Source: Hymenobacter psoromatis (GTDB lineage Bacteria; Bacteroidota; Bacteroidia; Cytophagales; Hymenobacteraceae). Taken from it: DNA of 64,000 nucleotides. The first letter of the stretch is position 1, and each line of letters starts with the position of its first letter. The notes below the pieces were generated by a model. It saw only the letters and a program-made list of their open reading frames with translations. It ran no database searches and was not told the origin of the DNA. This document shows positions 1 through 64,000 of this stretch, piece by piece. The position numbers and the translations under genes were made by a program. The stretch spans positions 930,001 through 994,000 of the forward strand of contig NZ_JAIFAG010000001.1 in the NCBI RefSeq assembly GCF_020012125.1. Reading direction: 5' to 3'.

Positions 1-255
1 ATGCAGGTGGCCAAAAAGCACGGCTGCCGGGTGCCCGAAGATATAGCCATTGCTGGCTTCAGCAACGAGGTATTTACCCAGCTCACCGAGCCCGCCCTCA
101 CCACCGTGGACCAGCGCTGCGAGCAAATGGGCCGCACTGCCGTGCAGCAGCTCCAAAAAATGCTCCCTACCCCCGAGCACAAGCCCAGCACCCCCCGCGG
201 TATCGTGCTCAAGCCCCGATTGATAGTGCGCGACTCGTCGCAAAGGGGGGGGTAG
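1..255 (+). CDS. LacI-family transcriptional regulator, C-terminal end (partial)
   Basis: Only the last 84 codons are in the window; the frame is open to the left edge. The peptide has the end of a periplasmic-binding-protein-like effector domain: VPEDIAIAGFSNEVFTQLTE, then TTVDQRCEQMGRTAVQQL, then LKPRLIVRDS. This is the standard C-terminal signature of LacI/GalR regulators (the G-F-[DS]-N/D loop, the TTV...MG..A segment and the final L.PRL..R.S strand). The helix-turn-helix domain lies outside the window. It probably represses a sugar-use operon to the left; the ligand cannot be inferred. Confidence 0.9.
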   Translation: MQVAKKHGCRVPEDIAIAGFSNEVFTQLTEPALTTVDQRCEQMGRTAVQQLQKMLPTPEHKPSTPRGIVLKPRLIVRDSSQRGG

Positions 256-264
256 GGCCGGGCG

Positions 265-816
265 CTAGTTAGCCGATAGCTGTTCGCGGGCCATTTGCTG
301 GGCCAGGCCCTCGCGCAGCAGGGCCGCCTCGGCAAAGTGCCGGTCGCGGAGCAGGCGGCGGTAGCGGGCCGGAATGGGCTGCCCCGCCGCGTAGGCCCGG
401 TTGATGGCCAGCAGGTGGTCTTTGTTGAAACGGTTGGCGTGCACCACGAAGCCCACCAGCGTGCCCGCCAGCACCGCGATGCCGAGCGGAGGTGAAATGG
501 CTTCGCTGGCTACGTGCTGCTGCCCGCGGCTGTCGGTAGTCGAAAGGGGTAAGGCCAGCGAAACCCCCACGATAAACGGAATGGTGTACAGGAAGCCCGC
601 GTAGCGGCGCTTGCGAAACAGCGAGAGCAGCGCCCCGGTAGTGTCGGCCCCGCTGCTGGCACTGGCCTGGTAGCGCGGCAGGTACCAGTTATTGAAAACG
701 AGCACGGCCCCGGCGTCGGCGGGCGAAGCCCCGAGGGGCGGGGTGGGGACGTTGGTTTGGGCCGCCAGCGGCAGGCACAGCAGCCAGGCCGCCAGCAGGC
801 AAAGTACGAAGCGCAT
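265..816 (-). CDS. exported hypothetical protein (paralogue of next gene)
   Basis: 183 residues from the ATG at 816; a TTG three codons upstream is less likely. The N-terminus MRFVLCLLAAWLLCLPLAAQ is a typical signal peptide ending in A-Q. Two hydrophobic stretches follow (GFLYTIPFIVGVSLALP and LGIAVLAGTLVGFVVHA), so the protein probably stays in the inner membrane. The C-terminal segment INRAYAAGQPIPARYRRLL resembles VLAAYAAGQPLPHSLRRKL of the gene just upstream, so the two are diverged tandem paralogues, 13 bp apart and probably co-transcribed. I do not recognise the family. Confidence 0.7.
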   Translation of the reverse strand: MRFVLCLLAAWLLCLPLAAQTNVPTPPLGASPADAGAVLVFNNWYLPRYQASASSGADTTGALLSLFRKRRYAGFLYTIPFIVGVSLALPLSTTDSRGQQHVASEAISPPLGIAVLAGTLVGFVVHANRFNKDHLLAINRAYAAGQPIPARYRRLLRDRHFAEAALLREGLAQQMAREQLSAN

Positions 817-829
817 GGTAGGCAAGGCG

Positions 830-1375
830 TTACTTAACGGTTGGGGCGGCCGGGGTAGCCGGGGCCGGCTGCGCGCTGATGTGCTTATAGGGCACGATGG
901 GTGCCGTAAACAAGCGCCGCTTGAGCTTGCGGCGCAGCGAGTGGGGTAGGGGCTGGCCCGCCGCGTAGGCCGCGAGTACCTGCTCCAGGTGGCCGTTGCT
1001 GTAGCGTAGCAGCTTGGCCGTGCCGTAGGCTAGGAAGGGCGTCGCCACTAATAGCGCCCCGCCCATATTGGTGCCACCGTCAGTAGTAGTGGTGTTATAG
1101 CCGCCGTAACTGGTAGTAGTAGTGCCCGAGCTGGCGGTGCCGAGGCGCACCGCCGAAAGCATGGCGGCAATCATCCACTCTACGCCCCCCGCCTGTCGCC
1201 GGCTATAGAGGTTAATAATGGCCTGGGCCGTGTCGTTGGTGAGGTATTGCCCGCGCAGGCGCTGCTTCAGCTGCTGCGAAGCCAGGGTTTCGCCCTTCGC
1301 GGGCGTTTGGGCGCGGGCGGTGCCGGCCCACAGGCTTGAACTCAGGAACACCGCGAAAAGTAAGCGTTTTATCAT
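830..1375 (-). CDS. exported hypothetical protein (paralogue of neighbour)
   Basis: 181 residues starting at an ATG. A signal peptide is clear (MIKRLLFAVFLSSSLWAGTARAQ is 23 residues, with an A-R-A cleavage motif). A low-complexity Thr/Gly/Tyr segment (GTTTTSYGGYNTTTTDGG, about residues 84-101) precedes a hydrophobic helix GGALLVATPFLAYGTAKLL. The C-terminal YAAGQPLPHSLRRKLKRRLF motif is shared with the downstream gene. Function unknown. The pair looks like a small lineage-specific family of envelope proteins. Confidence 0.7.
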   Translation of the reverse strand: MIKRLLFAVFLSSSLWAGTARAQTPAKGETLASQQLKQRLRGQYLTNDTAQAIINLYSRRQAGGVEWMIAAMLSAVRLGTASSGTTTTSYGGYNTTTTDGGTNMGGALLVATPFLAYGTAKLLRYSNGHLEQVLAAYAAGQPLPHSLRRKLKRRLFTAPIVPYKHISAQPAPATPAAPTVK

Positions 1376-1572
1376 GGGAAATTATATACTTGAAAAAATA
1401 TCAGTAGATTAGTTGGATAGCTAGCTGCGTCCCCAATTGTTATGCCAACCAGCTACTGCCCGCCCCCTCGGCGCGCCACGCTGAGGGCGGTCCACTTCCT
1501 GACAAGCTTCCGCACAAAAAAAACCGCCGACCTGACGCCAGCGGAATTGAAGAACGAGCGAGCAGACAGTTA

Positions 1573-2421
1573 CTATCCTTTCTCGCCGGTAAGTACCAGG
1601 GAGCCAAAGGGTAGGGAAAGCTTTCCCGCTACGAGCAGCGGCTCCAGCTTGCGGAACAACGTGGCCTTGATGGCGGCGCGGGTGGCTTCGTCGGCCTGGC
1701 TCATGGCGGCCACTACGGGGGCGGCTATTTCCAGCATATTTTGCCAGTAGTGCTCGGGGCCGTCGAACTCGACGGTGCTTTGCACTTCTTCGGCGTGCAC
1801 GCCGGAGAAGCCAGCTGTTTCGAGCAGGCCGGCCAGCATTCCCGGCTGGGCGCAGCGAAACATGCCGGGGGCCAACGGCGCGGGTGCGGGCAGCGCCAGG
1901 TGGGGGCTCATGCTGGCCATCATGGTGGCTATCCAGGGGTTGTGGGCCGGGGCCGCCCACACGCAGGTGGCCAGCCGGCCGCCGGGCTTCAGCACCCGGT
2001 GCATTTCCTGGGCAGCCAGCAGCATATCGGGGAAAAACATGAAGCCCATGCGGCAGCTCACGGCATCGAAGCGCTGGTCCAGGAAGGGTAGGGCGCAGGC
2101 ATCGCCGGCCACGGCCGCGTAGTTGGCCAGGCCCTGCTGGGCGGCATTGTCGTGGGCTACGGCCAGCATTCCTACGGAAAGGTCTAACCCCACCACGCTG
2201 CCCTGCGATGCGAGCCGCGCGATGCTCAGGCCCGGCTCGCCGGTGCCGGTGGCAATGTCCAGCACCTGGTCGGTGGGCTGAATATGCAGCGCCTCAATAA
2301 TTTTCGTGCCCATCGGGCGCAAAAAATCCATCGTCCAGGCATCCCACTTGCGCCAGCCGGGCGAAAACGTATCCCAGGTTTGCTGCTGCTGGTCGCGGAT
2401 TTGAGTAAGGGCGGCTTCCAT
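1573..2421 (-). CDS. class I SAM-dependent methyltransferase (UbiE/Methyltransf_11-like)
   Basis: 282 residues. SAM-binding motif I is VLDIATGTGEPGLSIA (about residues 52-67), followed by VVGLDLSVGMLAVA (motif post-I), GDACALPFLDQRFDAVSC (motif II) and EMHRVLKPGGRLATCVW (motif III). This is the pattern of UbiE-like methyltransferases acting on small molecules. The substrate is unknown, and no quinone biosynthesis gene is adjacent, so ubiE/menG should not be assigned. It is single and separated from the cys cluster by the terminator at 2522-2556. Confidence 0.85.
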   Translation of the reverse strand: MEAALTQIRDQQQQTWDTFSPGWRKWDAWTMDFLRPMGTKIIEALHIQPTDQVLDIATGTGEPGLSIARLASQGSVVGLDLSVGMLAVAHDNAAQQGLANYAAVAGDACALPFLDQRFDAVSCRMGFMFFPDMLLAAQEMHRVLKPGGRLATCVWAAPAHNPWIATMMASMSPHLALPAPAPLAPGMFRCAQPGMLAGLLETAGFSGVHAEEVQSTVEFDGPEHYWQNMLEIAAPVVAAMSQADEATRAAIKATLFRKLEPLLVAGKLSLPFGSLVLTGEKG

Positions 2422-2521
2422 AGAACGGGGGAAATAGGGGTAGCGGGAACGCGAATGAATGTTTGAAATTAAGCGTAATTAATTGAAAGTCAAAATAAAA
2501 AACTTCGTTAGCGTAGCGCCT

Positions 2522-2556
2522 AAAAAAGCCCCGCCAGCAGGTTGCTAGCGGGGCTT
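2522..2556 (-). terminator. intrinsic terminator of the cys cluster
   Basis: A 9-bp GC-rich stem (AAGCCCCGC with GCGGGGCTT, 13-nt loop) is followed on the minus strand by a T-run. It lies 51 bp past the stop of the Rossmann-TauE gene, where the cys transcription unit should end. Confidence 0.75.
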
Positions 2557-2606
2557 GGCGGCCGACTGATGACCAGGGAAGGGGATTGGGAAAAGGTATT
2601 GCTGCC

Positions 2607-3896
2607 CTACCCCCCCAGCAGTTCCAAGCCGTGGCGTAGCGCCCACAGGCTCCAGGCCACCACCATCAGCCCCACACCGATGAACATGAGGCGGGTAGGG
2701 ATGCGCCCGGCCAGGCGGGCGGCCAGCGGCGCGGCCGCCACGCCGCCCACAATGAGGCCGGCCACAATTTGCCAGTGCGAGAGGCCGCCCATCGAGAAAA
2801 AGGTGAGCGCACTAGCGAGAGTCACGAAAAACTCGACCAGGCTCACTGTGCCGATGACGAAGTTGGGCGTGCGGCCGTTAGCAATGAGTGTGCTCGTGAC
2901 CAGCGGCCCCCAGCCGCCCCCACCAAACGAATCGAGGAAGCCACCCGCACCAGCCAGCCAGCCCGCATTCTTCACTTTGCGGCGCACCTGCGGCTGTTTG
3001 CGCACGGCCTTGGCAATGATGCGGATGCCCAGAATGAGCAGGTATACGGCCAGCAGCGGCTTGATATAATTCGCGTATTTGACCCCAAAATGGACCAGCA
3101 GCAGCGCCCCGCCCACCGAGCCCGCGATGCCGGGCAGCAGCAGCACCTTGAACAGCCGCTTATTCACGTTGCCAAACTGGTAGTGGTGGTAGCCCGACGC
3201 GCCGCTGGTAAACATCTCGGCCGTGTGAATACTGGCGCTTACCGCCAACGGGTTCAGCCCCAACGACATTAAGCTGATGGCCGATACCACGCCGTAGCCC
3301 ATGCCCAGCATCCCGTCAATAAGCTGCGCCCCAAAACCCACCGCTACGAAGGTGTAGAACATGCCCGAATTCTGAGCGATGTGCAACACCTGCGGCCAGG
3401 TAAAATAATACGATAAAATGCTGAGCACCAAGAAGCCCGCGAACGCGGCCAGCGAATAGGTTGCCACCCGCTGCCAGTAGGCCACGGCCGCTACCTCATC
3501 GGGGGGGCCGAGGGCGGCCACGGCGTGCAGGCGGCGGGCGGCCGCGCCAGCCCGCACCAGCCCGTGCAGCACGGCATCATCGGTGGCCACCAGCACGAGG
3601 TCGTGGCCGGGTAGGTCGTTGGGCTCGAAGGTGCGCTCCAGCAGTACCACCTGCGGGTGGCGGGCGGCCAGAGCGCGCAGGGTGGGCCGCAGCCGCGGAG
3701 CCACTACCGTGACGGCGGCCGTGGGCTCGGCGGCCAGCACGGCCGCGAGCTGCTCTAAAGCTTCAGGGCCGCCGCCCACCAGCAAAATACGCCGCTGCGC
3801 CAAGTCCAGAAACACGGGTAGCGGGCCGCCGCCCACCGGCCTGGGCCTGGGAGCAGCCGCGGTTGGCGGCGGGGGCGTAAGCAGGTCAGTTGCCAT
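2607..3896 (-). CDS. fusion: siroheme-synthase-like Rossmann domain + TauE/SafE (TSUP) membrane permease
   Basis: 429 residues in two parts. Residues about 25-150 form a Met8/CysG-N-like Rossmann domain: PVFLDLAQRRILLVGGGPEA, then LVLVATDDAVLHGLV. Residues about 155-425 form a TauE/SafE (DUF81/TSUP) permease with some eight hydrophobic segments and the typical GFGAQLIDGMLGMGYGV and GGFLDSFGGGGWGPLV repeats. The CysG catalytic region (N-V-V-D) reads V-A-A-L here and the CysG dimerisation domain is missing, so the first half may bind nucleotide or sense redox state rather than make siroheme. It is last in the cys cluster, 20 bp after cysI. Likely role: sulfite or sulfate movement coupled to assimilation. 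Confidence 0.85.
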   Translation of the reverse strand: MATDLLTPPPPTAAAPRPRPVGGGPLPVFLDLAQRRILLVGGGPEALEQLAAVLAAEPTAAVTVVAPRLRPTLRALAARHPQVVLLERTFEPNDLPGHDLVLVATDDAVLHGLVRAGAAARRLHAVAALGPPDEVAAVAYWQRVATYSLAAFAGFLVLSILSYYFTWPQVLHIAQNSGMFYTFVAVGFGAQLIDGMLGMGYGVVSAISLMSLGLNPLAVSASIHTAEMFTSGASGYHHYQFGNVNKRLFKVLLLPGIAGSVGGALLLVHFGVKYANYIKPLLAVYLLILGIRIIAKAVRKQPQVRRKVKNAGWLAGAGGFLDSFGGGGWGPLVTSTLIANGRTPNFVIGTVSLVEFFVTLASALTFFSMGGLSHWQIVAGLIVGGVAAAPLAARLAGRIPTRLMFIGVGLMVVAWSLWALRHGLELLGG

Positions 3897-3916
3897 AATT
3901 CGAGGTAAAATACGAC

Positions 3917-5632
3917 TCAGGCGTGAAAATCCAACCCGCGCACGGTGGCTTTCACTACCCCCGTCCGCACCACGAAGTCGCCAAAACCCTCATTGAACTG
4001 GCGATTAGTGGCGTAAGTGGCCAACAGGGGAGTTAATTCCTGCAAAATGTCATCTTCATCCAGCATCTCACGGTAGAGCTTATTAAGCCGTTCGCCGGCG
4101 TGGTCGGCGCCTAGGTAGAGGTTGTAGCGGCCGGGCGCGCGGCCCACCAAGCCGATTTCGCCCAGGTAGGGGCGGGCGCAGCCATTCGGGCAGCCCGTCA
4201 TGCGGATGAGGATGCCGTTTTCGGCCAGGCCGTGGGCCCGAATTACGGCATCGAGCTTATCGAGCAGCTGGGGCAGGTAGCGCTCGGCTTCGGCGAAGGC
4301 CTGCGAGCAGGTGTTGAGGGCCACGCAGGCCAGGGCGTCGCGGCGCAGGGCGGTGAGCTGCTCGGCCTTGGGCGCGGCACCGTTTTCTTCCAGAACAGCT
4401 TGAACACGAGCGCGGTGCTGCGGCTCAATGTTGGCCAGAATCAGGTTTTGGTTGCCCGTGAGGCGAAACTCGCCAGTGTGGAAGCTGCTGATTTCGCGCA
4501 GCGCCGACTTCAACCGGTAGCCCGGCCGGTCGAGTATGCGCCCGCCTTCCACAAACAACACGAGCTGCGACAAACCGTTGGTGCCCTGCGTCCACCCAAA
4601 GGCGTCGCTGGAGCTGTAAAACTGGTAGGGCCGCGCCTCGGCCAGCGCGTAGCCTAGGCGCTGGTGCAGCTCGGCCACCACGGCCGGCAGGCCCACGCGG
4701 TCGATGGTATACTTGAAGCGCGAGATTTTGCGGTTAGCGCGGTTGCCCCAGTCGCGTTGAATAGTCACGATTTTCTCGCACACTTCCAGTACTTTATCTG
4801 GAGTCACGAAGCCGATGAGGTCGGCCAGGCGGGGGTAGGTTTCGGGCAGGCCAAAGGTCATGCCCAGCCCACCCCCGATGGCCACGTTGAAGCCCGCCAG
4901 CGCGCCATTTTCCTCAATAGCGATAAGGCCAATGTCATTAGAAAAGATGTCGGAGTCGTTGTAGGGGGGTAGGGCCAGCGCGATTTTGAACTTGCGCGGC
5001 AGGTAGGTGTGGCCGTAAATCGGCTCGTCGTCCACGGCTTCGGTGGTTTCGAGCAGGCTGCCATCGAGCCAGATTTCGCGGTAGGCCGTGGTGCGCGGCG
5101 TGAGGTGCGTGCTGATGGCCTGGGCCAGCGCCACCACCTCGCCGTGCAGCGCCGACTCGTGCGGGTTGGTGTTGCACATCACGTTGCGGTTCACGTCGCC
5201 GCAGCCCGCGATGCTGTCCATCTGCACCTCATTAAAACCCTGAATAGCAGCTGGTAAATCGCGCTTCAACACGCCGTGCAGCTGAAACGTCTGGCGCGTG
5301 GTAAGCTTCATCGTGCCGTTGCCGTAGGCGTCGGCCAGCGCATCCAGGCGCTGCCACTGCGCCGCCGAGGCCACGCCGCCCGGCACCCGCACCCGAATCA
5401 TAAAGGAGAACAGCGGCTCCAGCTTCTGGCGCTTGCGCTCGCTTTCGAGGTCGCGGTCGGTTTGCTGGTATGAGCCGTGAAACTTGATGAGGTGCGTATC
5501 GTCGGGGTTCAGCGCGCCGGTGAGGCGGTTGTTGAGGCTCTCGACAATAGTGCCGCGCAGGTAGCGGCTGGCAACTTTCACGTGCTCGACTTCGGAGTGC
5601 GCAGGGGGGGTAGGGGGCAGGATAACGGACAT
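3917..5632 (-). CDS. cysI: assimilatory sulfite reductase, hemoprotein subunit
   Basis: 571 residues. It reduces sulfite to sulfide with six electrons at a coupled siroheme-[4Fe-4S] centre. The four cluster-binding cysteines are visible as CVALNTC (C-x5-C) and TGCPNGC (C-x3-C) in the last third. The siroheme-contact region GCGDVNRNVMCNTNP and a tandem-duplicated N-terminal ferredoxin-like half are also present. The length matches E. coli CysI. Electrons should come from CysJ, encoded on the same strand but separated here by a TonB receptor gene. Siroheme needs CobA, also in the cluster. Confidence 0.96.
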   Translation of the reverse strand: MSVILPPTPPAHSEVEHVKVASRYLRGTIVESLNNRLTGALNPDDTHLIKFHGSYQQTDRDLESERKRQKLEPLFSFMIRVRVPGGVASAAQWQRLDALADAYGNGTMKLTTRQTFQLHGVLKRDLPAAIQGFNEVQMDSIAGCGDVNRNVMCNTNPHESALHGEVVALAQAISTHLTPRTTAYREIWLDGSLLETTEAVDDEPIYGHTYLPRKFKIALALPPYNDSDIFSNDIGLIAIEENGALAGFNVAIGGGLGMTFGLPETYPRLADLIGFVTPDKVLEVCEKIVTIQRDWGNRANRKISRFKYTIDRVGLPAVVAELHQRLGYALAEARPYQFYSSSDAFGWTQGTNGLSQLVLFVEGGRILDRPGYRLKSALREISSFHTGEFRLTGNQNLILANIEPQHRARVQAVLEENGAAPKAEQLTALRRDALACVALNTCSQAFAEAERYLPQLLDKLDAVIRAHGLAENGILIRMTGCPNGCARPYLGEIGLVGRAPGRYNLYLGADHAGERLNKLYREMLDEDDILQELTPLLATYATNRQFNEGFGDFVVRTGVVKATVRGLDFHA

Positions 5633-5642
5633 GGAATGGGGG

Positions 5643-5718
5643 AGTTAAAAGTTAAAAGTGAAGAGTTAAAATCGCGTAAGCCATTCAGCTTTAACTTTTA
5701 ACGCTAAACTTTTAACTT
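5643..5718. repeat. AT-rich inverted repeat (GTTAAAAGT family), cysI/TonB junction
   Basis: Interrupted arms built from GTTAAAAG and its complement CTTTTAAC units. The same word GTTAAAAGTGAAGAGTTAAA recurs at the cysJ/cobA junction (10706-10771). It sits in the gap between cysI and the receptor gene. A role as hairpin or processing site is inference. Confidence 0.7.
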
Positions 5719-5720
5719 AT

Positions 5721-8624
5721 TTAATGCAGCACCGTGGCATCGAACGTGATGCTGGCGTAGTAGAGCGCCCCGATGGTGGGGCCGGCGGCGTACTGGTAGT
5801 AGCGGCGGTCAAACACGTTGGTGCCGCCGACTTTGATGGTCGATTTCAGATTCGGCACGCGCAGGTTTACCTGGGCATCGAGGTTGGTGTAGGCGGGAAC
5901 CTGGCCGTTGGCCAGCGGGCTTTCCCAGTAAAAGGAAGTTTGCCAGTGGTACACGATGTTGAAGCCCAGGTTGCGCGCGATTTCGCGGTTGCCAAACGAG
6001 GCGCTGCCGGCCCATTTCGGGGTGTTGAAACCCGTCACGAACACGTCCGCCGCGCTGTTGGCCGACAAGGCGTTGTAGTTAATATTGCCGCCTGCCGTGA
6101 ATTTGCCGATGAAGTTGTAGGTCAGGCCCAGCGTGGAGCCGTAGCTGTGGTAATTCTGGCGCGAGTTGGTGTACACGCGGTAGCGGTCCTGGCGGGCATC
6201 GCGGTTGGCGCGCAGGGCGGCCAGCGCGGCGGCATCGGTGCCCACGGCCACCTGGTTGCCGCTGGCATCTTTGGGCACGCTCACTTCTACCTGGCCCAAA
6301 AAGCCCGAGTACACGTTATAATACGCATCGGCGTCAATGGCTAACTTATTGTCGAGCAGCACGCTGCGGTAGCCCACCTCGAAGGCGTTGATTTGCTCGG
6401 GCTGCTCGGTGGGCAGGTTGGCTACTTGCAGCAGGCGGCTGTTTTGGGGCAGCACGGCGGCCTGGGCGGCGGTCGTGCCGTTGTTGGCGGCCACGTAGGC
6501 GTTCACGGCCGCGTTGAACTGGTCGATGGAGGCGCGGGTGTAGGAATTTTGCAGGTAATTCAGCCCGTCGTTCACGCGGGCCAGGCCGCCCACGCGGCGC
6601 ACGTTGCCGTTGTTCACGAAGGAAAGGGCCTCAAACAGCGACGGAAAACGCCAGCCATTCTGGTACGAAGCCCGGAAATTGTGCTTCTCGGCCAGCGTGT
6701 ACACGGCCGCCAGGCGCGGGTTTACCTTGGCCGTAAACTCGGGGTTATAATCCACCCGCAGCGACCCGGTGAGCTTAAGCTTGTCGTCGAGCAGCAGCTT
6801 AGTGCCCTGCACAAAGGCTCCGAACTTATTGTAATACACGTAGTTGCCGCCCGGCTGATTGCGCTCGGCCAGCGGCCGGCTGAAATCCACGAAGTTGTTG
6901 CCGTCGGGAATAATCTGGTACACGCGGGCATCGGCGCCCACCAGCACATCCAGAAACTTGATGCGCGGGCCCAGGTTCCAGGTGCCCTCGGTGTGGTAGG
7001 TGCGGCTGTGCTGCGACAGCGCCGCGCCGCCCGGAATGGGCGCGCCCTTCACGTTCACGCCGCTGTCCCAGTTATTTATACCGATAATCTGGTTTTTGAG
7101 GTCGTTGAAAGCCTGCGTGCCGGGCTCGGCGCGGCCGGCGTCGGCGGCGGCGCGGGCGGCCACCATCGCCGGGGCCAGCCCTACCCCCGCCTGTAGCTGG
7201 CTTTGCAGGGCAGTGGTGAATTTTTTGCCCCACACCGCGTTCGAGCCGTTTTGCAGGTCCAGGTTCAGCGCTAGTGGGTTGAGGTTGTACGAGTTACCCG
7301 TGTTTTCGAGCAGCGTGTAGGCCCGCACCGCAAAGTCGCTGCCCTTCAGCTCCAGTTTGTGGTTTTGCACCGTCACGCCATCGAGCTGAATTTTGTTGCC
7401 GCGCTGAAACACGCCGTCCATCAGCCCAAACCGGTAGTTGTAGCTCAGCTCTACCTTGTCGGTCAGCTTATAATACACACTGGCGTCGGCCTTGATGTTG
7501 CGCACCACGGGGTGAACCAGGTCCTTCTCGTAGTAGCCCGTGCGGGTTACGGTAAACGTCTGGTTTTTACCCTGATAAGGAATCGTAATGGAGAGCGACG
7601 AGTTGGTGTCGTCGCCGTAGCGGTTCCAGAGGTCGGCGGCCGGGTTGTAGGCGCCCGCCAGCTCCGGAAAGGCCGGGTTGGCCGTGGCCAGCGGCTGCGG
7701 GTTCTGGTCGGTTTGGGTGTTCGAGAGCCAGTCGGTGCCCCGCAGGTAGTCGAGGTTCACCTTGTAGGCCCAGCGGCTGTCGGTGCCAAACGCCTGCGCC
7801 CAGCGCACGGCCGTTTCGGTGAGCACGCTCGGGTTGCGGTCGATGCCATCGACGTGGTTTACCCCGATTTTTTGGTACACGCTCAGGCCCTGGTAGGTGT
7901 AGGCGCTCTTGGTGGTGAGATTGGCCAGGCCGTTGATGGCGTTCATGCCATACAGGGCCGAGGCCGCGCCGGGCGTGATTTCCACGCTGGCAATGTCCAA
8001 TTCGGTCGGCCCGATGGCGTTGCCCAGCGGCACGCCCAGGGTGGCGGCCTGCATATCCACGCCATCCACGAGCTGCATGAAGCGGAAGTTATTCGGCACG
8101 TTAAAGCCCCTAGTATTCGGCACTTTAAAGGTGAGGCTGCTGGTGAGCATCTGCACGCCCTTCACGTTTTCGAGCGCATCATAAAAGCTCGGGGCCGGCG
8201 TTTCCTTGATGGCCCGAATGTCGAGCTTCTCAATGGCCACCGGCGACTTCAGCCGGCTTTCCTCCACCCGCGAGGCCGATACGACTACCTCACTGGTCAG
8301 CACGTTCTTCGCCTCTAGCGCTACCGAAACGGGCTGGCTGGCGCTGCCTATTTCCAGCTCCTGCGTATCGTGGCCCAGGGCGTTAAAGACCAAAATGAAG
8401 GGGTAGCGCAGCTTCGCCCTGAAGGCAAACCGGCCGTCGCTGTCGCTCTGCGTGCCCACGCTGGCACCCTTCACGCTAACGCTGACGCCGGGCAGCGCCT
8501 CCCCGGTGCCTTTTTCGCGCACTACGCCACTGATGGCAATCAGGTCGGTTTGGGCCAGGGCATCCACTGGGCTGGCAAGCAGCAGGGCCGGGGCTAAGAC
8601 AAAAGAAGAGTAAACGGGCTTCAT
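5721..8624 (-). CDS. TonB-dependent outer-membrane receptor with CarboxypepD_reg-like domain
   Basis: 967 residues. After a signal peptide (MKPVYSSFVLAPALLLASPV) comes a carboxypeptidase-regulatory-like domain, about residues 30-110 (ISGVVREKGTGEALPGVSVS). Next is a plug domain, about 120-235 (VSASRVEESRLKSPVAIEKL; NAIGPTELDIASVEITPGAA), then a long 22-strand-type barrel with typical segments such as NRYGDDTNSSLSITIPY and a C-terminal aromatic strand (YYASITFDATVLH). No SusD partner lies nearby. Its place between cysJ and cysI suggests it imports a sulfur compound or a cofactor for sulfur assimilation. The ligand is unknown. Confidence 0.93.
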   Translation of the reverse strand: MKPVYSSFVLAPALLLASPVDALAQTDLIAISGVVREKGTGEALPGVSVSVKGASVGTQSDSDGRFAFRAKLRYPFILVFNALGHDTQELEIGSASQPVSVALEAKNVLTSEVVVSASRVEESRLKSPVAIEKLDIRAIKETPAPSFYDALENVKGVQMLTSSLTFKVPNTRGFNVPNNFRFMQLVDGVDMQAATLGVPLGNAIGPTELDIASVEITPGAASALYGMNAINGLANLTTKSAYTYQGLSVYQKIGVNHVDGIDRNPSVLTETAVRWAQAFGTDSRWAYKVNLDYLRGTDWLSNTQTDQNPQPLATANPAFPELAGAYNPAADLWNRYGDDTNSSLSITIPYQGKNQTFTVTRTGYYEKDLVHPVVRNIKADASVYYKLTDKVELSYNYRFGLMDGVFQRGNKIQLDGVTVQNHKLELKGSDFAVRAYTLLENTGNSYNLNPLALNLDLQNGSNAVWGKKFTTALQSQLQAGVGLAPAMVAARAAADAGRAEPGTQAFNDLKNQIIGINNWDSGVNVKGAPIPGGAALSQHSRTYHTEGTWNLGPRIKFLDVLVGADARVYQIIPDGNNFVDFSRPLAERNQPGGNYVYYNKFGAFVQGTKLLLDDKLKLTGSLRVDYNPEFTAKVNPRLAAVYTLAEKHNFRASYQNGWRFPSLFEALSFVNNGNVRRVGGLARVNDGLNYLQNSYTRASIDQFNAAVNAYVAANNGTTAAQAAVLPQNSRLLQVANLPTEQPEQINAFEVGYRSVLLDNKLAIDADAYYNVYSGFLGQVEVSVPKDASGNQVAVGTDAAALAALRANRDARQDRYRVYTNSRQNYHSYGSTLGLTYNFIGKFTAGGNINYNALSANSAADVFVTGFNTPKWAGSASFGNREIARNLGFNIVYHWQTSFYWESPLANGQVPAYTNLDAQVNLRVPNLKSTIKVGGTNVFDRRYYQYAAGPTIGALYYASITFDATVLH

Positions 8625-8862
8625 TCCAAAAAAATATAACTTTCAGTAAATGAGGCAGTGAGTGCGGGCCGGCTGGCCCAGATTAGTCAGGAATCCGGCG
8701 GCTGCAAATAGCGAACCTGGCTCCAGGCTGGCTTCAACAACAGCACCCAGCGAGGCTGGCAGCGGCAAGTATTTTCGGAGGTAGGAAAGCGCTCATCATG
8801 ATTTTGCCCTTCAAAAAGGGCGGGTTAATCAACTATTCTTCCGGTTGATTTTTAAATAGTTA

Positions 8863-10659
8863 CTAATACACGTCTTCCAGATACCGGCGCTGCTTGCGCA
8901 GGTTTTTCACGTAGGCCGTGGCCTCGGCGGGCGCGAGGCCGGCTTCCTTTTCTACTACCTGAATAAGGGCCGCCAACACGGCGTGGCCGAGGCGGGTTTT
9001 ATCGCCGCACACGTAAAAATGCGCCCCGTTTTCGAGCCAGCCAAACACGTCGCGGCTGTTCTCAAGTAGCCGGTCCTGCACGTACACCTTCTGGGCCTGG
9101 TCGCGCGAAAACGCCACGTCGAGCCGCGCCAGGCCGCCGCGCTTGAGGTGCTGCTGCCACTCGGCCTGGTAAAGGAAGTCGGTGGTAAAGTGCGGGTTAC
9201 CAAACAGCAGCCAGTTGCGCCCGGCCGCGCCCAGCTCCACGCGCTCCTCCACAAAAGCCCGGAACGGCGCCACGCCCGTGCCCGCGCCCACCATAATGAG
9301 GTCCGTGTCGCCGGTGGGGGGTAGGCGGAAATATTCGTTCTGCTGCACATACACCCGCGCCTCGTCGCCCACCGCCACGCGGTCGGCCAAAAACGATGAG
9401 CACACGCCGTGCTTGCGGCGGCCGTGGGCCTCGTAGCGCACGGCGCTCACCGTGAGGTGCACCTCGTCGGGGTGGGCCAGCAGGCTACTGGCGATGGAGT
9501 AGGCGCGGCTGGGCAGCGGCCGCAGCGTGTCGGCCAGGGCCTGGGCGGTGAGCTGGTCGGTGGGAAAATCGGTGAGCAAATCGGCCACGTCGCGGCCGTA
9601 GAGGTAGGGTTGCAGGCGGGCCGAATCGGCCAGCAGGCCGTGCAGCTCGGCGTGCGGGGCCAGGGCAGCGTAGCGCTCCAGTACGTCGCGGGTCAGCACC
9701 GTCAGCTCGCGGCGGCTGGCCAGCGCGGCGGCCAGGGGTAGGCTTTCGTCGCCGAGCCGCACCGGGGCCATGTCGCTGAGGCGCGAGGCCTTTAACACCT
9801 CCTCTACCAGCGGGTTATGGTTAACGGGCACCACCGCCAGCGCGTCGCCGGGCGCGTAGCGCAGGCCCGCGCCCGCCAGGTCCAGCTCCAGGTGGTACGT
9901 CTCCTTGTCCGAGCCGCGGCCATTGAGCTGAATGCTGTCGAGCACCCTGGCCTGCCAGGGGTTTTCGTGGGTGTATTCGGCCGCCGGGAGGGGGGTAGGG
10001 GCCGCGGCCACGGCCGCGCCTCCAGCCCCAGCCGTGGCGGCGACACGCGCAGTAGCCGCGCCGGCCAGCACGTCCAGCACGGCGTCAATCCACTGCGCGG
10101 CGGGCGCTTTGAAGGCCACGTCCACATCCACGCGGTCGAGCAGGCGCGTGCCGCCCAGCTCGGCTAGCTTTTGGTCGAAGTCCTTGCCCGTCTGGCAGTA
10201 GTGCAGGTAGCTTTTGTCGCCCAGCGCCAGCACCGCGTAGCGCAGCTTCGGCAGCTTCGGCGCCCGCGAGCCCGTGATAAACTGGTGCAATTCCTCGGCG
10301 CTGACCGGCGGCTCGCCCTCGCCGTGCGTGCTCACGATGACGAGCAGATTCTCCTCCTGCGCCAGCTGCCGGGGAGGGTAGTCGTTCATGTCGCGCACCT
10401 CCGCCACCAGGTCGCGCGTAGCGGCGGCCGCGGCCGCCTGCTCGGCTATTTTCTTGCCGTTGCCAGTGTGCGAGCCGTAGAGAATAGTAAGCTTTTGGGT
10501 GCCTGGCGTGGCCACGGCCCCGGCTACGGCCGCCTGGCCGGCCCCGGCCGCCTGGCCGTAGAAATAGCCGCTCAGCCACGCCAGCTGCTGCGCCGTGAGG
10601 CCACGGGTAAGCTGCTGCAAGCTGGCCTCATCGAGGGCGGGCGGAAGAACAGGAAGCAT
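8863..10659 (-). CDS. cysJ: sulfite reductase flavoprotein subunit
   Basis: 598 residues. It carries NADPH electrons through FAD and FMN to CysI. Domains in order: a short N-terminal helical segment (LTAQQLAWLSGYFYGQ), an FMN flavodoxin domain, about residues 55-200 (ILYGSHTGNGKKIAEQ; STHGEGEPP), a linker rich in Ala/Pro, the FAD-binding domain with RAYSIASS, and an NADPH domain with MVGAGTGVAPFRAF and a C-terminal RYLEDVY aromatic cap. These are the hallmarks of CysJ/cytochrome P450 reductase-type diflavin enzymes. Context (cobA upstream, cysI downstream) settles CysJ. Confidence 0.96.
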   Translation of the reverse strand: MLPVLPPALDEASLQQLTRGLTAQQLAWLSGYFYGQAAGAGQAAVAGAVATPGTQKLTILYGSHTGNGKKIAEQAAAAAATRDLVAEVRDMNDYPPRQLAQEENLLVIVSTHGEGEPPVSAEELHQFITGSRAPKLPKLRYAVLALGDKSYLHYCQTGKDFDQKLAELGGTRLLDRVDVDVAFKAPAAQWIDAVLDVLAGAATARVAATAGAGGAAVAAAPTPLPAAEYTHENPWQARVLDSIQLNGRGSDKETYHLELDLAGAGLRYAPGDALAVVPVNHNPLVEEVLKASRLSDMAPVRLGDESLPLAAALASRRELTVLTRDVLERYAALAPHAELHGLLADSARLQPYLYGRDVADLLTDFPTDQLTAQALADTLRPLPSRAYSIASSLLAHPDEVHLTVSAVRYEAHGRRKHGVCSSFLADRVAVGDEARVYVQQNEYFRLPPTGDTDLIMVGAGTGVAPFRAFVEERVELGAAGRNWLLFGNPHFTTDFLYQAEWQQHLKRGGLARLDVAFSRDQAQKVYVQDRLLENSRDVFGWLENGAHFYVCGDKTRLGHAVLAALIQVVEKEAGLAPAEATAYVKNLRKQRRYLEDVY

Positions 10660-10705
10660 AAGATTGAGGGTAAATACAGAATTTAGGAAGTCAGTTTTTT
10701 TAGCG

Positions 10706-10771
10706 AGTTAAAAGTTAAAAGTGAAGAGTTAAAGCACTTTCATCCTGAATTTTAACTCTTCACTTTTAACT
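10706..10771. repeat. AT-rich inverted repeat (GTTAAAAGT family), cysJ/cobA junction
   Basis: TTAAAAGTGAAGAGTTAAA on the left faces TTTTAACTCTTCACTTTTAA on the right, giving a near-perfect hairpin of about 20 bp. Same family as the element at 5643-5718. Confidence 0.75.
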
Positions 10772-10787
10772 AAGTAAGGGCCGTGCG

Positions 10788-11594
10788 TCAGGCCACCTTG
10801 GCGTAGGGCTCCAATTCGCGCAGCAGGTGGTTGAGCGCGGCCGGGGCCTGATTGCCCTGCCGGGCCAGCCGCACCACGTCGCCCAGCACAATCACGGCCG
10901 GAGCCGCCAGGCCCGCGTGGGCGGCCCGCGCGGCGATGTCGGCCACGGTGCCGATGGCGGCGCGGGCGGTGGGTAGGGTGGCGTGCTGAACCACGGCGGC
11001 CGGCACGTCGGCCCCGCCGTAGCGGGCAAACAAGGCCGCGATTTCGGCCAGGCGGCTCAGGCCCATCAGGATAATCGTGGTGGTGCGCGGCGAGCGGGCT
11101 GCCTCCAGCAGCGCGCCCGCCAGCTGCCCGTCGGCGGTGGTGGCGGTCAGCACCCGGAAGCCTTCGCTCAGCCCGCGGTGGGTAGGCGGAATGCCCAGGC
11201 TGCCCGCCGCCGCCACCGCGCTGCTGATGCCCGGCACGTACTCGGTGGCCAGCCCGTGCGCCTCGGCGTGCAGCATCTCCTCGCGGCCCCGGCCAAACAC
11301 AAACGGGTCGCCGCCCTTCAGCCGCACCACGTGGCCGCGGCGATAAGCCCACCGCACAATCAGTTCGTTGATTTCTTCCTGCGAATAAGCCTTGAAGCCC
11401 AGCCGCTTACCCACGAATACCAGCTCGGTGCCGGGCCGGGTGTGGGCCAGCAGCTCGTCGTTGGCCAGCGCGTCATACAGCACCACGTCGGCCGCGGCCA
11501 GCACGCGCGCGCCCTTCAGCGTCAGCAATTCGGGGTCGCCGGGGCCGGCTCCCACCACCGTCAGGCGGGGTAGGAAAAGAGGCGAATTGGTCAT
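10788..11594 (-). CDS. cobA: uroporphyrinogen-III C-methyltransferase
   Basis: 268 residues. It adds two SAM-derived methyl groups to uroporphyrinogen III to give precorrin-2, the siroheme precursor needed by CysI. The family motifs are clear: VGAGPGDPELLTLKGARVL near the N-terminus, VVRLKGGDPFVFGRG at about residues 88-102, and YVPGISSAVAAAGSLGIPPT. The single-domain length matches CobA/SumT rather than trifunctional CysG. No complete precorrin-2 dehydrogenase/ferrochelatase is adjacent; the only candidate is the degenerate Rossmann domain of the fusion at 2607-3896. Confidence 0.95.
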   Translation of the reverse strand: MTNSPLFLPRLTVVGAGPGDPELLTLKGARVLAAADVVLYDALANDELLAHTRPGTELVFVGKRLGFKAYSQEEINELIVRWAYRRGHVVRLKGGDPFVFGRGREEMLHAEAHGLATEYVPGISSAVAAAGSLGIPPTHRGLSEGFRVLTATTADGQLAGALLEAARSPRTTTIILMGLSRLAEIAALFARYGGADVPAAVVQHATLPTARAAIGTVADIAARAAHAGLAAPAVIVLGDVVRLARQGNQAPAALNHLLRELEPYAKVA

Positions 11595-11627
11595 AAGGTT
11601 TTTGTGCTTAATGCCTTTATTTGGAGA

Positions 11628-11665
11628 CGTTTGCCGTTGCGAGCAAAGCGAAGCAATCGCAAACG
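11628..11665. repeat. short inverted repeat, cobA/cysN junction
   Basis: CGTTTGC ... GCAAACG arms around a core GTTGCGAGCAAAGCGAAGCA that resembles the CATTGCGAGCGCA family at 12983, 14054 and 26614. A shortened member of that family. Confidence 0.65.
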
Positions 11666-11673
11666 ATTACTAA

Positions 11674-12969
11674 TCAGATAGAAAATGCCGGCTCCACTGG
11701 AATCTCCTGCGTGAAATACTCGGGGTCGGTGGCGGCCACCAGGCCGGCGGCCAGGGTAGCGCCGGTTTGCTCATCCACCAGGATGAAGGCGCCGGTGGCG
11801 CGGTTCTGGCGGTACTCGTCCACTACCAGGGGTAGGGCCGTTTTGAGGCGCACCCGCACGATGTCGTTCAGTTTGGCCTCGTCAGTGCCCTGGCTTTCAA
11901 AGGTTTCGATATCGGTTTTCTGCAAAATGGTCGTCACCGACGCCTTCACCACGGCGGCGTGGTGCTGCACCAGCAGCTTGCGGCCGGCGCGCAGCGGGCG
12001 CTCATCCATCCAGCACAGCGTGGCTTCCAGCTCGCGCACCACCGCCGGGTGGGCGCTCACGGGCACGATGGTGCTGCCGCGGCTCACGTCCACATCGTCG
12101 CGCAGGCTCAGCACCACGCCCTGGGGCGCAGTGGCCGAGGCCACCGCCTTTTGGTCGATTTCAATGACGTCAATCACCGTTTCGAGGCCCGAGGGCCACA
12201 CCCGCACCCGGTCGCCCACGCGGTACGTACCGCTCTGAATACGACCCGCGTAGCTCCGGTAGTCGGGCAGCTCTTCCGTCTGCGGCCGAATGACGTACTG
12301 CACCTGAAAGCGCGGCTCGTGGGGGTTCGCATCGGCCGGCACGGGCACGCTCTCCAGGTGTTCCAGCAGGCTCGGGCCGTGGTACCAGTCAATGTGCTTT
12401 GAGCGCTTCACCACGTTGTCGCCGTGCAGCGCGCTCAGCGGAATGGCCACCACGTGCGCCAGCTTCAACTGCCCGGCAATTTCCTGGTAGTCAGCGACTA
12501 TCTGCTGAAAAACGGCCTCGTCGTAGCCTACCAAATCCAGCTTGTTCACGGCCAGCACAAACTGCCGGATGCCCAGCAGCGAGGCCAGCAGCGTGTGGCG
12601 GCGCGTCTGCTCAATCACGCCCTGGCGCGCATCCACCAGCACAATGGCCAGGTCGGCGTTGCTCGCGCCGGTCACCATGTTGCGGGTGTACTGCACGTGG
12701 CCCGGCGCGTCGGTGATGATAAACTTGCGGCGGGGGGTAGTGAAGTACTTGTGCGCCACGTCAATCGTGATGCCCTGCTCGCGCTCCGCCTTGAGGCCGT
12801 CGGTGAGCAGCGCCAGGTCCACGTCGGTGCTGTTGGTGGCGTTACGCTTCTTTTCCAGCGTCGCCAGCACGTCGAGCGACACCGAGTCGCTGTCGTACAG
12901 CAAACGGCCGATGAGCGTGCTCTTGCCGTCGTCCACGCTGCCGCAGGTAATAAATCGGAGAATATCCAT
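11674..12969 (-). CDS. cysN: sulfate adenylyltransferase subunit 1 (GTPase)
   Basis: 431 residues. It is the EF-Tu-like GTPase that drives ATP sulfurylase with CysD to form adenosine 5'-phosphosulfate. P-loop GSVDDGKSTLIGRLLYDSD (residues about 10-28), the switch region EREQGITIDVAHKYF, G3 TDAPGHVQYTRNMVTGAS and G4 VNKLDLVGYDEA are all intact. Two beta-barrel domains follow. There is no C-terminal APS-kinase (CysC) fusion and no cysC in the cluster, which fits direct reduction of APS by the neighbouring CysH. Confidence 0.96.
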   Translation of the reverse strand: MDILRFITCGSVDDGKSTLIGRLLYDSDSVSLDVLATLEKKRNATNSTDVDLALLTDGLKAEREQGITIDVAHKYFTTPRRKFIITDAPGHVQYTRNMVTGASNADLAIVLVDARQGVIEQTRRHTLLASLLGIRQFVLAVNKLDLVGYDEAVFQQIVADYQEIAGQLKLAHVVAIPLSALHGDNVVKRSKHIDWYHGPSLLEHLESVPVPADANPHEPRFQVQYVIRPQTEELPDYRSYAGRIQSGTYRVGDRVRVWPSGLETVIDVIEIDQKAVASATAPQGVVLSLRDDVDVSRGSTIVPVSAHPAVVRELEATLCWMDERPLRAGRKLLVQHHAAVVKASVTTILQKTDIETFESQGTDEAKLNDIVRVRLKTALPLVVDEYRQNRATGAFILVDEQTGATLAAGLVAATDPEYFTQEIPVEPAFSI

Positions 12970-12982
12970 GAGGTGAATTTAT

Positions 12983-13137
12983 AATCGTCTGTCATTGCGA
13001 GCGCAACGAAGTGGAGCGCGGCAATCTTTCCTTAATCGTTGGAAAAGACAGGATAGTGAAAATTGAATTGGTGTGTGCAGATGACAAGGAAAGATTGCCG
13101 CGCTCCACTTCGTTGCGCTCGCAATGACAGACGATTA
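12983..13137. repeat. long perfect inverted repeat (CATTGCGAGCGCA family), cysN/cysD junction
   Basis: Arms of about 51 bp, apparently perfect, from AATCGTCTGTCATTGCGAG on the left (to about 13033) to its complement ending CTCGCAATGACAGACGATT on the right (from about 13086), with a spacer of about 52 bp. It nearly fills the gap between cysN and cysD. No coding potential or transposase. The same arm core recurs at 14054-14173, 26614-26744 and 28342-28392. Confidence 0.9.
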
Positions 13138-13139
13138 GC

Positions 13140-14036
13140 TTAAAAATACCCGTTCCGCTTGCGGTCTTCCATGCCGGTTTCCGACAGGTTATCATCGAGC
13201 CGCGTGGCGCCGCGCTCGCTCACTTTGGCTAGTAGCAGGTCCTGAATAATGTCGTCCACCGAGGCCGCGTCGCTCTCCACGGCGGCCGTGCAGGTGGAGT
13301 CGCCCACGGTGCGGAAGCGCACGCGGCGGTTTACTATTTCGTCGGTATCGTCGAGGTTCAGGTGCTCACTCAGGCCCAGTAGCTGGCCGCTGGGCAGCAC
13401 CACGCACTGCCGCTCGTGCGAGAAATAAATCTCGGGCAGCGCTATTTTTTCGCGCTGAATGTAGTTCCACACGTCCAGCTCGGTCCAGTTCGAAATGGGA
13501 AACACGCGCACGTTTTCGCCCTTCCGAATGCGGCCGTTGTAGATGTTCCACAGCTCGGGGCGCTGGCGCTTGGGGTCCCACTGGCCAAAGTCGTCGCGCA
13601 CCGAAAAAATGCGCTCCTTGGCGCGGGCCTTCTCCTCGTCGCGCCGCGCCCCACCGATGCAGGCATCAAACTCAAACTCCTCAATAACGTCGAGTAAAGT
13701 GTACGTTTGCAGCGGGTTGCGGCTCGGATACTTGCCGCCCGGCTCGCGCAGGCCGCGCGCCCTGATGGTGTCCTCCACCTTGCGCACCACCAGCTTTTCG
13801 CCCAGTGAAGCAACCAGCTTATCGCGGTAGGCGATAATTTCCGCGAAGTTGTGGCCCGTATCAATGTGCACGAGCGGAAACGGAAACTTGCCCGGCCGAA
13901 AGGCCTTCTCCGCCAGCCTCGTCAGCGCAATCGAGTCCTTACCCCCCGAAAACAGCAGCGCCGGCCGCTCAAACTGGCCCGCCACCTCACGCAGAATGTG
14001 AATAGCTTCGGCCTCTAATCTATCTAGGTAATCCAT
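13140..14036 (-). CDS. cysD: sulfate adenylyltransferase subunit 2
   Basis: 298 residues. Catalytic subunit of ATP sulfurylase, an N-type ATP pyrophosphatase; partner of CysN. The PP-loop is LLFSGGKDSIALTRLAEKAF (about residues 27-46). HIDTGHNF and the C-terminal family signature (TVGDSTCTAAVESDA; LSETGMEDRKRNGYF) are present. Length is normal (E. coli CysD has 302). The stop is only 3 bp from the right arm of the long inverted repeat that separates it from cysN. Confidence 0.97.
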   Translation of the reverse strand: MDYLDRLEAEAIHILREVAGQFERPALLFSGGKDSIALTRLAEKAFRPGKFPFPLVHIDTGHNFAEIIAYRDKLVASLGEKLVVRKVEDTIRARGLREPGGKYPSRNPLQTYTLLDVIEEFEFDACIGGARRDEEKARAKERIFSVRDDFGQWDPKRQRPELWNIYNGRIRKGENVRVFPISNWTELDVWNYIQREKIALPEIYFSHERQCVVLPSGQLLGLSEHLNLDDTDEIVNRRVRFRTVGDSTCTAAVESDAASVDDIIQDLLLAKVSERGATRLDDNLSETGMEDRKRNGYF

Positions 14037-14053
14037 TGTTTTTAATAATTTAT

Positions 14054-14173
14054 AAGCCGTCTGTCATTGCGAGCGCAGCGCGGCAATCTTTCCTGCACAC
14101 TAGGGTTAGTAATCAAATGAGAGCGAACGACCAGGAAAGATTGCCGCGCTGCGCTCGCAATGACAGACGGCTT
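14054..14173. repeat. long inverted repeat (CATTGCGAGCGCA family), cysD/cysH junction
   Basis: Arms of 42 bp (14054-14095 and 14132-14173) starting AAGCCGTCTGTCATTGCGAG, perfect complement, 36-bp spacer. Same arm core as 12983-13137 but lacking the segment CAACGAAGTGGAG, so the arms vary by indel while staying self-complementary. Confidence 0.9.
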
Positions 14174-14179
14174 GGTTCT

Positions 14180-14935
14180 TCAGTTAATAGCTTCCACCAC
14201 CGGGTCAAGTCCTTGGTGCTCAGTGGTGTCGTGCAGGCCGCATTCCTTGGCGTCGGCGTTTTCCCACCACCAGCGGCCGGCCCGAAAATCCTCGCCCGGC
14301 CGGATGGCGCGGGTGCAGGGCGCGCAGCCAATGCTCACGAAACCCTGCTGGTGCAGCGGGTTGACGGGCACGCCGTGCTGCTGCGTGAAGGAGAGCGTGT
14401 CGTCCCATGTCCACTCAAACAGCGGGTGCACTTTGATGAGGCCGTGGCCGGCGTCCCACTCCACCGGGTGCATGTGCTGGCGGTTGGCCGACTGCTCGGC
14501 CCGGATGCCGGTGAGCCAAATCTGCTGCCCCGCCAGGGCTCGCGCCAGCGGCTCCACCTTGCGGATGTGGCAGCACTCCTTGCGGTTAGCTATACTCTCG
14601 TAAAAGCTATTCGGGCCCTTCGCCGTCACCAGCGTCTCCAGGCTGGCCGCTTGCGGCGCAAATACTTCAATGGGTTGCTCGTAGCGCAGCAGGGTTTTGT
14701 TCCAGGTCGAATACGTTTCCTGAAAATTGCGGCCCGTGTCGAGCGTAAATACCCGCACGGGTAGCTCATTGGCAAAAATGAGGTGGCTCAGCGCCTGGTC
14801 TTCTAGCCCAAAAGACGTCGAAAATGACACCCGGCCGGGAAAATGCCCGGCCACGGCCCGAATAATTTCCAGCGCGGAATGCCCGGCCAAGTTGCGGCGC
14901 AGGTCAGCGACCTGGGCCGCAAGGGTACTATCCAT
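14180..14935 (-). CDS. cysH: phosphoadenylyl/adenylyl-sulfate reductase
   Basis: 251 residues. It reduces (P)APS to sulfite with thioredoxin. The PP-loop-like SFSTSFGLEDQALSHLI is near residue 40 and TLDTGRNFQETY follows. The catalytic segment ECGLH is at the C-terminal end. The pairs KECCHIRK and IGCAPCTRA are the CC...CxxC cysteines that bind the [4Fe-4S] cluster in APS-type reductases, so APS is the likely substrate. This agrees with the lack of cysC. First gene of the cluster, downstream of a SAM-I riboswitch. Confidence 0.95.
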   Translation of the reverse strand: MDSTLAAQVADLRRNLAGHSALEIIRAVAGHFPGRVSFSTSFGLEDQALSHLIFANELPVRVFTLDTGRNFQETYSTWNKTLLRYEQPIEVFAPQAASLETLVTAKGPNSFYESIANRKECCHIRKVEPLARALAGQQIWLTGIRAEQSANRQHMHPVEWDAGHGLIKVHPLFEWTWDDTLSFTQQHGVPVNPLHQQGFVSIGCAPCTRAIRPGEDFRAGRWWWENADAKECGLHDTTEHQGLDPVVEAIN

Positions 14936-15212
14936 GATGAGAGAGGGGTAGGGATTTCCGTGGGCCAGCTACCGCTAAAAAAGCGGCCGGACACGCGAGG
15001 CTGCTCCCGCCAGACCACACTGGCCCGGAGAAGCATTAAAAACCCAAATGAGGAGGTAGCCTACTGGTTGTGAAAGCGGTGGGGCGTGCTAGCAGCCCCG
15101 CATAGCTCCCGTGCGCATTTGGCCAGCCCCTGCCATACAACAACACCCATGCTGTAAAGCAGCAAGCGAAGTGGTCGTAAAGCGGGGGTTAATGGAGCAG
15201 CACACGGCAACT
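14936..15212 (-). promoter_or_regulatory. cysH leader between SAM riboswitch and start codon
   Basis: 277 bp without a convincing gene. On the minus strand it holds GC-rich self-complementary stretches and a T6 tract (plus-strand A6 at 14977-14982) about 42 nt ahead of cysH, just after a GGCCGC segment. This could be the riboswitch's terminator-type expression platform, but I cannot fold it with confidence. A GGGGTAGGG copy lies at about 14945. Confidence 0.4.
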
Positions 15213-15310
15213 TGTTTTTATATGTCCAGGACTTGGCACCATTCCAGCAAGTAGCTGGGGGTTGCCGGCGTTTCGTCGAGCCTGTCTCTCCACGCCTCTT
15301 TATAAAAACA
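15213..15310 (-). promoter_or_regulatory. SAM-I (S-box) riboswitch aptamer
   Basis: Read on the minus strand the element runs TGTTTTTATA, AAGAGGCGTGGAGAGACAGG, CTCGACGAAACGCCGGCAAC, then after a P3/P4 region GGTGCCAAGTCCTG, then TATAAAAACA. This matches the SAM-I consensus: AGAGG-GGAGGGA, GAAAC-CC-GGCAACC and GGTGC-AA-TCC. The ends form a perfect 10-bp P1 helix (15301-15310 with 15213-15222). It heads the cys transcription unit, so high SAM should turn off sulfate assimilation. The distance to cysH is 277 bp. No second copy was seen ahead of the TonB receptor or any other gene here. Confidence 0.93.
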
Positions 15311-15390
15311 ATCCTTCTGGTAAGAGGAATTGATGCCACAAAGGTAGAAGCGGAATTTTGGTAATTCCAAATAAGCCGGCGAAATCCCGA

Positions 15391-15434
15391 AAAACAACGG
15401 GCGGCTTCTCGTCAGAGAAGCCGCCCGTTGTTTT
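15391..15434. terminator. bidirectional intrinsic terminator (pruA end / riboswitch upstream)
   Basis: 20-bp perfect stem (AAAACAACGGGCGGCTTCTC with its complement) and a 4-nt GTCA loop, with A- and T-runs on both sides. It lies past the pruA stop on the minus strand and isolates pruA transcription from the riboswitch-controlled cys cluster. Confidence 0.9.
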
Positions 15435-15469
15435 TGACTGCGGTATAAGCAGGGGGTAGGGATTTTGTT

Positions 15470-15524
15470 TTGTAGCATAGGCTTTAGCCTGTGCGTGCGC
15501 CCTACGCACAGGCTAAAGCCTATG

Positions 15525-15530
<6 letters not shown>
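15470..15530. repeat. perfect inverted repeat at the 3' end of pruA
   Basis: 27-bp arms (TTGTAGCATAGGCTTTAGCC...) and a 7-nt loop GCGCCCT at 15497-15503. The TAG stop codon of pruA (15525-15527 on the minus strand) lies inside the right arm, so the element replaced the original gene end. Confidence 0.88.
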
Positions 15531-17189
<1,659 letters not shown>

Positions 17190-17224
17190 AGGGTAGGGAA
17201 TGTGGGCGGGTAATAGTTAATTTT

Positions 17225-17269
17225 TAATCGTCTGTCCTTGCTTCGCAGGCTCGCAAGGACAGACGATTA
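17225..17269. repeat. short inverted repeat between pruA and the HAD gene
   Basis: 17-bp arms TAATCGTCTGTCCTTGC and complement, 11-nt loop. The outer arm (AATCGTCTGTC) is shared with the long repeat at 12983-13137, so this is a short relative. Its right arm almost touches the HAD gene stop (17267). Confidence 0.85.
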
Positions 17270-17965
17270 CAGAAAATTGCGCAACTCCGCCAAGCTGCTA
17301 ATCTCATACGTTGTTTCGGCGAAATGCCGCCGCTTGTCAGGATTAAAATACACCTGGTCAATGCCGGAATTATAGGCTCCTAATATGTCGCATTCCAGAT
17401 TATCGCCCACCATCAGGCTTTCGGCGGCGGTGGCACCTGCGCGCGCCAGCGCGTGGGCAAACATGCGCGGGTCGGGCTTCAAAAAGCCGCTGTGCTCGGA
17501 AGTAATTATTTCCTCAAAATAATTGGTGAGCCGCGACGAAGCCAGCTTAACGTGCTGTACATCCTCGAAGCCGTTGGTAATTAAATGCAGCTGGTACCCC
17601 TTGTCCTTCAAGTAGGTAAGCACCTCGTGCGTGTGCGGAAAAACCGCCGCCTTGCGCGGCAGAATATCCGTGAACCGGTCCGAAATATCGCTCGGAATAT
17701 CAGCTTCGGCCACGCCCAGCCGGGTGAGCGTGCGCACGAAGCGGGTTTCGCGCAACTGCTTCTGCGTTACCTTGTTGCTCTGATACAAGCGCCACAGCGC
17801 GTGGTTCACGTCGCGGTAGCGGCTGCTGAATTCCGCAAACGTAAATAGGCCATGGCGCGCAAGGTCGTAGTCGGCAAACAGCTGCTCCAGTGTTTCGTGG
17901 GCGTTAGTTTCAAAGTCCCAGAGCGTGTGGTCAAGGTCAAAAAACAGGTGGCGGTAGGCTTTCAT
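17267..17965 (-). CDS. HAD-superfamily hydrolase, YjjG-type (pyrimidine nucleotidase family)
   Basis: 232 residues from the ATG at 17965, chosen because the HAD motif follows at once: MKAYRHLFFDLDHTLWDF, with the D-x-D-x-T nucleophile loop. Motif II is in LITNGFEDVQ. Motif III/IV is in KPDPRMFAHALARAGA and VGDNLECDILGAYNSGID. A cap of helices lies between motifs I and II, as in subfamily IA enzymes of the YjjG type, which dephosphorylate non-canonical pyrimidine nucleotides. The exact substrate is inference. A longer reading from 18088 would add an unlikely Cys/Pro-rich extension. Confidence 0.88.
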   Translation of the reverse strand: MKAYRHLFFDLDHTLWDFETNAHETLEQLFADYDLARHGLFTFAEFSSRYRDVNHALWRLYQSNKVTQKQLRETRFVRTLTRLGVAEADIPSDISDRFTDILPRKAAVFPHTHEVLTYLKDKGYQLHLITNGFEDVQHVKLASSRLTNYFEEIITSEHSGFLKPDPRMFAHALARAGATAAESLMVGDNLECDILGAYNSGIDQVYFNPDKRRHFAETTYEISSLAELRNFL

Positions 17966-17993
17966 GCACAAGGGGGGTAGGGGCCGTAAAAAC

Positions 17994-18311
17994 TTAACTT
18001 TCGTTATCCAGAAACTGGCCGGGCCGGGTGGCTTCCCCGGCCAGATACCGCACGAAATCGGCGGCATCTTTGGGTTGCACTTTGCCAAAAGCCTCGGCTT
18101 CGGGATAAATTATGAGCGCCGCGCCGGGGCCTTTTTTGCAGTGTTTGCACAGGTCGAGGCAGTTGCAGGTCTGCACGCGGGTGTGCAGCTTTTCGCCGTG
18201 CAGCAGCAGCTTTTTTACGCCCTGGATTTTTAATTCTTTTTTAAGCGCTTTGGCGACATCTTCGCCCACGCCCGACTTCTGGTTGGTACAAACAAATATT
18301 CGGCGTTGCAT
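17994..18311 (-). CDS. (2Fe-2S) ferredoxin domain protein
   Basis: 105 residues from the ATG at 18311. Sequence MQRRIFVCTNQKSGVGEDVA, then VQTCNCLDLCKHCKKGPGAA, then LIIYPEAEAFGKVQ. This matches thioredoxin-like [2Fe-2S] ferredoxins, with cluster cysteines at residue 8 and in the central C-x-C-x3-C-x2-C segment. Such proteins occur in Bacteroidota and cyanobacteria as small electron carriers. It sits 28 bp upstream of the HAD gene and 14 bp after an ArsR-type gene on the same strand, so the three probably form an operon. Confidence 0.85.
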   Translation of the reverse strand: MQRRIFVCTNQKSGVGEDVAKALKKELKIQGVKKLLLHGEKLHTRVQTCNCLDLCKHCKKGPGAALIIYPEAEAFGKVQPKDAADFVRYLAGEATRPGQFLDNES

Positions 18312-18325
18312 ACGGGCGGGTTGGG

Positions 18326-18724
18326 CTAGGCGGGGGGGGTAGGGGGCAGCCACCGCCGGTTCTGAATTTTGTAGGCGGCCAGCTCGCGGTTGTTCCACAG
18401 GGTTTGGTAGGTCTGCTGGTCGCGCACGAGCTGCGGGTCGCGCTCCATCCAACCCAGAATTTGCGGAAGTAATTCGGCCGTCTCGTCGCGCAGGAAGTAG
18501 AACATCCAGTTGTCGAGGCGGCGCACGCCCACCAAGCCGACGTTTTTGAGGTAGGCCAGCTGGCGCGAAGTTTTAGTTTGGGTAAAATCGAGCACCTGCT
18601 CCAGGTCGCCGACCACCATTTCGCGGTTGCGCCACAGCAGATGCAGCAGCCGTACACGGCTTTCGTCGCCGAGAGCTTTAAAAAGCTGCTGCCCGAATGC
18701 AACCGGGAAATGTTTTACGCGCAT
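18326..18724 (-). CDS. ArsR-family winged-helix transcriptional regulator
   Basis: 132 residues. The fold signature is KALGDESRVRLLHLLWRNRE (helix 1-2), MVVGDLEQVLDFTQTKTSRQ with LAYLKNVGLVGVRR (recognition helix and wing start), then a YFLRDETAELL strand. No arsenic-type CxCxxC metal site is seen in helix 3, so it need not sense metal. A Bacteroidota -7 box TACTTTTG (minus strand, 18769-18762) lies about 38 nt upstream. First gene of the ArsR-ferredoxin-HAD operon, which it may control. Confidence 0.87.
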   Translation of the reverse strand: MRVKHFPVAFGQQLFKALGDESRVRLLHLLWRNREMVVGDLEQVLDFTQTKTSRQLAYLKNVGLVGVRRLDNWMFYFLRDETAELLPQILGWMERDPQLVRDQQTYQTLWNNRELAAYKIQNRRWLPPTPPA

Positions 18725-18761
18725 CTACCGTTCAGAATGACCTGGCCCGCCCGGCCGGCCC

Positions 18762-18769
18762 CAAAAGTA
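18762..18769 (-). promoter_or_regulatory. Bacteroidota -7 box for the ArsR operon
   Basis: TACTTTTG on the minus strand is an exact match to TAnnTTTG and places a start site some 30 nt ahead of the ArsR ATG. I see no convincing -33 TTTG. Confidence 0.5.
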
Positions 18770-18832
18770 CGACGGGCGCGGCGGGCAGCTTCGTATATTT
18801 GCTAACGTATCCCGCCGCTAACCTTTTACTTT

Positions 18833-19507
18833 GTGAATAGTCGCCGTTTCCTTCTGCTGCTCAGTCTGGTAGTTCTGACCGGGCTGCTGGCCGCTCCCCG
18901 TGCCTGGGCCCAAGGCAAGCGCCGGGTGGTGCAGTTTACGGGCATTGTGGCGAGCGGCGACAGCCTGCTGGGCGTGCCTGGCGCGTCGGTCTACGTGCCC
19001 AAGGCCGGGCGCGGCACCACTTCCAACGCCTACGGCTACTTCTCATTGGCCGTGCTGGCCGGTGATAGTATCGTGTTTCGCTCGCTTGGCTACCGCAACC
19101 AGACCATTGTTATTCCCCCTGATTATCAGCGCCAAAGCTTCTCGGTAATCGTCACGATGCAAGATGACCCCACCATGCTGCCCGAGGTGCGCATCTTTCC
19201 CTACACCACTGAGCAAGCCTTTAAAAAAGCTTTTCTGGCCCTGCGCCTACCCGACGATAAGGGCACTTCCGCGGCTGACAACCTCAACGAGGAGCTGATG
19301 CGCAAGATTTTCAACTCCCAACCAATGGGTGCCACGGCTAACTTCCGGCAAACCATGTCGCAGCAGCAGTATAACCTGGACCGCCGCATGGGTACCGCCC
19401 CCAACCCGCAGAGCAACAACCCCTTGCTGAATCCTTTCAGCTGGCTCCAACTCGTGAAGCAGATTAAGGACGGCGAGTTTAAGAAAAAAGAGGGGGTAGA
19501 CTATTAG
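18833..19507 (+). CDS. exported CarboxypepD_reg-like domain protein
   Basis: 224 residues from a GTG start. The signal peptide is RRFLLLLSLVVLTGLLAAP with an A-W-A cleavage site. Next comes a carboxypeptidase-regulatory-like beta-sandwich (VQFTGIVASGDSLLGVPGAS; TTSNAYGYFSLAVLAGDSIV; FRSLGYRNQTIVIPPD), about residues 30-115. The C-terminal half is polar (LPDDKGTSAADNLNEELM; LLNPFSWLQLVKQIKDGEF) without a known fold. This type is common in Bacteroidota as a periplasmic protein of unknown role. It diverges from the ArsR gene and precedes ndh. Confidence 0.8.
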   Translation: MNSRRFLLLLSLVVLTGLLAAPRAWAQGKRRVVQFTGIVASGDSLLGVPGASVYVPKAGRGTTSNAYGYFSLAVLAGDSIVFRSLGYRNQTIVIPPDYQRQSFSVIVTMQDDPTMLPEVRIFPYTTEQAFKKAFLALRLPDDKGTSAADNLNEELMRKIFNSQPMGATANFRQTMSQQQYNLDRRMGTAPNPQSNNPLLNPFSWLQLVKQIKDGEFKKKEGVDY

Positions 19508-19619
19508 AAAAACGTTTGTGTTTGCGAGCCTGTGAAGCAATCTTTCCTAATCGGCTGCAAACATCCCCGAGGTATAAAGGAAAGATTGCTTCTCAGACTG
19601 GCAAGGACAAACGTTTTTT
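19507..19619. repeat. inverted repeat between CarboxypepD_reg gene and ndh
   Basis: Imperfect arms: AAAAACGTTTGTGTTTGCGAG ahead of GAAGCAATCTTTCC, matched on the right by GGAAAGATTGCTTC and CTGGCAAGGACAAACGTTTT. It shares the GCAATCTTTCC word with the long repeats in the cys cluster. A diverged member of that family. Confidence 0.8.
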
Positions 19620-19694
19620 ACAATTAATAACCAGAAATTCATTTCTCCTGTTTAGCAGAGGGTGGCAATCAGTTGCTACCCTTTTGCTTTTGCT

Positions 19695-21089
19695 ATGGAT
19701 ACGAATATTCCGGTTTCAAGTAATCCGCGGGTGGTAATAATCGGCTGCGGTTTCGCGGGTCTCAAGCTGGCACAGGAGTTGGCCAGCGCACCCGTGCAGG
19801 TAGTAATGGTAGACCGCAATAACTACCACAATTTTCAGCCGCTGCTCTATCAGGTGGCGACCGGCGCGCTTGAAGCCGACAGCATCGCCTACCCCGTGCG
19901 CAAGATTTTTGCGGGTCAGAAAAACTTCTTCTTCCGGGTGGCCGACGTGCACGCCGTAGACCCGGCTTTGAAGATGGTGCGCACCAACATCGGTGATATC
20001 AGCTACGATTACTTGGTACTGGCCACCGGCTCGCTCACCAATTTTTTCGGTATCGAGAGCATCGAGAAAAACGCGATGCAGATTAAGAGCATTCCTAACG
20101 CCCTAAACCTGCGGAGCTTTATTTTTCAAAATCTGGAGCAAGCGGTCCTTACCGACGACCCCGCCCGCAAGCAGGCGCTGCTGACATTAGTGGTGGTAGG
20201 CGGCGGCCCGACGGGCGTAGAAATTAGCGGCTCGCTGGCTGAGATGCGCCACGGCGTGCTGCCCAAAGACTACCCCGAGCTAGACTTGAGCCAGATGCGC
20301 ATTATCCTGGTGGAAGCCGGCCCGGCTGTGCTAGGACCCATGTCGAAGGAGTCGCAGCAGGACGCGCAGCGCTACCTCGAAAAGCTAGGGGTGGAGCTGC
20401 GGCTGAACACGGTCATCAAAAAATACGAGGATGACCGGGCGTACTACTCTGATACCGAATATATTGATGCTGGTAACCTGATATGGGCGGCCGGCGTGAA
20501 CGGCGCGGCCGTGCCCGGCCTGCCCGACGCGGCCGTGACCCGCAACAAGCGCATCACCGTCAATAGCTGGAACCAGGTGGAGGGCGAACCCGACATTTTC
20601 GCCATCGGCGATGTGGCCAACCTGGTTACCCTCGATATGCCCAAGGGAATGCCGATGCTCGCGCCGGTGGCCCAGCAGCAGGCTAGCTTGTTGGCTGATA
20701 ATCTTCAGCGCCTGATGCGCGGCGAGCAGCCCAAGGATTTCGAGTATCTCAACAAGGGCGTGATGGCCATCGTGAGTCGCAACAAAGCCGTGGTGGATTT
20801 GCCCAAAGGCATTCACTTTAACGGCTTTTTGGGCTGGTTGTCGTGGTTGTTTATCCACCTTATTCTGCTGGTCGGCTTTCGCAACAAGCTAGTGGCGCTG
20901 GTGGATTGGGCTTTCAGTTATTTCAGCTCGGGGCAGGCGCTGCGGCTCATCATTCGGCCCTTTTACCGTTTCGACAGGGGCGATGCGCTCGGTAAGCACG
21001 CCGCCGAAGAGCGCGCCGCTACCCCGGAGTATAACGCGCCGCCGCCCGCCATTCAGCAACCGGCTACTCAGCCCGCGCCGGTGGGGTAG
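19695..21089 (+). CDS. ndh: type II NADH dehydrogenase (NDH-2)
   Basis: 464 residues from the ATG at 19695 (MDTNIPVSSNPRVVIIGCGF), preferred over an ATG 33 bp upstream because the FAD-binding strand then starts at the usual distance. FAD motif VVIIGCGFAGLKLAQEL, NADH motif LVVVGGGPTGVEISGSL and the FAD-ribityl motif DIFAIGDVANL are intact. A C-terminal amphipathic/hydrophobic helix GFLGWLSWLFIHLILLVGF would hold it on the inner membrane. It moves electrons from NADH to menaquinone without pumping protons. It converges on the proton-pumping Complex I genes nuoN/nuoM. Confidence 0.92.
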   Translation: MDTNIPVSSNPRVVIIGCGFAGLKLAQELASAPVQVVMVDRNNYHNFQPLLYQVATGALEADSIAYPVRKIFAGQKNFFFRVADVHAVDPALKMVRTNIGDISYDYLVLATGSLTNFFGIESIEKNAMQIKSIPNALNLRSFIFQNLEQAVLTDDPARKQALLTLVVVGGGPTGVEISGSLAEMRHGVLPKDYPELDLSQMRIILVEAGPAVLGPMSKESQQDAQRYLEKLGVELRLNTVIKKYEDDRAYYSDTEYIDAGNLIWAAGVNGAAVPGLPDAAVTRNKRITVNSWNQVEGEPDIFAIGDVANLVTLDMPKGMPMLAPVAQQQASLLADNLQRLMRGEQPKDFEYLNKGVMAIVSRNKAVVDLPKGIHFNGFLGWLSWLFIHLILLVGFRNKLVALVDWAFSYFSSGQALRLIIRPFYRFDRGDALGKHAAEERAATPEYNAPPPAIQQPATQPAPVG

Positions 21090-21109
21090 GGGGTAAGCCA
21101 GAGGGAAGA

Positions 21110-21217
21110 AAGGCCGTCATGCTGCGCCTGTCGAAGTATCTCCACCGAACGAAATCCGAACTGTGCGGATGATGCGGTAGAGATGCTTCGGCAAGCGCAG
21201 CATGACGGCCTTTTTTA
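21110..21217. repeat. inverted repeat / bidirectional terminator (GTCATGCTGAGC family), ndh-nuoN
   Basis: Arms AAGGCCGTCATGCTGCGCCT... (21110-21146) and ...GCAGCATGACGGCCTT (about 21177-21212) with some mismatches, followed by TTTTTT. It lies between convergent ndh and nuoN. Same family as 22679-22779 and 25423-25519. Confidence 0.85.
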
Positions 21218-21231
21218 TTGTACTTGTTCTC

Positions 21232-22656
21232 TTATAATAGCCCGCTAAAAAAGCCCGGCAAGATGCCCAGAATCAACGATATAGCTGCCAGCACCACCAG
21301 CGTAGCCGCTTGAAAACCATCCACTGCAATCGGCGCGTCGTTACCCGGCTCAGCGGGGCGCATATACATGGCGATGACGGGCCGCAGGTAGTAATAAATG
21401 CCCACCATGCTCATCAGCACCGCGAAAACCACCAGCCAGATGTAGCCCTGCCCGGCCACGGTGACGAAGATAAAAAACTTGCCGAAAAAGCCGCCCGTGA
21501 GTGGGATGCCGCCCAGCGAGAGCATCGCTACCGTCATCGAAAAAGCCAGCAGTGGGTTGGTACGGCCCAGGCCCGCGAGGCCAGCGTAGTCCTCGCGCTG
21601 GCGCTGGTCCGACACGAGCTTGAGCACGCCGAAGGCTGCCACGGTGGCTATCGAATAAGCCAGGCTGTAGAAGAAAATGGCTTGCGCGGCCGGGCCGTCA
21701 AGCTGGCCGCGGCCGGCTACCAGGCCCAGCAGCAGGTAGCCCGCGTGGCTCACGCTGGAATAGGCCAGCATCCGCTTGGCGCTGGTTTGCACGGCCGCGC
21801 CCACGTTGCCGAGCAGCAGCGTGAGCACGCACATGGCAATGATGGTTGGTAGCCACACGGCGCTGGTGCCGGGCAATGCCACCAGCAGCAGCTTCAGAAA
21901 CGCGGCAAAGCCGGCCGTTTTTACCACCGTGCTCATAAAGGCGGTGAAGAACGTGGGCGTGCCTTCGTACACGTCGGGCGTCCAGAAGTGGAACGGTGCG
22001 GCCGACACCTTGAAACCGATGCCAATTACCATCAGCAACACGCCTACGTAGAGCATGGGCTGCAAGCTGGCATTAGCGGGCGCGGCGATATTGGCGGCCA
22101 ATTGGTTGAGTTGGAACGTACCAGTCGCGCCGTACACCAGTGCGATGCCGAAGAGCAGAATGCCGGTAGCGAACGCGCCTTGCAGGAAATATTTGAGCGC
22201 CGCCTCGTTCGAGCGCACGTTGCGCTTGTCGGAGCCCGCTAGTACATACATGCTGATGCTCAGGATTTCAATGCCCACGAAGAGCATGATGAGGTGATTG
22301 TAGCTCACCATCATAATGGCCCCGACCAGCGAAAACAGCAGCAGCGAGTAGTATTCGGCCAGGTTGGGCTCGTGGGCTACCACGTAGGAGCGCGAGAAGG
22401 GCAGCAGCACCAGGGCCGTGAGCAGCACGATGCCGCTGAATGCCACTGAATAGTTGTCCACCGTCAGCATCTGCGCTACGTAGGGCGAGTCGAACAGGCC
22501 CGTAATGCTGCCGGCGTGGTTCCAGTCGAGCAGATTGACGCCGAAAACCAAGGCTAGCACCACCAGCGCGAAGGGCAGCAGCACCCGATTGGAGCGCAGA
22601 AAACCCAGGAACAGGTTGACGATACCGAAGACGGAAAGAAGAACTATTGGGAGCAT
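21232..22656 (-). CDS. nuoN: NADH-quinone oxidoreductase subunit N
   Basis: 474 residues, all membrane, about 14 hydrophobic segments. Antiporter-like Complex I subunit. Motifs: YYSLLLFSLVGAIMMVSYNH, LFVGIEILSISMYVLAGSDK (conserved Glu in the fifth helix), KYFLQGAFATGILLFGIALV, FHFWTPDVYEGTPTFFTAFM (family hallmark) and KRMLAYSSVSHAGYLLLGLV. It is the last gene of a two-gene nuoM-nuoN unit, with a GTCATGCTGAGC-type repeat in the 130-bp gap. Confidence 0.95.
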   Translation of the reverse strand: MLPIVLLSVFGIVNLFLGFLRSNRVLLPFALVVLALVFGVNLLDWNHAGSITGLFDSPYVAQMLTVDNYSVAFSGIVLLTALVLLPFSRSYVVAHEPNLAEYYSLLLFSLVGAIMMVSYNHLIMLFVGIEILSISMYVLAGSDKRNVRSNEAALKYFLQGAFATGILLFGIALVYGATGTFQLNQLAANIAAPANASLQPMLYVGVLLMVIGIGFKVSAAPFHFWTPDVYEGTPTFFTAFMSTVVKTAGFAAFLKLLLVALPGTSAVWLPTIIAMCVLTLLLGNVGAAVQTSAKRMLAYSSVSHAGYLLLGLVAGRGQLDGPAAQAIFFYSLAYSIATVAAFGVLKLVSDQRQREDYAGLAGLGRTNPLLAFSMTVAMLSLGGIPLTGGFFGKFFIFVTVAGQGYIWLVVFAVLMSMVGIYYYLRPVIAMYMRPAEPGNDAPIAVDGFQAATLVVLAAISLILGILPGFFSGLL

Positions 22657-22678
22657 ACTAACTATACTTCAAAGAAGA

Positions 22679-22779
22679 ACGTCATGCTGAGCTTGCCGAA
22701 GCATCTCTACCGCTTCATCCACACCGTTCGATGAAGCAGTAGAGATGCTTCGGCAAGCGGACACTAGATGAGCATGACA
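22679..22779. repeat. inverted repeat (GTCATGCTGAGC family), nuoN/nuoM junction
   Basis: Left arm GAACGTCATGCTGAGCTTGC CGAAGCATCTCTACCGCTTC; right arm GAAGC-AGTAGAGATGCTTCG GCAAGCG, then an 11-bp interruption (GACACTAGATG) before AGCATGAC. The inserted segment breaks the symmetry, so this copy is decaying. Confidence 0.8.
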
Positions 22780-22786
22780 ATAAAAA

Positions 22787-24265
22787 CTACCTACCCACCG
22801 CCGTCAGAATGCTGCTGATGGTAGGCTCGGATAAATGCAGGAAGGTGCCGGGAAACAGGCCCAGCCAGAAAACCAGCAGAATAAGCGGCGCAAACATGGC
22901 CAGCTCAGCCCCGCTCAGGTCGGTGATGGTGTCAGAATGAGCCGAGGGCGGCCCCAACATCACACGCTGGTACATGCGCAGCAGGTATACGGCCGAGAAA
23001 ATGATGGTGAGGCCGGCCACCGCGCCCGCCCACATGTTGAACTCGTAGACGCCCGCCAGCAGCAGAAACTCACCCACGAATCCTCCCGTGAGGGGTAGGG
23101 CTACCGTGCTGAGCAGCATCACGATAAAGCATACGCTCAGCAGCGGTGTGCGGCGGGTGAGGCCGCCGAGGTCGGCAATGTGGCGGGTGCCGGTACGCCG
23201 CTCAATGGCATCGGCCACCAGGAACATGCCCACCACGTTTACGCCGTGGGCCAGCATCTGGATAACCGCACCCTGCAAGCCAATGTCTTTGAGCGAGAAC
23301 ACGCCGGCAATCATCAGCCCCACGTGTGAGAGCGAGGAGTAGGCGATGAGCCGTTTCATGTCGTGTTGTCGGATGGCGATAATTGCGCCGTAGATAATGC
23401 CGATAATGGCCAGCACCACCACCAGCTGCTGCCACTGGCTGGTGCCCAGCGGCACCACCGGCAGCAGCCAGCGCAAGCAGCCGTAAATACCCATTTTGAG
23501 CATAATGCCCGAGAGCAGCATCGTGGCCGGGGCCGGCGACTCGGTGTACGTATCGGGCTGCCAGGTGTGGAAGGGAAAAATCGGCATCTTCACCGCGAAA
23601 GCCGCGAAAATGAGCCAGAACAGCCACGACTGCTGCGCCGCGCCCAGCTGGTGCCCGGCCGTGTAAAACGCCTGAATATCGGAGGAGTGCGCGGCCAGTG
23701 AGCCGGCGGCCGGGCCGGTCTGCAAGTACAGATACACGAAGCCGGCCAGCATAAACAGCGAGCCGATAATGGTGTATAAGAAGAACTTAAACGTAATCTG
23801 AATGCGGCGGTCCGAGCGGCTCCAGGCCCCGGCCAAGAAGTAAATCGGAATCAGCGCCACTTCCCAGAAAAAGTAGAACACGAACGCATCCAAGGCCGTG
23901 AACACGCCCAGTAGGCCGGTTTGCATGAATAGCACCAGGGCGTAGAACGCGCCAGGGTTGTCGTATTCTTTATGCCGAAAAGCGGTGGCCAGAATAATCG
24001 GTACTAGCACCGCCGTGAGCAGCACCAGGCACAAACTCAAGCCGTCAATGCCCAGGTGAAAGGTGATACCCGCCGATGGTATCCAGTTGAGGTTGAGGTC
24101 GAAACGCCCCGGCCCGTTGCGGACGAAGACGAATGCCGCGAACGCGGCCACGGCTAATTCTACCAAAGAAGCCCCCAGGGCCAGAACGCGGGCCGCGCTG
24201 CCTTTGGCAAAGTGCAGCACTAGGGCGGCGGCCAGCGGGAAAAAGACTAGAAAAGCTGTCAGCAT
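22787..24265 (-). CDS. nuoM: NADH-quinone oxidoreductase subunit M
   Basis: 492 residues with some 14 membrane helices. Proton-channel subunit of Complex I. Signature segments: FHLGIDGLSLCLVLLTAVLV, FYFFWEVALIPIYFLAGAWS (conserved Glu), FKFFLYTIIGSLFMLAGFVY, PFHTWQPDTYTESPAPATML and KRLIAYSSLSHVGLMIAGVF. The gene upstream (mnmH) is divergent, so no nuoA-L genes precede it here. A minus-strand -7 box TAAGTTTG lies about 59-66 bp ahead. Confidence 0.95.
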   Translation of the reverse strand: MLTAFLVFFPLAAALVLHFAKGSAARVLALGASLVELAVAAFAAFVFVRNGPGRFDLNLNWIPSAGITFHLGIDGLSLCLVLLTAVLVPIILATAFRHKEYDNPGAFYALVLFMQTGLLGVFTALDAFVFYFFWEVALIPIYFLAGAWSRSDRRIQITFKFFLYTIIGSLFMLAGFVYLYLQTGPAAGSLAAHSSDIQAFYTAGHQLGAAQQSWLFWLIFAAFAVKMPIFPFHTWQPDTYTESPAPATMLLSGIMLKMGIYGCLRWLLPVVPLGTSQWQQLVVVLAIIGIIYGAIIAIRQHDMKRLIAYSSLSHVGLMIAGVFSLKDIGLQGAVIQMLAHGVNVVGMFLVADAIERRTGTRHIADLGGLTRRTPLLSVCFIVMLLSTVALPLTGGFVGEFLLLAGVYEFNMWAGAVAGLTIIFSAVYLLRMYQRVMLGPPSAHSDTITDLSGAELAMFAPLILLVFWLGLFPGTFLHLSEPTISSILTAVGR

Positions 24266-24323
24266 TAGCGCAAGCGGGGCGGTGGCGGCCGGAAGCCCGG
24301 CGCGCCAAACCGCGAATTAGCTG

Positions 24324-24331
24324 CAAACTTA
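24324..24331 (-). promoter_or_regulatory. Bacteroidota -7 box for nuoM-nuoN
   Basis: TAAGTTTG on the minus strand, exact TAnnTTTG match. The extended word TAAGTTTGCAG also occurs in the opposite direction ahead of mnmH. Confidence 0.5.
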
Positions 24332-24396
24332 CTGCGTGCATTGGGAAGGTGGGCACCCCGACCGGCGAAAAATAGCGCGTCGTGCTCCCTACCCCG

Positions 24397-24404
24397 TAAG
24401 TTTG
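24397..24404 (+). promoter_or_regulatory. Bacteroidota -7 box for mnmH (leaderless transcript likely)
   Basis: TAAGTTTG, exact TAnnTTTG match, ends only 5 bp before the mnmH ATG (24410). With the usual 4-7 nt to the start site, the transcript would begin at or within a base or two of the ATG. Confidence 0.5.
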
Positions 24405-24409
24405 CAGTG

Positions 24410-25432
24410 ATGCCTCGCTACCCGATTACCGACTTTTTGAGCGCCGCCGGCGGTCCTATCCTCGACGTGCGCGCCCCGGCCGAGTACGTGCAGGGCCACA
24501 TGCCGGGCGCGCTCAGCCTACCCCTGTTCACCGACGACGAGCGGGCCCGCATCGGTACCACCTACAAGCAAATCAACCCCGACAAAGCCGTGCTAATGGG
24601 CCTCGATTTTTTCGGCCCCAAAATGCGCGCGCTGGTCGAAGAGGCCAAACGTCTGGCTCCCGGCCAGGAAGTGCGGCTGCACTGCTGGCGCGGCGGCATG
24701 CGCAGCGGGGCCGTGCAGTGGCTGCTGGAGCTGGCCGGCTTCCGGGTCAATTTATTGGATAAAGGCTACAAGGAATACCGCCAGTGGGTGCTGGCCGAAA
24801 TGGCCCGCCCGCAAGCCATGAGGGTGCTGGGCGGCTACACCGGCAGCGGCAAAACGGCCGTGCTGCACGCGCTGGCCGCCCAGGGCGAGCCGGTGTTGGA
24901 CTTGGAGGGCCTGGCCCATCACCTGGGCTCATCGTTTGGGGCGCTGGGCCAGCTGCCGCAGCCCACCCAGGAGCAATTTGAAAATAACCTGGCCGCCGCG
25001 CTGGCCTCCCTACCCCCCGATAAACCCGCGTGGGTCGAGGATGAGAGCCGCAATATCGGCAGCCTCACCATCCCTACCCCCCTCTTTACCCAGATGCAGG
25101 CCGCCCCGCTGCTGGTGCTGAGCGTGCCGCCCGCAGCCCGCGTGCGCTACCTGGCCGGCAGCTACGGCCGCCAGGATGCCGGCGGCCTGGCTCTGGCCGT
25201 GCTGCGCATCAGTAAGCGCCTCGGTGGCCTCGTGACCAAAGAAGCCCTCGGGGCCATCGCTGACGGCGATATGCCCCGCATGGTGGAGCTGGTGCTGGCT
25301 TATTATGATAAAACCTACGGCTTTGGGCTAAAGGACCGGCCAGCCGTGACGGTAGCCGCGGAGGGTACCGACGCGGTAGCCAACGCGGCGCGGGTGCTGG
25401 CGGCGGTTACTAAAACTGAATTGTCATGCTGA
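24410..25432 (+). CDS. mnmH: tRNA 2-selenouridine synthase
   Basis: 340 residues (also called SelU/YbbB). It converts 2-thiouridine at the wobble position of tRNA Lys/Glu/Gln to 2-selenouridine using selenophosphate. The N-terminal rhodanese domain has PILDVRAPAEYVQGHMPGAL and the catalytic Cys loop HCWRGGMRSGAVQWL. The C-terminal P-loop domain has VLGGYTGSGKTAVLHALAAQ. Start at the ATG just after a -7 box. The last codons and the TGA lie in the left arm of an inverted repeat, so the tail (TELSC) is repeat-derived. selD follows 112 bp later and supplies selenophosphate. Confidence 0.94.
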   Translation: MPRYPITDFLSAAGGPILDVRAPAEYVQGHMPGALSLPLFTDDERARIGTTYKQINPDKAVLMGLDFFGPKMRALVEEAKRLAPGQEVRLHCWRGGMRSGAVQWLLELAGFRVNLLDKGYKEYRQWVLAEMARPQAMRVLGGYTGSGKTAVLHALAAQGEPVLDLEGLAHHLGSSFGALGQLPQPTQEQFENNLAAALASLPPDKPAWVEDESRNIGSLTIPTPLFTQMQAAPLLVLSVPPAARVRYLAGSYGRQDAGGLALAVLRISKRLGGLVTKEALGAIADGDMPRMVELVLAYYDKTYGFGLKDRPAVTVAAEGTDAVANAARVLAAVTKTELSC

Positions 25433-25519
25433 GCTTGTCGAAGCATCTCTACTGCGCAAGTAATCTCAACGTCAGAGATTACTTGCGCAGTAGAGATGCT
25501 TCGACAAGCTCAGCATGAC
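25423..25519. repeat. perfect inverted repeat (GTCATGCTGAGC family), mnmH/selD
   Basis: 45-bp arms (25423-25467 and 25475-25519), perfect by inspection, with a 7-nt loop AACGTCA. It starts inside the last codons of mnmH and ends 25 bp before selD. As RNA it would form an extremely stable hairpin between two genes that act in one pathway. Confidence 0.93.
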
Positions 25520-25544
25520 GTTCCCCTTAAAAAACGATTACTTT

Positions 25545-26603
25545 ATGACTACCCCCGACCTCGACCACATTCGCCTCACCCAATACAGCCACGGCGCGGG
25601 CTGCGGCTGCAAAATCGCGCCCAGCGTGCTCGATAAGATTCTGCACAGTAGCCTACCTCAGCCCAACTACGAGAACCTGCTGGTGGGTAACGGCAGCCGC
25701 GACGACGCGGCCGTATACCGCCTCCCCGGCCAAGCTGGGCAATGCGTCATCAGCACCACCGATTTTTTTATGCCCATCGTGGACGATGCCTTCGACTTCG
25801 GGCGCATCGCCTCGGCCAATGCCATTTCGGACGTGTACGCGATGGGCGGGCGGCCGCTGCTGGCTATCGCGGTGCTGGGATGGCCCATTGATAAGCTCGC
25901 GCCAGAGGTAGCAGCCCGCGTCACGGAGGGCGCGCGCGCCATTTGCGCCGAGGCGGGCATTCCGCTGGCCGGCGGCCACAGCATCGACTCGCCGGAGCCG
26001 ATTTTTGGGCTGGCCGTCACGGGTTTGGTTGATGAAAAGCACCTCAAGCGCAATGACACGGCCGTGCCCGGCTGCCGCCTCTACCTCACCAAGCCAGTGG
26101 GGGTAGGGATATTAACCACGGCCCAGAAGCGCGAAATTCTGCGGCCCGAAGATGCCGACGTGGCCCCGGCCCAGATGCGGCAGCTCAACAAAATCGGGGC
26201 CGCGCTGGGCGAGTTGGCCGGTGTGCGGGCCATGACCGACGTTACCGGCTTCGGCCTGCTGGGTCACCTGGCCGAGGTCTGCGAAGGCAGTGGCGTACAG
26301 GCCGTTATCGATTACCTAAGAGTGCCGCGCTTACCTCAGGCCGAGCGCTACCTGCTGCAAGGCGCGGTGCCGGGCGGCACGGTGCGCAACTTCCAGAGCT
26401 ACGGCCACAAGGTAGGCCCGCTCACCGACGAGCAGAAATTCTACCTCTGCGACCCGCAAACCTCCGGCGGCCTGCTGGTGGCCGTGGAGCCGGCCAGCGA
26501 AGCTGCCGCCCAGGCCATCTTCGCGGCTCATGGTTTGGAGCTGGAAAGCTTCGGTGAGCTGCGGGCGCACCCCGAGGGTGAGCCGTGGATAGTGGTGGAA
26601 TAA
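25545..26603 (+). CDS. selD: selenide, water dikinase (selenophosphate synthetase)
   Basis: 352 residues from the ATG at 25545. It makes selenophosphate from selenide and ATP. The active-site loop is [20 protein letters not shown] with Cys (not selenocysteine) at the catalytic position, as in E. coli SelD. The glycine-rich [14 protein letters not shown] and the metal-binding [20 protein letters not shown] are present, followed by [14 protein letters not shown] and the C-terminal [13 protein letters not shown]. With mnmH adjacent and no selA/selB here, selenium is probably used for tRNA modification. Confidence 0.96.
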
Positions 26604-26613
26604 ATTTAAGAGA

Positions 26614-26744
26614 ATCATTTGTCATTGCGAGCGCAACAGAGTGGAGCGCGGCAATCGCCCTAGAACGATACTCGCACGACTCGTTCCAGCATTGTTCTGG
26701 GGCGATTGCCGCGCTTCACTCCGTTGCGCTCGCAATGACAAACG
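26614..26744. repeat. long inverted repeat (CATTGCGAGCGCA family), selD/gluQRS-like
   Basis: Arms of about 46 bp with a few differences: left TTTGTCATTGCGAGCGCAAC with GTGGAGCGCGGCAATCGCCC, right GGGGCGATTGCCGCGC with TTGCGCTCGCAATGACAAA. The ATG of the downstream gene (26735) is part of the right arm (GCAATGACA). Confidence 0.88.
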
Positions 26745-27637
26745 TTAAAAATAAAACTCCACAAGCACCAACCGGCCGTCTGGCCCCTACCCCCAGCGGC
26801 TATCTGCACCTCGGCAATGCGGTCAACTTCGTGCTAACCTGGCTACTGGTACGCTGGGCGGGCGGCACGCTGCACCTGCGCATCGACGACCTGGACCGCG
26901 CCCGGCTGCGGCGGATTTATCTGGAAAATATTTTTCGGGTAATTGACTGGCTGAAAATAGATTACGACCACGGCCCCACCGGGCCCGACGACTTTTTGCG
27001 GTACCACTCGCAGCTGCTGCACCTGCCCGACTACAACCGCATATTGCGCCGCCTGGCCCAGCAGCCGGGCTTGGTGCGCGGCAGCCAGCGCACCCGCACC
27101 AGCACGGCGGGGAGTAGGGCCGTGCCGCTAACCACGCCAGGGGCGGCCTGGCGGGCGCAGGTGCCCGCTGGTACCGTCATTGACTTCGCGGATGGCGGCC
27201 AAGGCGCCGTGCGCGTACCGCTGGCCGCGGCGATGCCCGATTTCATCGTGCGGCGCAAAGACGGGGTAGCGGCCTACCAGCTAGCTTCGGTAGTAGATGA
27301 CCTACGGCTGGGCACCACGCTCGTCGTGCGGGGCCTCGACTTGCTGCCCAGTACGGCCGCCCAGCTCTGGCTAGCGGCCCAGCTTTCCGAAACTCAGCCC
27401 TTTAATGGCGGACAAGTGCACTTTTTTCACCATGATTTACTGACTGATGCCACTGGCCAGAAGCTCAGTAAATCGACCCAGGTCACCGGCGACGCGGGCA
27501 TCCTGGGCCATACCCAGGGGCCGGCCGTAGTATACCGCGCCGTGGCCCGGCTGCTGGGCCTGCCGCCCGCGGCGGGCGAGTCGCTGGCGACGCTCGCCGC
27601 TGCGCCGCGACCCAGCACGAGTGCTATGATTCAGTAA
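26735..27637 (+). CDS. glutamyl-Q tRNA(Asp) synthetase-like protein
   Basis: 300 residues from the ATG at 26735, inside an inverted-repeat arm. Class I GluRS-type catalytic core: GRLAPTPSGYLHLGNAVNFV (HIGH-like), LHLRIDDLDRARLRRIYLEN, a Rossmann region with PDFIVRRKDGVAAYQLASVV and VVRGLDLLPSTAAQLWLAAQ, and GQKLSKSTQV (KMSKS-like). It has no anticodon-binding domain, which points to GluQRS, the enzyme that glutamylates queuosine of tRNA-Asp. The zinc-site cysteines expected near LVRGSQRTRTSTAGS are absent, so zinc binding is lost or replaced. A true GluRS is unlikely at this length. Confidence 0.85.
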   Translation: MTNVKNKTPQAPTGRLAPTPSGYLHLGNAVNFVLTWLLVRWAGGTLHLRIDDLDRARLRRIYLENIFRVIDWLKIDYDHGPTGPDDFLRYHSQLLHLPDYNRILRRLAQQPGLVRGSQRTRTSTAGSRAVPLTTPGAAWRAQVPAGTVIDFADGGQGAVRVPLAAAMPDFIVRRKDGVAAYQLASVVDDLRLGTTLVVRGLDLLPSTAAQLWLAAQLSETQPFNGGQVHFFHHDLLTDATGQKLSKSTQVTGDAGILGHTQGPAVVYRAVARLLGLPPAAGESLATLAAAPRPSTSAMIQ

Positions 27638-27800
27638 CGTTGCGCAGGGGGAATAGCCGGGCATCTTGCTGCGCACGAGTAGCGAATTTCACCTTTGGTC
27701 AGCATGCACCATCACACGTTCGGGGCGGCCAGTAAGAAATAAAATTTTTCAGATTCTACCCTGCACTCATCGCGCGGTTAAAACACCAGACTTCACCGTT

Positions 27801-28298
27801 TTACCGTCTTCTCAGCGTCACGAAGCTGTAGGCCAGCGCGTTCCGTTCGTCGGGCTCGTGGCGCTCGCGGGTTTCCTCGCGCCAGGTGGTGGGGGAGAGC
27901 GCGGGGAAGAAGGCATCGCCATCAGGCACGGTGGTGTGCACTTCGGTGAGGTGCACCATGTCGGCGGCGGGCAGCGCCTGGCGGTAGATTTCGCCGCCGC
28001 CGATAACGCAGACCTCCTCGCCGCCGGGCTGGGCGGCAGCCAGGGCCAGGGCGTCGGGCAGCGAGTGGGCCAGCAGCACGCCAGGCGGTGCCGGCCAGGC
28101 GGGCGTGCTGGTTACCACAATGTTGGCCCGGCCCGGCAGCGGCCGGCCGATGCTTTCAAACGTGCGCCGGCCCATCACCACGGGGCGGCCCAGGGTGTGG
28201 GTTTTAAAGTGCTTCAAATCGGCGGGCAGGTGCCAGGGCAGTTGGCCCTGCCGGCCGATTACGCCGTCGTCGGCCGCGGCTACAATCAGAGAAACCAT
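27801..28298 (-). CDS. folA: dihydrofolate reductase
   Basis: 165 residues from the ATG at 28298. It reduces dihydrofolate to tetrahydrofolate with NADPH. Motifs: MVSLIVAAADDGVIGRQGQL with PWHLPADLKHFK (Met20 loop and catalytic acidic residue), GRPVVMGRRTFESIGRPLPG, ANIVVTS, and EVCVIGGGEIYRQALP (NADPH loop). Length and motif spacing are normal. It lies on the same strand as fmt, about 100 bp downstream of it; both belong to one-carbon folate metabolism. The 163-bp gap to the convergent gluQRS-like gene shows nothing recognisable. Confidence 0.96.
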   Translation of the reverse strand: MVSLIVAAADDGVIGRQGQLPWHLPADLKHFKTHTLGRPVVMGRRTFESIGRPLPGRANIVVTSTPAWPAPPGVLLAHSLPDALALAAAQPGGEEVCVIGGGEIYRQALPAADMVHLTEVHTTVPDGDAFFPALSPTTWREETRERHEPDERNALAYSFVTLRRR

Positions 28299-28341
28299 CT
28301 TTTCAATTAGCAATTAGCAATTATCAGTTATCAAAGAGGTT

Positions 28342-28392
28342 GGCAAATCGGCTGTCATTGCGAGCGCAGCGCGGCAATGACAGCCGATTTGC
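28342..28392. repeat. short inverted repeat (CATTGCGAGCGCA family), folA/fmt
   Basis: GCAAATCGGCTGTCATTG facing CAATGACAGCCGATTTGC, around a core CGAGCGCAGCGCGG. The inner arm of the longer family members is collapsed here, as if one arm and the spacer were deleted. Confidence 0.85.
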
Positions 28393-28402
28393 ATAAACCC
28401 TC

Positions 28403-29335
28403 TTAGCTCAAAACTAACTTATTACCCCGCAAAAACTCTTCGACCGACATTCGCTTTTTCCCTTCTATCTGCACTTCTAGTAGGTCGAGCCAGCCGCTGG
28501 GGGTCGCTACGCGCAGGTGCTGGCGGCCATCGGTGGCCCAGGTACCGGCGGGGGGGGTAGGGCTGGGCAGGGCGGCGGCGCGCAATATTTTCAGGCCCCG
28601 GCCATCGGGCAGGGCCGTGTAGGCGGCGGGGGCCGGCGCGAGGCCCCGCACCTGGTTTACCAGCTCCTGGGCGGGGCGCTGGAAGTCGAGCCGGCCGGTT
28701 TCCTTGGTCAGTTTGGGGGCGGGGCGCAGGTGGAGGGTAGGGGGCTGCGGGGTGCTGGGCGCGCGGCCCGCCGCAATGGCCGTCACCGTGCGGGCTGCCA
28801 GCACCGCGCCGGCCACCTTCAGCTTATCATATAAAGACCCAAAGTCATCAGCGGGTGCAATGACGATTTTATCCTGCAAAATGAGGTCGCCGGTATCAAT
28901 CTCGTGGCGTAGAAAGAAGCTGCTGACGCCCGTTTCCTGGTCGCCGTGCATCAGGGCCCAGTTGATGGGGGCCGCGCCGCGGTATTGCGGCAGCAGCGAG
29001 GCGTGGATATTAACCGAGCCCAGGCGCGGCATCGCCCACACGGCCTCGGGCAGCATCCGAAAAGCTACCACTACCTGCAAATCAGCAGCGTAGCGTTTTA
29101 ATTCTTCTTGGAAGACTGGGTCTTTCAAATTAGTGGGCTGCAGCACGGGCAGGCCGTGGGCCAGTGCGGCCACCTTCACGGCCGAGGCGTGCAGCTGCCG
29201 CCCGCGCCCGGCGGGCCGGTCGGGCCCGGTGACCACGGCCATCACCTCCGCCTCGGGCAGGGTGAGCAGGGTTTCGAGGGTGGGCACGGCAAAATCGGGC
29301 GTGCCCATGAAGATGAGGCGCAGGGGGGTAGGCAT
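28403..29335 (-). CDS. fmt: methionyl-tRNA formyltransferase
   Basis: 310 residues. It formylates initiator Met-tRNA with 10-formyl-THF. N-terminal hydrolase-like Rossmann domain with LIFMGTPDFAVPTLETLL, the catalytic loop VNIHASLLPQYRGAAPINWA (Asn, His and the SLLP-R-G-AAPI signature) and TGVSSFFLRHEIDTGDLI. The C-terminal OB-like domain starts near AQELVNQVRGLAPAPAAYT. Length is normal. The start is next to a GGGGTAGG copy at about 29328-29341. Confidence 0.96.
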   Translation of the reverse strand: MPTPLRLIFMGTPDFAVPTLETLLTLPEAEVMAVVTGPDRPAGRGRQLHASAVKVAALAHGLPVLQPTNLKDPVFQEELKRYAADLQVVVAFRMLPEAVWAMPRLGSVNIHASLLPQYRGAAPINWALMHGDQETGVSSFFLRHEIDTGDLILQDKIVIAPADDFGSLYDKLKVAGAVLAARTVTAIAAGRAPSTPQPPTLHLRPAPKLTKETGRLDFQRPAQELVNQVRGLAPAPAAYTALPDGRGLKILRAAALPSPTPPAGTWATDGRQHLRVATPSGWLDLLEVQIEGKKRMSVEEFLRGNKLVLS

Positions 29336-29353
29336 GGGGTAGGATAGAACAAC

Positions 29354-29446
29354 GTAGAGACGCGACCCTTCGCGTCTCTTGGTGCAGAAAAGAGATTGGC
29401 CGCTAGGACAAACAACGCCGAGAGACGTGAAGGGTCGCGTCTCTAC
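29354..29446. repeat. inverted repeat (GTAGAGACGCGACCCTTCGCG family), fmt/namZ
   Basis: 26-bp arms: GTAGAGACGCGACCCTTCGC with GTCTCT (29354-29379) and AGAGACGTGAAGGGTCGCGT with CTCTAC (29421-29446), one mismatch. A third repeat family. The TAG stop of the DUF1343 gene (29443-29445, minus) lies in the right arm. Confidence 0.88.
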
Positions 29447-30657
29447 TTATCTGGATACAACAAATACTTCTTGCGCAAGGCTTTATACTCGCCCAGCCGC
29501 GGCTCCCAGCTGGCGCGGATACTGGCCTCGGAGCGACCCGCGATAACCTGGGCCCGCAGGGAGTCGGTGCCGGCCAGCTGCTCGAAATACTTCGTGAAAA
29601 AGTGTGGCTTGTCGGCGCTTTGCTGGTAAAAATCAAGCAGATAGCGCAGCGTGAAAAACTCGCTGGGCGCGCCGGGCGCGGGCTGGCGCAGGTCGAGGCC
29701 GTAGCAGCGCTGGCCGTTGAGGGGGGGGGTAGGGGAGCCGGCGTTGGGCTGGGGCGTAAACTGATAAGGCCGCGCCGCTGGCTGGCTGGGCGCGCCGATT
29801 ACCTCAAACGGCTGGTCGGTGCCGCGCCCCACGCTCACATTAGTACCCTCAAATAAACAAATGCTCGGGTACAGCGCTACGGCCCGCGCCGTGGGCAGGT
29901 TGGGCGAGGGCCGCACCGGCAGGGGGTAGGGCGTGGCGTGGGTGTAGCCGCCCGCCACGGGCACCACCGTGAGGCGGCACTGCCGACCGCCAGCCAGCCA
30001 CTTTTCGCCATTCAGCATCCGGGCCAGCTCGCCCACCGTGAGGCCGTGGCAGATGGGTAGCGGGTCGAGCCCCACGAACGAGCGATGCTGGGCTTCCAGC
30101 ACCGGGCCGTCCACTACCGCGCCGTTGGGGTTGGGCCGGTCCAGCACGATGACCGGCTTACCCTGCTCGGCGGCGGCCTCCAGTACGTAGTGCAGGGTGC
30201 TGATGAACGTGTAGAACCGCACGCCAACATCTTGGATATCAAACACCAGCACGTCCACATTGGCCAGCATGTCGGGGGTAGGCTTCTTGGTTTTACCGTA
30301 GAGCGACAGCACCGGCGCACCAGTGCGGGCATCGCGCCCGTTGGCAATGGTGGCCCCGTCGGCGGCCTCGCCCCGGAAACCGTGCTCGGGCGCAAAAATG
30401 GCGGTCAGGTTGACGCCCAGCGCCTTCAGCGTGTCGGCCACGTAAGTGCGGCCCACGCGGGAAGTCTGGTTCACGACCAGGCCCACGCGCTGGCCCCGCA
30501 GCAGCGGCAGGTAGCGCGGTAGCTGCGCGGCACCCACTAGGGGAGATTTGGAATTTGACAGGAGGAATGAAGAATTAGCAGCTAGTAATTCTTTGTTATT
30601 TATGCCTGATTCCAAATTAGTCAATAGCCCCGCCGCTAATAAAAACCATCTCGTCAT
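29443..30657 (-). CDS. exo-beta-N-acetylmuramidase-type protein (DUF1343 / NamZ family)
   Basis: 404 residues with a hydrophobic N-terminus (MTRWFLLAAGLLTNLES). DUF1343 signatures: RGQRVGLVVNQTSRVGR, AIFAPEHGFRGEAADG, VLSLYGKTKKPTPDML, DVLVFDIQDVGVRFYTFIST, VLDRPNPNGAVVDGPVLE and FEGTNVSVGRGTDQPFEVIG. This family includes NamZ, an exo-lytic muramidase that removes terminal MurNAc from peptidoglycan fragments, so a periplasmic wall-recycling role is likely. The stop codon is supplied by the inverted repeat at 29354-29446. Confidence 0.9.
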   Translation of the reverse strand: MTRWFLLAAGLLTNLESGINNKELLAANSSFLLSNSKSPLVGAAQLPRYLPLLRGQRVGLVVNQTSRVGRTYVADTLKALGVNLTAIFAPEHGFRGEAADGATIANGRDARTGAPVLSLYGKTKKPTPDMLANVDVLVFDIQDVGVRFYTFISTLHYVLEAAAEQGKPVIVLDRPNPNGAVVDGPVLEAQHRSFVGLDPLPICHGLTVGELARMLNGEKWLAGGRQCRLTVVPVAGGYTHATPYPLPVRPSPNLPTARAVALYPSICLFEGTNVSVGRGTDQPFEVIGAPSQPAARPYQFTPQPNAGSPTPPLNGQRCYGLDLRQPAPGAPSEFFTLRYLLDFYQQSADKPHFFTKYFEQLAGTDSLRAQVIAGRSEASIRASWEPRLGEYKALRKKYLLYPDK

Positions 30658-30739
30658 GGCTCAAAAGTAGCCTGCTGCGTAAGAAACGCGCCCTACCCCC
30701 CGCCCGACGCCCGGCGCGGCCGTAGCTTTACGCCCACTC

Positions 30740-31954
30740 GTGAACACCGCCCGCTACATATCGCGCCGCATGGATGGGGCCGACACCGGCTCCTTTACCC
30801 ACTCCGTTACGCGCATCGCTACCGTTAGCATTGCCCTGGGCATTGCCGTGATGATAGTCTCGTTTTCGATTTTACACGGCTTTCGGGAGCAAATTCAGCA
30901 AAAGATATTCTCCTTCGGGGCGCACTTGCAGCTCTCGCGCTACGATACCAACAACTCGCTCGAAGTGGCCCCCATTTCCGAGCCCGAGCTGCGGCGCGTG
31001 CTGGCCCGCTACCCCCAAGTGGCTTCGGTGCAACCCTTTGCCCGCAAAACGGCCATCATCAAAACCCCCGACGAGGTGCTGGGCGTGGTGCTCAAGGGCG
31101 TGAGCGAGCGGCACGGCCTCAGCGCCATGCGCCAGAATATGGTGGCCGGCCGGTTCATCACCTTCGCCGACTCGGCGGCCAGCGACGACATCGTGATTTC
31201 GCGCAAAATCGCCGATAAGCTGCGTTTAAGCGTGGGTAGCCCGGCGGTATTCTACTTTATTCAGCAGCCGCCGCGGGTGCGTAAGTTTCGGGTAGCGGGC
31301 ATTTATCAGACCGGCCTCGATGAGTTTGATGAGGTGTACGTGCTCGGCGATTTGCGCCAGGTGCAGGAGCTGAACGCCTGGCCCGACTCCCTGGTGGGCG
31401 GCCTCGAAGTGCGCCTGCGCGACTTCAGCGCCCTCAACCACACCTTCGACCAGTTTTATGAGCAGCTGCCCTACGAGGTGCGTATCGAGAAGATAACCGA
31501 CCAGTACCAGCAGCTGTTCGACTGGCTGGGCCTGCTCAACCGCAACGTTATTATCTTCCTGATTCTGATAATCTTCGTGGCCACGTTCAACATGGTGGCC
31601 ACCATTTTCATCATGATTTTGGAGCGCACCAAGATGATTGGCATTCTGAAAGCTATTGGGGCGACCGACAACCAGATTCGGGAGATGTTTTTTTTCCGGG
31701 GCCTGGCTATCACGGTGCGGGGGCTGATTATCGGCAACGTGTTCGCGCTGGCCTTCTGCTGGTTGCAGTATCACTTTCGCATCATCCCCCTCGACCCCGA
31801 AAACTACTACATGGACCGCGTACCCATTGCCTGGGACCTTGGCGTACTGCTGCTGCTCAACGCCGCCACCCTGGGCGCGTCCATCTTGTCGGTAGTGATT
31901 CCTACCTACCTGATTGCCCGCATCAAGCCGATGGTCGCCATCCGGTTCGATTAG
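30740..31954 (+). CDS. FtsX-like/LolE-type ABC transporter permease
   Basis: 404 residues from a GTG start. One transmembrane helix near residues 25-50 (RIATVSIALGIAVMIVSFSI), then a periplasmic MacB-PCD-like domain of about 210 residues, then three membrane helices (NVIIFLILIIFVATFNMVAT; GLAITVRGLIIGNVFALAFC; LGVLLLLNAATLGASILSVV). The cytoplasmic coupling segment LERTKMIGILKAIGATDNQI is typical of LolC/LolE and FtsX permeases. The ATPase partner is not adjacent. A lipoprotein-release or efflux role is inferred from the family. Confidence 0.88.
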   Translation: MNTARYISRRMDGADTGSFTHSVTRIATVSIALGIAVMIVSFSILHGFREQIQQKIFSFGAHLQLSRYDTNNSLEVAPISEPELRRVLARYPQVASVQPFARKTAIIKTPDEVLGVVLKGVSERHGLSAMRQNMVAGRFITFADSAASDDIVISRKIADKLRLSVGSPAVFYFIQQPPRVRKFRVAGIYQTGLDEFDEVYVLGDLRQVQELNAWPDSLVGGLEVRLRDFSALNHTFDQFYEQLPYEVRIEKITDQYQQLFDWLGLLNRNVIIFLILIIFVATFNMVATIFIMILERTKMIGILKAIGATDNQIREMFFFRGLAITVRGLIIGNVFALAFCWLQYHFRIIPLDPENYYMDRVPIAWDLGVLLLLNAATLGASILSVVIPTYLIARIKPMVAIRFD

Positions 31955-32301
31955 GGGGTAGGGCAGAAAAATAGAAGTTAAAAATTAGGAGTTAAAAGTT
32001 AAGGTCTTACGCAAAAGCCGGTTGGCATTGCGAACCCGCGAAGCAATTGCATCCAACCATCGTCGTTAGGAGCAGTGGGCGAATGTGCTTGTCGCGTTAC
32101 GTTCGCAGTGAAAAAAACTTTTACGCAAGCTCTAAACGCTTAATTCTTAACCCTTAACTCCGAACTTTTTGCCCGGTATTAGGTGGAGTACGGTTAAAAC
32201 CGTAATTTTGCGGGCTGAATGAGGCCCTTCATTCTTTTAAGCGCGATGCAACCAACTTCCCGCCTCGCCGCCTCCTGACGCTATAACAACCTCTCTTTTT
32301 C
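31955..32301. other. gene-free interval with decayed repeats
   Basis: 347 bp without a convincing gene. It holds a GGGGTAGGG copy right after the permease stop, AT-rich GTTAAAAGTTAAGG words like those at 5643 and 10706, and a strongly decayed inverted repeat at about 32006-32125 (GGCATTGCGAACCCGCGAAGC ... CGTTCGCAGTGAAAAAAAC). A -7 box for the next gene is at 32203-32210. Confidence 0.6.
32203..32210 (+). promoter_or_regulatory. Bacteroidota -7 box for the Kelch/DUF4270 pair
   Basis: TAATTTTG matches TAnnTTTG exactly, about 92 bp before the Kelch gene ATG. No -33 box at the preferred distance was found. Confidence 0.45.
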
Positions 32302-33426
32302 ATGAAAAACCTCGTTCTACGAGCAAGCCGGCTGGTGCTGGCACTAACGCTACTAGGCAGCCTGGGCTTGGCCAGCTGCCACAAAGACGATACCACCACT
32401 ACGCTGGGCAACTGGACGCAAGCCAGCACTTTCGCTGGCTCTCAGCGCAGCAACGCCGTCAGCTTTGTCATCAATAACGTGGCTTACGTGGGCACCGGTA
32501 TTGATATGAATGCTAAGAAGTACAATGATTTCTACTCCCTGGACCCTGCTGCCGGTGGCTGGAACAAGGTGACTCCGATGCCCGCTGCCGCCGGCGTGCG
32601 CTACAATGCCGTGGCCTTCTCGGCCGCCGGCAAGGGGTATGTGGGTACGGGCTACGACGGCACGAACCCGCTGAGCGACTTCTGGCAATTCGACCCGGCC
32701 GTAAATACTATCACGCCCACCGTCACGGGCACGGCCCCGAACACGGTGACGACGAATGTGACCACGGTTGGTAGCTGGACGCGAGTAGCTGACTTCCCGA
32801 CCCCGAACGGCTCGGGTCGCTACGGCGCGGTGGCCGCCAGCATCAACGATATGGGCTACGTGGGCACGGGCTACGACGGCAACAACGAGAACGATTTCTA
32901 TAAGTACGACCCTACCCAAAATACCTGGACGGGGTTAACTGCTGGGTTCCCCGGTACAAAGCGCATTGGGGCCGTAGCCTTCGTTATTAACGGCCAGATG
33001 TACATGGGCACGGGCATTAACAATAACCTCTACAGCCCCGATTTCTGGTCGTACAACCCGGCCGGTAATGGCGGTGCTGGCAAGTGGTCTCAGCTGAATA
33101 ACCTGCAAAACATTAGTAACTCGACCACTTCGTATGATTACAGCGCCGTGGCCCGCGCCTACGCTTCCTCGTTCGTAATTGGAAACTTGGGCTACGTGAC
33201 GTTGGGTAGCAATAGCGCCGTGCGCACCGATTGCTACGCCTACGACCCTACTATGGATATCTGGACGGTAACCAACCCCTTCACCTTCACGGGTGGTGGC
33301 GGCGTCGGGCGCAACTCGGCCGTGTCGTTTGGCATTGGTAATTATGGCTACGTGGGTACGGGTGGTAGCGGTAGCTCTCGCTTCGATGATTTCTGGAAAT
33401 TTGACCCCAGTGCAGCACAGCAGTAA
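32302..33426 (+). CDS. Kelch-repeat lipoprotein
   Basis: 374 residues. The signal peptide ends in a lipobox (LGSLGLASCHKDD, Cys about residue 26). The rest is a Kelch beta-propeller: the motif AVSFVINNVAYVGTGID, AVAFSAAGKGYVGTGYDG, AVAASINDMGYVGTGYDG, AVAFVINGQMYMGTGINN and AVSFGIGNYGYVGTGGSG repeats about every 50-70 residues, each followed by DFYSLDP/DFWQFDP-type strands. It is a surface or periplasmic binding protein of unknown ligand. The 3' end overlaps or abuts the DUF4270 gene, so the two are translationally linked. Confidence 0.88.
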   Translation: MKNLVLRASRLVLALTLLGSLGLASCHKDDTTTTLGNWTQASTFAGSQRSNAVSFVINNVAYVGTGIDMNAKKYNDFYSLDPAAGGWNKVTPMPAAAGVRYNAVAFSAAGKGYVGTGYDGTNPLSDFWQFDPAVNTITPTVTGTAPNTVTTNVTTVGSWTRVADFPTPNGSGRYGAVAASINDMGYVGTGYDGNNENDFYKYDPTQNTWTGLTAGFPGTKRIGAVAFVINGQMYMGTGINNNLYSPDFWSYNPAGNGGAGKWSQLNNLQNISNSTTSYDYSAVARAYASSFVIGNLGYVTLGSNSAVRTDCYAYDPTMDIWTVTNPFTFTGGGGVGRNSAVSFGIGNYGYVGTGGSGSSRFDDFWKFDPSAAQQ

Positions 33427-34795
33427 GGTGCCGGCCGGTTCCGGCCGGCCGCGCCCCTGGCTTCGCCTGCCCTACGCGCTACTACTGGTGCTGGGGCTGC
33501 TGGCCGTGGGCTGTAAAAAGGATGTGTCCAGCATTGGCGTGGGCCTGCCTGACGCCCAGACTAACACAGGGGCGTACCTAATTGATACGTTGACGATTCG
33601 CGCTTCCACCGTGCTGCGCGACTCGGTGGTAACGTCGGGCTCGGACTACCTGCTGGTAGGCCGCTACTCCGACCCCCTACTGGGCACGCTCACAGCTAAG
33701 AGCTTTTTCCGGCTGGGCCTGATGGGTGCCTTTCAGCCCGACCCGACCTTCGTGTACGACTCGCTCACGCTGACGCTTAAGCCGGATACTTACCGCTACG
33801 GCGATACGACCAAGACGCAGACGCTGTTTGAGGTGCACCGGCTTATTGACCAGCTTTCGGACATCAAGCCGCTGTTTGCCGCGCCCCGGTTCACACCCGT
33901 CAACTACGACTCTACCACGCTGCTCAATAAAGGGGCAGCCCCCGTGCGCCGCGCCCGGCCAAACGCGGATATCATACGCCTGCCCTTGAATGATGATTTT
34001 GGCCGCGACCTGTTGGCCAAAGCGCAGGCTGGCCAGTTGGCTACCCAGGATGCCTTCGTGGCCTACCTGCCGGGCCTGGTGCTAACGACCGCTGCCGCCG
34101 ACAACGCGGCCATTGTGCGCATGAGCGCTTCGGCCGCTGGGTCGGCGATGATTCTGTACTACCATGACCCCACCAACCCGACCGCCGTGCTTAGCACCTC
34201 GTTTACCCCGGCGGCTCGGCACTTCTATCAGATAAAAGCTAACCGGAGTACTGCCGGTACGCCCAACCTACCCAAGTTATCGCTGCAAGGCATTAGCTCG
34301 ACGCTTACTGGTGAGCAAACGTTCGTGGAAGGCGCGCTGGGGCTGCAAACCCGCCTGGAGTTTCCATATCTGACTGATGTGCAGCAGTTTGGTCAGAATA
34401 TTACGGTTACCAGCGCGACGGCCCTCACCGCCCTCGTTCCCCCAGGTAGCATCACTCCCTTCGCCCCGCTGCCGCCTAACCTGACAATTTATTTCACCGA
34501 CGCCAGTAATCATCCTATAAATATTTACCTGAATTCAGGAATCGATGCCACTGGGAAGCAAGTGGTTGGCGTACCCTCCTTAACGGGTATTTCGGCCCAG
34601 ACCAACATCGAGCAAAGCGTTTATTCCTGGCCGATGGCTGCCTATTGCCAGGCCGTTATCAACCGCAACATCCCGAACAATGGGTTATTGCTGTCGTCGG
34701 TCACATCAACGTTACCCAACCGGGTAGTGCTCGGTGGCCCGCGCAATACCCAGAATAAGCTAAAGCTGCGGCTGTACTTTATCACAGCTAATTAA
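33410..34795 (+). CDS. DUF4270 lipoprotein
   Basis: 461 residues if the GTG at 33410 is used; GTG 33428, just past the Kelch stop, is equally possible, and an ATG lies at 33386. The lipobox is LLVLGLLAVGCKKD. The domain begins SSIGVGLPDAQTNTGAYLID, the usual start of DUF4270, and continues with DYLLVGRYSDPLLGTLTAKS and a C-terminal NRVVLGGPRNTQNKLKLRLY strand. DUF4270 proteins are Bacteroidota lipoproteins often found next to Kelch-type proteins; their role is not established. Confidence 0.87.
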   Translation: MQHSSKVPAGSGRPRPWLRLPYALLLVLGLLAVGCKKDVSSIGVGLPDAQTNTGAYLIDTLTIRASTVLRDSVVTSGSDYLLVGRYSDPLLGTLTAKSFFRLGLMGAFQPDPTFVYDSLTLTLKPDTYRYGDTTKTQTLFEVHRLIDQLSDIKPLFAAPRFTPVNYDSTTLLNKGAAPVRRARPNADIIRLPLNDDFGRDLLAKAQAGQLATQDAFVAYLPGLVLTTAAADNAAIVRMSASAAGSAMILYYHDPTNPTAVLSTSFTPAARHFYQIKANRSTAGTPNLPKLSLQGISSTLTGEQTFVEGALGLQTRLEFPYLTDVQQFGQNITVTSATALTALVPPGSITPFAPLPPNLTIYFTDASNHPINIYLNSGIDATGKQVVGVPSLTGISAQTNIEQSVYSWPMAAYCQAVINRNIPNNGLLLSSVTSTLPNRVVLGGPRNTQNKLKLRLYFITAN

Positions 34796-34840
34796 CGGCT
34801 TCCGGTTTTAAAATTCCTGATTTCTGGTTTTAAGTTTTCG

Positions 34841-34879
34841 AAAGCCCGGCCCTTCTGCTAAAGAAGCGCCGGGCTTTTT
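34841..34879 (+). terminator. intrinsic terminator after DUF4270 gene
   Basis: 10-bp stem AAAGCCCGGC with GCCGGGCTTT, followed by T5. Confidence 0.85.
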
Positions 34880-34955
34880 GTTGCGCTATAAAATCAGCAA
34901 TCGGAGGAAATAAGAACGGGAGAAACTAGGAGCTCGCTAAAGTAGTTAAAGGCGC

Positions 34956-35669
34956 GTGTCCAACCTGTTGCCCTCTACCACCGCCCGCCCCGACCTGCTG
35001 CGCGTTTCCTACGACGATTACCGCGCTTTACCCGCCATCGCCAATTCCGACCTCTCGCGCCTGCGCGATGCCCTCGAAGGCCGTCCGCCGCGCCTCGATT
35101 CGGGCTCGGGCGCGCTGAGTTTCGGTACGGCCTTTCACACCGCCCTGTTGGAGCCGGCCGACTACCAGCCCGGCCAGCCCGGCCTCAACGACACGCTCAT
35201 CTGGTGGCTGGTGGAGGGGGTAAAGCTGAACCAGGAGTTAAGCCGCCTGCTCGACCAGGGCCACCCCGAGCGCAGTGCTATCTTCACCGAGCCCACTACC
35301 GGTACGCTCTGTAAGCTGCGTGCCGACCTCGTGCTCGACCAGTCCGACCAGCCCTACACCGTCGTGGACTTCAAGACGACAATGGCCCGCGACGCCGACC
35401 ACTTCCGGCTGCAATGCAGCTACTATGACTACGACCGCCAGGCCGCCTTCTACCTCGATGCCCTGCGCGCCGAGCGCTTCCTGCTGGTAGGCGTGCAGAA
35501 GGTAGAGCCCTTTGGTGTATTCCCACTCGAAGTGCCCGCCGATATGCTGGCCGAAGGTCGCCGCAAGTACATGCACCTGTTAAAATTGTTGCGCGCTCCC
35601 GCCACGGCCCCCGCCTACCGAGCCGAGGCCGTGCGGGCCGCTGCCACCGCGCTGGGCCACGGCGCGTAG
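34956..35669 (+). CDS. PD-(D/E)XK nuclease-like protein (exodeoxyribonuclease VIII/RecE-type)
   Basis: 237 residues from a GTG start. N-terminal YDDYRALPAIANSDLSRLRD and GALSFGTAFHTALLEP are the conserved entry of RecE/PDDEXK_12-type domains. The catalytic core is LCKLRADLVLDQ (D), YTVVDFKTTMARD (D-x-K), then YDYDRQAAFYLDALRAERFL with the motif IV Gln. It may process DNA ends or be a domesticated phage-type exonuclease. No RecT or phage gene is nearby. It stands alone upstream of the ABM gene. Confidence 0.82.
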   Translation: MSNLLPSTTARPDLLRVSYDDYRALPAIANSDLSRLRDALEGRPPRLDSGSGALSFGTAFHTALLEPADYQPGQPGLNDTLIWWLVEGVKLNQELSRLLDQGHPERSAIFTEPTTGTLCKLRADLVLDQSDQPYTVVDFKTTMARDADHFRLQCSYYDYDRQAAFYLDALRAERFLLVGVQKVEPFGVFPLEVPADMLAEGRRKYMHLLKLLRAPATAPAYRAEAVRAAATALGHGA

Positions 35670-35795
35670 CCGTAGCTTAGGCCCGATAATAAATAAGCTA
35701 AACAATTAGCTGGGCTGGAAGTAGTTGGGGCAACCTACTGGTTGTGCTGCCCGTCGCCGCGGGCCAGGCGACTCTTTCATCTTTTTATTTCCCAC

Positions 35796-36092
35796 ATGAA
35801 TACCGTTAAAAAAGCCCTTTTGGTGCGCCTTGAAGTGAAGCCCGGTCACGAACAAACCGTAGCTGATTTTCTGGCTGGGGCCCTACCTATCGTGCAGGCC
35901 GAACCGGCTACCACTACCTGGTATGCCCTGCGGCTGGGCCCTTCTACCTTCGGTATCTTCGATACGTTTCCTGATGAGGAAGGCCGCAAGGCCCACTTGG
36001 CGGGCCAGGTAGCCGCTGCCTTGGGCACCCACGCCGACCTGTGGGCCAGCCCCCCCGCTATCGAGATGGTAGATGTACTAGCTAATAAATAG
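35796..36092 (+). CDS. antibiotic biosynthesis monooxygenase (ABM)-domain protein
   Basis: 98 residues from the ATG at 35796. Dimeric alpha/beta-barrel signature: KKALLVRLEVKPGHEQTVAD, TTTWYALRLGPSTFGIFDTF and EEGRKAHLAGQVAAALG. This fold includes quinol monooxygenases and small stress proteins. No catalytic residues can be fixed from sequence alone. A terminator follows at 36127-36166. Confidence 0.85.
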   Translation: MNTVKKALLVRLEVKPGHEQTVADFLAGALPIVQAEPATTTWYALRLGPSTFGIFDTFPDEEGRKAHLAGQVAAALGTHADLWASPPAIEMVDVLANK

Positions 36093-36126
36093 CCGCTTAC
36101 GCCACCAGCGCTAAGCCAAGCCTGTC

Positions 36127-36166
36127 AGCCGCCCCAGTGCCCTAGCGCGTTGGGGCGGCTATTTTT
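36127..36166. terminator. bidirectional intrinsic terminator
   Basis: 10-bp stem AGCCGCCCCA with TGGGGCGGCT, T-run on the plus strand, between the ABM gene and the convergent J-domain-like gene. Confidence 0.85.
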
Positions 36167-36170
36167 CTAA

Positions 36171-37190
36171 TCAAAAGCCCGCCAGTTCGTTAACAGTTAG
36201 CTCACGTAGGAGCTGCCGCAGGCTGGCTGGCTCTTGCAGCTGCCGCGCCAGATACTCCAGGTAGTCCGTTTCGGCCCGCAGGTCGCGCTTAATCTGGCGT
36301 AAGCGGGTGCGCTGCTGCTTTTCGGTGCCGCTCCAGGGCGCATCTTCCACGGGGCGCTGGGCGGCGGCCAGCTCCTGAGTCAGCTGCGCCTGTTGTTGCG
36401 CCAGCGCGGCAGTATAGCGCCGCAGCAATGCATCGGCTTCGGGGCTAGAGGAGGGGGTAGGGGCCTCACTGGTAGCTAGCAGCGCCAGCAAAGCGGCCAA
36501 ATCACCAGCCGCATAAGCCGCCGTAATGCGCTGCATCAGCGCCGTTTGAGCCTGCTGGGTAGCCGCATCGGCCTGAGCCGCGCGGTCGGGGTGGTGCAGG
36601 CGGGCCAATTGCCGGTAAGCGGTTTTGGTATTTTGCAGCAGCGACTGGCCCTCGGTTTCGGCGGCCTGCGCCTGGGTAGCGCGCTGCTGTTGCTTCCGCT
36701 GCTGCCTGCGGGCACGCGCTACCTCGGCCGCTCGCTCATGCGGCAACTCGTGCGCAGTGGGCGGTTCGGCCGGAGGCAGGGGGGTAGGGGCCACCTCGTC
36801 GTCGGGCATGGGCGGGGTAGGCGCGTAGCGTGCCAGTATTTCACCCTCATCTTCCCCAAAGCGTCTTTCCAGACTGTGGGCGTTATGCACTAGCAACTCT
36901 GTCACCTGCACCATCTCGGCGCGGCTGAGATGACCATCAGTCAAGGCCGTTTCGAGGGGCGCATACAGCGCCCGGCGTGCCGCTACGGCGGCAGCGGCCA
37001 CCGGACCCACCTGCCGCCAGTACGTTTGGCGCATAGCCGCCTGCGCCGCCCGCAATGTGCTCAGCTGCGCCCGCAACGCCTCAATAGCCGCCATCGCCGC
37101 TCGAAATGCCTGCTGGGCCGGCGAGCCCACGGCCGCCGTCGCCACCCGGTCGGGCAGCCATTGGCGCTGGAGAAAAGTGGAATCAGTCAC
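36171..37190 (-). CDS. J-domain-like protein
   Basis: 339 residues from GTG 37190 (a TTG lies 9 bp upstream). About residues 1-125 are helical and Ala-rich. A Pro/Glu linker follows (PTPPMPDDEVAPTPLPPAEP), then a strongly basic coiled segment (RARRQQRKQQQRATQAQAAE). The core around residue 195 reads LLQNTKTAYRQLARLHHPDR with the J-domain HPD motif, and continues into further helices. It should stimulate a DnaK-type chaperone, but the J-domain is internal and the flanks match no DnaJ class I recognise. It is divergent from the Ro60 locus, so a link to that system is possible but unproven. Confidence 0.72.
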   Translation of the reverse strand: MTDSTFLQRQWLPDRVATAAVGSPAQQAFRAAMAAIEALRAQLSTLRAAQAAMRQTYWRQVGPVAAAAVAARRALYAPLETALTDGHLSRAEMVQVTELLVHNAHSLERRFGEDEGEILARYAPTPPMPDDEVAPTPLPPAEPPTAHELPHERAAEVARARRQQRKQQQRATQAQAAETEGQSLLQNTKTAYRQLARLHHPDRAAQADAATQQAQTALMQRITAAYAAGDLAALLALLATSEAPTPSSSPEADALLRRYTAALAQQQAQLTQELAAAQRPVEDAPWSGTEKQQRTRLRQIKRDLRAETDYLEYLARQLQEPASLRQLLRELTVNELAGF

Positions 37191-37374
37191 GTCGCACAAA
37201 AATACGGCTTGGCCCGGCCGGCGCCAGTTTTATCCTTCGCGAAGCAGGGCGCAATAAGGAAGTGCTCTTCTTTCTTTGCATCTTAATTCACGTTGCTGCC
37301 GAATTAATTAATGCGACTTAATTATCTCAATTATCGTCTCCTGAAAAATAATTAAAAAATTAATTAACGAATAG

Positions 37375-37405
37375 TTGCACAAGTGGAATAATTACCCCAT
37401 CTTTG
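37375..37405 (+). promoter_or_regulatory. candidate Bacteroidota promoter
   Basis: TTG (37375-37377), 20 bp, then CATCTTTG (37398-37405), close to the TTTG-N19-21-TAnnTTTG pattern with one change in the TA. Predicted start about 37411, 17 nt ahead of the small ORF. Confidence 0.4.
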
Positions 37406-37427
37406 TCATACTAAAAACCCAAACACC

Positions 37428-37508
37428 ATGTACCACCACCTGATAAGCTTGCGCAATTCGGATAAAAAGCAGCCAGAAATGCTGCTCCGGCTCGGTACGT
37501 TTGCCTGA
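37428..37508 (+). CDS. candidate 26-residue peptide
   Basis: ATG to TGA encodes MYHHLISLRNSDKKQPEMLL plus RLGTFA. It lies 23 bp after a candidate promoter and just ahead of an 8-bp hairpin (ATTTTAGC/GCTAAAAT) and an intrinsic terminator, the layout of a leader peptide or of a small independent mRNA. No codon run typical of amino-acid attenuation is seen. Whether it is translated is unknown. Confidence 0.3.
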   Translation: MYHHLISLRNSDKKQPEMLLRLGTFA

Positions 37509-37535
37509 TTTTAGCTTTCGCTAAAATTATCGCCG

Positions 37536-37562
37536 CCCGAGCCCTTGCAGCTCGGGTTTTTT
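37536..37562 (+). terminator. intrinsic terminator, first micro-unit
   Basis: 7-bp stem CCCGAGC with GCTCGGG, 7-nt loop, T6 tail. Confidence 0.85.
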
Positions 37563-37601
37563 GTTGTTAGCCGGTTATCAGCCGCTTAGCCCATTCTCCC
37601 G

Positions 37602-37712
37602 ATGCTCATTTCCTGCCCCAGCTCCCTGCCTGCCTATTCCCAGTCGCAGTTCGGCCTAGCCGGGCGAGATGGGTATCCCCGTGGTTTTTCTTCGTGGCTT
37701 CGACACCGGTAA
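37602..37712 (+). CDS. candidate 36-residue peptide
   Basis: ATG to TAA encodes MLISCPSSLPAYSQSQFGLA and GRDGYPRGFSSWLRHR. It is bracketed by the two intrinsic terminators at 37536-37562 and 37742-37769. There is no family match I know. It may instead be part of a non-coding RNA; the segment GGTAAGTAATCGGTAAGACC just after it is repetitive. Confidence 0.25.
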   Translation: MLISCPSSLPAYSQSQFGLAGRDGYPRGFSSWLRHR

Positions 37713-37741
37713 GTAATCGGTAAGACCCCAGCGATAGTAAA

Positions 37742-37769
37742 AACCCGGCCTCGAAACCCGGGTTTTTTT
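37742..37769 (+). terminator. intrinsic terminator, second micro-unit
   Basis: Stem AACCCGG with CCGGGTT and T7. It ends 123 bp before the Ro60 start. Confidence 0.85.
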
Positions 37770-37892
37770 GTGTCTGTTTCACAACTAAGAATTAGTTTTT
37801 ATTTGCTTAGGAAAGGTATGCCCAATGCAGATTGCTAATTAATAAAATCGTAAGTAATTCAACCTATTCCCCACCCGCTACCTATTCCTGTC

Positions 37893-39422
37893 ATGCGTTT
37901 CAATCTTAATTTCCGCAGCAACACCGCGCTGGTTCGCAACCACGAAAACGCCCCCGCCTACCCCCTCACTCCGGCCCAGGAGCTGTACGCCGCCGTGGCC
38001 ACGGCCGCCCTAAGCGACCAGTTCTACGAGTCGGCCGACACCCGCCTGGTCCGCCTGCGCGAATTGGTGGCCCGTAGCGACCCGCAGTTTGTGGCCCGGC
38101 TGGCGGTGTATGCCCGCGAGCAGCTTTACCTGCGCTCGGTGCCGCTGGTGCTGGCCGTGGAGTTGGCCCGCCTGCATCGGGGCACCAACCTAGTGAGCCG
38201 CCTGGTGGCGCGGGTGGTGCAGCGCGCCGACGAAATCCCCGAACTACTGGCCTTTTATGCCCAGGCCAACGGCCGCACCGGCCCAAAAGTCCTGGGCCGG
38301 CTCTCCAAGCAGGTGCAACACGGCTTAGCGCTGGCTTTCAATAAGTTTGATGCCTACCAGCTGGCCAAGTACGACCGCGACGGGGCAGCCGTGCGCCTCC
38401 GCGATGCCTTGTTTTTAGTGCACCCCAAGCCCCGCGACGAGGCGCAGCAAGCGGTGTTCGACCAGCTCGTGGCCGGCACGCTACCGGTGCCCTACACCTG
38501 GGAAACCGAGTTGTCGGCCGCCGGGCAAGTCGCCTACCCCTCGCCCGCTGAGCGGCAGGCGGCCCTCACTAGCACCTGGGAAACGCTGGTGGCCAGCCGC
38601 CGCCTGGGCTACATGGCCCTGCTGCGCAACCTGCGCAACTTGCTGGAAGCCAACGTAAAAGCCGATACGCTGGCCCTGGCCTGCGCTACCCTCGCCGATG
38701 CCGGCCAGGTGGCCCGCGCCCGGCAGCTGCCCTTCCGCTTCCTGGCCGCTTACCGCGAGGTACTGGCCCTGGAAGTGGGCGCGGCGCCCCCGGTGCTAGC
38801 CGCGCTTGAGGCCGCTATCGGGGGTAGTGCCCGCAACCTGCGCGGTTTCGGGGCCGACACCCGCGTGGTGGTGGCCTGCGACGTGTCGGGCTCGATGCAG
38901 CAGCCTATTTCGCCGCGCAGCAAGGTGCTGCTCTACGACGTGGGCCTAGTGCTGGGTATGTTGCTGCAAAGCCGTTGCCAGCACGTAGTTACCGGCATCT
39001 TCGGCAACACCTGGAAGCGGGTGGCGCTGCCCCAGGGCCAGGTGCTGCGCAACGTGCAGGAACTGTACCGCCGCGAGGGCGAGGTCGGCTACGCTACCAA
39101 CGGCCACCTCGTGGTGCAGGACCTGCGCCAACGCCGCGAGGTAGTGGATAAAGTCATGATTTTCACCGACTGCCAGCTCTGGGATAGCGCCGGCAAGGGC
39201 AACACGCTGGCCCAGGAATGGGCCGCCTACCGCGCCAACGTGGCTCCCCAGGCCCGCCTCTACCTCTTCGACCTGGCTGGCCACGGCACCGCCCCGCTCG
39301 AGGTGCGCGCCGAGCACGGCGTGGCCCTCATCGCCGGCTGGTCCGATAAAATCTTCGACGTGCTCGCCGCCCTCGAAACGGGGGGTAGCGCGCTCACCGA
39401 AATCGAGAAAATTGACCTCTAA
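37893..39422 (+). CDS. rsr: Ro60/Rsr RNA-binding protein (TROVE + vWA domains)
   Basis: 509 residues. The first about 320 form the TROVE HEAT-repeat ring: MRFNLNFRSNTALVRNHENA, LTPAQELYAAVATAALSDQF, RLRELVARSDPQFVARLAVY and RSVPLVLAVELARLH. The last about 190 form a von Willebrand A-like domain with a complete MIDAS: VVACDVSGSMQQPI (D-x-S-x-S) and KVMIFTDCQLWDS. Bacterial Ro60 binds Y RNAs on its outer surface and misfolded RNA ends in its cavity, and teams with nucleases in rRNA maturation and stress RNA decay. Four Y RNA-like genes follow at once, then PcfJ and RtcB genes on the same strand, which supports the assignment strongly. Confidence 0.96.
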   Translation: MRFNLNFRSNTALVRNHENAPAYPLTPAQELYAAVATAALSDQFYESADTRLVRLRELVARSDPQFVARLAVYAREQLYLRSVPLVLAVELARLHRGTNLVSRLVARVVQRADEIPELLAFYAQANGRTGPKVLGRLSKQVQHGLALAFNKFDAYQLAKYDRDGAAVRLRDALFLVHPKPRDEAQQAVFDQLVAGTLPVPYTWETELSAAGQVAYPSPAERQAALTSTWETLVASRRLGYMALLRNLRNLLEANVKADTLALACATLADAGQVARARQLPFRFLAAYREVLALEVGAAPPVLAALEAAIGGSARNLRGFGADTRVVVACDVSGSMQQPISPRSKVLLYDVGLVLGMLLQSRCQHVVTGIFGNTWKRVALPQGQVLRNVQELYRREGEVGYATNGHLVVQDLRQRREVVDKVMIFTDCQLWDSAGKGNTLAQEWAAYRANVAPQARLYLFDLAGHGTAPLEVRAEHGVALIAGWSDKIFDVLAALETGGSALTEIEKIDL

Positions 39423-39689
39423 AAACCAAGCGGCCCGGCCGGGCAATAAAGCGAAAACCCCGGCCGGTCGCGTCAGTCAATAAGTAGGTTACGAATAAGT
39501 TAATTTTATTCGGATATACCAAAACTGGCAAACTAATTGTTTTACCCTTTACACGAATCTGCTCTATGATTCCCGACTTAGGCACACGGCTGACCCCTTA
39601 ATGGCAGCCGCTGGCCGGAACGGCTACCCGCCGGGGCCCTGTTTGCTCCGGCGGCCCGTTCCAAACCAGTCCCCCAACTCCCTCTCTTT

Positions 39690-39800
39690 CAGGTGCCGTA
39701 GGCTCGGCGTTACTTCGTGGTTGTCGGCGCAAGCCGTAGGGTTCGAATCCCACTGCGGCTATTTCGGTAGCGGCAGATACGCCGGCCGCTTGTTGCCCTG
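39690..39800 (+). ncRNA. Y RNA-like gene, unit 1 (tRNA-like module lacking a D-arm)
   Basis: 111 nt. The 5' strand CAGGUGCCGUAG and 3' strand GCUUGUUGCCCUG form the lower helix (CAGG/CCUG, then U-G and G-U beyond a bulged C) and an internal loop. The upper helix is GGCUCGGCG with CGCCGGCC (one bulge). Inside lie UUACUUCG, a CGGC-GCAA-GCCG tetraloop hairpin, a T-arm-like GUAGGGUUCGAAUCCCAC, and an acceptor-like hairpin CUGCGGCUA/UAGCGGCAG closed by a UUCG-type loop (one G-G mismatch). No AGCUCAG/GGUAGAGC D-arm follows, so this unit is shortened compared with units 3 and 4. Confidence 0.78.
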
Positions 39801-39831
39801 AATTTGGAGTTGCTAATTTTTTTCTGATTCG

Positions 39832-39967
39832 ACCGGGTGCCGTTGCGCAGCCATCCTTCGCTCCCCCTTGGGCTGGTCGCGGGTTCGACTCCCGAAGTAG
39901 CACGGCGCGCCATGCTGCGTTTGCGCAGGGGTAGGGCCAGCCCGTGGCTGCCCGTTATTGCCCCGGT
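39832..39967 (+). ncRNA. Y RNA-like gene, unit 2 (divergent tRNA-like module)
   Basis: 136 nt. Lower helix ACCGGGUG with UUGCCCCGGU, internal loop, upper helix GCGCAGCC with GGCUGCCC (one C-C mismatch), the same architecture as the other units. Conserved AUCCUUCG follows the upper helix, then GGUCGCGGGUUCGACUCCCG as T-arm. In place of the acceptor/D-arm there is a different fold, including CUGCG-UUUG-CGCAG, and a GGGGTAGGG copy (39927-39935). A T5 tail follows the closing helix, so it may end by intrinsic termination. Confidence 0.78.
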
Positions 39968-40025
39968 TTTTCAGAAATTATTTTTCCGTTTTTCGAGTAA
40001 TTAACCGTTGCTCGTTTCAATTTAG

Positions 40026-40164
40026 TTGGGTGCCGTAGCCCGGCCATACTTCGACTCTTAATCGCCAGGTCGCGGGTTCGAATCCCGCTGGCCGCTGCTT
40101 CGGTAGCGGCTGTAGCTCAGCCAGGTAGAGCAGGATATAGCGGCCGGACGCTTGTTGCCCCGAA
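40026..40164 (+). ncRNA. Y RNA-like gene, unit 3 (complete circularly permuted tRNA-like module)
   Basis: 139 nt. Lower helix UUGGGUG with UUGCCCCGAA, internal loop CCGUA facing GCUUG, upper helix GCCCGGCC with GGCCGGAC. Inside, in this order: AUACUUCG; a small hairpin CGA-CUCUUAA-UCG whose loop equals a tRNA-Lys(CUU) anticodon loop; T-arm GCGGGUUCGAAUCCCGC; a 10-bp acceptor-like hairpin UGGCCGCUGC(UUCG)GUAGCGGCUG; then D-arm UAGCUCAGCCAGGUAGAGCA. The order T-arm, acceptor, D-arm is the reverse of a tRNA, i.e. circularly permuted with its ends in the anticodon arm, as in the tRNA-like module of bacterial YrlA RNAs. Confidence 0.9.
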
Positions 40165-40180
40165 TAGATTTAGCTTATTA

Positions 40181-40315
40181 ATACCGGTGCCGTAGGTGCG
40201 CCTTACTTCGTTCAATACGGTGCGGTCGCGGGTTCGATTCCCGTTCGTGGGTTCGGCCCATGGTAGCTCAGTTGGTTAGAGCACATTTAGTGGCGCGCCG
40301 CCCGTTGCCCGGTAT
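40181..40315 (+). ncRNA. Y RNA-like gene, unit 4 (complete circularly permuted tRNA-like module)
   Basis: 135 nt. Lower helix AUACCGG with CCGGUAU (7 bp) plus U-G and G-U pairs beyond a bulged C. Upper helix GGUGCGCC with GGCGCGCC, 8 bp, unbroken. Inside: UUACUUCG, a linker, T-arm GCGGGUUCGAUUCCCGU, acceptor-like hairpin CGUGGG(UUCG)GCCCAUG, then a canonical D-arm GUAGCUCAGUUGGUUAGAGC. T-rich sequence follows (TTTTT at 40318-40322). It ends 131 bp before the PcfJ gene. Best-formed lower and upper helices of the four. Confidence 0.9.
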
Positions 40316-40446
40316 AGTTTTTCTCGTTTTTCACGCTCAAATCCGTCATTTTTTATGTCCAGAAATACTCTCATTTCCGACCCATTCGCATGGCATATTC
40401 ACCCACCTAACCTGGCGGCCGGAATTTCGGGCCGCGCCCCTGGCAC

Positions 40447-41754
40447 ATGGCCAACCGCAACAAACCTTTATCGCCTCAAGCGCGCACGGCGCTGCTGGCT
40501 GCCACTGCCTTAGCGCAGCATTTACCCTGGCAAAAATGGCCGCCGGCCCGCCAGCTTTCCTTTATTTTTTCAGCTAATGCCGCGCAGGTTATCGGGGTCC
40601 AGGCCGAGCCGCATTCGGCCCTGGCGCAGCTGCACCGCCACTGCGTAGCCACCCGACCCGCCGACGAGCAGTGGCGCATTCGGCACTTTCTCAGCCAGCT
40701 AGTCAAGTGCCGTACCGGCTTGCTGGACCGCCCCGAGTTGGCCCCGGCCCTGGCTCAGCTAGGCCTGCACTTTGCGTGCCGGGTGCGCGAGCTGGCCGGC
40801 TGGCAGCCGCGCTCCAAAAACGCTTTTTACCAGCTCGATAGCCTGGTGCGCCACCTTTTTGACCAGTTTGGCGATGTGCCGGGCTGGATGCTCAATGGGT
40901 GGGGTAGGGCGCCGGCACAGCACGCGGGCGTCGACCTCACGCTACTGTTCTTGCACCTGGGCCGGGGCCAGTCGCTGCGCAGCTTCGAGGGTTTGCCCGC
41001 GCCGCTCACCAAGCATCTGGAGCACGGCCTGCGCCAGGCGCCGGATGGCTGCACGTTCCAGGAAGCCTACCGCTATGCGCAGCTGGCGGCCCGCGACGCC
41101 ACCGAGTGGCTGGGCGTAGTGCTCGACTCGCGGCTGGGGCGCGAGCCCATTGGCCCCGACGATGCGCTGTGGCTGGCGGTGCTCGACCTGTTTCGGGCCG
41201 AGCCCGACGTCGATGCCTGGCAATTTGGCCCGGTCTGCGACTGGATTCACTTCCGCCGCCGTGTGGGCAATCTGGTCGAGCCCGCGCAGCCTGGCTTTTC
41301 GCTGCGGGGCCGCAGCTTGGCTTCGCTGCTGGCGCACACGGCGCGCTGGTTCCGCACGCTGGGGCCGGCCCGGCGCCACCCGCGCTTTCAGGAGCTGCTG
41401 GCGGCCGTGTGGCCGGGGCTGGCGGTGCCCGATTTTGCGGGCGGCGACGGCGACTGGGTACACATCCGGCAGCTGCGCAGCTACCCCGAGCTGCTCGACG
41501 AAGGCCGCCACATGCACCACTGCGTGGCGTCCTACGTGCACCAGTGCCAGCGCGGGCGGCGGGGCATCTACTCGCTCACCTTCAACGGCAGCCGCATGCT
41601 GACCCTCGAAATCACGCCCGATTACCAGCTGGTGCAGGCGCGGGGCAAGTACAACCGCCGCCCTACCCCCCTCGAACGCCAATGGCTCATTCACTGGCTC
41701 CAAAAAGAACGCCTCACGGCCGACGATTACGTGTGGGAGGGCATTCTCAACTGA
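40447..41754 (+). CDS. PcfJ-like protein
   Basis: 435 residues. The C-terminal third carries the PcfJ-domain signature: LLDEGRHMHHCVASYVHQCQ, RGRRGIYSLTFNGSRMLTLE and the basic stretch QARGKYNRRPTPLERQWLIH. PcfJ was named from conjugative plasmids, but the family is common on chromosomes and its chemistry is not known. The rest of the protein is helical and Trp/Arg-rich (WMLNGWGRAPAQHAGVDLTL; DWIHFRRRVGNLVEPA) and may bind nucleic acid. Its place between the Y RNA array and rtcB, with only 61 bp to the rtcB start, argues for a role in RNA repair rather than plasmid transfer. Confidence 0.83.
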   Translation: MANRNKPLSPQARTALLAATALAQHLPWQKWPPARQLSFIFSANAAQVIGVQAEPHSALAQLHRHCVATRPADEQWRIRHFLSQLVKCRTGLLDRPELAPALAQLGLHFACRVRELAGWQPRSKNAFYQLDSLVRHLFDQFGDVPGWMLNGWGRAPAQHAGVDLTLLFLHLGRGQSLRSFEGLPAPLTKHLEHGLRQAPDGCTFQEAYRYAQLAARDATEWLGVVLDSRLGREPIGPDDALWLAVLDLFRAEPDVDAWQFGPVCDWIHFRRRVGNLVEPAQPGFSLRGRSLASLLAHTARWFRTLGPARRHPRFQELLAAVWPGLAVPDFAGGDGDWVHIRQLRSYPELLDEGRHMHHCVASYVHQCQRGRRGIYSLTFNGSRMLTLEITPDYQLVQARGKYNRRPTPLERQWLIHWLQKERLTADDYVWEGILN

Positions 41755-41815
41755 TAACTACTTGGCTGCAAGGCTTTGGTGCCGCCTGCCATTCCAGCCT
41801 TTAACTCTCAAAACA

Positions 41816-43216
41816 ATGGCTTCTATTTTACGGGGCAATGACTTGCGGCAGCTCGGATTTCCCGAGGGCCGCGCAATCGGGCTGGCGCTGGCGCAGTTGC
41901 AGCGCAAAGAATTCAAGCGCCTGACCCAGGCCGACCAGCTGGAATTGCTGCGAGCAATTCTGGCGACGCCCACCGATTTTCTGACCGACCTGGCCTGGAG
42001 CCATACTGCCGCCGCACTGCTACCCCCCGTGGCGCGGCACATCGAGCTGGTGGCGCGCAAGCCCTACGTCACCTTCGGCGCCGAGCACATCGAGGCCGGC
42101 GCGGTGCACCAGATGGAAACGGCCATGAAGCTGCCCGTGACCGTGGCCGGTGCCCTCATGCCTGACGCCCACCACGGCTACGGCCTGCCCATCGGTGGCG
42201 TGCTGGCCACCGACAATGCCGTGATTCCCTACGCCGTGGGCGTGGATATTGGTTGCCGCATGGCCCTCTCCGTGTACGACCTGCCGGCCAAGTACCTCAC
42301 GCAGCGCGTGCAGGAAGTGCGCCACCTGCTGCTCGAAAACACCCGTTTCGGCAGCGGCCGTAGCTGGGAGCGGGGCCAGCGCCTCGACCACGCGGTGCTG
42401 CACAGCGATACGTTTCAGGCCATTCCGTTCCTGAAAAACAAGCTCGACCGCGCCGCCGAGCAAGTGGGCACGTCGGGCTCGGGCAACCACTTCGTGGAGT
42501 TCGGGATTGTCGAAATCACTGACCCGGCCAACGACATGGGCCTACCCCCCGGCCAGTACGTGGGCGTACTCTCGCACTCGGGCTCGCGGGGGCTGGGCGC
42601 GGGCATTGCCGAGCACTACACCAAGCTCGCCAAAGACGTGTGCCAGCTGCCCGGCGAGGCCCAGCACCTCGCCTGGCTGGGCCTCGACACCGAGGCCGGC
42701 CAGGAGTACTGGGCCGCCATGAACCTGGCCGGCGATTTCGCCTCGGCCTGCCACGACCAGATTCACCGCCGCCTGGCGCGGGCGCTGGGCGAAAAGCCCC
42801 TGGCGAAAGTGGAAAACCACCACAACTTCGCCTGGAAGGAGCGCCTGGCCGATGGCCGCGAGGTCATCACGCACCGCAAGGGCGCTACCCCGGCCGGCGC
42901 GGGCGTGCTTGGTATCATCCCCGGCTCCATGACGGCCCCCGGCTTTATTGTGCGGGGTAGGGGCGCGGCGGCGTCGCTGTCGTCGGCCTCGCACGGGGCC
43001 GGCCGGCTGCTGTCGCGCACCCGCGCCAAGGCCGAAATCGGCGAAGCCGACCTGCGCCGGCAGCTCGCCGACCACGGCGTGGAGCTGCTCGGCGGCGGCC
43101 TCGACGAAGCCCCGCAGGCCTACAAAGACATTCACACCGTGATGGCCAGCCAGCGCGAATTGGTGGATGTGCTGGGTTCCTTCACGCCCAAAATTGTGCG
43201 GATGGACGGCGCTTGA
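41816..43216 (+). CDS. rtcB: RNA-splicing ligase RtcB
   Basis: 466 residues from the ATG at 41816 (MASILRGNDLRQLGFPEGRA). It joins RNA 2',3'-cyclic phosphate or 3'-phosphate ends to 5'-OH ends using GTP and Mn2+. Signature motifs: MPDAHHGYGLPIGGVLATDN, GVDIGCRMALSV (metal-binding Asp/Cys), GTSGSGNHFVEFG, GVLSHSGSRGLGAGIAEHY, KVENHHNFAWKE, THRKGATPAGAGVLGIIPGS and SSASHGAGRLLSR with the guanylated His region. An N-terminal extension of about 70 residues precedes the core. No RtcA or archease gene is adjacent. Likely co-transcribed with PcfJ. Confidence 0.97.
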   Translation: MASILRGNDLRQLGFPEGRAIGLALAQLQRKEFKRLTQADQLELLRAILATPTDFLTDLAWSHTAAALLPPVARHIELVARKPYVTFGAEHIEAGAVHQMETAMKLPVTVAGALMPDAHHGYGLPIGGVLATDNAVIPYAVGVDIGCRMALSVYDLPAKYLTQRVQEVRHLLLENTRFGSGRSWERGQRLDHAVLHSDTFQAIPFLKNKLDRAAEQVGTSGSGNHFVEFGIVEITDPANDMGLPPGQYVGVLSHSGSRGLGAGIAEHYTKLAKDVCQLPGEAQHLAWLGLDTEAGQEYWAAMNLAGDFASACHDQIHRRLARALGEKPLAKVENHHNFAWKERLADGREVITHRKGATPAGAGVLGIIPGSMTAPGFIVRGRGAAASLSSASHGAGRLLSRTRAKAEIGEADLRRQLADHGVELLGGGLDEAPQAYKDIHTVMASQRELVDVLGSFTPKIVRMDGA

Positions 43217-43304
43217 AAAAAAGTTCCCAACGGGTAAATCCGGCTGGTTACGCAGCTTCGTAGAGTACAATAGGCTCGCCAGAGCCGTGTTTTCATAGCT
43301 CAGG

Positions 43305-43336
43305 AAAGCCCGTTGCCTTTGGCTGCGGGTTTTTTA
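43305..43336 (+). terminator. intrinsic terminator of the Ro60-Y RNA-rtcB locus
   Basis: Stem AAAGCCCG with CGGGTTT and T-run, about 90 bp past the rtcB stop. Separates the locus from the convergent MOSC gene. Confidence 0.75.
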
Positions 43337-43430
43337 TTGCCTCTGCCTGCGCCGTGCGCACCGATAAATTCCTGCGCATCTTGCACCATCCTCAGCGCTC
43401 CTAGCGAGCTAAAAGTACCTAACACCGGCG

Positions 43431-43961
43431 TTAGGCCGTCGGCACCGGGGGTAGCACTCGCACAACATCACCCACGCGCAGGTGGCCGCCCTGGACAATG
43501 TGCGCCGTGAGGCCGCCGTGACCGCGCATGGCATTGTAGCCGCCGGGCCCCAGCTCTTCCTCCATGCGCGAGCATGGGTGGCACTCACCGGTAATATCCA
43601 AAATAATATTTTCACCGATTTGAATTTGTCGGCCCTTAAGTGCCAGTAGGTTGAGGCCGCTCACTACCAGATTGCGGCGCAGGCGGCCGGGTGCTACCGG
43701 CCCAGCCAGCCCCAAAAAGCCGGCCACCGCCGCCAGGTACTCCTGCTGAATTAGCGTAATTTGGCGCTTGCCACCGGCCTTGGGGCTGGCGTGGTCGCCG
43801 GCCAGGTGCCGGTCGGTGATAACCTCCGCCTCCAGCACGGCCTCCAACGCAGTGCGGCGGGCCGGGCGCAGGCCTATCCACTCCAGCCGGCCCACCTGGG
43901 GTAGGGTAACCAGCAGCCGTGCTACCGTCGATTTATCATCCCCAAAAAAAGGAAAAGGCAT
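43431..43961 (-). CDS. MOSC-domain protein
   Basis: 176 residues from the ATG at 43961 (MPFPFFGDDKSTVARLLVTL); an in-frame ATG at 44000 would add 13 residues. MOSC fold signature: VGRLEWIGLRPARRTALEAV, DRHLAGDHASPKAGGKRQIT, and the conserved Cys region DITGECHPCSRMEEELGPGG with YNAMRGHGGLTAHI. MOSC domains carry sulfur from a persulfide on the conserved Cys to molybdenum cofactor or other acceptors, and can detoxify N-hydroxylated compounds. No molybdenum gene is nearby. Confidence 0.88.
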   Translation of the reverse strand: MPFPFFGDDKSTVARLLVTLPQVGRLEWIGLRPARRTALEAVLEAEVITDRHLAGDHASPKAGGKRQITLIQQEYLAAVAGFLGLAGPVAPGRLRRNLVVSGLNLLALKGRQIQIGENIILDITGECHPCSRMEEELGPGGYNAMRGHGGLTAHIVQGGHLRVGDVVRVLPPVPTA

Positions 43962-44071
43962 AATGTGCAGGGTGAGCTTTAGCTTGCCGTAAGTGGGCAA
44001 GAGAAAAGGAGCTACTTGTAAGATGGCAAGTTTCAGCTTGCTGCATATCTTTTGGTAAGGTGAAATTTGCC

Positions 44072-44536
44072 TTACAATTCATCGGGCGTACCGAAACCCG
44101 CGCGGATTTCGGGATGGCTAATCTGGCCGCCTAGGTTGCCGGCACGCGCTAGCAGGCCGAAGCTCAGGGCCGCACCGAGCAGCGTGGCCCAGGCCAACTG
44201 CCGCGCCCGCGGCGCGCCCTGCTGCAACATCGCCAGGCTCAGCAAGGCCAGCGTGCCGGTGGCCACCAATACCCAGTAGCCTAGCCGCGCCGCGTGGGCG
44301 TGGTTTTGGATGAGCGCCTGGCTCACACGAGGCATATCCTTAATAACTAGGGCCGCGCCCGCGCCGGTGAGCTGGGCCGGCAGCCCTACCCCTACGGCCA
44401 GCACCAGCGCCCAAAGGCCAGCGCGCAGCACGGCCACCTGCCGCTGCCCTAGGCCGGCGGCCAGCAGCAGCCCGCCCGCCAGGGCTCCGAAAATGGGCGC
44501 ATGGTTGAAAAGTAGGTGCCAGTGCGCTTGATTCAT
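44072..44536 (-). CDS. four-helix integral membrane protein
   Basis: 154 residues from the ATG at 44536 (MNQAHWHLLFNHAPIFGALA). Four hydrophobic segments: IFGALAGGLLLAAGL, GLWALVLAVGVGLPAQL, LGYWVLVATGTLALLSLAML and LAWATLLGAALSFGLLARAG. The opening H-W-H-L-L-F-N-H-A-P pattern resembles DUF2231-like membrane proteins, with histidines that might bind heme or metal. Function unknown. It lies 104 bp downstream of the iron-permease-like gene on the same strand. Confidence 0.7.
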   Translation of the reverse strand: MNQAHWHLLFNHAPIFGALAGGLLLAAGLGQRQVAVLRAGLWALVLAVGVGLPAQLTGAGAALVIKDMPRVSQALIQNHAHAARLGYWVLVATGTLALLSLAMLQQGAPRARQLAWATLLGAALSFGLLARAGNLGGQISHPEIRAGFGTPDEL

Positions 44537-44639
44537 GCTGAGTGGTAAGTGTTGGTTACTGATTATTAACCGATACGGAAGCGCTGCTAAACAAGCAACA
44601 GCTAATAAGCGGCAACCAGCAAGCAATAAGCCAACACCC

Positions 44640-45110
44640 TTAATCGGCGCGGTGGGCGGCCAGCTTGTCGTGGTGGTTGTCTTCGGCTTCTTCGACCGAG
44701 TGAGTTTCGCCGAGGTCATTGTCGGCCCTGGCCTTATCGGCTAGCAAACAATAAAACTGGTGAATAAGTCGAATTTCTTCTTCCGAAAAATCCTGCGCGT
44801 TGATGAGGCGGTTGCTAGCCCCTTTGGTGGCAGCTATTAACTCATTCAGCTTCAGGTGCACCACCAGCGAATCTTTATTTTGGGCGCGCTGGATGAGGAA
44901 AACCATCAGAAAAGTAATGATGGTAGTGCTGGTGTTAATAACCAGCTGCCAGGTTTCGGAGTACTTAAACAGCGGCCCGGTGGCGGCCCACAGCAGCACT
45001 AGCGCCACGGCCCCGACGAAAACGCTGGTTGTGCCCGAGTACTTGGTAGTCTTTTCAGCAAACTGACCAAAAACAGACGTTTTTTTACCAGCGGCAGGGT
45101 GAGGAATCAT
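44640..45110 (-). CDS. low-affinity iron permease family protein
   Basis: 156 residues. Two hydrophobic segments (SVFVGAVALVLLWAATGPLF and LVINTSTTIITFLMVFLIQR) carry the family signature TWQLVINTSTTIITFLMVFL, followed by AQNKDSLVVHLKLNELIAAT. A polar, acidic and His-rich tail follows (ETHSVEEAEDNHHDKLAAHR). Related to the bacterial Fet4-like group; direct iron transport by such short forms is not proven. Confidence 0.88.
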   Translation of the reverse strand: MIPHPAAGKKTSVFGQFAEKTTKYSGTTSVFVGAVALVLLWAATGPLFKYSETWQLVINTSTTIITFLMVFLIQRAQNKDSLVVHLKLNELIAATKGASNRLINAQDFSEEEIRLIHQFYCLLADKARADNDLGETHSVEEAEDNHHDKLAAHRAD

Positions 45111-45227
45111 AATAAAAAAGCTAAGTCAAAAAGTCAGCAGCCAGCAAGACGCTAAAACTCTGCCAAGTACCGGCTGGGCGCATGAGCCTTGCCTGAATCA
45201 GTAGCTTGGTCGCTAAAAAACCGCCGC

Positions 45228-45259
45228 TTGCAAGTAAAGCCTACTCGGTAGTACATTTG
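45228..45259 (+). promoter_or_regulatory. Bacteroidota promoter for tRNA-Leu
   Basis: TTG (45228-45230), 21 bp, then TACATTTG (45252-45259), an exact -7 box at the preferred spacing. Start about 45265, 58 nt ahead of the tRNA. Confidence 0.65.
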
Positions 45260-45322
45260 CACCCGCTTCGCCGCCTCAGCAAAGCCGGCTCCGCGCCGAA
45301 CACAAGTTACCGATTGCCAATT

Positions 45323-45404
45323 GCGCACGTGGTGAAACTGGTAGACACGCCACCTTGAGGGGGTGGTGCCTTCGGGTGTGGGAGTTCGAATCTCCCCGCG
45401 CGCA
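45323..45404 (+). tRNA. tRNA-Leu (anticodon GAG)
   Basis: 82 nt, long variable arm typical of class II tRNA. Acceptor GCGCACG with CGCGCGC (one A-C mismatch), D-region UGGUGAAACUGGUAGACACG, anticodon stem CCACC/GGUGG around UUGAGGG (anticodon GAG), variable arm UGCCUUCGGGUG, T-arm GGGAGUUCGAAUCUCCC, discriminator A. CCA is not encoded. A terminator follows. Confidence 0.95.
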
Positions 45405-45412
45405 CTTCAACC

Positions 45413-45442
45413 AAAAAGCCCGCTGAGAAGCGGGCTTTTTTC
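45413..45442. terminator. bidirectional intrinsic terminator (tRNA-Leu / NFACT gene)
   Basis: 11-bp stem AAAAAGCCCGC with GCGGGCTTTTT, 6-nt loop, T-runs on both strands. Confidence 0.9.
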
Positions 45443-45450
45443 GTAATGGG

Positions 45451-47013
45451 CTACTTCTCAAACGGATTGCCGGGTACTACCAGCACTACACGCTCGCGCT
45501 CTACTACTACCTGGCCGGGTAGCGCGCCCTTGGGCTTGCGCACAAATTTTTTGGGCGTGACCGTGACCGGGCACAGCGAATCGTGCTGGCGGCGCGAGTA
45601 CCAGCCGGCCAGCTGCGCGGCGTGCTCTACTACCGGCTCGGGCACCGGTTGTCCCGCGCGGTGCCGAATCACGACGTGCGAGCCTGTTACGTCCTTGGCG
45701 TGCAGCCAGAGGTCGTCCTTATGGGCGTATTTCTGGGTTAATAAGTCATTGTTTTGCGCGTTGCGCCCCACCAAAATGGTAAAGCCGTGGTCCTCAAATA
45801 CCTTGAATGGCAGCTCGGTAGCGGCTTTGAGGGGGGTAGGGCTAGGGTCGAGGGCGTGCTGCTTGCGCCAGGCGCGCAGGGCCCGTAGCTCGGTTAGCTC
45901 GGGGCGGGCGTCCAGCTCTTCCAGCAGTTCTAGGGCGGCCAGTGACTCGGTCTCGCGGGCATCGATGCGGGTGCGGAGCTGCTGCTCTTCCAATTGCTGG
46001 TTTTTGGCTTTGCGGTAGAGGTTTTCGGCGGTGCGCTGGGGCTTTTCGAGCGGCTTGAGCTTGAGAATGACGGGCTGGCTAGTATAAAAATCCACGACTT
46101 CTACCTGCGTCGCGCCGGGGGCGATGGCGTGCAGGTTAGCCATCAGCAGGTCGGCGCGGTGGCGGTAGCCAGCCTCGTGGGCCAGCGCGTGCAGGCGCTG
46201 GCCAGCTAGGTGGGCGCTAGTGCCAGCCTCATCGGCGCGGCGCGTGAGCAGCTGCCGCAGCTGGCGGCGCTCGGTTTCGAGGGCGCGGCGGGCCAGCGCC
46301 AGCGGCACGAAGCGCCGGAGCGCACCGATAGGGTCGGAGCCGGGCAGCGTTTCGAGCACCTCGCCCAGCGGCACCAGGCTCAGGCGCGTGCGACCATCGA
46401 GGTAAATGAGGTAGTAATGAGCCGGGTCTTCTAGCTCCATAAGCAGCTCAGCAACTAGCTGTTGCTTGCGGCCGGCCGGAACCTGGTCGTAGGCGCGCTG
46501 CTCGCGCAGGAAGCGGGCCGGCAGGTCGGCCAGCGCCGGGGGCAGCTTACTGCCTTCCGGGCTGGGCAGGGGGGTAGGGACCGGGGCCAACTCGGCATCG
46601 GCGGCGTAGCGCTGGTGAAACAGTTGGGCCAGCGCGCCTGGTGTAGGCCGAAAAATAGCATTCGGGCGCGGCCCATATAGCTTGAATACCAGCGTGGCGG
46701 CATCTTCCACAAACGTGAATTGCAGCACTCTATCCTGCGGCCACACCTCCACGCGCGCTACCGTGCGGCCCAGCAACTCGGGCAATAAGTCCACCGAGTT
46801 CTGCCGGGCGCGGTGGAAACTTTCGGGTAGCGCCAGCGCCGGGAAAGCCGCCCCTAATTGCGCTTTCAACCAAAACTCAGTGCCCGTTTCGTCCAATAGG
46901 CTCACCACTAGCTCGTCTTTTTCCTGCGAAAAGCAGCTGGCCACGCGGTAGCCCCGCAGCCGCTCGGTGAGGGCCGGGGCCAGTTGGCGCAGGAAGTAGT
47001 AGTTGGTGTGCAT
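45451..47013 (-). CDS. NFACT-family RNA-binding protein (RqcH/Rqc2-like)
   Basis: 520 residues. N-terminal NFACT-N-like part (MHTNYYFLRQLAPALTERLR; VASCFSQEKDELVVSL; KLYGPRPNAIF), a helical middle (LYRKAKNQQLEEQQLRTRID) and the C-terminal NFACT-R domain (FTILVGRNAQNNDLLTQKYA; KDDLWLHAKDVTGSHVVIRH). RqcH-type proteins bind the peptidyl-tRNA-bearing large subunit after ribosome splitting and add Ala tails to stalled chains. Bacteroidota versions are shorter and diverged, so the biochemical role is inferred from the family. Confidence 0.9.
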   Translation of the reverse strand: MHTNYYFLRQLAPALTERLRGYRVASCFSQEKDELVVSLLDETGTEFWLKAQLGAAFPALALPESFHRARQNSVDLLPELLGRTVARVEVWPQDRVLQFTFVEDAATLVFKLYGPRPNAIFRPTPGALAQLFHQRYAADAELAPVPTPLPSPEGSKLPPALADLPARFLREQRAYDQVPAGRKQQLVAELLMELEDPAHYYLIYLDGRTRLSLVPLGEVLETLPGSDPIGALRRFVPLALARRALETERRQLRQLLTRRADEAGTSAHLAGQRLHALAHEAGYRHRADLLMANLHAIAPGATQVEVVDFYTSQPVILKLKPLEKPQRTAENLYRKAKNQQLEEQQLRTRIDARETESLAALELLEELDARPELTELRALRAWRKQHALDPSPTPLKAATELPFKVFEDHGFTILVGRNAQNNDLLTQKYAHKDDLWLHAKDVTGSHVVIRHRAGQPVPEPVVEHAAQLAGWYSRRQHDSLCPVTVTPKKFVRKPKGALPGQVVVERERVVLVVPGNPFEK

Positions 47014-47047
47014 GGCGGGGGCAGGCAGTGAGTCGCTAACTCCTTGC

Positions 47048-47815
47048 TTAGCAGTTGATAACTAACCCATCGTAGGCTAGCCGCACCCAGGGGGGTAGGG
47101 TAGCCTCCACTTCGCGGTGGCGGCCCAGCTGGTGGCTGATGTGGGTGAGGTAGGCCCGGCGCGGCTTTAGCTCTTCCAGAACAGCCACGGCCTCGCTCAG
47201 ACTGAAATGCGAAATGTGCGGCTCGTGACGCAGCGCATTGAGGATGATGGTATCGGCCCCGCGTAACTGGTCCATTGTGCTGGCGGGCAACTGGTTGGCA
47301 TCGGTGAGGTAGGCCAGGTCGCCCACCCGGAAGCCCAGCACGGGCAGCTTGTAGTGCAGGGCGCGCAGCGGCTGCACGGCCAGCCCCAGCACGTCGAAGG
47401 GCTGCTGGTCGTCGGCAATGGGGTGCAGGCTCACCTGCGGCACGCCGGGGTACTTATGCTCAGCAAACACGTAGGCAAACTCGCGCTGGAGCTGCGCCAG
47501 CACCCGCGGCTCAGCGTAGACGGGCATCTCCTGCTGTTGCCGGAAGTTGAAGGCCCGCACGTCGTCGAGCCCCGCCGTGTGGTCCTTGTGCTCGTGGGTG
47601 AACAAGATGCCATCGAGCCGGCTGATGTGAGCCCGTAGCATCTGCTGCCGGAAATCGGGGCCGGTATCAATTACCAGGCTGCGACCCTCTACGGCCAGGT
47701 GCACCGCCACGCGCAGCCGCTTGTCGCGGTAGTCGAGCGAGCGGCACACCGGGCAGGCGCACCCAATCATGGGCACCCCCGACGAAGTGCCAGTCCCTAA
47801 AAACGTCAGCGTCAT
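47048..47815 (-). CDS. MBL-fold metallohydrolase (PhnP-like phosphodiesterase)
   Basis: 255 residues. It opens TFLGTGTSSGVPMIGCACPV as in PhnP/RNase Z-type beta-lactamase folds. Metal ligands are in FTHEHKDHTAGLDDVRAF (H-x-H-x-D-H), and further His residues in RRAYLTHISHQLGRH. The two cysteines in GCACPVC resemble the structural zinc site of PhnP. Probable cyclic-phosphate or phosphodiester hydrolase. 34 bp downstream of the NFACT gene. Confidence 0.87.
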   Translation of the reverse strand: MTLTFLGTGTSSGVPMIGCACPVCRSLDYRDKRLRVAVHLAVEGRSLVIDTGPDFRQQMLRAHISRLDGILFTHEHKDHTAGLDDVRAFNFRQQQEMPVYAEPRVLAQLQREFAYVFAEHKYPGVPQVSLHPIADDQQPFDVLGLAVQPLRALHYKLPVLGFRVGDLAYLTDANQLPASTMDQLRGADTIILNALRHEPHISHFSLSEAVAVLEELKPRRAYLTHISHQLGRHREVEATLPPWVRLAYDGLVINC

Positions 47816-47900
47816 ATTTTTAGCTGTTTGCCATTAGCTATCAGCTTTTTTATCTGAACGAAAGCTAACGGCTAACAGCTAGCAGCTAACGGCTAAAAAA
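47816..47900. repeat. GCTAACGGCTAA-type short repeats
   Basis: Reiterated words AGCTAACGGCTAACAGCTAG CAGCTAACGGCTAA facing TTAGCTGTTTGCCATTAGCT, so the gap can form an imperfect hairpin. It separates the MBL gene from the response regulator. Confidence 0.6.
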
Positions 47901-47901
47901 G

Positions 47902-48300
47902 CTACCCGACGTACTGGCGCACTACCCGCACCAGGGCATCAAAATCTAGAGGCTTGGGTAGATAGTCGGTAATGCCGGCCTCGCGGAACTGCTCCAGCGA
48001 GTAGTTGTTGGCGTTGCCGGTGATGGCTACTACAGGCAGCTCGCTGATGCGCGGGTCGGCGTGGCTGCGAATATCTTTGGTGCACTCCAAGCCGTTTTTG
48101 ATGGGAATATTGATGTCCATCAGCACGCCGTCCACGGGGTTAGTTTCGAGCTGGCTTTCGAGCTGGCGCAGCACTTCGCCGCCATTTTTAGCTAGCACAA
48201 TCCGGTATTTCTGCTGCTCCAGTATTTTGCGCGTCAAACTCAGAATAACTGAGCTGTCTTCGGCAATGAGAATTGTTTTGGGTTGAGAGTCGGGAGCCAT
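47902..48300 (-). CDS. single-domain response regulator (CheY-like)
   Basis: 132 residues from the ATG at 48300. It consists of a receiver domain only: KTILIAEDSSVILSLTRKIL (acidic pair), GVLMDINIPIKNGLECTKDI (phospho-acceptor Asp), VVAITGNANNYSL (Thr switch) and YLPKPLDFDALVRVVRQYVG (Lys). No output domain, so it signals through protein contact. It lies just downstream of a hybrid kinase with its own receiver and HPt domains and is probably part of that phosphorelay. Confidence 0.93.
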   Translation of the reverse strand: MAPDSQPKTILIAEDSSVILSLTRKILEQQKYRIVLAKNGGEVLRQLESQLETNPVDGVLMDINIPIKNGLECTKDIRSHADPRISELPVVAITGNANNYSLEQFREAGITDYLPKPLDFDALVRVVRQYVG

Positions 48301-48386
48301 AAGCAAAAGGAGGGGTAGGAGCTGGAAAAAAATATAGTGGAACGAAGTAATAAAGCAGGGAATGGGGGTAAAGGTCCGTCACAATC

Positions 48387-51980
<3,594 letters not shown>

Positions 51981-52034
51981 AGAGGACTAAAAGCGCGCGC
52001 GGGGCCAAGGTACAGATTGGCGCGGTAGCGGGAG

Positions 52035-52042
52035 TAGTTTTG
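52035..52042 (+). promoter_or_regulatory. Bacteroidota -7 box for the glycosyltransferase gene
   Basis: TAGTTTTG, exact TAnnTTTG match; a TTG lies 15 bp upstream, closer than usual. The implied start (about 52048) would leave out the TTG at 52045 and favours the GTG at 52081 as start codon. Confidence 0.45.
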
Positions 52043-52080
52043 GGTTGAATTTACGAAGGCTGCGCCAGTTTGTATTGCTT

Positions 52081-53250
52081 GTGTCCAAATTAGTTGCCTT
52101 ACCGGGCCCGCGCCTCGTGCTGGCCGTCACCACTGACCTGAGCTACGACCAGCGGATGCAGCGTATTGCCGGCAGCCTGGCGCGGGCCGGCTACCAGGTG
52201 CTGCTGGTGGGCTGGCAGCGCCCGGCCTCGGTGCCGCTGGCCCCGCGCCCCTACGCCCAGCACCGGCTGCGGGGCTGGTTTCAAAGCGGCAAGTTATTCT
52301 ACTTGGAGTATAATCTGCGGCTGTTCTTCTTTTTGCTGGGCCAGCGCGCCGCCGCCTGGGGCTGCGCCGACCTCGATGCCGCCCTACCCACCTGGCTGCG
52401 GGCCCGCCTGGGTGGCCAGCCTTTCGTGTACGACGCCCACGAATTATTCCCCGAAGTGCCCGAAGTAGTGGCTCGTCCTCGAGTGCAGCGAGCCTGGCGG
52501 TGGGTCGAAAATTTCATTGTGCCCCGCGCCCGGCTACGCTACACGGTGGGCCCCGCCCTGGCCCAGCTCTTCGAGCAGCGTCATCCCAGCTGCCCGTTTG
52601 CTGTAGTTCGGAATGTTCCTTCTTCGCAAGTTTCAGGCGCGCTTACCAGCCAAAGCCCGATACCTAACAATCAGAAAACCAACCAACAACCAATTTTATT
52701 ATACCAGGGTGCGCTCAACATGGGCCGGGGGCTGGCCGAGCTGCTGGCCGCGATGCCCTCAGTGCCGGCCCGGCTGATTATGTGTGGGGAGGGTGACTGC
52801 TCGGTAGCGTTGCGGGCGCAGGCGGCGCAGCTGGGGCTGCTGGCATCGGGTCAGGTCGAGTTTCGGGGCTACGTGCTGCCCGAGGCCCTGCGCGTGCTCA
52901 CGGCCCAGGCCACGGTGGGCATCATGCTGCTCGAAAACACCGGCCTGAGCTACTATTACTCGCTGGCTAATAAGTTCTTCGACTACGTGCAGGCCGGTAT
53001 TCCGCAGCTCTGCATCGACTTTCCCGAGTACCGCGCCCTCAACGCTCAGCACGAGGTTGCCGAGCTGGTGCCCGACCTGCACCCCGCCACCCTGGCCGCC
53101 GCCCTGGCCCGGCTGCTGCCCGGCGGCCAGCCCGGCCCGCACTACCAGCGCCTGGCCGCCAACTGCCGCCGCGCCCGCGCCGAGTGGAGCTGGGAACAGG
53201 AAGAAAAAACCCTGCTGCGGCTCTACGCAGAATTGTTGCGCGTAGGATAA
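52081..53250 (+). CDS. glycosyltransferase (GT-B fold, family 4-like)
   Basis: 389 residues from the GTG at 52081 (MSKLVALPGPRLVLAVTTDL); a TTG 36 bp upstream is the alternative. N-terminal donor half: DLSYDQRMQRIAGSLARAGY and FVYDAHELFPEVPEVVARPR. C-terminal half: ILLYQGALNMGRGLAELLAA, RLIMCGEGDCSVALRAQ, and the nucleotide-sugar-binding LSYYYSLANKFFDYVQAGIP with the E-x7-E-like acidic segment. Probably transfers a sugar during surface glycan assembly. No other glycan genes are nearby. Confidence 0.87.
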   Translation: MSKLVALPGPRLVLAVTTDLSYDQRMQRIAGSLARAGYQVLLVGWQRPASVPLAPRPYAQHRLRGWFQSGKLFYLEYNLRLFFFLLGQRAAAWGCADLDAALPTWLRARLGGQPFVYDAHELFPEVPEVVARPRVQRAWRWVENFIVPRARLRYTVGPALAQLFEQRHPSCPFAVVRNVPSSQVSGALTSQSPIPNNQKTNQQPILLYQGALNMGRGLAELLAAMPSVPARLIMCGEGDCSVALRAQAAQLGLLASGQVEFRGYVLPEALRVLTAQATVGIMLLENTGLSYYYSLANKFFDYVQAGIPQLCIDFPEYRALNAQHEVAELVPDLHPATLAAALARLLPGGQPGPHYQRLAANCRRARAEWSWEQEEKTLLRLYAELLRVG

Positions 53251-53346
53251 GCTTCAGCTTGGCGTTTTAAAATTTGTGAACTGCTGGCAGCAAGCTACAG
53301 CTTACCCTACCCTATTCCCGGCAAGCTAAAGCTTACCGCACTCTTT

Positions 53347-54279
53347 ATGCTCTCACCCAAAATCCTAGCTCAGTTACTCCCTACCCCCCCTGACCTACGC
53401 CCGGTGCTGCTGGCCGTGGCCGGACCTACGGCCGTGGGTAAAACGGCCCTCACCGTGGCGCTCGCCCAGCAGCTCGGCACGGAGATTATCTCGGCCGACT
53501 CGCGCCAGTTTTTCCGCGAGCTGAGTATTGGCACGGCCAAGCCCACGCCGGCCGAAATGCAGGGGGTAGGGCACCATTTTATTGACTCGCACAGCATTAC
53601 GGAAGAATACAGCGCCGGCCGTTTCGCGGCCGAGGCGACGGCGTTATTAACGCAATTATTTGAAAAGCAACGAGTTGTTATTGCCACTGGCGGCTCGGGG
53701 CTATACCTGCAAGCCCTCACCGATGGCCTCGACGAGCTGCCCGCCGTGCCGCCCGCCGTGCGCCAGCAGCTGCTGCGCGAGCTGGCCGAAACCGGCCTAT
53801 CCCCCCTCGTAGCCGAGCTAGCCACCGCCGACCCCGTGGCCCACGCCCGCCTCGACCTGCAAAACCACCAGCGCGTGGTGCGGGCCCTCGAAATAACACG
53901 CGGCACGGGGCGGCCGTTTTCTAGCTTCCACCAGGGGCCGGCGGCGGTGGCGGCCACGGCGGCGGCCCGCCCCTGGCGGGTCGTGAAAGTGGCCCTCACC
54001 CGCCCCCGCGAAGAACTATACCAGCGCATCGACCAACGCGTGCTGGCTATGCTGGAGGCTGGCCTGCTGGCCGAGGCCGAACCACTGCTACCCTACCGCC
54101 ATCACCAGGCCCTGCAAACGGTGGGCTACCAGGAAATCTTCGGCTACCTCGATGGCCACTACGACTACCCCGAGGCTGTGCGCCTGCTGCAACGCAACAC
54201 CCGCCACTACGCCAAGCGCCAGCTCACCTGGCTCCGCCGCGACCCGGACTATGTTTGGGTTGAGCTGGGTAATGGGTGA
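53347..54279 (+). CDS. miaA: tRNA dimethylallyltransferase
   Basis: 310 residues. It transfers dimethylallyl to N6 of A37 in tRNAs reading UNN codons. P-loop VAGPTAVGKTALTVALAQQL, IISADSRQFFRELSIGTAKP, GVGHHFIDSHSI, VIATGGSGLYLQALTDGLDE and LQNHQRVVRALEITRGTG are all standard. The C-terminal RNTRHYAKRQLTWLRRDPDY is also intact. It ends at the bidirectional repeat/terminator shared with pfkA. Confidence 0.97.
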   Translation: MLSPKILAQLLPTPPDLRPVLLAVAGPTAVGKTALTVALAQQLGTEIISADSRQFFRELSIGTAKPTPAEMQGVGHHFIDSHSITEEYSAGRFAAEATALLTQLFEKQRVVIATGGSGLYLQALTDGLDELPAVPPAVRQQLLRELAETGLSPLVAELATADPVAHARLDLQNHQRVVRALEITRGTGRPFSSFHQGPAAVAATAAARPWRVVKVALTRPREELYQRIDQRVLAMLEAGLLAEAEPLLPYRHHQALQTVGYQEIFGYLDGHYDYPEAVRLLQRNTRHYAKRQLTWLRRDPDYVWVELGNG

Positions 54280-54291
54280 GGACAATCAACT

Positions 54292-54406
54292 AAAAAGAAC
54301 GTCATGCAGACCAAAGGGAAGCATCTTGCCTGCGTAACTAACTTCAAATTTTAGAGTCAGTTACGCAAGTGAGATGCTTTCCTTTGGTCTGCATGACGTT
54401 CTTTTT
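54292..54406. repeat. long inverted repeat / bidirectional terminator, miaA-pfkA
   Basis: 48-bp arms (AAAAAGAACGTCATGCAGAC at the left; GTCTGCATGACGTTCTTTTT at the right) with two or three mismatches and a 19-bp spacer; A-run and T-run at the ends. It shares GTCATGC and the GCATCT core with the GTCATGCTGAGC family. Lies exactly between convergent genes. Confidence 0.9.
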
Positions 54407-54422
54407 TATTATTTACTACCCC

Positions 54423-55394
54423 TTACACCGACAGTATTTCCACCATCCGCATAAAGCTCTGGTTGATGATTTTACGCTTGTAAATGGTGTCCTCGAAAGG
54501 GGTGTACATGAGCTTGCGGTCCACGATGCCGGCCATCACGTTTTTCATGCCATTGAGCAGGCCCTCCACGGCGGCGATGCCGAGCTGCGAGGCCAGCAGG
54601 CGGTCGGCGGCGGTGGGCGAGCCGCCCCGTTGAATGTGGCCCACGATGGTAACGCGGGTATCGAGCTGCGGAATGGCTTCCTTCACGCGCTTGGCCACCT
54701 GGTGCACGTTGCCCTCCTCTTCGCCCTCGGCCACAATGACGATAAAGGAAGTTTTGTGCCGCTTGTAGCTGTCTAGCAGCGTTTCGATAACGGCCTCCAC
54801 GCTCATGGCCGTTTCGGGTACCATCACGATTTCGGCCCCGCCCCCGATGGCGCACGGAATGGCAATGTAGCCCGAGTCGCGGCCCATCACTTCCACAAAA
54901 AAACAGCGGTCGTGCGAGTCGGCCGTGTCCCGGATTTTATCAATAGCTTCCAGAGCCGTGTTTACGGCCGTGTCGTAGCCAATGGTATAGTCCGTGCCGT
55001 AGAGGTCGTTGTCAATCGTGCCCGGCGCGCCTACCGTCGGGATACCAAACTCCTGCTCAAAAATACTCGCGCCCGCAAACGTGCCGTTGCCACCGATGGC
55101 TACTAGGCCCTCGATACCATGATTCACGAGCTGGTCAAACGCTTGCTGCCGGCCCTCCTTAGTCATGAACTTTTGTGAGCGCGCCGACTTTAGGATTGTG
55201 CCGCCGCGCTGCACCGTATTCGACACCGAGGCCGAGTCCATGCGCACGAACTCGCCCGTAATCATGCCGCTGTAACCTCGCATGATGCCGTAGACCTCAA
55301 TGCCGTGGTACACGCCCGCACGTACTACCGCCCGCAGGCAGGCGTTCATGCCGGGAGCATCACCCCCGCTCGTAAAAACTCCGATTCTCTTCAT
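54423..55394 (-). CDS. pfkA: 6-phosphofructokinase
   Basis: 323 residues. ATP-dependent phosphorylation of fructose 6-phosphate, the committed step of glycolysis. Motifs: MKRIGVFTSGGDAPGMNACL, LVAIGGNGTFAGASIFEQEF, VGAPGTIDNDLYGTDYTIGY with DTAVNTA (catalytic Asp region), CFFVEVMGRDSGYIA and VGHIQRGGSPTAADRLLA. Gly rather than Asp after GGNG.T suggests the ATP-type GGDGS loop is changed to GGNGT, as in many Bacteroidota enzymes; whether the donor is ATP or PPi should not be assumed. Confidence 0.95.
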   Translation of the reverse strand: MKRIGVFTSGGDAPGMNACLRAVVRAGVYHGIEVYGIMRGYSGMITGEFVRMDSASVSNTVQRGGTILKSARSQKFMTKEGRQQAFDQLVNHGIEGLVAIGGNGTFAGASIFEQEFGIPTVGAPGTIDNDLYGTDYTIGYDTAVNTALEAIDKIRDTADSHDRCFFVEVMGRDSGYIAIPCAIGGGAEIVMVPETAMSVEAVIETLLDSYKRHKTSFIVIVAEGEEEGNVHQVAKRVKEAIPQLDTRVTIVGHIQRGGSPTAADRLLASQLGIAAVEGLLNGMKNVMAGIVDRKLMYTPFEDTIYKRKIINQSFMRMVEILSV

Positions 55395-55624
55395 GTCAAA
55401 AATTCAGCTAAAGCGCCCGCTACCAACGCTGAGTTGGCCTTAAGCTCGCAAAGGTCGCATAACGGAGGCACAAGCGCTAGGTGCTGGCCTAAATTTGAGC
55501 CAGACATTTTTGCCAAAACCACGTAAAATAGGCATTTACCGGGCTTGCGTTTGGTTATTAAGTGATTTATCCTTAATTTTCGCTACCCCCGTTTCCCCAC
55601 CCTTCACTTCCAACCCGTCCTCCC

Positions 55625-56071
55625 ATGTTTGGTTTTTTTGAAAAAGAGCAGGCTAAAAAGATAAAAGGCCACCTGTGCAACCTGGCCGCCCTAGCCAAAG
55701 CCGACGGCAACGTGGACGACCGCGAGATGAAATTTATCATCACCGTGGGCAAGAAAAACGGCGTGTCGGCCAGTGAGGTGCGCAAAATAGTGCAGGGCGA
55801 AACCCGTTGCGCCGCCGACCTGCCCGGCAACGACTCGGAGCGCTTCGACCAGATTTTCGACCTCGTAGACATGATGCTTGCCGATGGTATCGTGGACCAG
55901 ACGGAGATGAATTTCTGCACGATAATGGCCGAGAAGCTCGGTTTCCGCGAAGACATCGTGGACGTGCTCATGGGTAAGATTTCGCAGGGGGTGAAGGATG
56001 CCGTTCCCCGCGAGCGCATCAAGGACGAGAGCCTGTCGCTGCTAAAAAGCCCCGCCCTACCCCAGCGATAG
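55625..56071 (+). CDS. TerB-like helical protein
   Basis: 148 residues, soluble and all-helical. MFGFFEKEQAKKIKGHLCNL, then AALAKADGNVDDREMKFIIT and DMMLADGIVDQTEMNFCTIM: two acidic D-G-x-[VI]-D-x-x-E-M motifs, as in TerB/DjlA-type domains, which may bind a metal ion. Small stress or metal-related proteins of this type are common in Bacteroidota. It stands alone between pfkA and the aminotransferase gene; a 230-bp region precedes it without other features. Confidence 0.8.
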   Translation: MFGFFEKEQAKKIKGHLCNLAALAKADGNVDDREMKFIITVGKKNGVSASEVRKIVQGETRCAADLPGNDSERFDQIFDLVDMMLADGIVDQTEMNFCTIMAEKLGFREDIVDVLMGKISQGVKDAVPRERIKDESLSLLKSPALPQR

Positions 56072-56097
56072 GCCACCGGGCCGTGCGCGTGCCAGCC

Positions 56098-57294
56098 CTA
56101 CCCCCCCTGCTTGGCCGCGATGGCCCGGAGCAGCCCCGCGCAGGCCGCGTCAATCTCGGCCTCCGTAATGGTTAGCGGCGGCGCGATGCGTAGCGAGTTA
56201 TCGCAGAATAAAAACCAGTCGGTGAGGATACCCTCCACGGCCAGCGCCCGGTCGATAATTGGTTTGAGCACTTCAAACGACTCAAACTCCACGGCCATCA
56301 GCAGCCCGCAGTTGCGAATTTCGCGGATGGCCGGGTGCCGCAGGCCGGCCCGTAGCCGCGCCGCCTTGGCTGCCACGCCGGCCAGCAGGTTTTCTTCCTG
56401 AATAACCTGGAGCGTGGCCAGCGAAGCCGCGCAGCTTACCGGGTGCCCGCCAAAAGTGGTGCAGTGCCCCAGAATGGGATTCGTTTGGAACCCCACCATA
56501 ATTTCGGGCGAGGAGATAAAGGCCCCAATCGGCATGCCGCCGCCCATGCCTTTGGCGCACACCAGGATATCGGGCACTACTCCGAATTGTTCAAACGCCC
56601 ACTGCGTACCCGTGCGCCCAAAGCCGCACTGAATCTCATCCAAAATAAGCAGCGCGCCCACTTTGGTGCAACGCGCCCGCACGGCTGGCAGGTAACCAGG
56701 CAGGGGTAGGCGCACGCCGGCCTCGCCCTGCACGGTTTCGAGCACCACGGCGGCCGTGTTTTCGGTTATTAAGTCCAAGTCAGCCAGCTCGTTGTAGCGC
56801 AAATGCAGCACGTCGGGCAGCAGCGGCCGGTAGCTGTTCTTAAACCCCTCGGAGCCCGTGATGGACAGCGCCCCGTGCGTGGAGCCGTGGTAGGCATGGA
56901 GGGCCGAAACCAGGCCCGTGCGCCCCGTGTGGCGCTTGGCCAGCTTAAGCGCGCCCTCAATGGCCTCGGTGCCCGAGTTGGTGAAGTATACCGTGTCGAG
57001 CGGGGGGGGTAGGGTGGCGGCCAGCGCGTGGGCCAGCCGGGCGGGCGGGGCCTGCACCAGCTCGCCATACACCATCAGGTGCAGGTATTTATCGAGCTGA
57101 CCCTGAATGGCTTGCAGCACCCGCGGGTGCCGGTGCCCCACATTGCTCACCCCAATGCCGGCAATCAAATCCAGGATGGGGCGGCCTTCCGGCGTGTACA
57201 TATAAACCCCCTCGGCTCGCTCGATTTCCAATAGCAGCGGAAACTCGGAGGTCTGGGCCTGGTGGCGCAAAAAAAGTTGGCGGGACGTCAGCAT
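56098..57294 (-). CDS. class III PLP-dependent aminotransferase
   Basis: 398 residues. Fold-type I aminotransferase of the acetylornithine/ornithine/4-aminobutyrate group: YFTNSGTEAIEGALKLAKRH (phosphate cup), HAYHGSTHGALSITGSEGFK, LLILDEIQCGFGRTGTQWAF (PLP Asp), VCAKGMGGGMPIGAFISSPE (Schiff-base Lys) and LGHCTTFGGHPVSCAASL. Substrate cannot be fixed from sequence; there are no arginine genes nearby. It is the last gene of a minus-strand run with the ECF sigma factor. Confidence 0.9.
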   Translation of the reverse strand: MLTSRQLFLRHQAQTSEFPLLLEIERAEGVYMYTPEGRPILDLIAGIGVSNVGHRHPRVLQAIQGQLDKYLHLMVYGELVQAPPARLAHALAATLPPPLDTVYFTNSGTEAIEGALKLAKRHTGRTGLVSALHAYHGSTHGALSITGSEGFKNSYRPLLPDVLHLRYNELADLDLITENTAAVVLETVQGEAGVRLPLPGYLPAVRARCTKVGALLILDEIQCGFGRTGTQWAFEQFGVVPDILVCAKGMGGGMPIGAFISSPEIMVGFQTNPILGHCTTFGGHPVSCAASLATLQVIQEENLLAGVAAKAARLRAGLRHPAIREIRNCGLLMAVEFESFEVLKPIIDRALAVEGILTDWFLFCDNSLRIAPPLTITEAEIDAACAGLLRAIAAKQGG

Positions 57295-57344
57295 AACGCC
57301 CGCAAAGGTACCGCGCCGAGCGCGGGGGGTAGGAGCGGGGCGGG

Positions 57345-57821
57345 CTATTGCCCGGCCGCCGGCGGACTATCATTCCGGCCCGCCACGCGCTTGAGCACTT
57401 CCTTGGTAAAATCGCGCTCGGCCTGGTACAACTCCGCCACCTGGCGCATGGTCAGCGACTTCTGTAAGCGGTCGAAGTAGCTTTTCTCCAAATCCAGCTG
57501 CTGCTGGCGCAGCGCAAAATCCTGGTTGAAGTTATCGCGGAGCTGCACATCGCTCAGGGTGGGGTTTTTGGCTTCGTTGCGCAGTAGGCGGGTCGAACGA
57601 TTGAGCTCGCGGCGGCGGCCCACAAATTCATTATATAGCGGCCAGAAGCGCTGGGCTTCGTCTTGGGTCAGCGTCAGGCGCGAGGTAATGAAGGCAATCT
57701 TGGCATTGTCGAGCTGCGTGATGCGCCCGCCCGGCTGCCGCCCCTGCGCCTGCGCCGGCTGGCTGCCCACCAGCGCCGCCAGCACCAGCGCCTGCATAAA
57801 AAACAATCGGAACAGCTTCAT
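57345..57821 (-). CDS. Spy/CpxP-like periplasmic protein
   Basis: 158 residues from the ATG at 57821 (MKLFRLFFMQALVLAALVGS, with a Q-A-Q-A cleavage region). The mature part is helical and charged: AFITSRLTLTQDEAQRFWPL and YNEFVGRRRELNRSTRLLRN, then LQKSLTMRQVAELYQAERDF. The LTxxQ-type segments and an all-alpha layout resemble Spy/CpxP-type chaperones and the conserved protein found next to ECF sigma/anti-sigma pairs in Bacteroidota. It follows the anti-sigma-like gene by 19 bp, so co-regulation is likely. Confidence 0.82.
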   Translation of the reverse strand: MKLFRLFFMQALVLAALVGSQPAQAQGRQPGGRITQLDNAKIAFITSRLTLTQDEAQRFWPLYNEFVGRRRELNRSTRLLRNEAKNPTLSDVQLRDNFNQDFALRQQQLDLEKSYFDRLQKSLTMRQVAELYQAERDFTKEVLKRVAGRNDSPPAAGQ

Positions 57822-57840
57822 CGTCAAGATTCAAAAAGCA

Positions 57841-58299
57841 TTAAAGCAAGCCAGCCTCGTCGTGAGGCTGCGCATCGAGCGCCTCCGTCATCTCCGAATC
57901 TGATGGTTGAAGATAACGCCGCGTCAGACCCAAGCGGTGCGTGGGTAGCTCGGCTAGGTCGAGCATATCGACGTGGGTTTCGCCGTTGGTCAGGTAATCT
58001 ACCAGCTGCTCGGCGGGCACGGCATCGAGACTGTTGGCCGGGGTAGCCGGGCGGCTCAGCGGCCCGCCGCCCAGCCATAGCGAAGCCGCCAGCGTACCCA
58101 GCAACACCGTAGAGGCCAGGCCGGTACGTACGTAGGCGGGGGCCAGCCGCAGCCAGGCAGGCAGCAGCGGCCGCACGGCGGGCGCGGCCACCTGCGCCAT
58201 AATGCGCGTGGGTAGCCGCTCGAAGTAGCCGGCCGGGGGCGCGCTCAGCGGCTGCGGCCCGCGGCGCGGGTGCTGGTCCAGGTTAAAAGCAGTTTTCAT
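57841..58299 (-). CDS. membrane-anchored anti-sigma-factor-like protein
   Basis: 152 residues from the ATG at 58299. A cytoplasmic N-terminal half (MKTAFNLDQHPRRGPQPLSA; YFERLPTRIMAQV) is followed by one membrane helix (GLASTVLLGTLAASLWLGG) and a periplasmic tail (YLTNGETHVDMLDLAELPTH). No zinc-binding HxxxCxxC anti-sigma motif is seen. The position, directly after an ECF sigma gene, and the single-helix layout suggest it controls that sigma factor; this is inference. Confidence 0.7.
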   Translation of the reverse strand: MKTAFNLDQHPRRGPQPLSAPPAGYFERLPTRIMAQVAAPAVRPLLPAWLRLAPAYVRTGLASTVLLGTLAASLWLGGGPLSRPATPANSLDAVPAEQLVDYLTNGETHVDMLDLAELPTHRLGLTRRYLQPSDSEMTEALDAQPHDEAGLL

Positions 58300-58329
58300 G
58301 AACGTTGGATGCAAACCAGGGGGTAGGGT

Positions 58330-58902
58330 TTAATCGGCGTCTTCGGCGGTCGTACTCAGCATATCAGCCGCCGTCACATATTCTTCAATCTTGCGGGCGG
58401 CGTGGTGGTAGCTCGCCTTGAGGGCTCCCACGCTGGTGCCCGTCACCTGCGCCATCTGCTCGTAGGGCATCTCATCATAATAACGCAGGTTGAAGACCAA
58501 CCGCTGCTTGTCGGGGAGCCGCAAAATGGCTTTTTGCAGCTTCAGCTCAATCTCATCGCCGGCCACGGCGGGGTAGGCTTCCAGCTTGGCGGCTAGCTCG
58601 GCCCCCACGTCATTAAGGGGTAGGAAAAACTTGCGCCGCTTACTCTGTAAAAAGCTTAGGCACTCGTTGGTCGCAATGCGGTAAATCCAGGTGAAGAGTT
58701 GGGCATCCTGCCGAAAATTCCCCAGGTTTTTCCACACCTTTACAAATACGTCCTGCGTGAGGTCGTCGGCATCATCGTGGTCCACCACCATCTTGCGCAC
58801 GTGCCAATACACCTTCTGCTGGTACTTGCGTACCAGCTGGTTAAAGGCCAGGTTACGGCTGGCGGGGTCCTGAAACTTGGTAAGGATTTCGTGGTCTTCC
58901 AA
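58330..58902 (-). CDS. ECF RNA polymerase sigma factor (sigma-70 family)
   Basis: 190 residues, apparently from a TTG start (codon at 58902-58900): MEDHEILTKFQDPASRNLAF is the usual N-terminus of this Bacteroidota group and no ATG lies upstream in frame. Region 2: VRKMVVDHDDADDLTQDVFV and KVWKNLGNFRQDAQLFTWIY. Region 4: LPDKQRLVFNLRYYDEMPYE with QMAQVTGTSVGALKASYHHA. Heads the sigma, anti-sigma-like, Spy-like, aminotransferase run and probably controls an envelope-stress regulon. Confidence 0.93.
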   Translation of the reverse strand: MEDHEILTKFQDPASRNLAFNQLVRKYQQKVYWHVRKMVVDHDDADDLTQDVFVKVWKNLGNFRQDAQLFTWIYRIATNECLSFLQSKRRKFFLPLNDVGAELAAKLEAYPAVAGDEIELKLQKAILRLPDKQRLVFNLRYYDEMPYEQMAQVTGTSVGALKASYHHAARKIEEYVTAADMLSTTAEDAD

Positions 58903-58979
58903 ACGCGGAGCGGGGGCAAAAGTGCGGGTTGGACGCCGGGAGGGGGGTAGGGTTTAATGAACCAGCCATCAGTATCAAC

Positions 58980-60404
58980 TTACCTCCCAAAAATGCTCAG
59001 CGAAGTTGTTTGCGCCGAGCGAATAGTGAAGTTGCGCACGTCCGTAAACTTGCTGCCGTTGCTGGTGGCGGTGCGAAAAACCAGCCGGTACGCGCCCGGC
59101 TGCATGGCCAGGTTCACACGACTGCTGGTTTCAGGTAGGTTATAAATCCAGGTCTGCGACTCGTCATCATTAAGCTTGTAGAGGCTGCCAAAACCCTTCA
59201 GGTCGGACGTAATATTGAGCGTGCCGGGCGCGGCGTAGCTCACGGTCGCGGTCTGGCCCTGGTACACACTCACGCGCTGCACGGTGCGTGGCAGCGTCAG
59301 CATCTCCACCTCGTAGGTGCCGGCCAGCAGCTTCTGGCGGCTGCCGAAGGGTAGGGCCAGCCCAGCGCCGGGGTTGGCGGCCGGGTGCACCACGGCCTGC
59401 ACCGTCGCGCCGTAAGGATTGGGCGTAACGGCGGGCGGCTGCAAATGCAGCAGGCCCTGCGGTGTTTTGAAAGTCAAGACGTTGGCCTTACCCGCCCGAA
59501 TAGCCAGATTGGCCTGACGCACGGCCGGCACCGTGTTGATAATGAGGTCATAACTCTGCAAGGCGTCGATGTCTACCACGTCGGCTTTGCCCTGCGCATC
59601 CCGGTAATGCACGTAGTTGTATTCCGGCTGCCCGGTCACGTTGTTGACGAACGTCATGTTCACGTTCGACTCCACTGGCCGGCCGGCCTCGTCGGTCAGG
59701 TTCACGGCCACCGTGGTTTTGGCCAGCGTCTGGGCAATCACGTCGTTGAGCACCGTCTGGAAGGTCTTGACCTCGGCCGCGTTGTAGTATTTACCCAGGC
59801 ATTCGAGCGCTTTCCCAAAGTCTTTTTCTGCCCCAATCCCAATCACAAAGGGTTTCAAAAAAATGTGCTTGCGCTGCAACGCCAGCGAGGCCGCGCAGGG
59901 GTCGCCCTTGCACGACTCTACCCCATCCGTAATGAGCAGCAGCACGTTGCGCGAGGCTTTATCCTGCGGAAAGTCTTTAGCCGACTGCTCCAGCGAGTAC
60001 GTAATGGGCGTGTTGCCCTGCGCCTTCAGCGTCTTGAGCCGCGCCTTAATGGCGGCCGCATTCTTAGGCGCGAAGGGCACTTCGAGGCGCGAGTCTTCGC
60101 AATTTTGCTCGGCGTTGGGGTGCTGGTGGCCATACACGCGCAGTCCGAGTTCCAGGTTGGGGTAGGCGTTGAGCGAGTCGGCCATCTTGGCCAGCAGGCG
60201 CTTGGCTACCTCCCAGCGCGGCTTGCCCTCCCAGGGGGCCATCATGGAGCCCGAGGCGTCGAGCAAGAACAAAATGCGCGTAACCTTGGGCTTTTCCGGT
60301 GGCGCGTTCTGTGCCCGGCCCTGGAAAGCAGCCACTACTAATGCGCAAGCCATTAACAGGCAGCGAATTATTCTAATAGTAGCGGGTGAGAAGAGGAATA
60401 GCAT
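58980..60404 (-). CDS. exported vWA-domain protein
   Basis: 474 residues with a signal peptide (RCLLMACALVVAAFQGRAQ). A von Willebrand A domain spans about residues 40-230: RILFLLDASGSMMAPWEGKP (MIDAS D-x-S-x-S), NTPITYSLEQSAKDFP (Thr) and VLLLITDGVESCKGDPC (Asp). Three later beta-rich segments follow (TVAVNLTDEAGRPVESNVNM; LLAGTYEVEMLTLPRTVQRV), probably Ig- or CarboxypepD-like. Similar proteins act in cell-surface adhesion or stress. 78 bp upstream of the sigma gene on the same strand, but a transcript link is uncertain. Confidence 0.87.
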   Translation of the reverse strand: MLFLFSPATIRIIRCLLMACALVVAAFQGRAQNAPPEKPKVTRILFLLDASGSMMAPWEGKPRWEVAKRLLAKMADSLNAYPNLELGLRVYGHQHPNAEQNCEDSRLEVPFAPKNAAAIKARLKTLKAQGNTPITYSLEQSAKDFPQDKASRNVLLLITDGVESCKGDPCAASLALQRKHIFLKPFVIGIGAEKDFGKALECLGKYYNAAEVKTFQTVLNDVIAQTLAKTTVAVNLTDEAGRPVESNVNMTFVNNVTGQPEYNYVHYRDAQGKADVVDIDALQSYDLIINTVPAVRQANLAIRAGKANVLTFKTPQGLLHLQPPAVTPNPYGATVQAVVHPAANPGAGLALPFGSRQKLLAGTYEVEMLTLPRTVQRVSVYQGQTATVSYAAPGTLNITSDLKGFGSLYKLNDDESQTWIYNLPETSSRVNLAMQPGAYRLVFRTATSNGSKFTDVRNFTIRSAQTTSLSIFGR

Positions 60405-60476
60405 TGCCGAAATTTACACCGCCGCCGCGAGTTTAGCGCCACTTTTAGCCTGGGCAGGGCGCGTCGGCAGTAGCAG

Positions 60477-61103
60477 CTAGAGCTTCGCCATTTTCTTCAG
60501 GTCCATGCTTTTAGCCACTGCTTCTACCAGTTCCAGGTTTTGCTGCTTGGTACCCGCGATGGTGACCAGAAAGCGGTCGCCCACAGCCAAGGTCAGGTCG
60601 GCCTCGCCCGTTTTTTTATGGAATGTTTCGGAGCCTTTCACGCCATCCAAGCCAAGCTTCGCCTCTTTGGTCAGGCTTTCATCGTCCTCGCTCTCCAGGC
60701 CCAGGCTAAACATGGCCGATGCTCCTTGGTAAAGCTGATTGGCCCCATTGTAGTCAATTACACTCACTTTTACCTCGGCCGTATCGCGGGTGAAGGTGCG
60801 CTCGGCGGAGGAGAAAGCCATGCCGGCTGTCTTCATCGACTGGCCGCTTGGCGCACCGGCCGTGTAGCCGCTCACGTCGGCAGGCAGGTAGTTTTCGAGG
60901 TCTTTGTAGGGCAGGGACAGCGTATCGCCACTTTTCACGCGCTCGGCGTGCCGGTCCTTGGCTGCCTCCATCGTGGTTTCCAGGTTCTTGCCCGCTTCGC
61001 TAAGCTTAGAGAGGTTAGAATAGGTCTCCTGAGCTTTTTGGGCCTTTTCGCAGCTGGTGGATAGAAGTAGCGCAGCCGCTAGCCAAGGTAAAAACTTAAT
61101 CAT
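60477..61103 (-). CDS. lipoprotein of unknown function
   Basis: 208 residues from the ATG at 61103. Signal peptide with lipobox: MIKFLPWLAAALLLSTSCEK (Cys 18). A short helical, charged region follows (KAQETYSNLSKLSEAGKNLE; TTMEAAKDRHAERVKSGDTL), then an alpha/beta domain (DLENYLPADVSGYTAGAPSG; FTRDTAEVKVSVIDYNGANQ). The domain recalls lipid- or sterol-binding envelope folds but I do not recognise it. It lies next to the vWA gene, same strand, 72 bp apart. Confidence 0.78.
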   Translation of the reverse strand: MIKFLPWLAAALLLSTSCEKAQKAQETYSNLSKLSEAGKNLETTMEAAKDRHAERVKSGDTLSLPYKDLENYLPADVSGYTAGAPSGQSMKTAGMAFSSAERTFTRDTAEVKVSVIDYNGANQLYQGASAMFSLGLESEDDESLTKEAKLGLDGVKGSETFHKKTGEADLTLAVGDRFLVTIAGTKQQNLELVEAVAKSMDLKKMAKL

Positions 61104-61276
61104 GCCGAATGATGAAAAGGTGAGCAAAGCAAAAGTAAAGCTGTTGCCGACATTTTCGTTACCGCTAAGCAAGAAACCCTCAAAACTTAACTTCCCGATG
61201 CTGAGTAAGATTACGCACCCTACGGTTTAGTATGGCGATGGCTGACCTGAACCGTGGATGCTACACTCAGCGCGGG

Positions 61277-61678
61277 CTATTTCTTGCCCTTACCCAGCAA
61301 CCACCACCAACCTGGCCGCTGCGTACTATCGGTAGCCGCCGGCTCGCTAAAAGTTTGCGTACCCTCGGGGCTAGTGACCGTGGTCACATTACCCGTGCGC
61401 TGAGTAACACTGTGCGTACCATTTGAATTTACTAGCACCGTCGGGTTGGCATCGGTGTTGGGAATAACCGAATGCGTGCCATTGGAATTGACAATAACGG
61501 CTGTGTTGCCACTCTGCACCAGCGTCGAATACGTGCCATCAGGATTCACTAGCACGCCAGTGTTGCCGTTTTGGTATAGCACCAAGTGCGTGCCATCGGG
61601 GTTCACTAGCACGGATATCTGTGCTTGAGCTATGCCTGCGCTACACAATAAAAAGCCAAGGATTAAGAGCTTTTTCAT
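61277..61678 (-). CDS. secreted protein with five ~20-residue NPDGTH repeats
   Basis: 133 residues from the ATG at 61678. The signal peptide MKKLLILGFLLCSAGIAQAQ is clear. The mature part is a tandem repeat with a period of 19-20 residues: VLVNPDGTHLVLYQNGNTG, VLVNPDGTYSTLVQSGNTA, VIVNSNGTHSVIPNTDANPT, VLVNSNGTHSVTQRTGNVT, TVTSPEGTQTFSE. Each unit is a likely beta-hairpin with N-[PS]-[DN]-G-T turns. It ends in a Trp cluster and basic tail (RPGWWWLLGKGKK). Family and role unknown; surface adhesion or metal binding are possible. Confidence 0.75.
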   Translation of the reverse strand: MKKLLILGFLLCSAGIAQAQISVLVNPDGTHLVLYQNGNTGVLVNPDGTYSTLVQSGNTAVIVNSNGTHSVIPNTDANPTVLVNSNGTHSVTQRTGNVTTVTSPEGTQTFSEPAATDSTQRPGWWWLLGKGKK

Positions 61679-61860
61679 TGGAAAACCAATTAATAGATAG
61701 TAGCCATACCAGCTTAGCTCCACTAATGGCCAATGCTCGCCAACTGTTGGTTCTAACCCAGCTATTGGCGCAAGTTTAATATAGCGTAACCCGCGGCAGT
61801 AGCTAGGCTTGAAGAGTAGGTCTCATAGCTCCGGCACCGGGTTTCAGTCACTTTGAGTTA
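61679..61860. other. interval with no recognisable feature
   Basis: 182 bp, moderately AT-rich, no ORF or hairpin that I can support; it marks the left border of the toxin-antitoxin island. Confidence 0.5.
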
Positions 61861-62044
61861 CTATGGTTTTCGCCAGCGGCTCAGTTAGCGGCGGCCTTCG
61901 GCTTCCGTCAGCGTTTGGCCATTGTCTGATTGGCGGATGCCTTCTTCGATGCGCTTGATAAATAATGAGCGGTCGAATAAGTCTTTCAAATTAAAGACTT
62001 CTGGTAAATATTGGATAGCCGCATATTAGCTCTTGCTTAGTCAT
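61861..62044 (-). pseudogene. decayed antitoxin-type gene (frameshift + nonsense)
   Basis: From ATG 62044 the frame reads MTKQELI; a single extra base then breaks it. In the next frame AAIQYLPEVFNLKDLFDRSL and FIKRIEEGIRQSDNGQTLTE continue in step, then AEGRR, a TAA, and LSRWRKP before TAG. Removing one base and the TAA restores a continuous protein of about 58 residues with the helical antitoxin layout (LFDRLxFIxKIExGIxQSxxGxTLTxxE...WxK) common in Bacteroidota type II systems. The conserved tail also occurs at 62964-63044. Confidence 0.65.
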
Positions 62045-62049
62045 GGCAA

Positions 62050-62292
62050 TTAATTTCCACCCGCCAGCAGTCCCGCCACTGACAAATCCTCATCCAACTC
62101 CTCCCAATGCAGTCCGCGTCCGCCGCCACCGATAGCCACTTGCTGCCGTTGCTCGGGCCGGGCCGCCAGCAGCCTCGGAAACCAGAGCAATGGTAAGCTT
62201 ACCGTGCGGCCATCGGTGAGTTGCACGTGCATCGTAATGTCGTCAAAGGTAACTGCTTTGGCCAGGGCAGTGGTAGGGCGGTAGGTGTTCAT
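62050..62292 (-). CDS. DUF2442-domain protein
   Basis: 80 residues from the ATG at 62292: MNTYRPTTALAKAVTFDDIT, MHVQLTDGRTVSLPLLWFPR, LLAARPEQRQQVAIGGGGRG, LHWEELDEDLSVAGLLAGGN. The VTFDD..M.V.L.DGRT.S.PL.W.PRL and IHW..LDEDLSV.GLL signatures are those of DUF2442, often a partner in toxin-antitoxin pairs (with DUF4160). Its ATG overlaps the stop of the PIN gene by 4 bp (ATGA), so translation is coupled. An ATG 9 bp upstream is less likely. Confidence 0.9.
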   Translation of the reverse strand: MNTYRPTTALAKAVTFDDITMHVQLTDGRTVSLPLLWFPRLLAARPEQRQQVAIGGGGRGLHWEELDEDLSVAGLLAGGN

Positions 62293-62693
62293 TGCATCCA
62301 ATTAACCAGTTGCAAGCCCGCTATCCGCTCATAATGCCGGGTATTGTTGGTGGCTAAAACAAGCCCGTTGGCCAGCGCTACCCCTGCGATTAAGGTATCA
62401 GTATACCCAATGCTTAAACCACGCCGGCGTAAATCGGCCTCAATCTGCGCCGCAATGGCTGCCGATTCTGCCGTTACAGGCAGCAGGTTACTTAACGAAA
62501 GGATGGCTTGCAGGCGGCCTAACTGCGTGCGGGCGTCGCGGTACAGCAGACCGTTCAGGGCCTCGCAGTAAGTGATTACGCTTACCTGAAGCAATCTGTG
62601 CGCTAACCCGTAGGCTTCCGCCCGCTTGCTGATAAGGAGATTACGACGCACCAACTCGGACACAATGTCGGTGTCAAGCAGGGTGGGCTTCAT
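62289..62693 (-). CDS. VapC-like PIN-domain toxin
   Basis: 134 residues from the ATG at 62693: MKPTLLDTDIVSELVRRNLL. PIN-domain acidic residues are visible in LLDTDIVSEL (first Asp), TYCEALNGLL (Glu), and IGYTDTLIAGVALANGLVLA with TNNTRHYERI (Asp cluster). VapC toxins are Mg2+-dependent RNases that usually cut tRNA or rRNA. The start overlaps the upstream antitoxin-like gene by 20 bp, and the end overlaps the DUF2442 gene by 4 bp, a tight three-gene operon. Confidence 0.92.
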   Translation of the reverse strand: MKPTLLDTDIVSELVRRNLLISKRAEAYGLAHRLLQVSVITYCEALNGLLYRDARTQLGRLQAILSLSNLLPVTAESAAIAAQIEADLRRRGLSIGYTDTLIAGVALANGLVLATNNTRHYERIAGLQLVNWMQ

Positions 62694-62937
62694 CCTCCAT
62701 AAACGGATTGGGGCGCGTAAGTAACTTAGCCCGCGTGCGCCACATATGGGCCTCCACGTCTGCCCAAGCCTCCGGGCTAAGGTCATCGGGGCTAGTGAGT
62801 AGCTCGTGCAGCTTGGCCGCTATTGCTTCGTTGGAAATAGGGGTAGGCAGTAGTGTTTGCACCAGTTCATGCACTTTATCCAGATGCTCGGGCGGCACCT
62901 GCTGGAGTTCTTGGATAATGGTTTCGAGGGTTACCAT
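62674..62937 (-). CDS. antitoxin-like protein of the VapC pair
   Basis: 87 residues: MVTLETIIQELQQVPPEHLD, KVHELVQTLLPTPISNEAIA, AKLHELLTSPDDLSPEAWAD, VEAHMWRTRAKLLTRPNPF. Acidic and helical, with an N-terminal ETIIQELxxVPxExLxxVxELV segment seen in Bacteroidota/cyanobacterial antitoxins of VapC- and RelE-type pairs. The C-terminal W-R-T-R-x-K-L region may wrap the toxin. No DNA-binding AbrB or RHH motif is obvious. Position upstream of and overlapping vapC supports the role. Confidence 0.8.
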   Translation of the reverse strand: MVTLETIIQELQQVPPEHLDKVHELVQTLLPTPISNEAIAAKLHELLTSPDDLSPEAWADVEAHMWRTRAKLLTRPNPFMEDEAHPA

Positions 62938-62963
62938 AGCATCGGGTTTTCAGGTAGCCTAAG

Positions 62964-63044
62964 TTACAACGTTTTCCGCCAGCGGTTTAAGTAGCGGAGG
63001 GCTTTGGCTTCTGTTAGCGTTTCATGAATTTTTAGTGTATTTAT
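62964..63044 (-). pseudogene. 3' remnant of an antitoxin-type gene
   Basis: Open frame of 26 codons without a start: NTLKIHETLTEAKALRYLNR WRKTL, then TAA. It matches the tail of the decayed gene at 61861-62044 (GQTLTEAEGRR*LSRWRKP) both in protein and DNA, so both are ends of the same antitoxin family, on the same strand, flanking the VapBC/DUF2442 genes. Confidence 0.6.
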
Positions 63045-63082
63045 TTATTCTGCCAGTAATACATAGACGCTGATAAATAATT

Positions 63083-64000
63083 TTAAAAGCTTTCTATTAT
63101 TTTTTGTAATTTGGGATATGCTACAAGGAGGTCTAAGTCATTATGGGTTGCCAAGCTTATAATATCCTTCGCTCTTTTAATGCGCTTGAGCATTGGCATA
63201 ATAATACTATTACTATGTTTAATGAATTTGTACAAATCATCAACTGAGGTTGGTAATTTATAGCCCTTATCACCAGAGCTATTACTAGCGATTAAAACGC
63301 CGGAATCTCGAACCTTTCCTACTATTTGTGTGCGAAAATACTGCTCGGATATTTTGTGTTGCCTTCCTGCATCAAGATGGTTGATTAGCTCTTTGGTAGA
63401 TACAAATCCTTTTTTTCTGTATGTAGTATAGTACATTAAGAGAAGCTTAACAAAACTTATTTGGTCTGAGTGGCTCTTGTCATTATTCTGCTTATCTCTT
63501 ACGAAGCTGAGCGCACTTCGTAGAGCCATTTCGGAAACTCTAATATCAAATAAACTATCACAAGTATTAACTTCTTCTTCTAACTTTTCATAGTTAGGAA
63601 AATGATTAATACTAGAAAGACGTGGCTCTAATAATTTTAAAAAGGTTTCTGATTCACTGCTTTTCTTCGTGTCATCAAAGCAATAGCCTAAAGTGCCAGC
63701 CATAAAATCAGCCACTTGTATCATCAAGTTGCTTCTTGAGTTTTCAACTAAGAAGTTAGCTCCTTCAAACAAATCACCTATGTGATTTTTTTGAACATAT
63801 TTCTTAAAGCTTAGCATAAAGTCATTTCCACCATGCTCATCAACTGCTAAAGTTAACTTGGGGAAAGTCTTATAAAGCTCCTTGTAAACAAGGCCATTGG
63901 CAAACTTATAAAAAGATGCTTTGTGTTTGAATCCGTCTGAATACAGAAGCTTTTTATTTATAACTACAGCATAAATCTGAAAATTAAGTTTGCATAATTT
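63083..64000 (-). CDS. DUF3800-family protein (5' end outside window)
   Basis: The frame is open through the right edge, 305 codons in the window. The first part visible reads QIYAVVINKKLLYSDGFKHK with FYKFANGLVYKELYKTFPKL, and later LMIQVADFMAGTLGYCFDDT. These are DUF3800 segments (an RNase H-like/integrase-like fold with a late Asp in the IQ-x-AD motif). The C-terminal about 130 residues (VKLLLMYYTTYRKKGFVSTK; ISEQYFRTQIVGKVRDSGVL; KGYKLPTSVDDLYKFIKHSN) look like a winged-helix extension. Base composition is strongly AT-rich compared with the rest, a sign of recent transfer. DUF3800 genes are often found in defence or mobile islands. Confidence 0.82.
   Translation of the reverse strand, partial: KLCKLNFQIYAVVINKKLLYSDGFKHKASFYKFANGLVYKELYKTFPKLTLAVDEHGGNDFMLSFKKYVQKNHIGDLFEGANFLVENSRSNLMIQVADFMAGTLGYCFDDTKKSSESETFLKLLEPRLSSINHFPNYEKLEEEVNTCDSLFDIRVSEMALRSALSFVRDKQNNDKSHSDQISFVKLLLMYYTTYRKKGFVSTKELINHLDAGRQHKISEQYFRTQIVGKVRDSGVLIASNSSGDKGYKLPTSVDDLYKFIKHSNSIIMPMLKRIKRAKDIISLATHNDLDLLVAYPKLQKIIESF

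Follow-up and report, generated by a model that had tools for sequence, protein, structure and literature searches.

Between a gene for a Ro60-type protein and a gene for an RNA ligase of the RtcB family, the window (the whole stretch of 64,000 nucleotides of Hymenobacter psoromatis DNA analysed here) carries four related units in tandem, and the question raised by this locus is whether these are Y RNA genes and what a set of them would do beside a single Ro60 protein. The answer that is considered probable, on comparative grounds, is that they are predicted Y RNA genes lying between Ro60/TROVE and RtcB, and that their RNAs would likely tether Ro60, bound to their stem, to enzymes which recognise tRNA. 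The locus is made up as follows.

37893-39422, plus strand: Ro60/TROVE protein gene, 509 aa, Pfam TROVE 89.2 bits; predicted partner of the RNAs
39686-40316, plus strand: array of four Y RNA-like units, with the Ro60/TROVE gene before it and the PcfJ-like and RtcB genes after it
39686-39804, plus strand: unit 1 (subfamily B), with stem, T-loop hairpin (3 pairs) and acceptor-like hairpin, no recognisable D-arm
39830-39969, plus strand: unit 2 (subfamily D), with stem and T-arm, no canonical or recognisable D-arm
40023-40166, plus strand: unit 3 (subfamily A), with stem, anticodon-like hairpin, T-arm, acceptor hairpin and D-arm
40180-40316, plus strand: unit 4 (subfamily A), with stem, 5-base-loop hairpin (CGU/ACG), T-arm, acceptor hairpin and D-arm
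40447-41754, plus strand: PcfJ-like protein gene, Pfam PcfJ 55.1 bits
41762-43216, plus strand: RtcB RNA ligase family gene, Pfam RtcB 277.6 bits

The protein encoded before the array combines the TROVE ring with a vWA domain (vWA_Ro60, 28.0 bits against a Pfam cut-off of 27.7), as is characteristic of the Ro60/TROVE family, and its vWA motif residues D330, S332 and S334 are invariant in 27 aligned sequences. In addition, when the PDB was searched with its AlphaFold model (mean pLDDT 84.5, 27 sequences), the top 13 matches were all Ro60, Rsr or TROVE structures, the matches including 9kop (E 1.2e-15), the Ro60 of Thermus phage phiLo (9l5y), 1yvp and Deinococcus Rsr (2nvo). Judged by domain matches and predicted fold, the product is a Ro60 homologue, and its gene ends 263 bases before unit 1, in keeping with the usual closeness of bacterial Y RNAs to rsr which the initial annotation cited. 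The predicted structure of the PcfJ-like protein (mean pLDDT 84.3) gave zero PDB matches at E <= 0.001; a weak, partial likeness to acetyltransferases was seen (top PDB match E 0.048). PADLOC defence-system annotation of nine window proteins returned zero matches, and little was gained from scanning 37150-40500 for promoters (3 promoter-like sites, 1.2 expected) and for terminators (5 terminator-like sites, 4.4 expected). Elsewhere in the window, a SAM riboswitch (75 bits) was found at 15215-15308 on the minus strand.

The units share a general plan in which an outer helix, whose strands lie immediately before UGCCGU and immediately after UUGC, is followed by a conserved internal loop, an inner helix of about 8 pairs, the motif YUUCG and a variable module. 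The blocks which the initial annotation had described as common to the four units are indeed present in the sequence of all four, and its division into four units stands, with the correction that the outer helix starts 6 bases before the 5' block it had taken as the beginning. In units 3 and 4 the T-arm, acceptor hairpin and D-arm follow one another in circularly permuted tRNA order, just as had been claimed for these two; in units 1 and 2 no D-arm is recognisable. A T-arm is likewise common to the four, provided that the one of unit 1, with 3 pairs only, is accepted as such, since it fails the 4-pair recognition rule. The hairpin preceding the T-arm of unit 3 was absent from that description; its 7-base loop has CUU, of Lys type, in the anticodon position. 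The parts of unit 3 are given below.

40052-40064, plus strand: anticodon-like hairpin, stem CGA/UCG (3 bp), loop CUCUUAA
40072-40088, plus strand: T-arm, located in the sequence; T-arm helix 100% paired in the 24 aligned units described below
40089-40112, plus strand: acceptor-type hairpin with a UUCG-containing closing loop; 7 of 7 helix pairs change two-sidedly
40115-40131, plus strand: D-arm, located in the sequence; helix 5 of the 24-unit alignment

The folding free energies offer weak evidence when taken alone (z of -2.26, -0.42, -1.67 and -1.83 for units 1 to 4), and comparative evidence was relied on instead. Within the window, the outer helix is paired at 6, 7, 7 and 7 of 8 positions in units 1 to 4 while the letters differ. 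An alignment of 24 units, two from the window and 22 from 16 relatives, was made with MAFFT from sequence only, and in it two-sided changes occur in 24 of 32 pairs, 95.8% of the paired cells are filled by pairs against 69.0% when shuffled, and the covariation score comes to 0.700, compared with 0.183 for the shuffles (0 of 500 as high) and a maximum of 0.162 when slid; the structure tested was derived from the same alignment, and most of the units had been selected by a script demanding both stem helices, which favours those helices. Owing to this bias the stem test was repeated on 216 units gathered by motif only, a unit being kept if a single TTGCC stood at the proper distance. Here the outer helix was paired at 5.25 of 6 positions, compared with 2.94 for shuffled partners (maximum 3.16, 500 shuffles), and the inner helix, with spacing taken from the A2 alignment, at 7.25 of 8, compared with 5.20 (maximum 5.42); a misplaced window which missed the 3' strand of the inner helix gave 3.66 against 3.64, without excess. 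Thus, the claim that both helices are kept while their bases change is borne out by the two tests, and the ends of the units pair as a two-helix stem with a conserved internal loop, as in a Y RNA, the outer helix being present in all four. A covariance model (R1), built from the 24 units and therefore partly from species of the Hymenobacter group, recognised units 1 and 2, which are outside its training set, with 55.8 bits (E 2.4e-12) and 49.4 bits (E 1.2e-10); the 135 and 123.1 bits of units 3 and 4 are scores of training members.

The distribution of such units was followed through the protein. A TROVE-alignment scan of a genome collection with one genome per species (84,980 species) gave 313 relatives, and in the best 80 of these, together with the window, R1 matched 436 times at E <= 0.01 (149 + 156 + 131); 430 matches were aligned, the 6 left out having ranked lowest in a single run. 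None of the 81 sources lacks a unit. The 56 loci of the Hymenobacter group (the window, L033-L084, L089, L096 and L106, with L072 from Solirubrum) have 3-11 units, and the other 25 have 1-5. Four units in one array had been called unusual, which proved wrong, the window standing at the low end of the range of its group; the suggestion of a multi-copy, diverging Y RNA family is, for its part, strongly supported by the arrays and subfamilies of the relatives. The largest array found, of 11 units, belongs to Hymenobacter sp. CA2-7 (L035). The median gap between successive units is 16 bases. RtcB lies on the same strand and downstream of TROVE in 66 of the 80 named loci, 14 having no downstream RtcB within the stretch examined, so that Ro60, Y RNA and rtcB form one block in the window plus these 66. 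The placement of the PcfJ-like gene varies, since it was found in 32 of the 80 named loci, on the upstream side of TROVE 24 times and on the downstream side 8 times.

Since these loci had been selected for TROVE, a whole-genome test of co-occurrence was fairer. Among 150 genomes of the family, units (E <= 1e-12) occur in all 64 whose TROVE match is nearly full-length, compared with 1 of the 86 without such a match, although units are linked by descent and counts across relatives are not independent events. The sole unit-bearing genome of the 86 (G149, contig 23) has a fragmented TROVE match on the same contig, and two of the 64 (G056 and G065) have stop codons inside the TROVE match. A phylum-wide count of model matches at E <= 0.001 (205 of 296 genomes) was rejected as an estimate, because local model matches are often real tandem tRNA genes; pairs of this kind matching the middle of the model were seen in L169, L170, L171, L173 and L174.

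The interiors of the units fall by clustering into a few large subfamilies, among them cluster B with 59 units in 52 loci and cluster D with 25 units in 25 loci. The nearest relative is located in another locus for 421 of the 425 units of multi-unit loci, which means that most duplications predate the species under comparison. Moreover, nine subfamilies keep the same order in every pair that co-occurs, the exception being D before E, which holds in 9 of 10 loci; class A, of which a locus often has two units, was excluded from this count. The window reads B, D, A, A, and the array of Hymenobacter sp. UV11 (L033), whose TROVE protein is 94% identical, reads B D E A A F C. Some classes resemble particular tRNAs: the host's tRNA-Leu is the best match of the D-arm in 20 of 25 units of class E, the host's tRNA-Ser in 14 of 15 units of class I, and in both classes the segments before the T-arm look, by eye, like long variable arms. 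Classes C (35 units) and F (25 units) are short, without T-arm or D-arm, mostly 70-100 bases long, and stand last in many arrays (for example L033:10042-10111 and L033:10119-10200). Wherever both arms were recognised the T-arm precedes the D-arm (168 of 168 units), and the motif search left 124 of 430 units without T-arm, D-arm or 7-base hairpin. The near-fixed order of modules so unlike one another argues for a division of labour among them, without demonstrating one.

Several Y RNAs in one genome are not new: a 2014 study by Chen reportedly listed likely Y RNAs near Ro60 in more than 250 bacterial and phage species, with at least one tRNA-like Y RNA per species, so that part of the present description of the array may already be in print. 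The relationship to YrlA (Rfam RF02553; structure 6CU1, Salmonella) is seen in the two-helix stem formed by the paired ends, with its internal loop, in the permuted module of T-arm, acceptor and D-arm (units 3 and 4) and in the adjoining Ro60 gene. The comparison with the Rfam model, which the initial annotation had proposed, succeeded in part: units 3 and 4 align over the full length with 41.4 bits (E 1.5e-7) and 35.9 bits (E 6e-6), scores which remain below the gathering score of 69, while units 1 and 2 gave no match, and at the gathering score no match was found in the window or in the 11 related loci scanned. The window family differs from YrlA in remaining below that cut-off, in having up to 11 units per locus, and in its tRNA-Leu or tRNA-Ser type D-arms, its anticodon-like hairpin and its short units which consist of the stem only. 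It is, to judge from sequence, a strongly expanded variant of the bacterial Y RNAs, and the R1 model together with TROVE co-occurrence extends the detection of Y RNAs to a group in which YrlA is not found at the Rfam cut-off.

The bacterial Y RNA is described as circularly permuted relative to tRNA (PMC11472068), and YrlA as a modular RNA in which a basal stem holds Rsr and a tRNA-like domain, modified by DusA and TruB, binds PNPase (PMC8394870). PMC7790460 describes the Salmonella rsr-yrlBA-rtcBA operon as activated by tRNA fragments, and one operon with two Y RNAs is published in PMC9879122. With the rsr-yrl-rtcBA RNA repair operon the window shares the gene order Ro60, Y RNAs, RtcB; that operon, from a different phylum, has two Y RNAs, where the window has four and its group 3-11, and the window differs further by its PcfJ-like gene and by the lack of rtcA and rtcR domains among the 12 window proteins scanned. 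Permuted tRNA mimicry, Y RNAs beside Ro60, paired Y RNAs and phage TROVE proteins are thus already published. The literature search gave no large ordered arrays, no tRNA-Leu or tRNA-Ser modules and no anticodon-like hairpins, and no paper combining 'Hymenobacter' with 'Y RNA'; the field's main papers were outside its coverage, and its silence is not proof.

The tethering model takes as its template the Deinococcus complex of Rsr, Y RNA and PNPase, as outlined in the available sections of PMC8394870 and PMC7790460, which likewise joins a Ro60-type protein to a Y RNA; the array of the window family is larger than any named in those sections. By this model the units would be transcribed as small RNAs, each would bind Ro60 through the common stem, by analogy with YrlA, and each module would recruit a different tRNA-handling partner, in the manner in which YrlA tethers Rsr to PNPase. 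Candidate recruiting modules are the elbow of T-arm and D-arm, the arms of tRNA-Leu or tRNA-Ser type and the anticodon-like loops. Since units 1 and 2 have no recognisable D-arm and 124 of the 430 units no recognised part, the tether would need other modules there. That RtcB adjoins the array suggests, without proving it, that the Ro60-RNA complex serves RNA repair following tRNA damage.

Tandem tRNA genes would present the same order of parts, given that a stretch which starts halfway through one tRNA gene and stops halfway through its neighbour contains a T-arm, acceptor strands and a D-arm. Indeed, of six stretches of other genomes in which the model matched locally (positions about 31-117), five proved to be real tandem tRNA pairs. 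Yet the notion that the array consists of genuine tandem tRNA genes, or of what decay has left of them, is scarcely credible, given that the acceptor halves pair within one unit and change two-sidedly, that a conserved outer stem encloses the module, and that the units track the TROVE gene. Furthermore, neither ARAGORN nor Rfam at the gathering score found a tRNA in 39686-40316, the canonical cloverleaf in normal order being absent from the units (ARAGORN); the sole Rfam tRNA match of the window at the gathering score is at 45323. What the matches to the middle of the model do suggest, without proof, is that the permuted modules may have originated from tandem tRNA genes. Another conceivable role is that of cis-acting structured elements, untranslated or attenuator-like, of a TROVE-PcfJ-RtcB transcript, which would agree with T-runs at the ends of units 2 and 4 and with the location of the aligned units, all of which (426 of 426 in the 80 named loci) follow TROVE and, wherever RtcB is also downstream (66 loci), stand between the two genes (380 of 380). 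This role is very unlikely, for units also occur in loci without downstream RtcB or PcfJ, one stem is common to multiple divergent subfamilies, and YrlA aligns with units 3 and 4 over its whole length.

The anticodon-like hairpin deserves separate treatment. Greedy hairpin calling chose shifted stems, and an anchored test, with stem position and loop length as its sole criteria, was used in its place. From the 257 of 430 units in which UUCG and T-arm were recognised, segments of up to 25 bases were taken, giving 161 distinct ones. Hairpins with 3 pairs and a 7-base loop occur in 26 distinct segments at the first anchor, against 2.2 after shuffling (maximum 8), and in 14 at the second, against 2.5 (maximum 8), about 5 of these 40 being expected by chance. 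Loops of 6 and 8 bases show no excess over the shuffles at the first anchor. The second anchor has an excess of 5-base loops as well (17, compared with 2.5 after shuffling), and this is the type found in window unit 4. Altogether, 62 units, unit 3 of the window among them, have the 3-pair stem and 7-base loop after UUCG (58 of class A, 2 of G, 1 of E and 1 of M), with lysine-type loops in 32 and arginine-type loops in 12. One loop, in L072:8081-8223, has UUA in the anticodon position and would read a stop codon.

These loops invite a different explanation of the array, in which Ro60 would hold an anticodon panel of permuted tRNAs as bait and damage sensor, the members being specialised (type I, Leu, Ser) and keeping their places genus-wide; the loops would be sacrificial targets of anticodon nucleases, RtcB would rejoin them or the cell would sense the cuts, and the set of loops would change between genomes because the attackers change. 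The excess of 7-base loops, the preponderance of the Lys type and the adjoining RtcB agree with this, as do U33 in 23 and a purine at 37 in 24 of the 26 distinct loops. Within these loops variability is highest at the three anticodon positions 34-36; in the unit as a whole, in contrast, the same positions rank 26th to 32nd of 143 columns, and are hence not its fastest-changing part. G37 accompanies anticodons ending in AG or GG (4 of 7, compared with 1 of 19 for other anticodons; p 0.010), as it does among the tRNAs of the host (6 of 6, compared with 0 of 34), but U32 and U38 are found in 10 of the 12 loops that have G36, and in the host's tRNAs in 2 of 10. Only 5 of the 26 distinct loops are identical to a real tRNA loop of the single host genome compared, and 21 differ; column shuffling gives a mean of 1.65 and reaches 5 or more in 15 of 2000 trials, although the loops share ancestry. 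Besides, the stems have 3 pairs and not 5, and 368 of the 430 units lack the hairpin or are not testable. In PMC7790460, tRNA decay or competitive inhibition (a decoy) of an anticodon nuclease are raised as possible roles, and YrlA fragments were not detected in Salmonella under tRNA-cleaving conditions. On balance a panel of baits is considered unlikely, and tethering of Ro60 to tRNA-handling enzymes is the reading retained.

The interest of the family lies in the contrast with the bacterial Ro60 systems of the literature, which, in the sections consulted, have one or two Y RNAs and one kind of tRNA mimic. In this family a single protein gene has beside it as many as eleven units in an ordered series, which resemble at least three tRNA classes, in part with anticodon-like loops, so that the purpose of tRNA mimicry becomes directly testable, both in the enzyme drawn by each module and in the fate of the loops.

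Proteins of the same family as that of the window are encoded by phages, as in Thermus phage phiLo (9l5y) and in the jumbo phages included among the phage TROVE proteins of PMC7824862. Y-like units (E <= 1.6e-12) were also seen in 4 of 14 viral TROVE contigs, where, unlike in the window, they sit upstream of TROVE:

L119: 5366-5500
L113: 4531-4670 and 5088-5238
L120: 4578-4720
L116: 899-1048

The unit of L119 carries a 7-base loop, CUGAUAA, on an AGA/UCU stem, and this loop is that of the tRNA-Ile of the window's genome.
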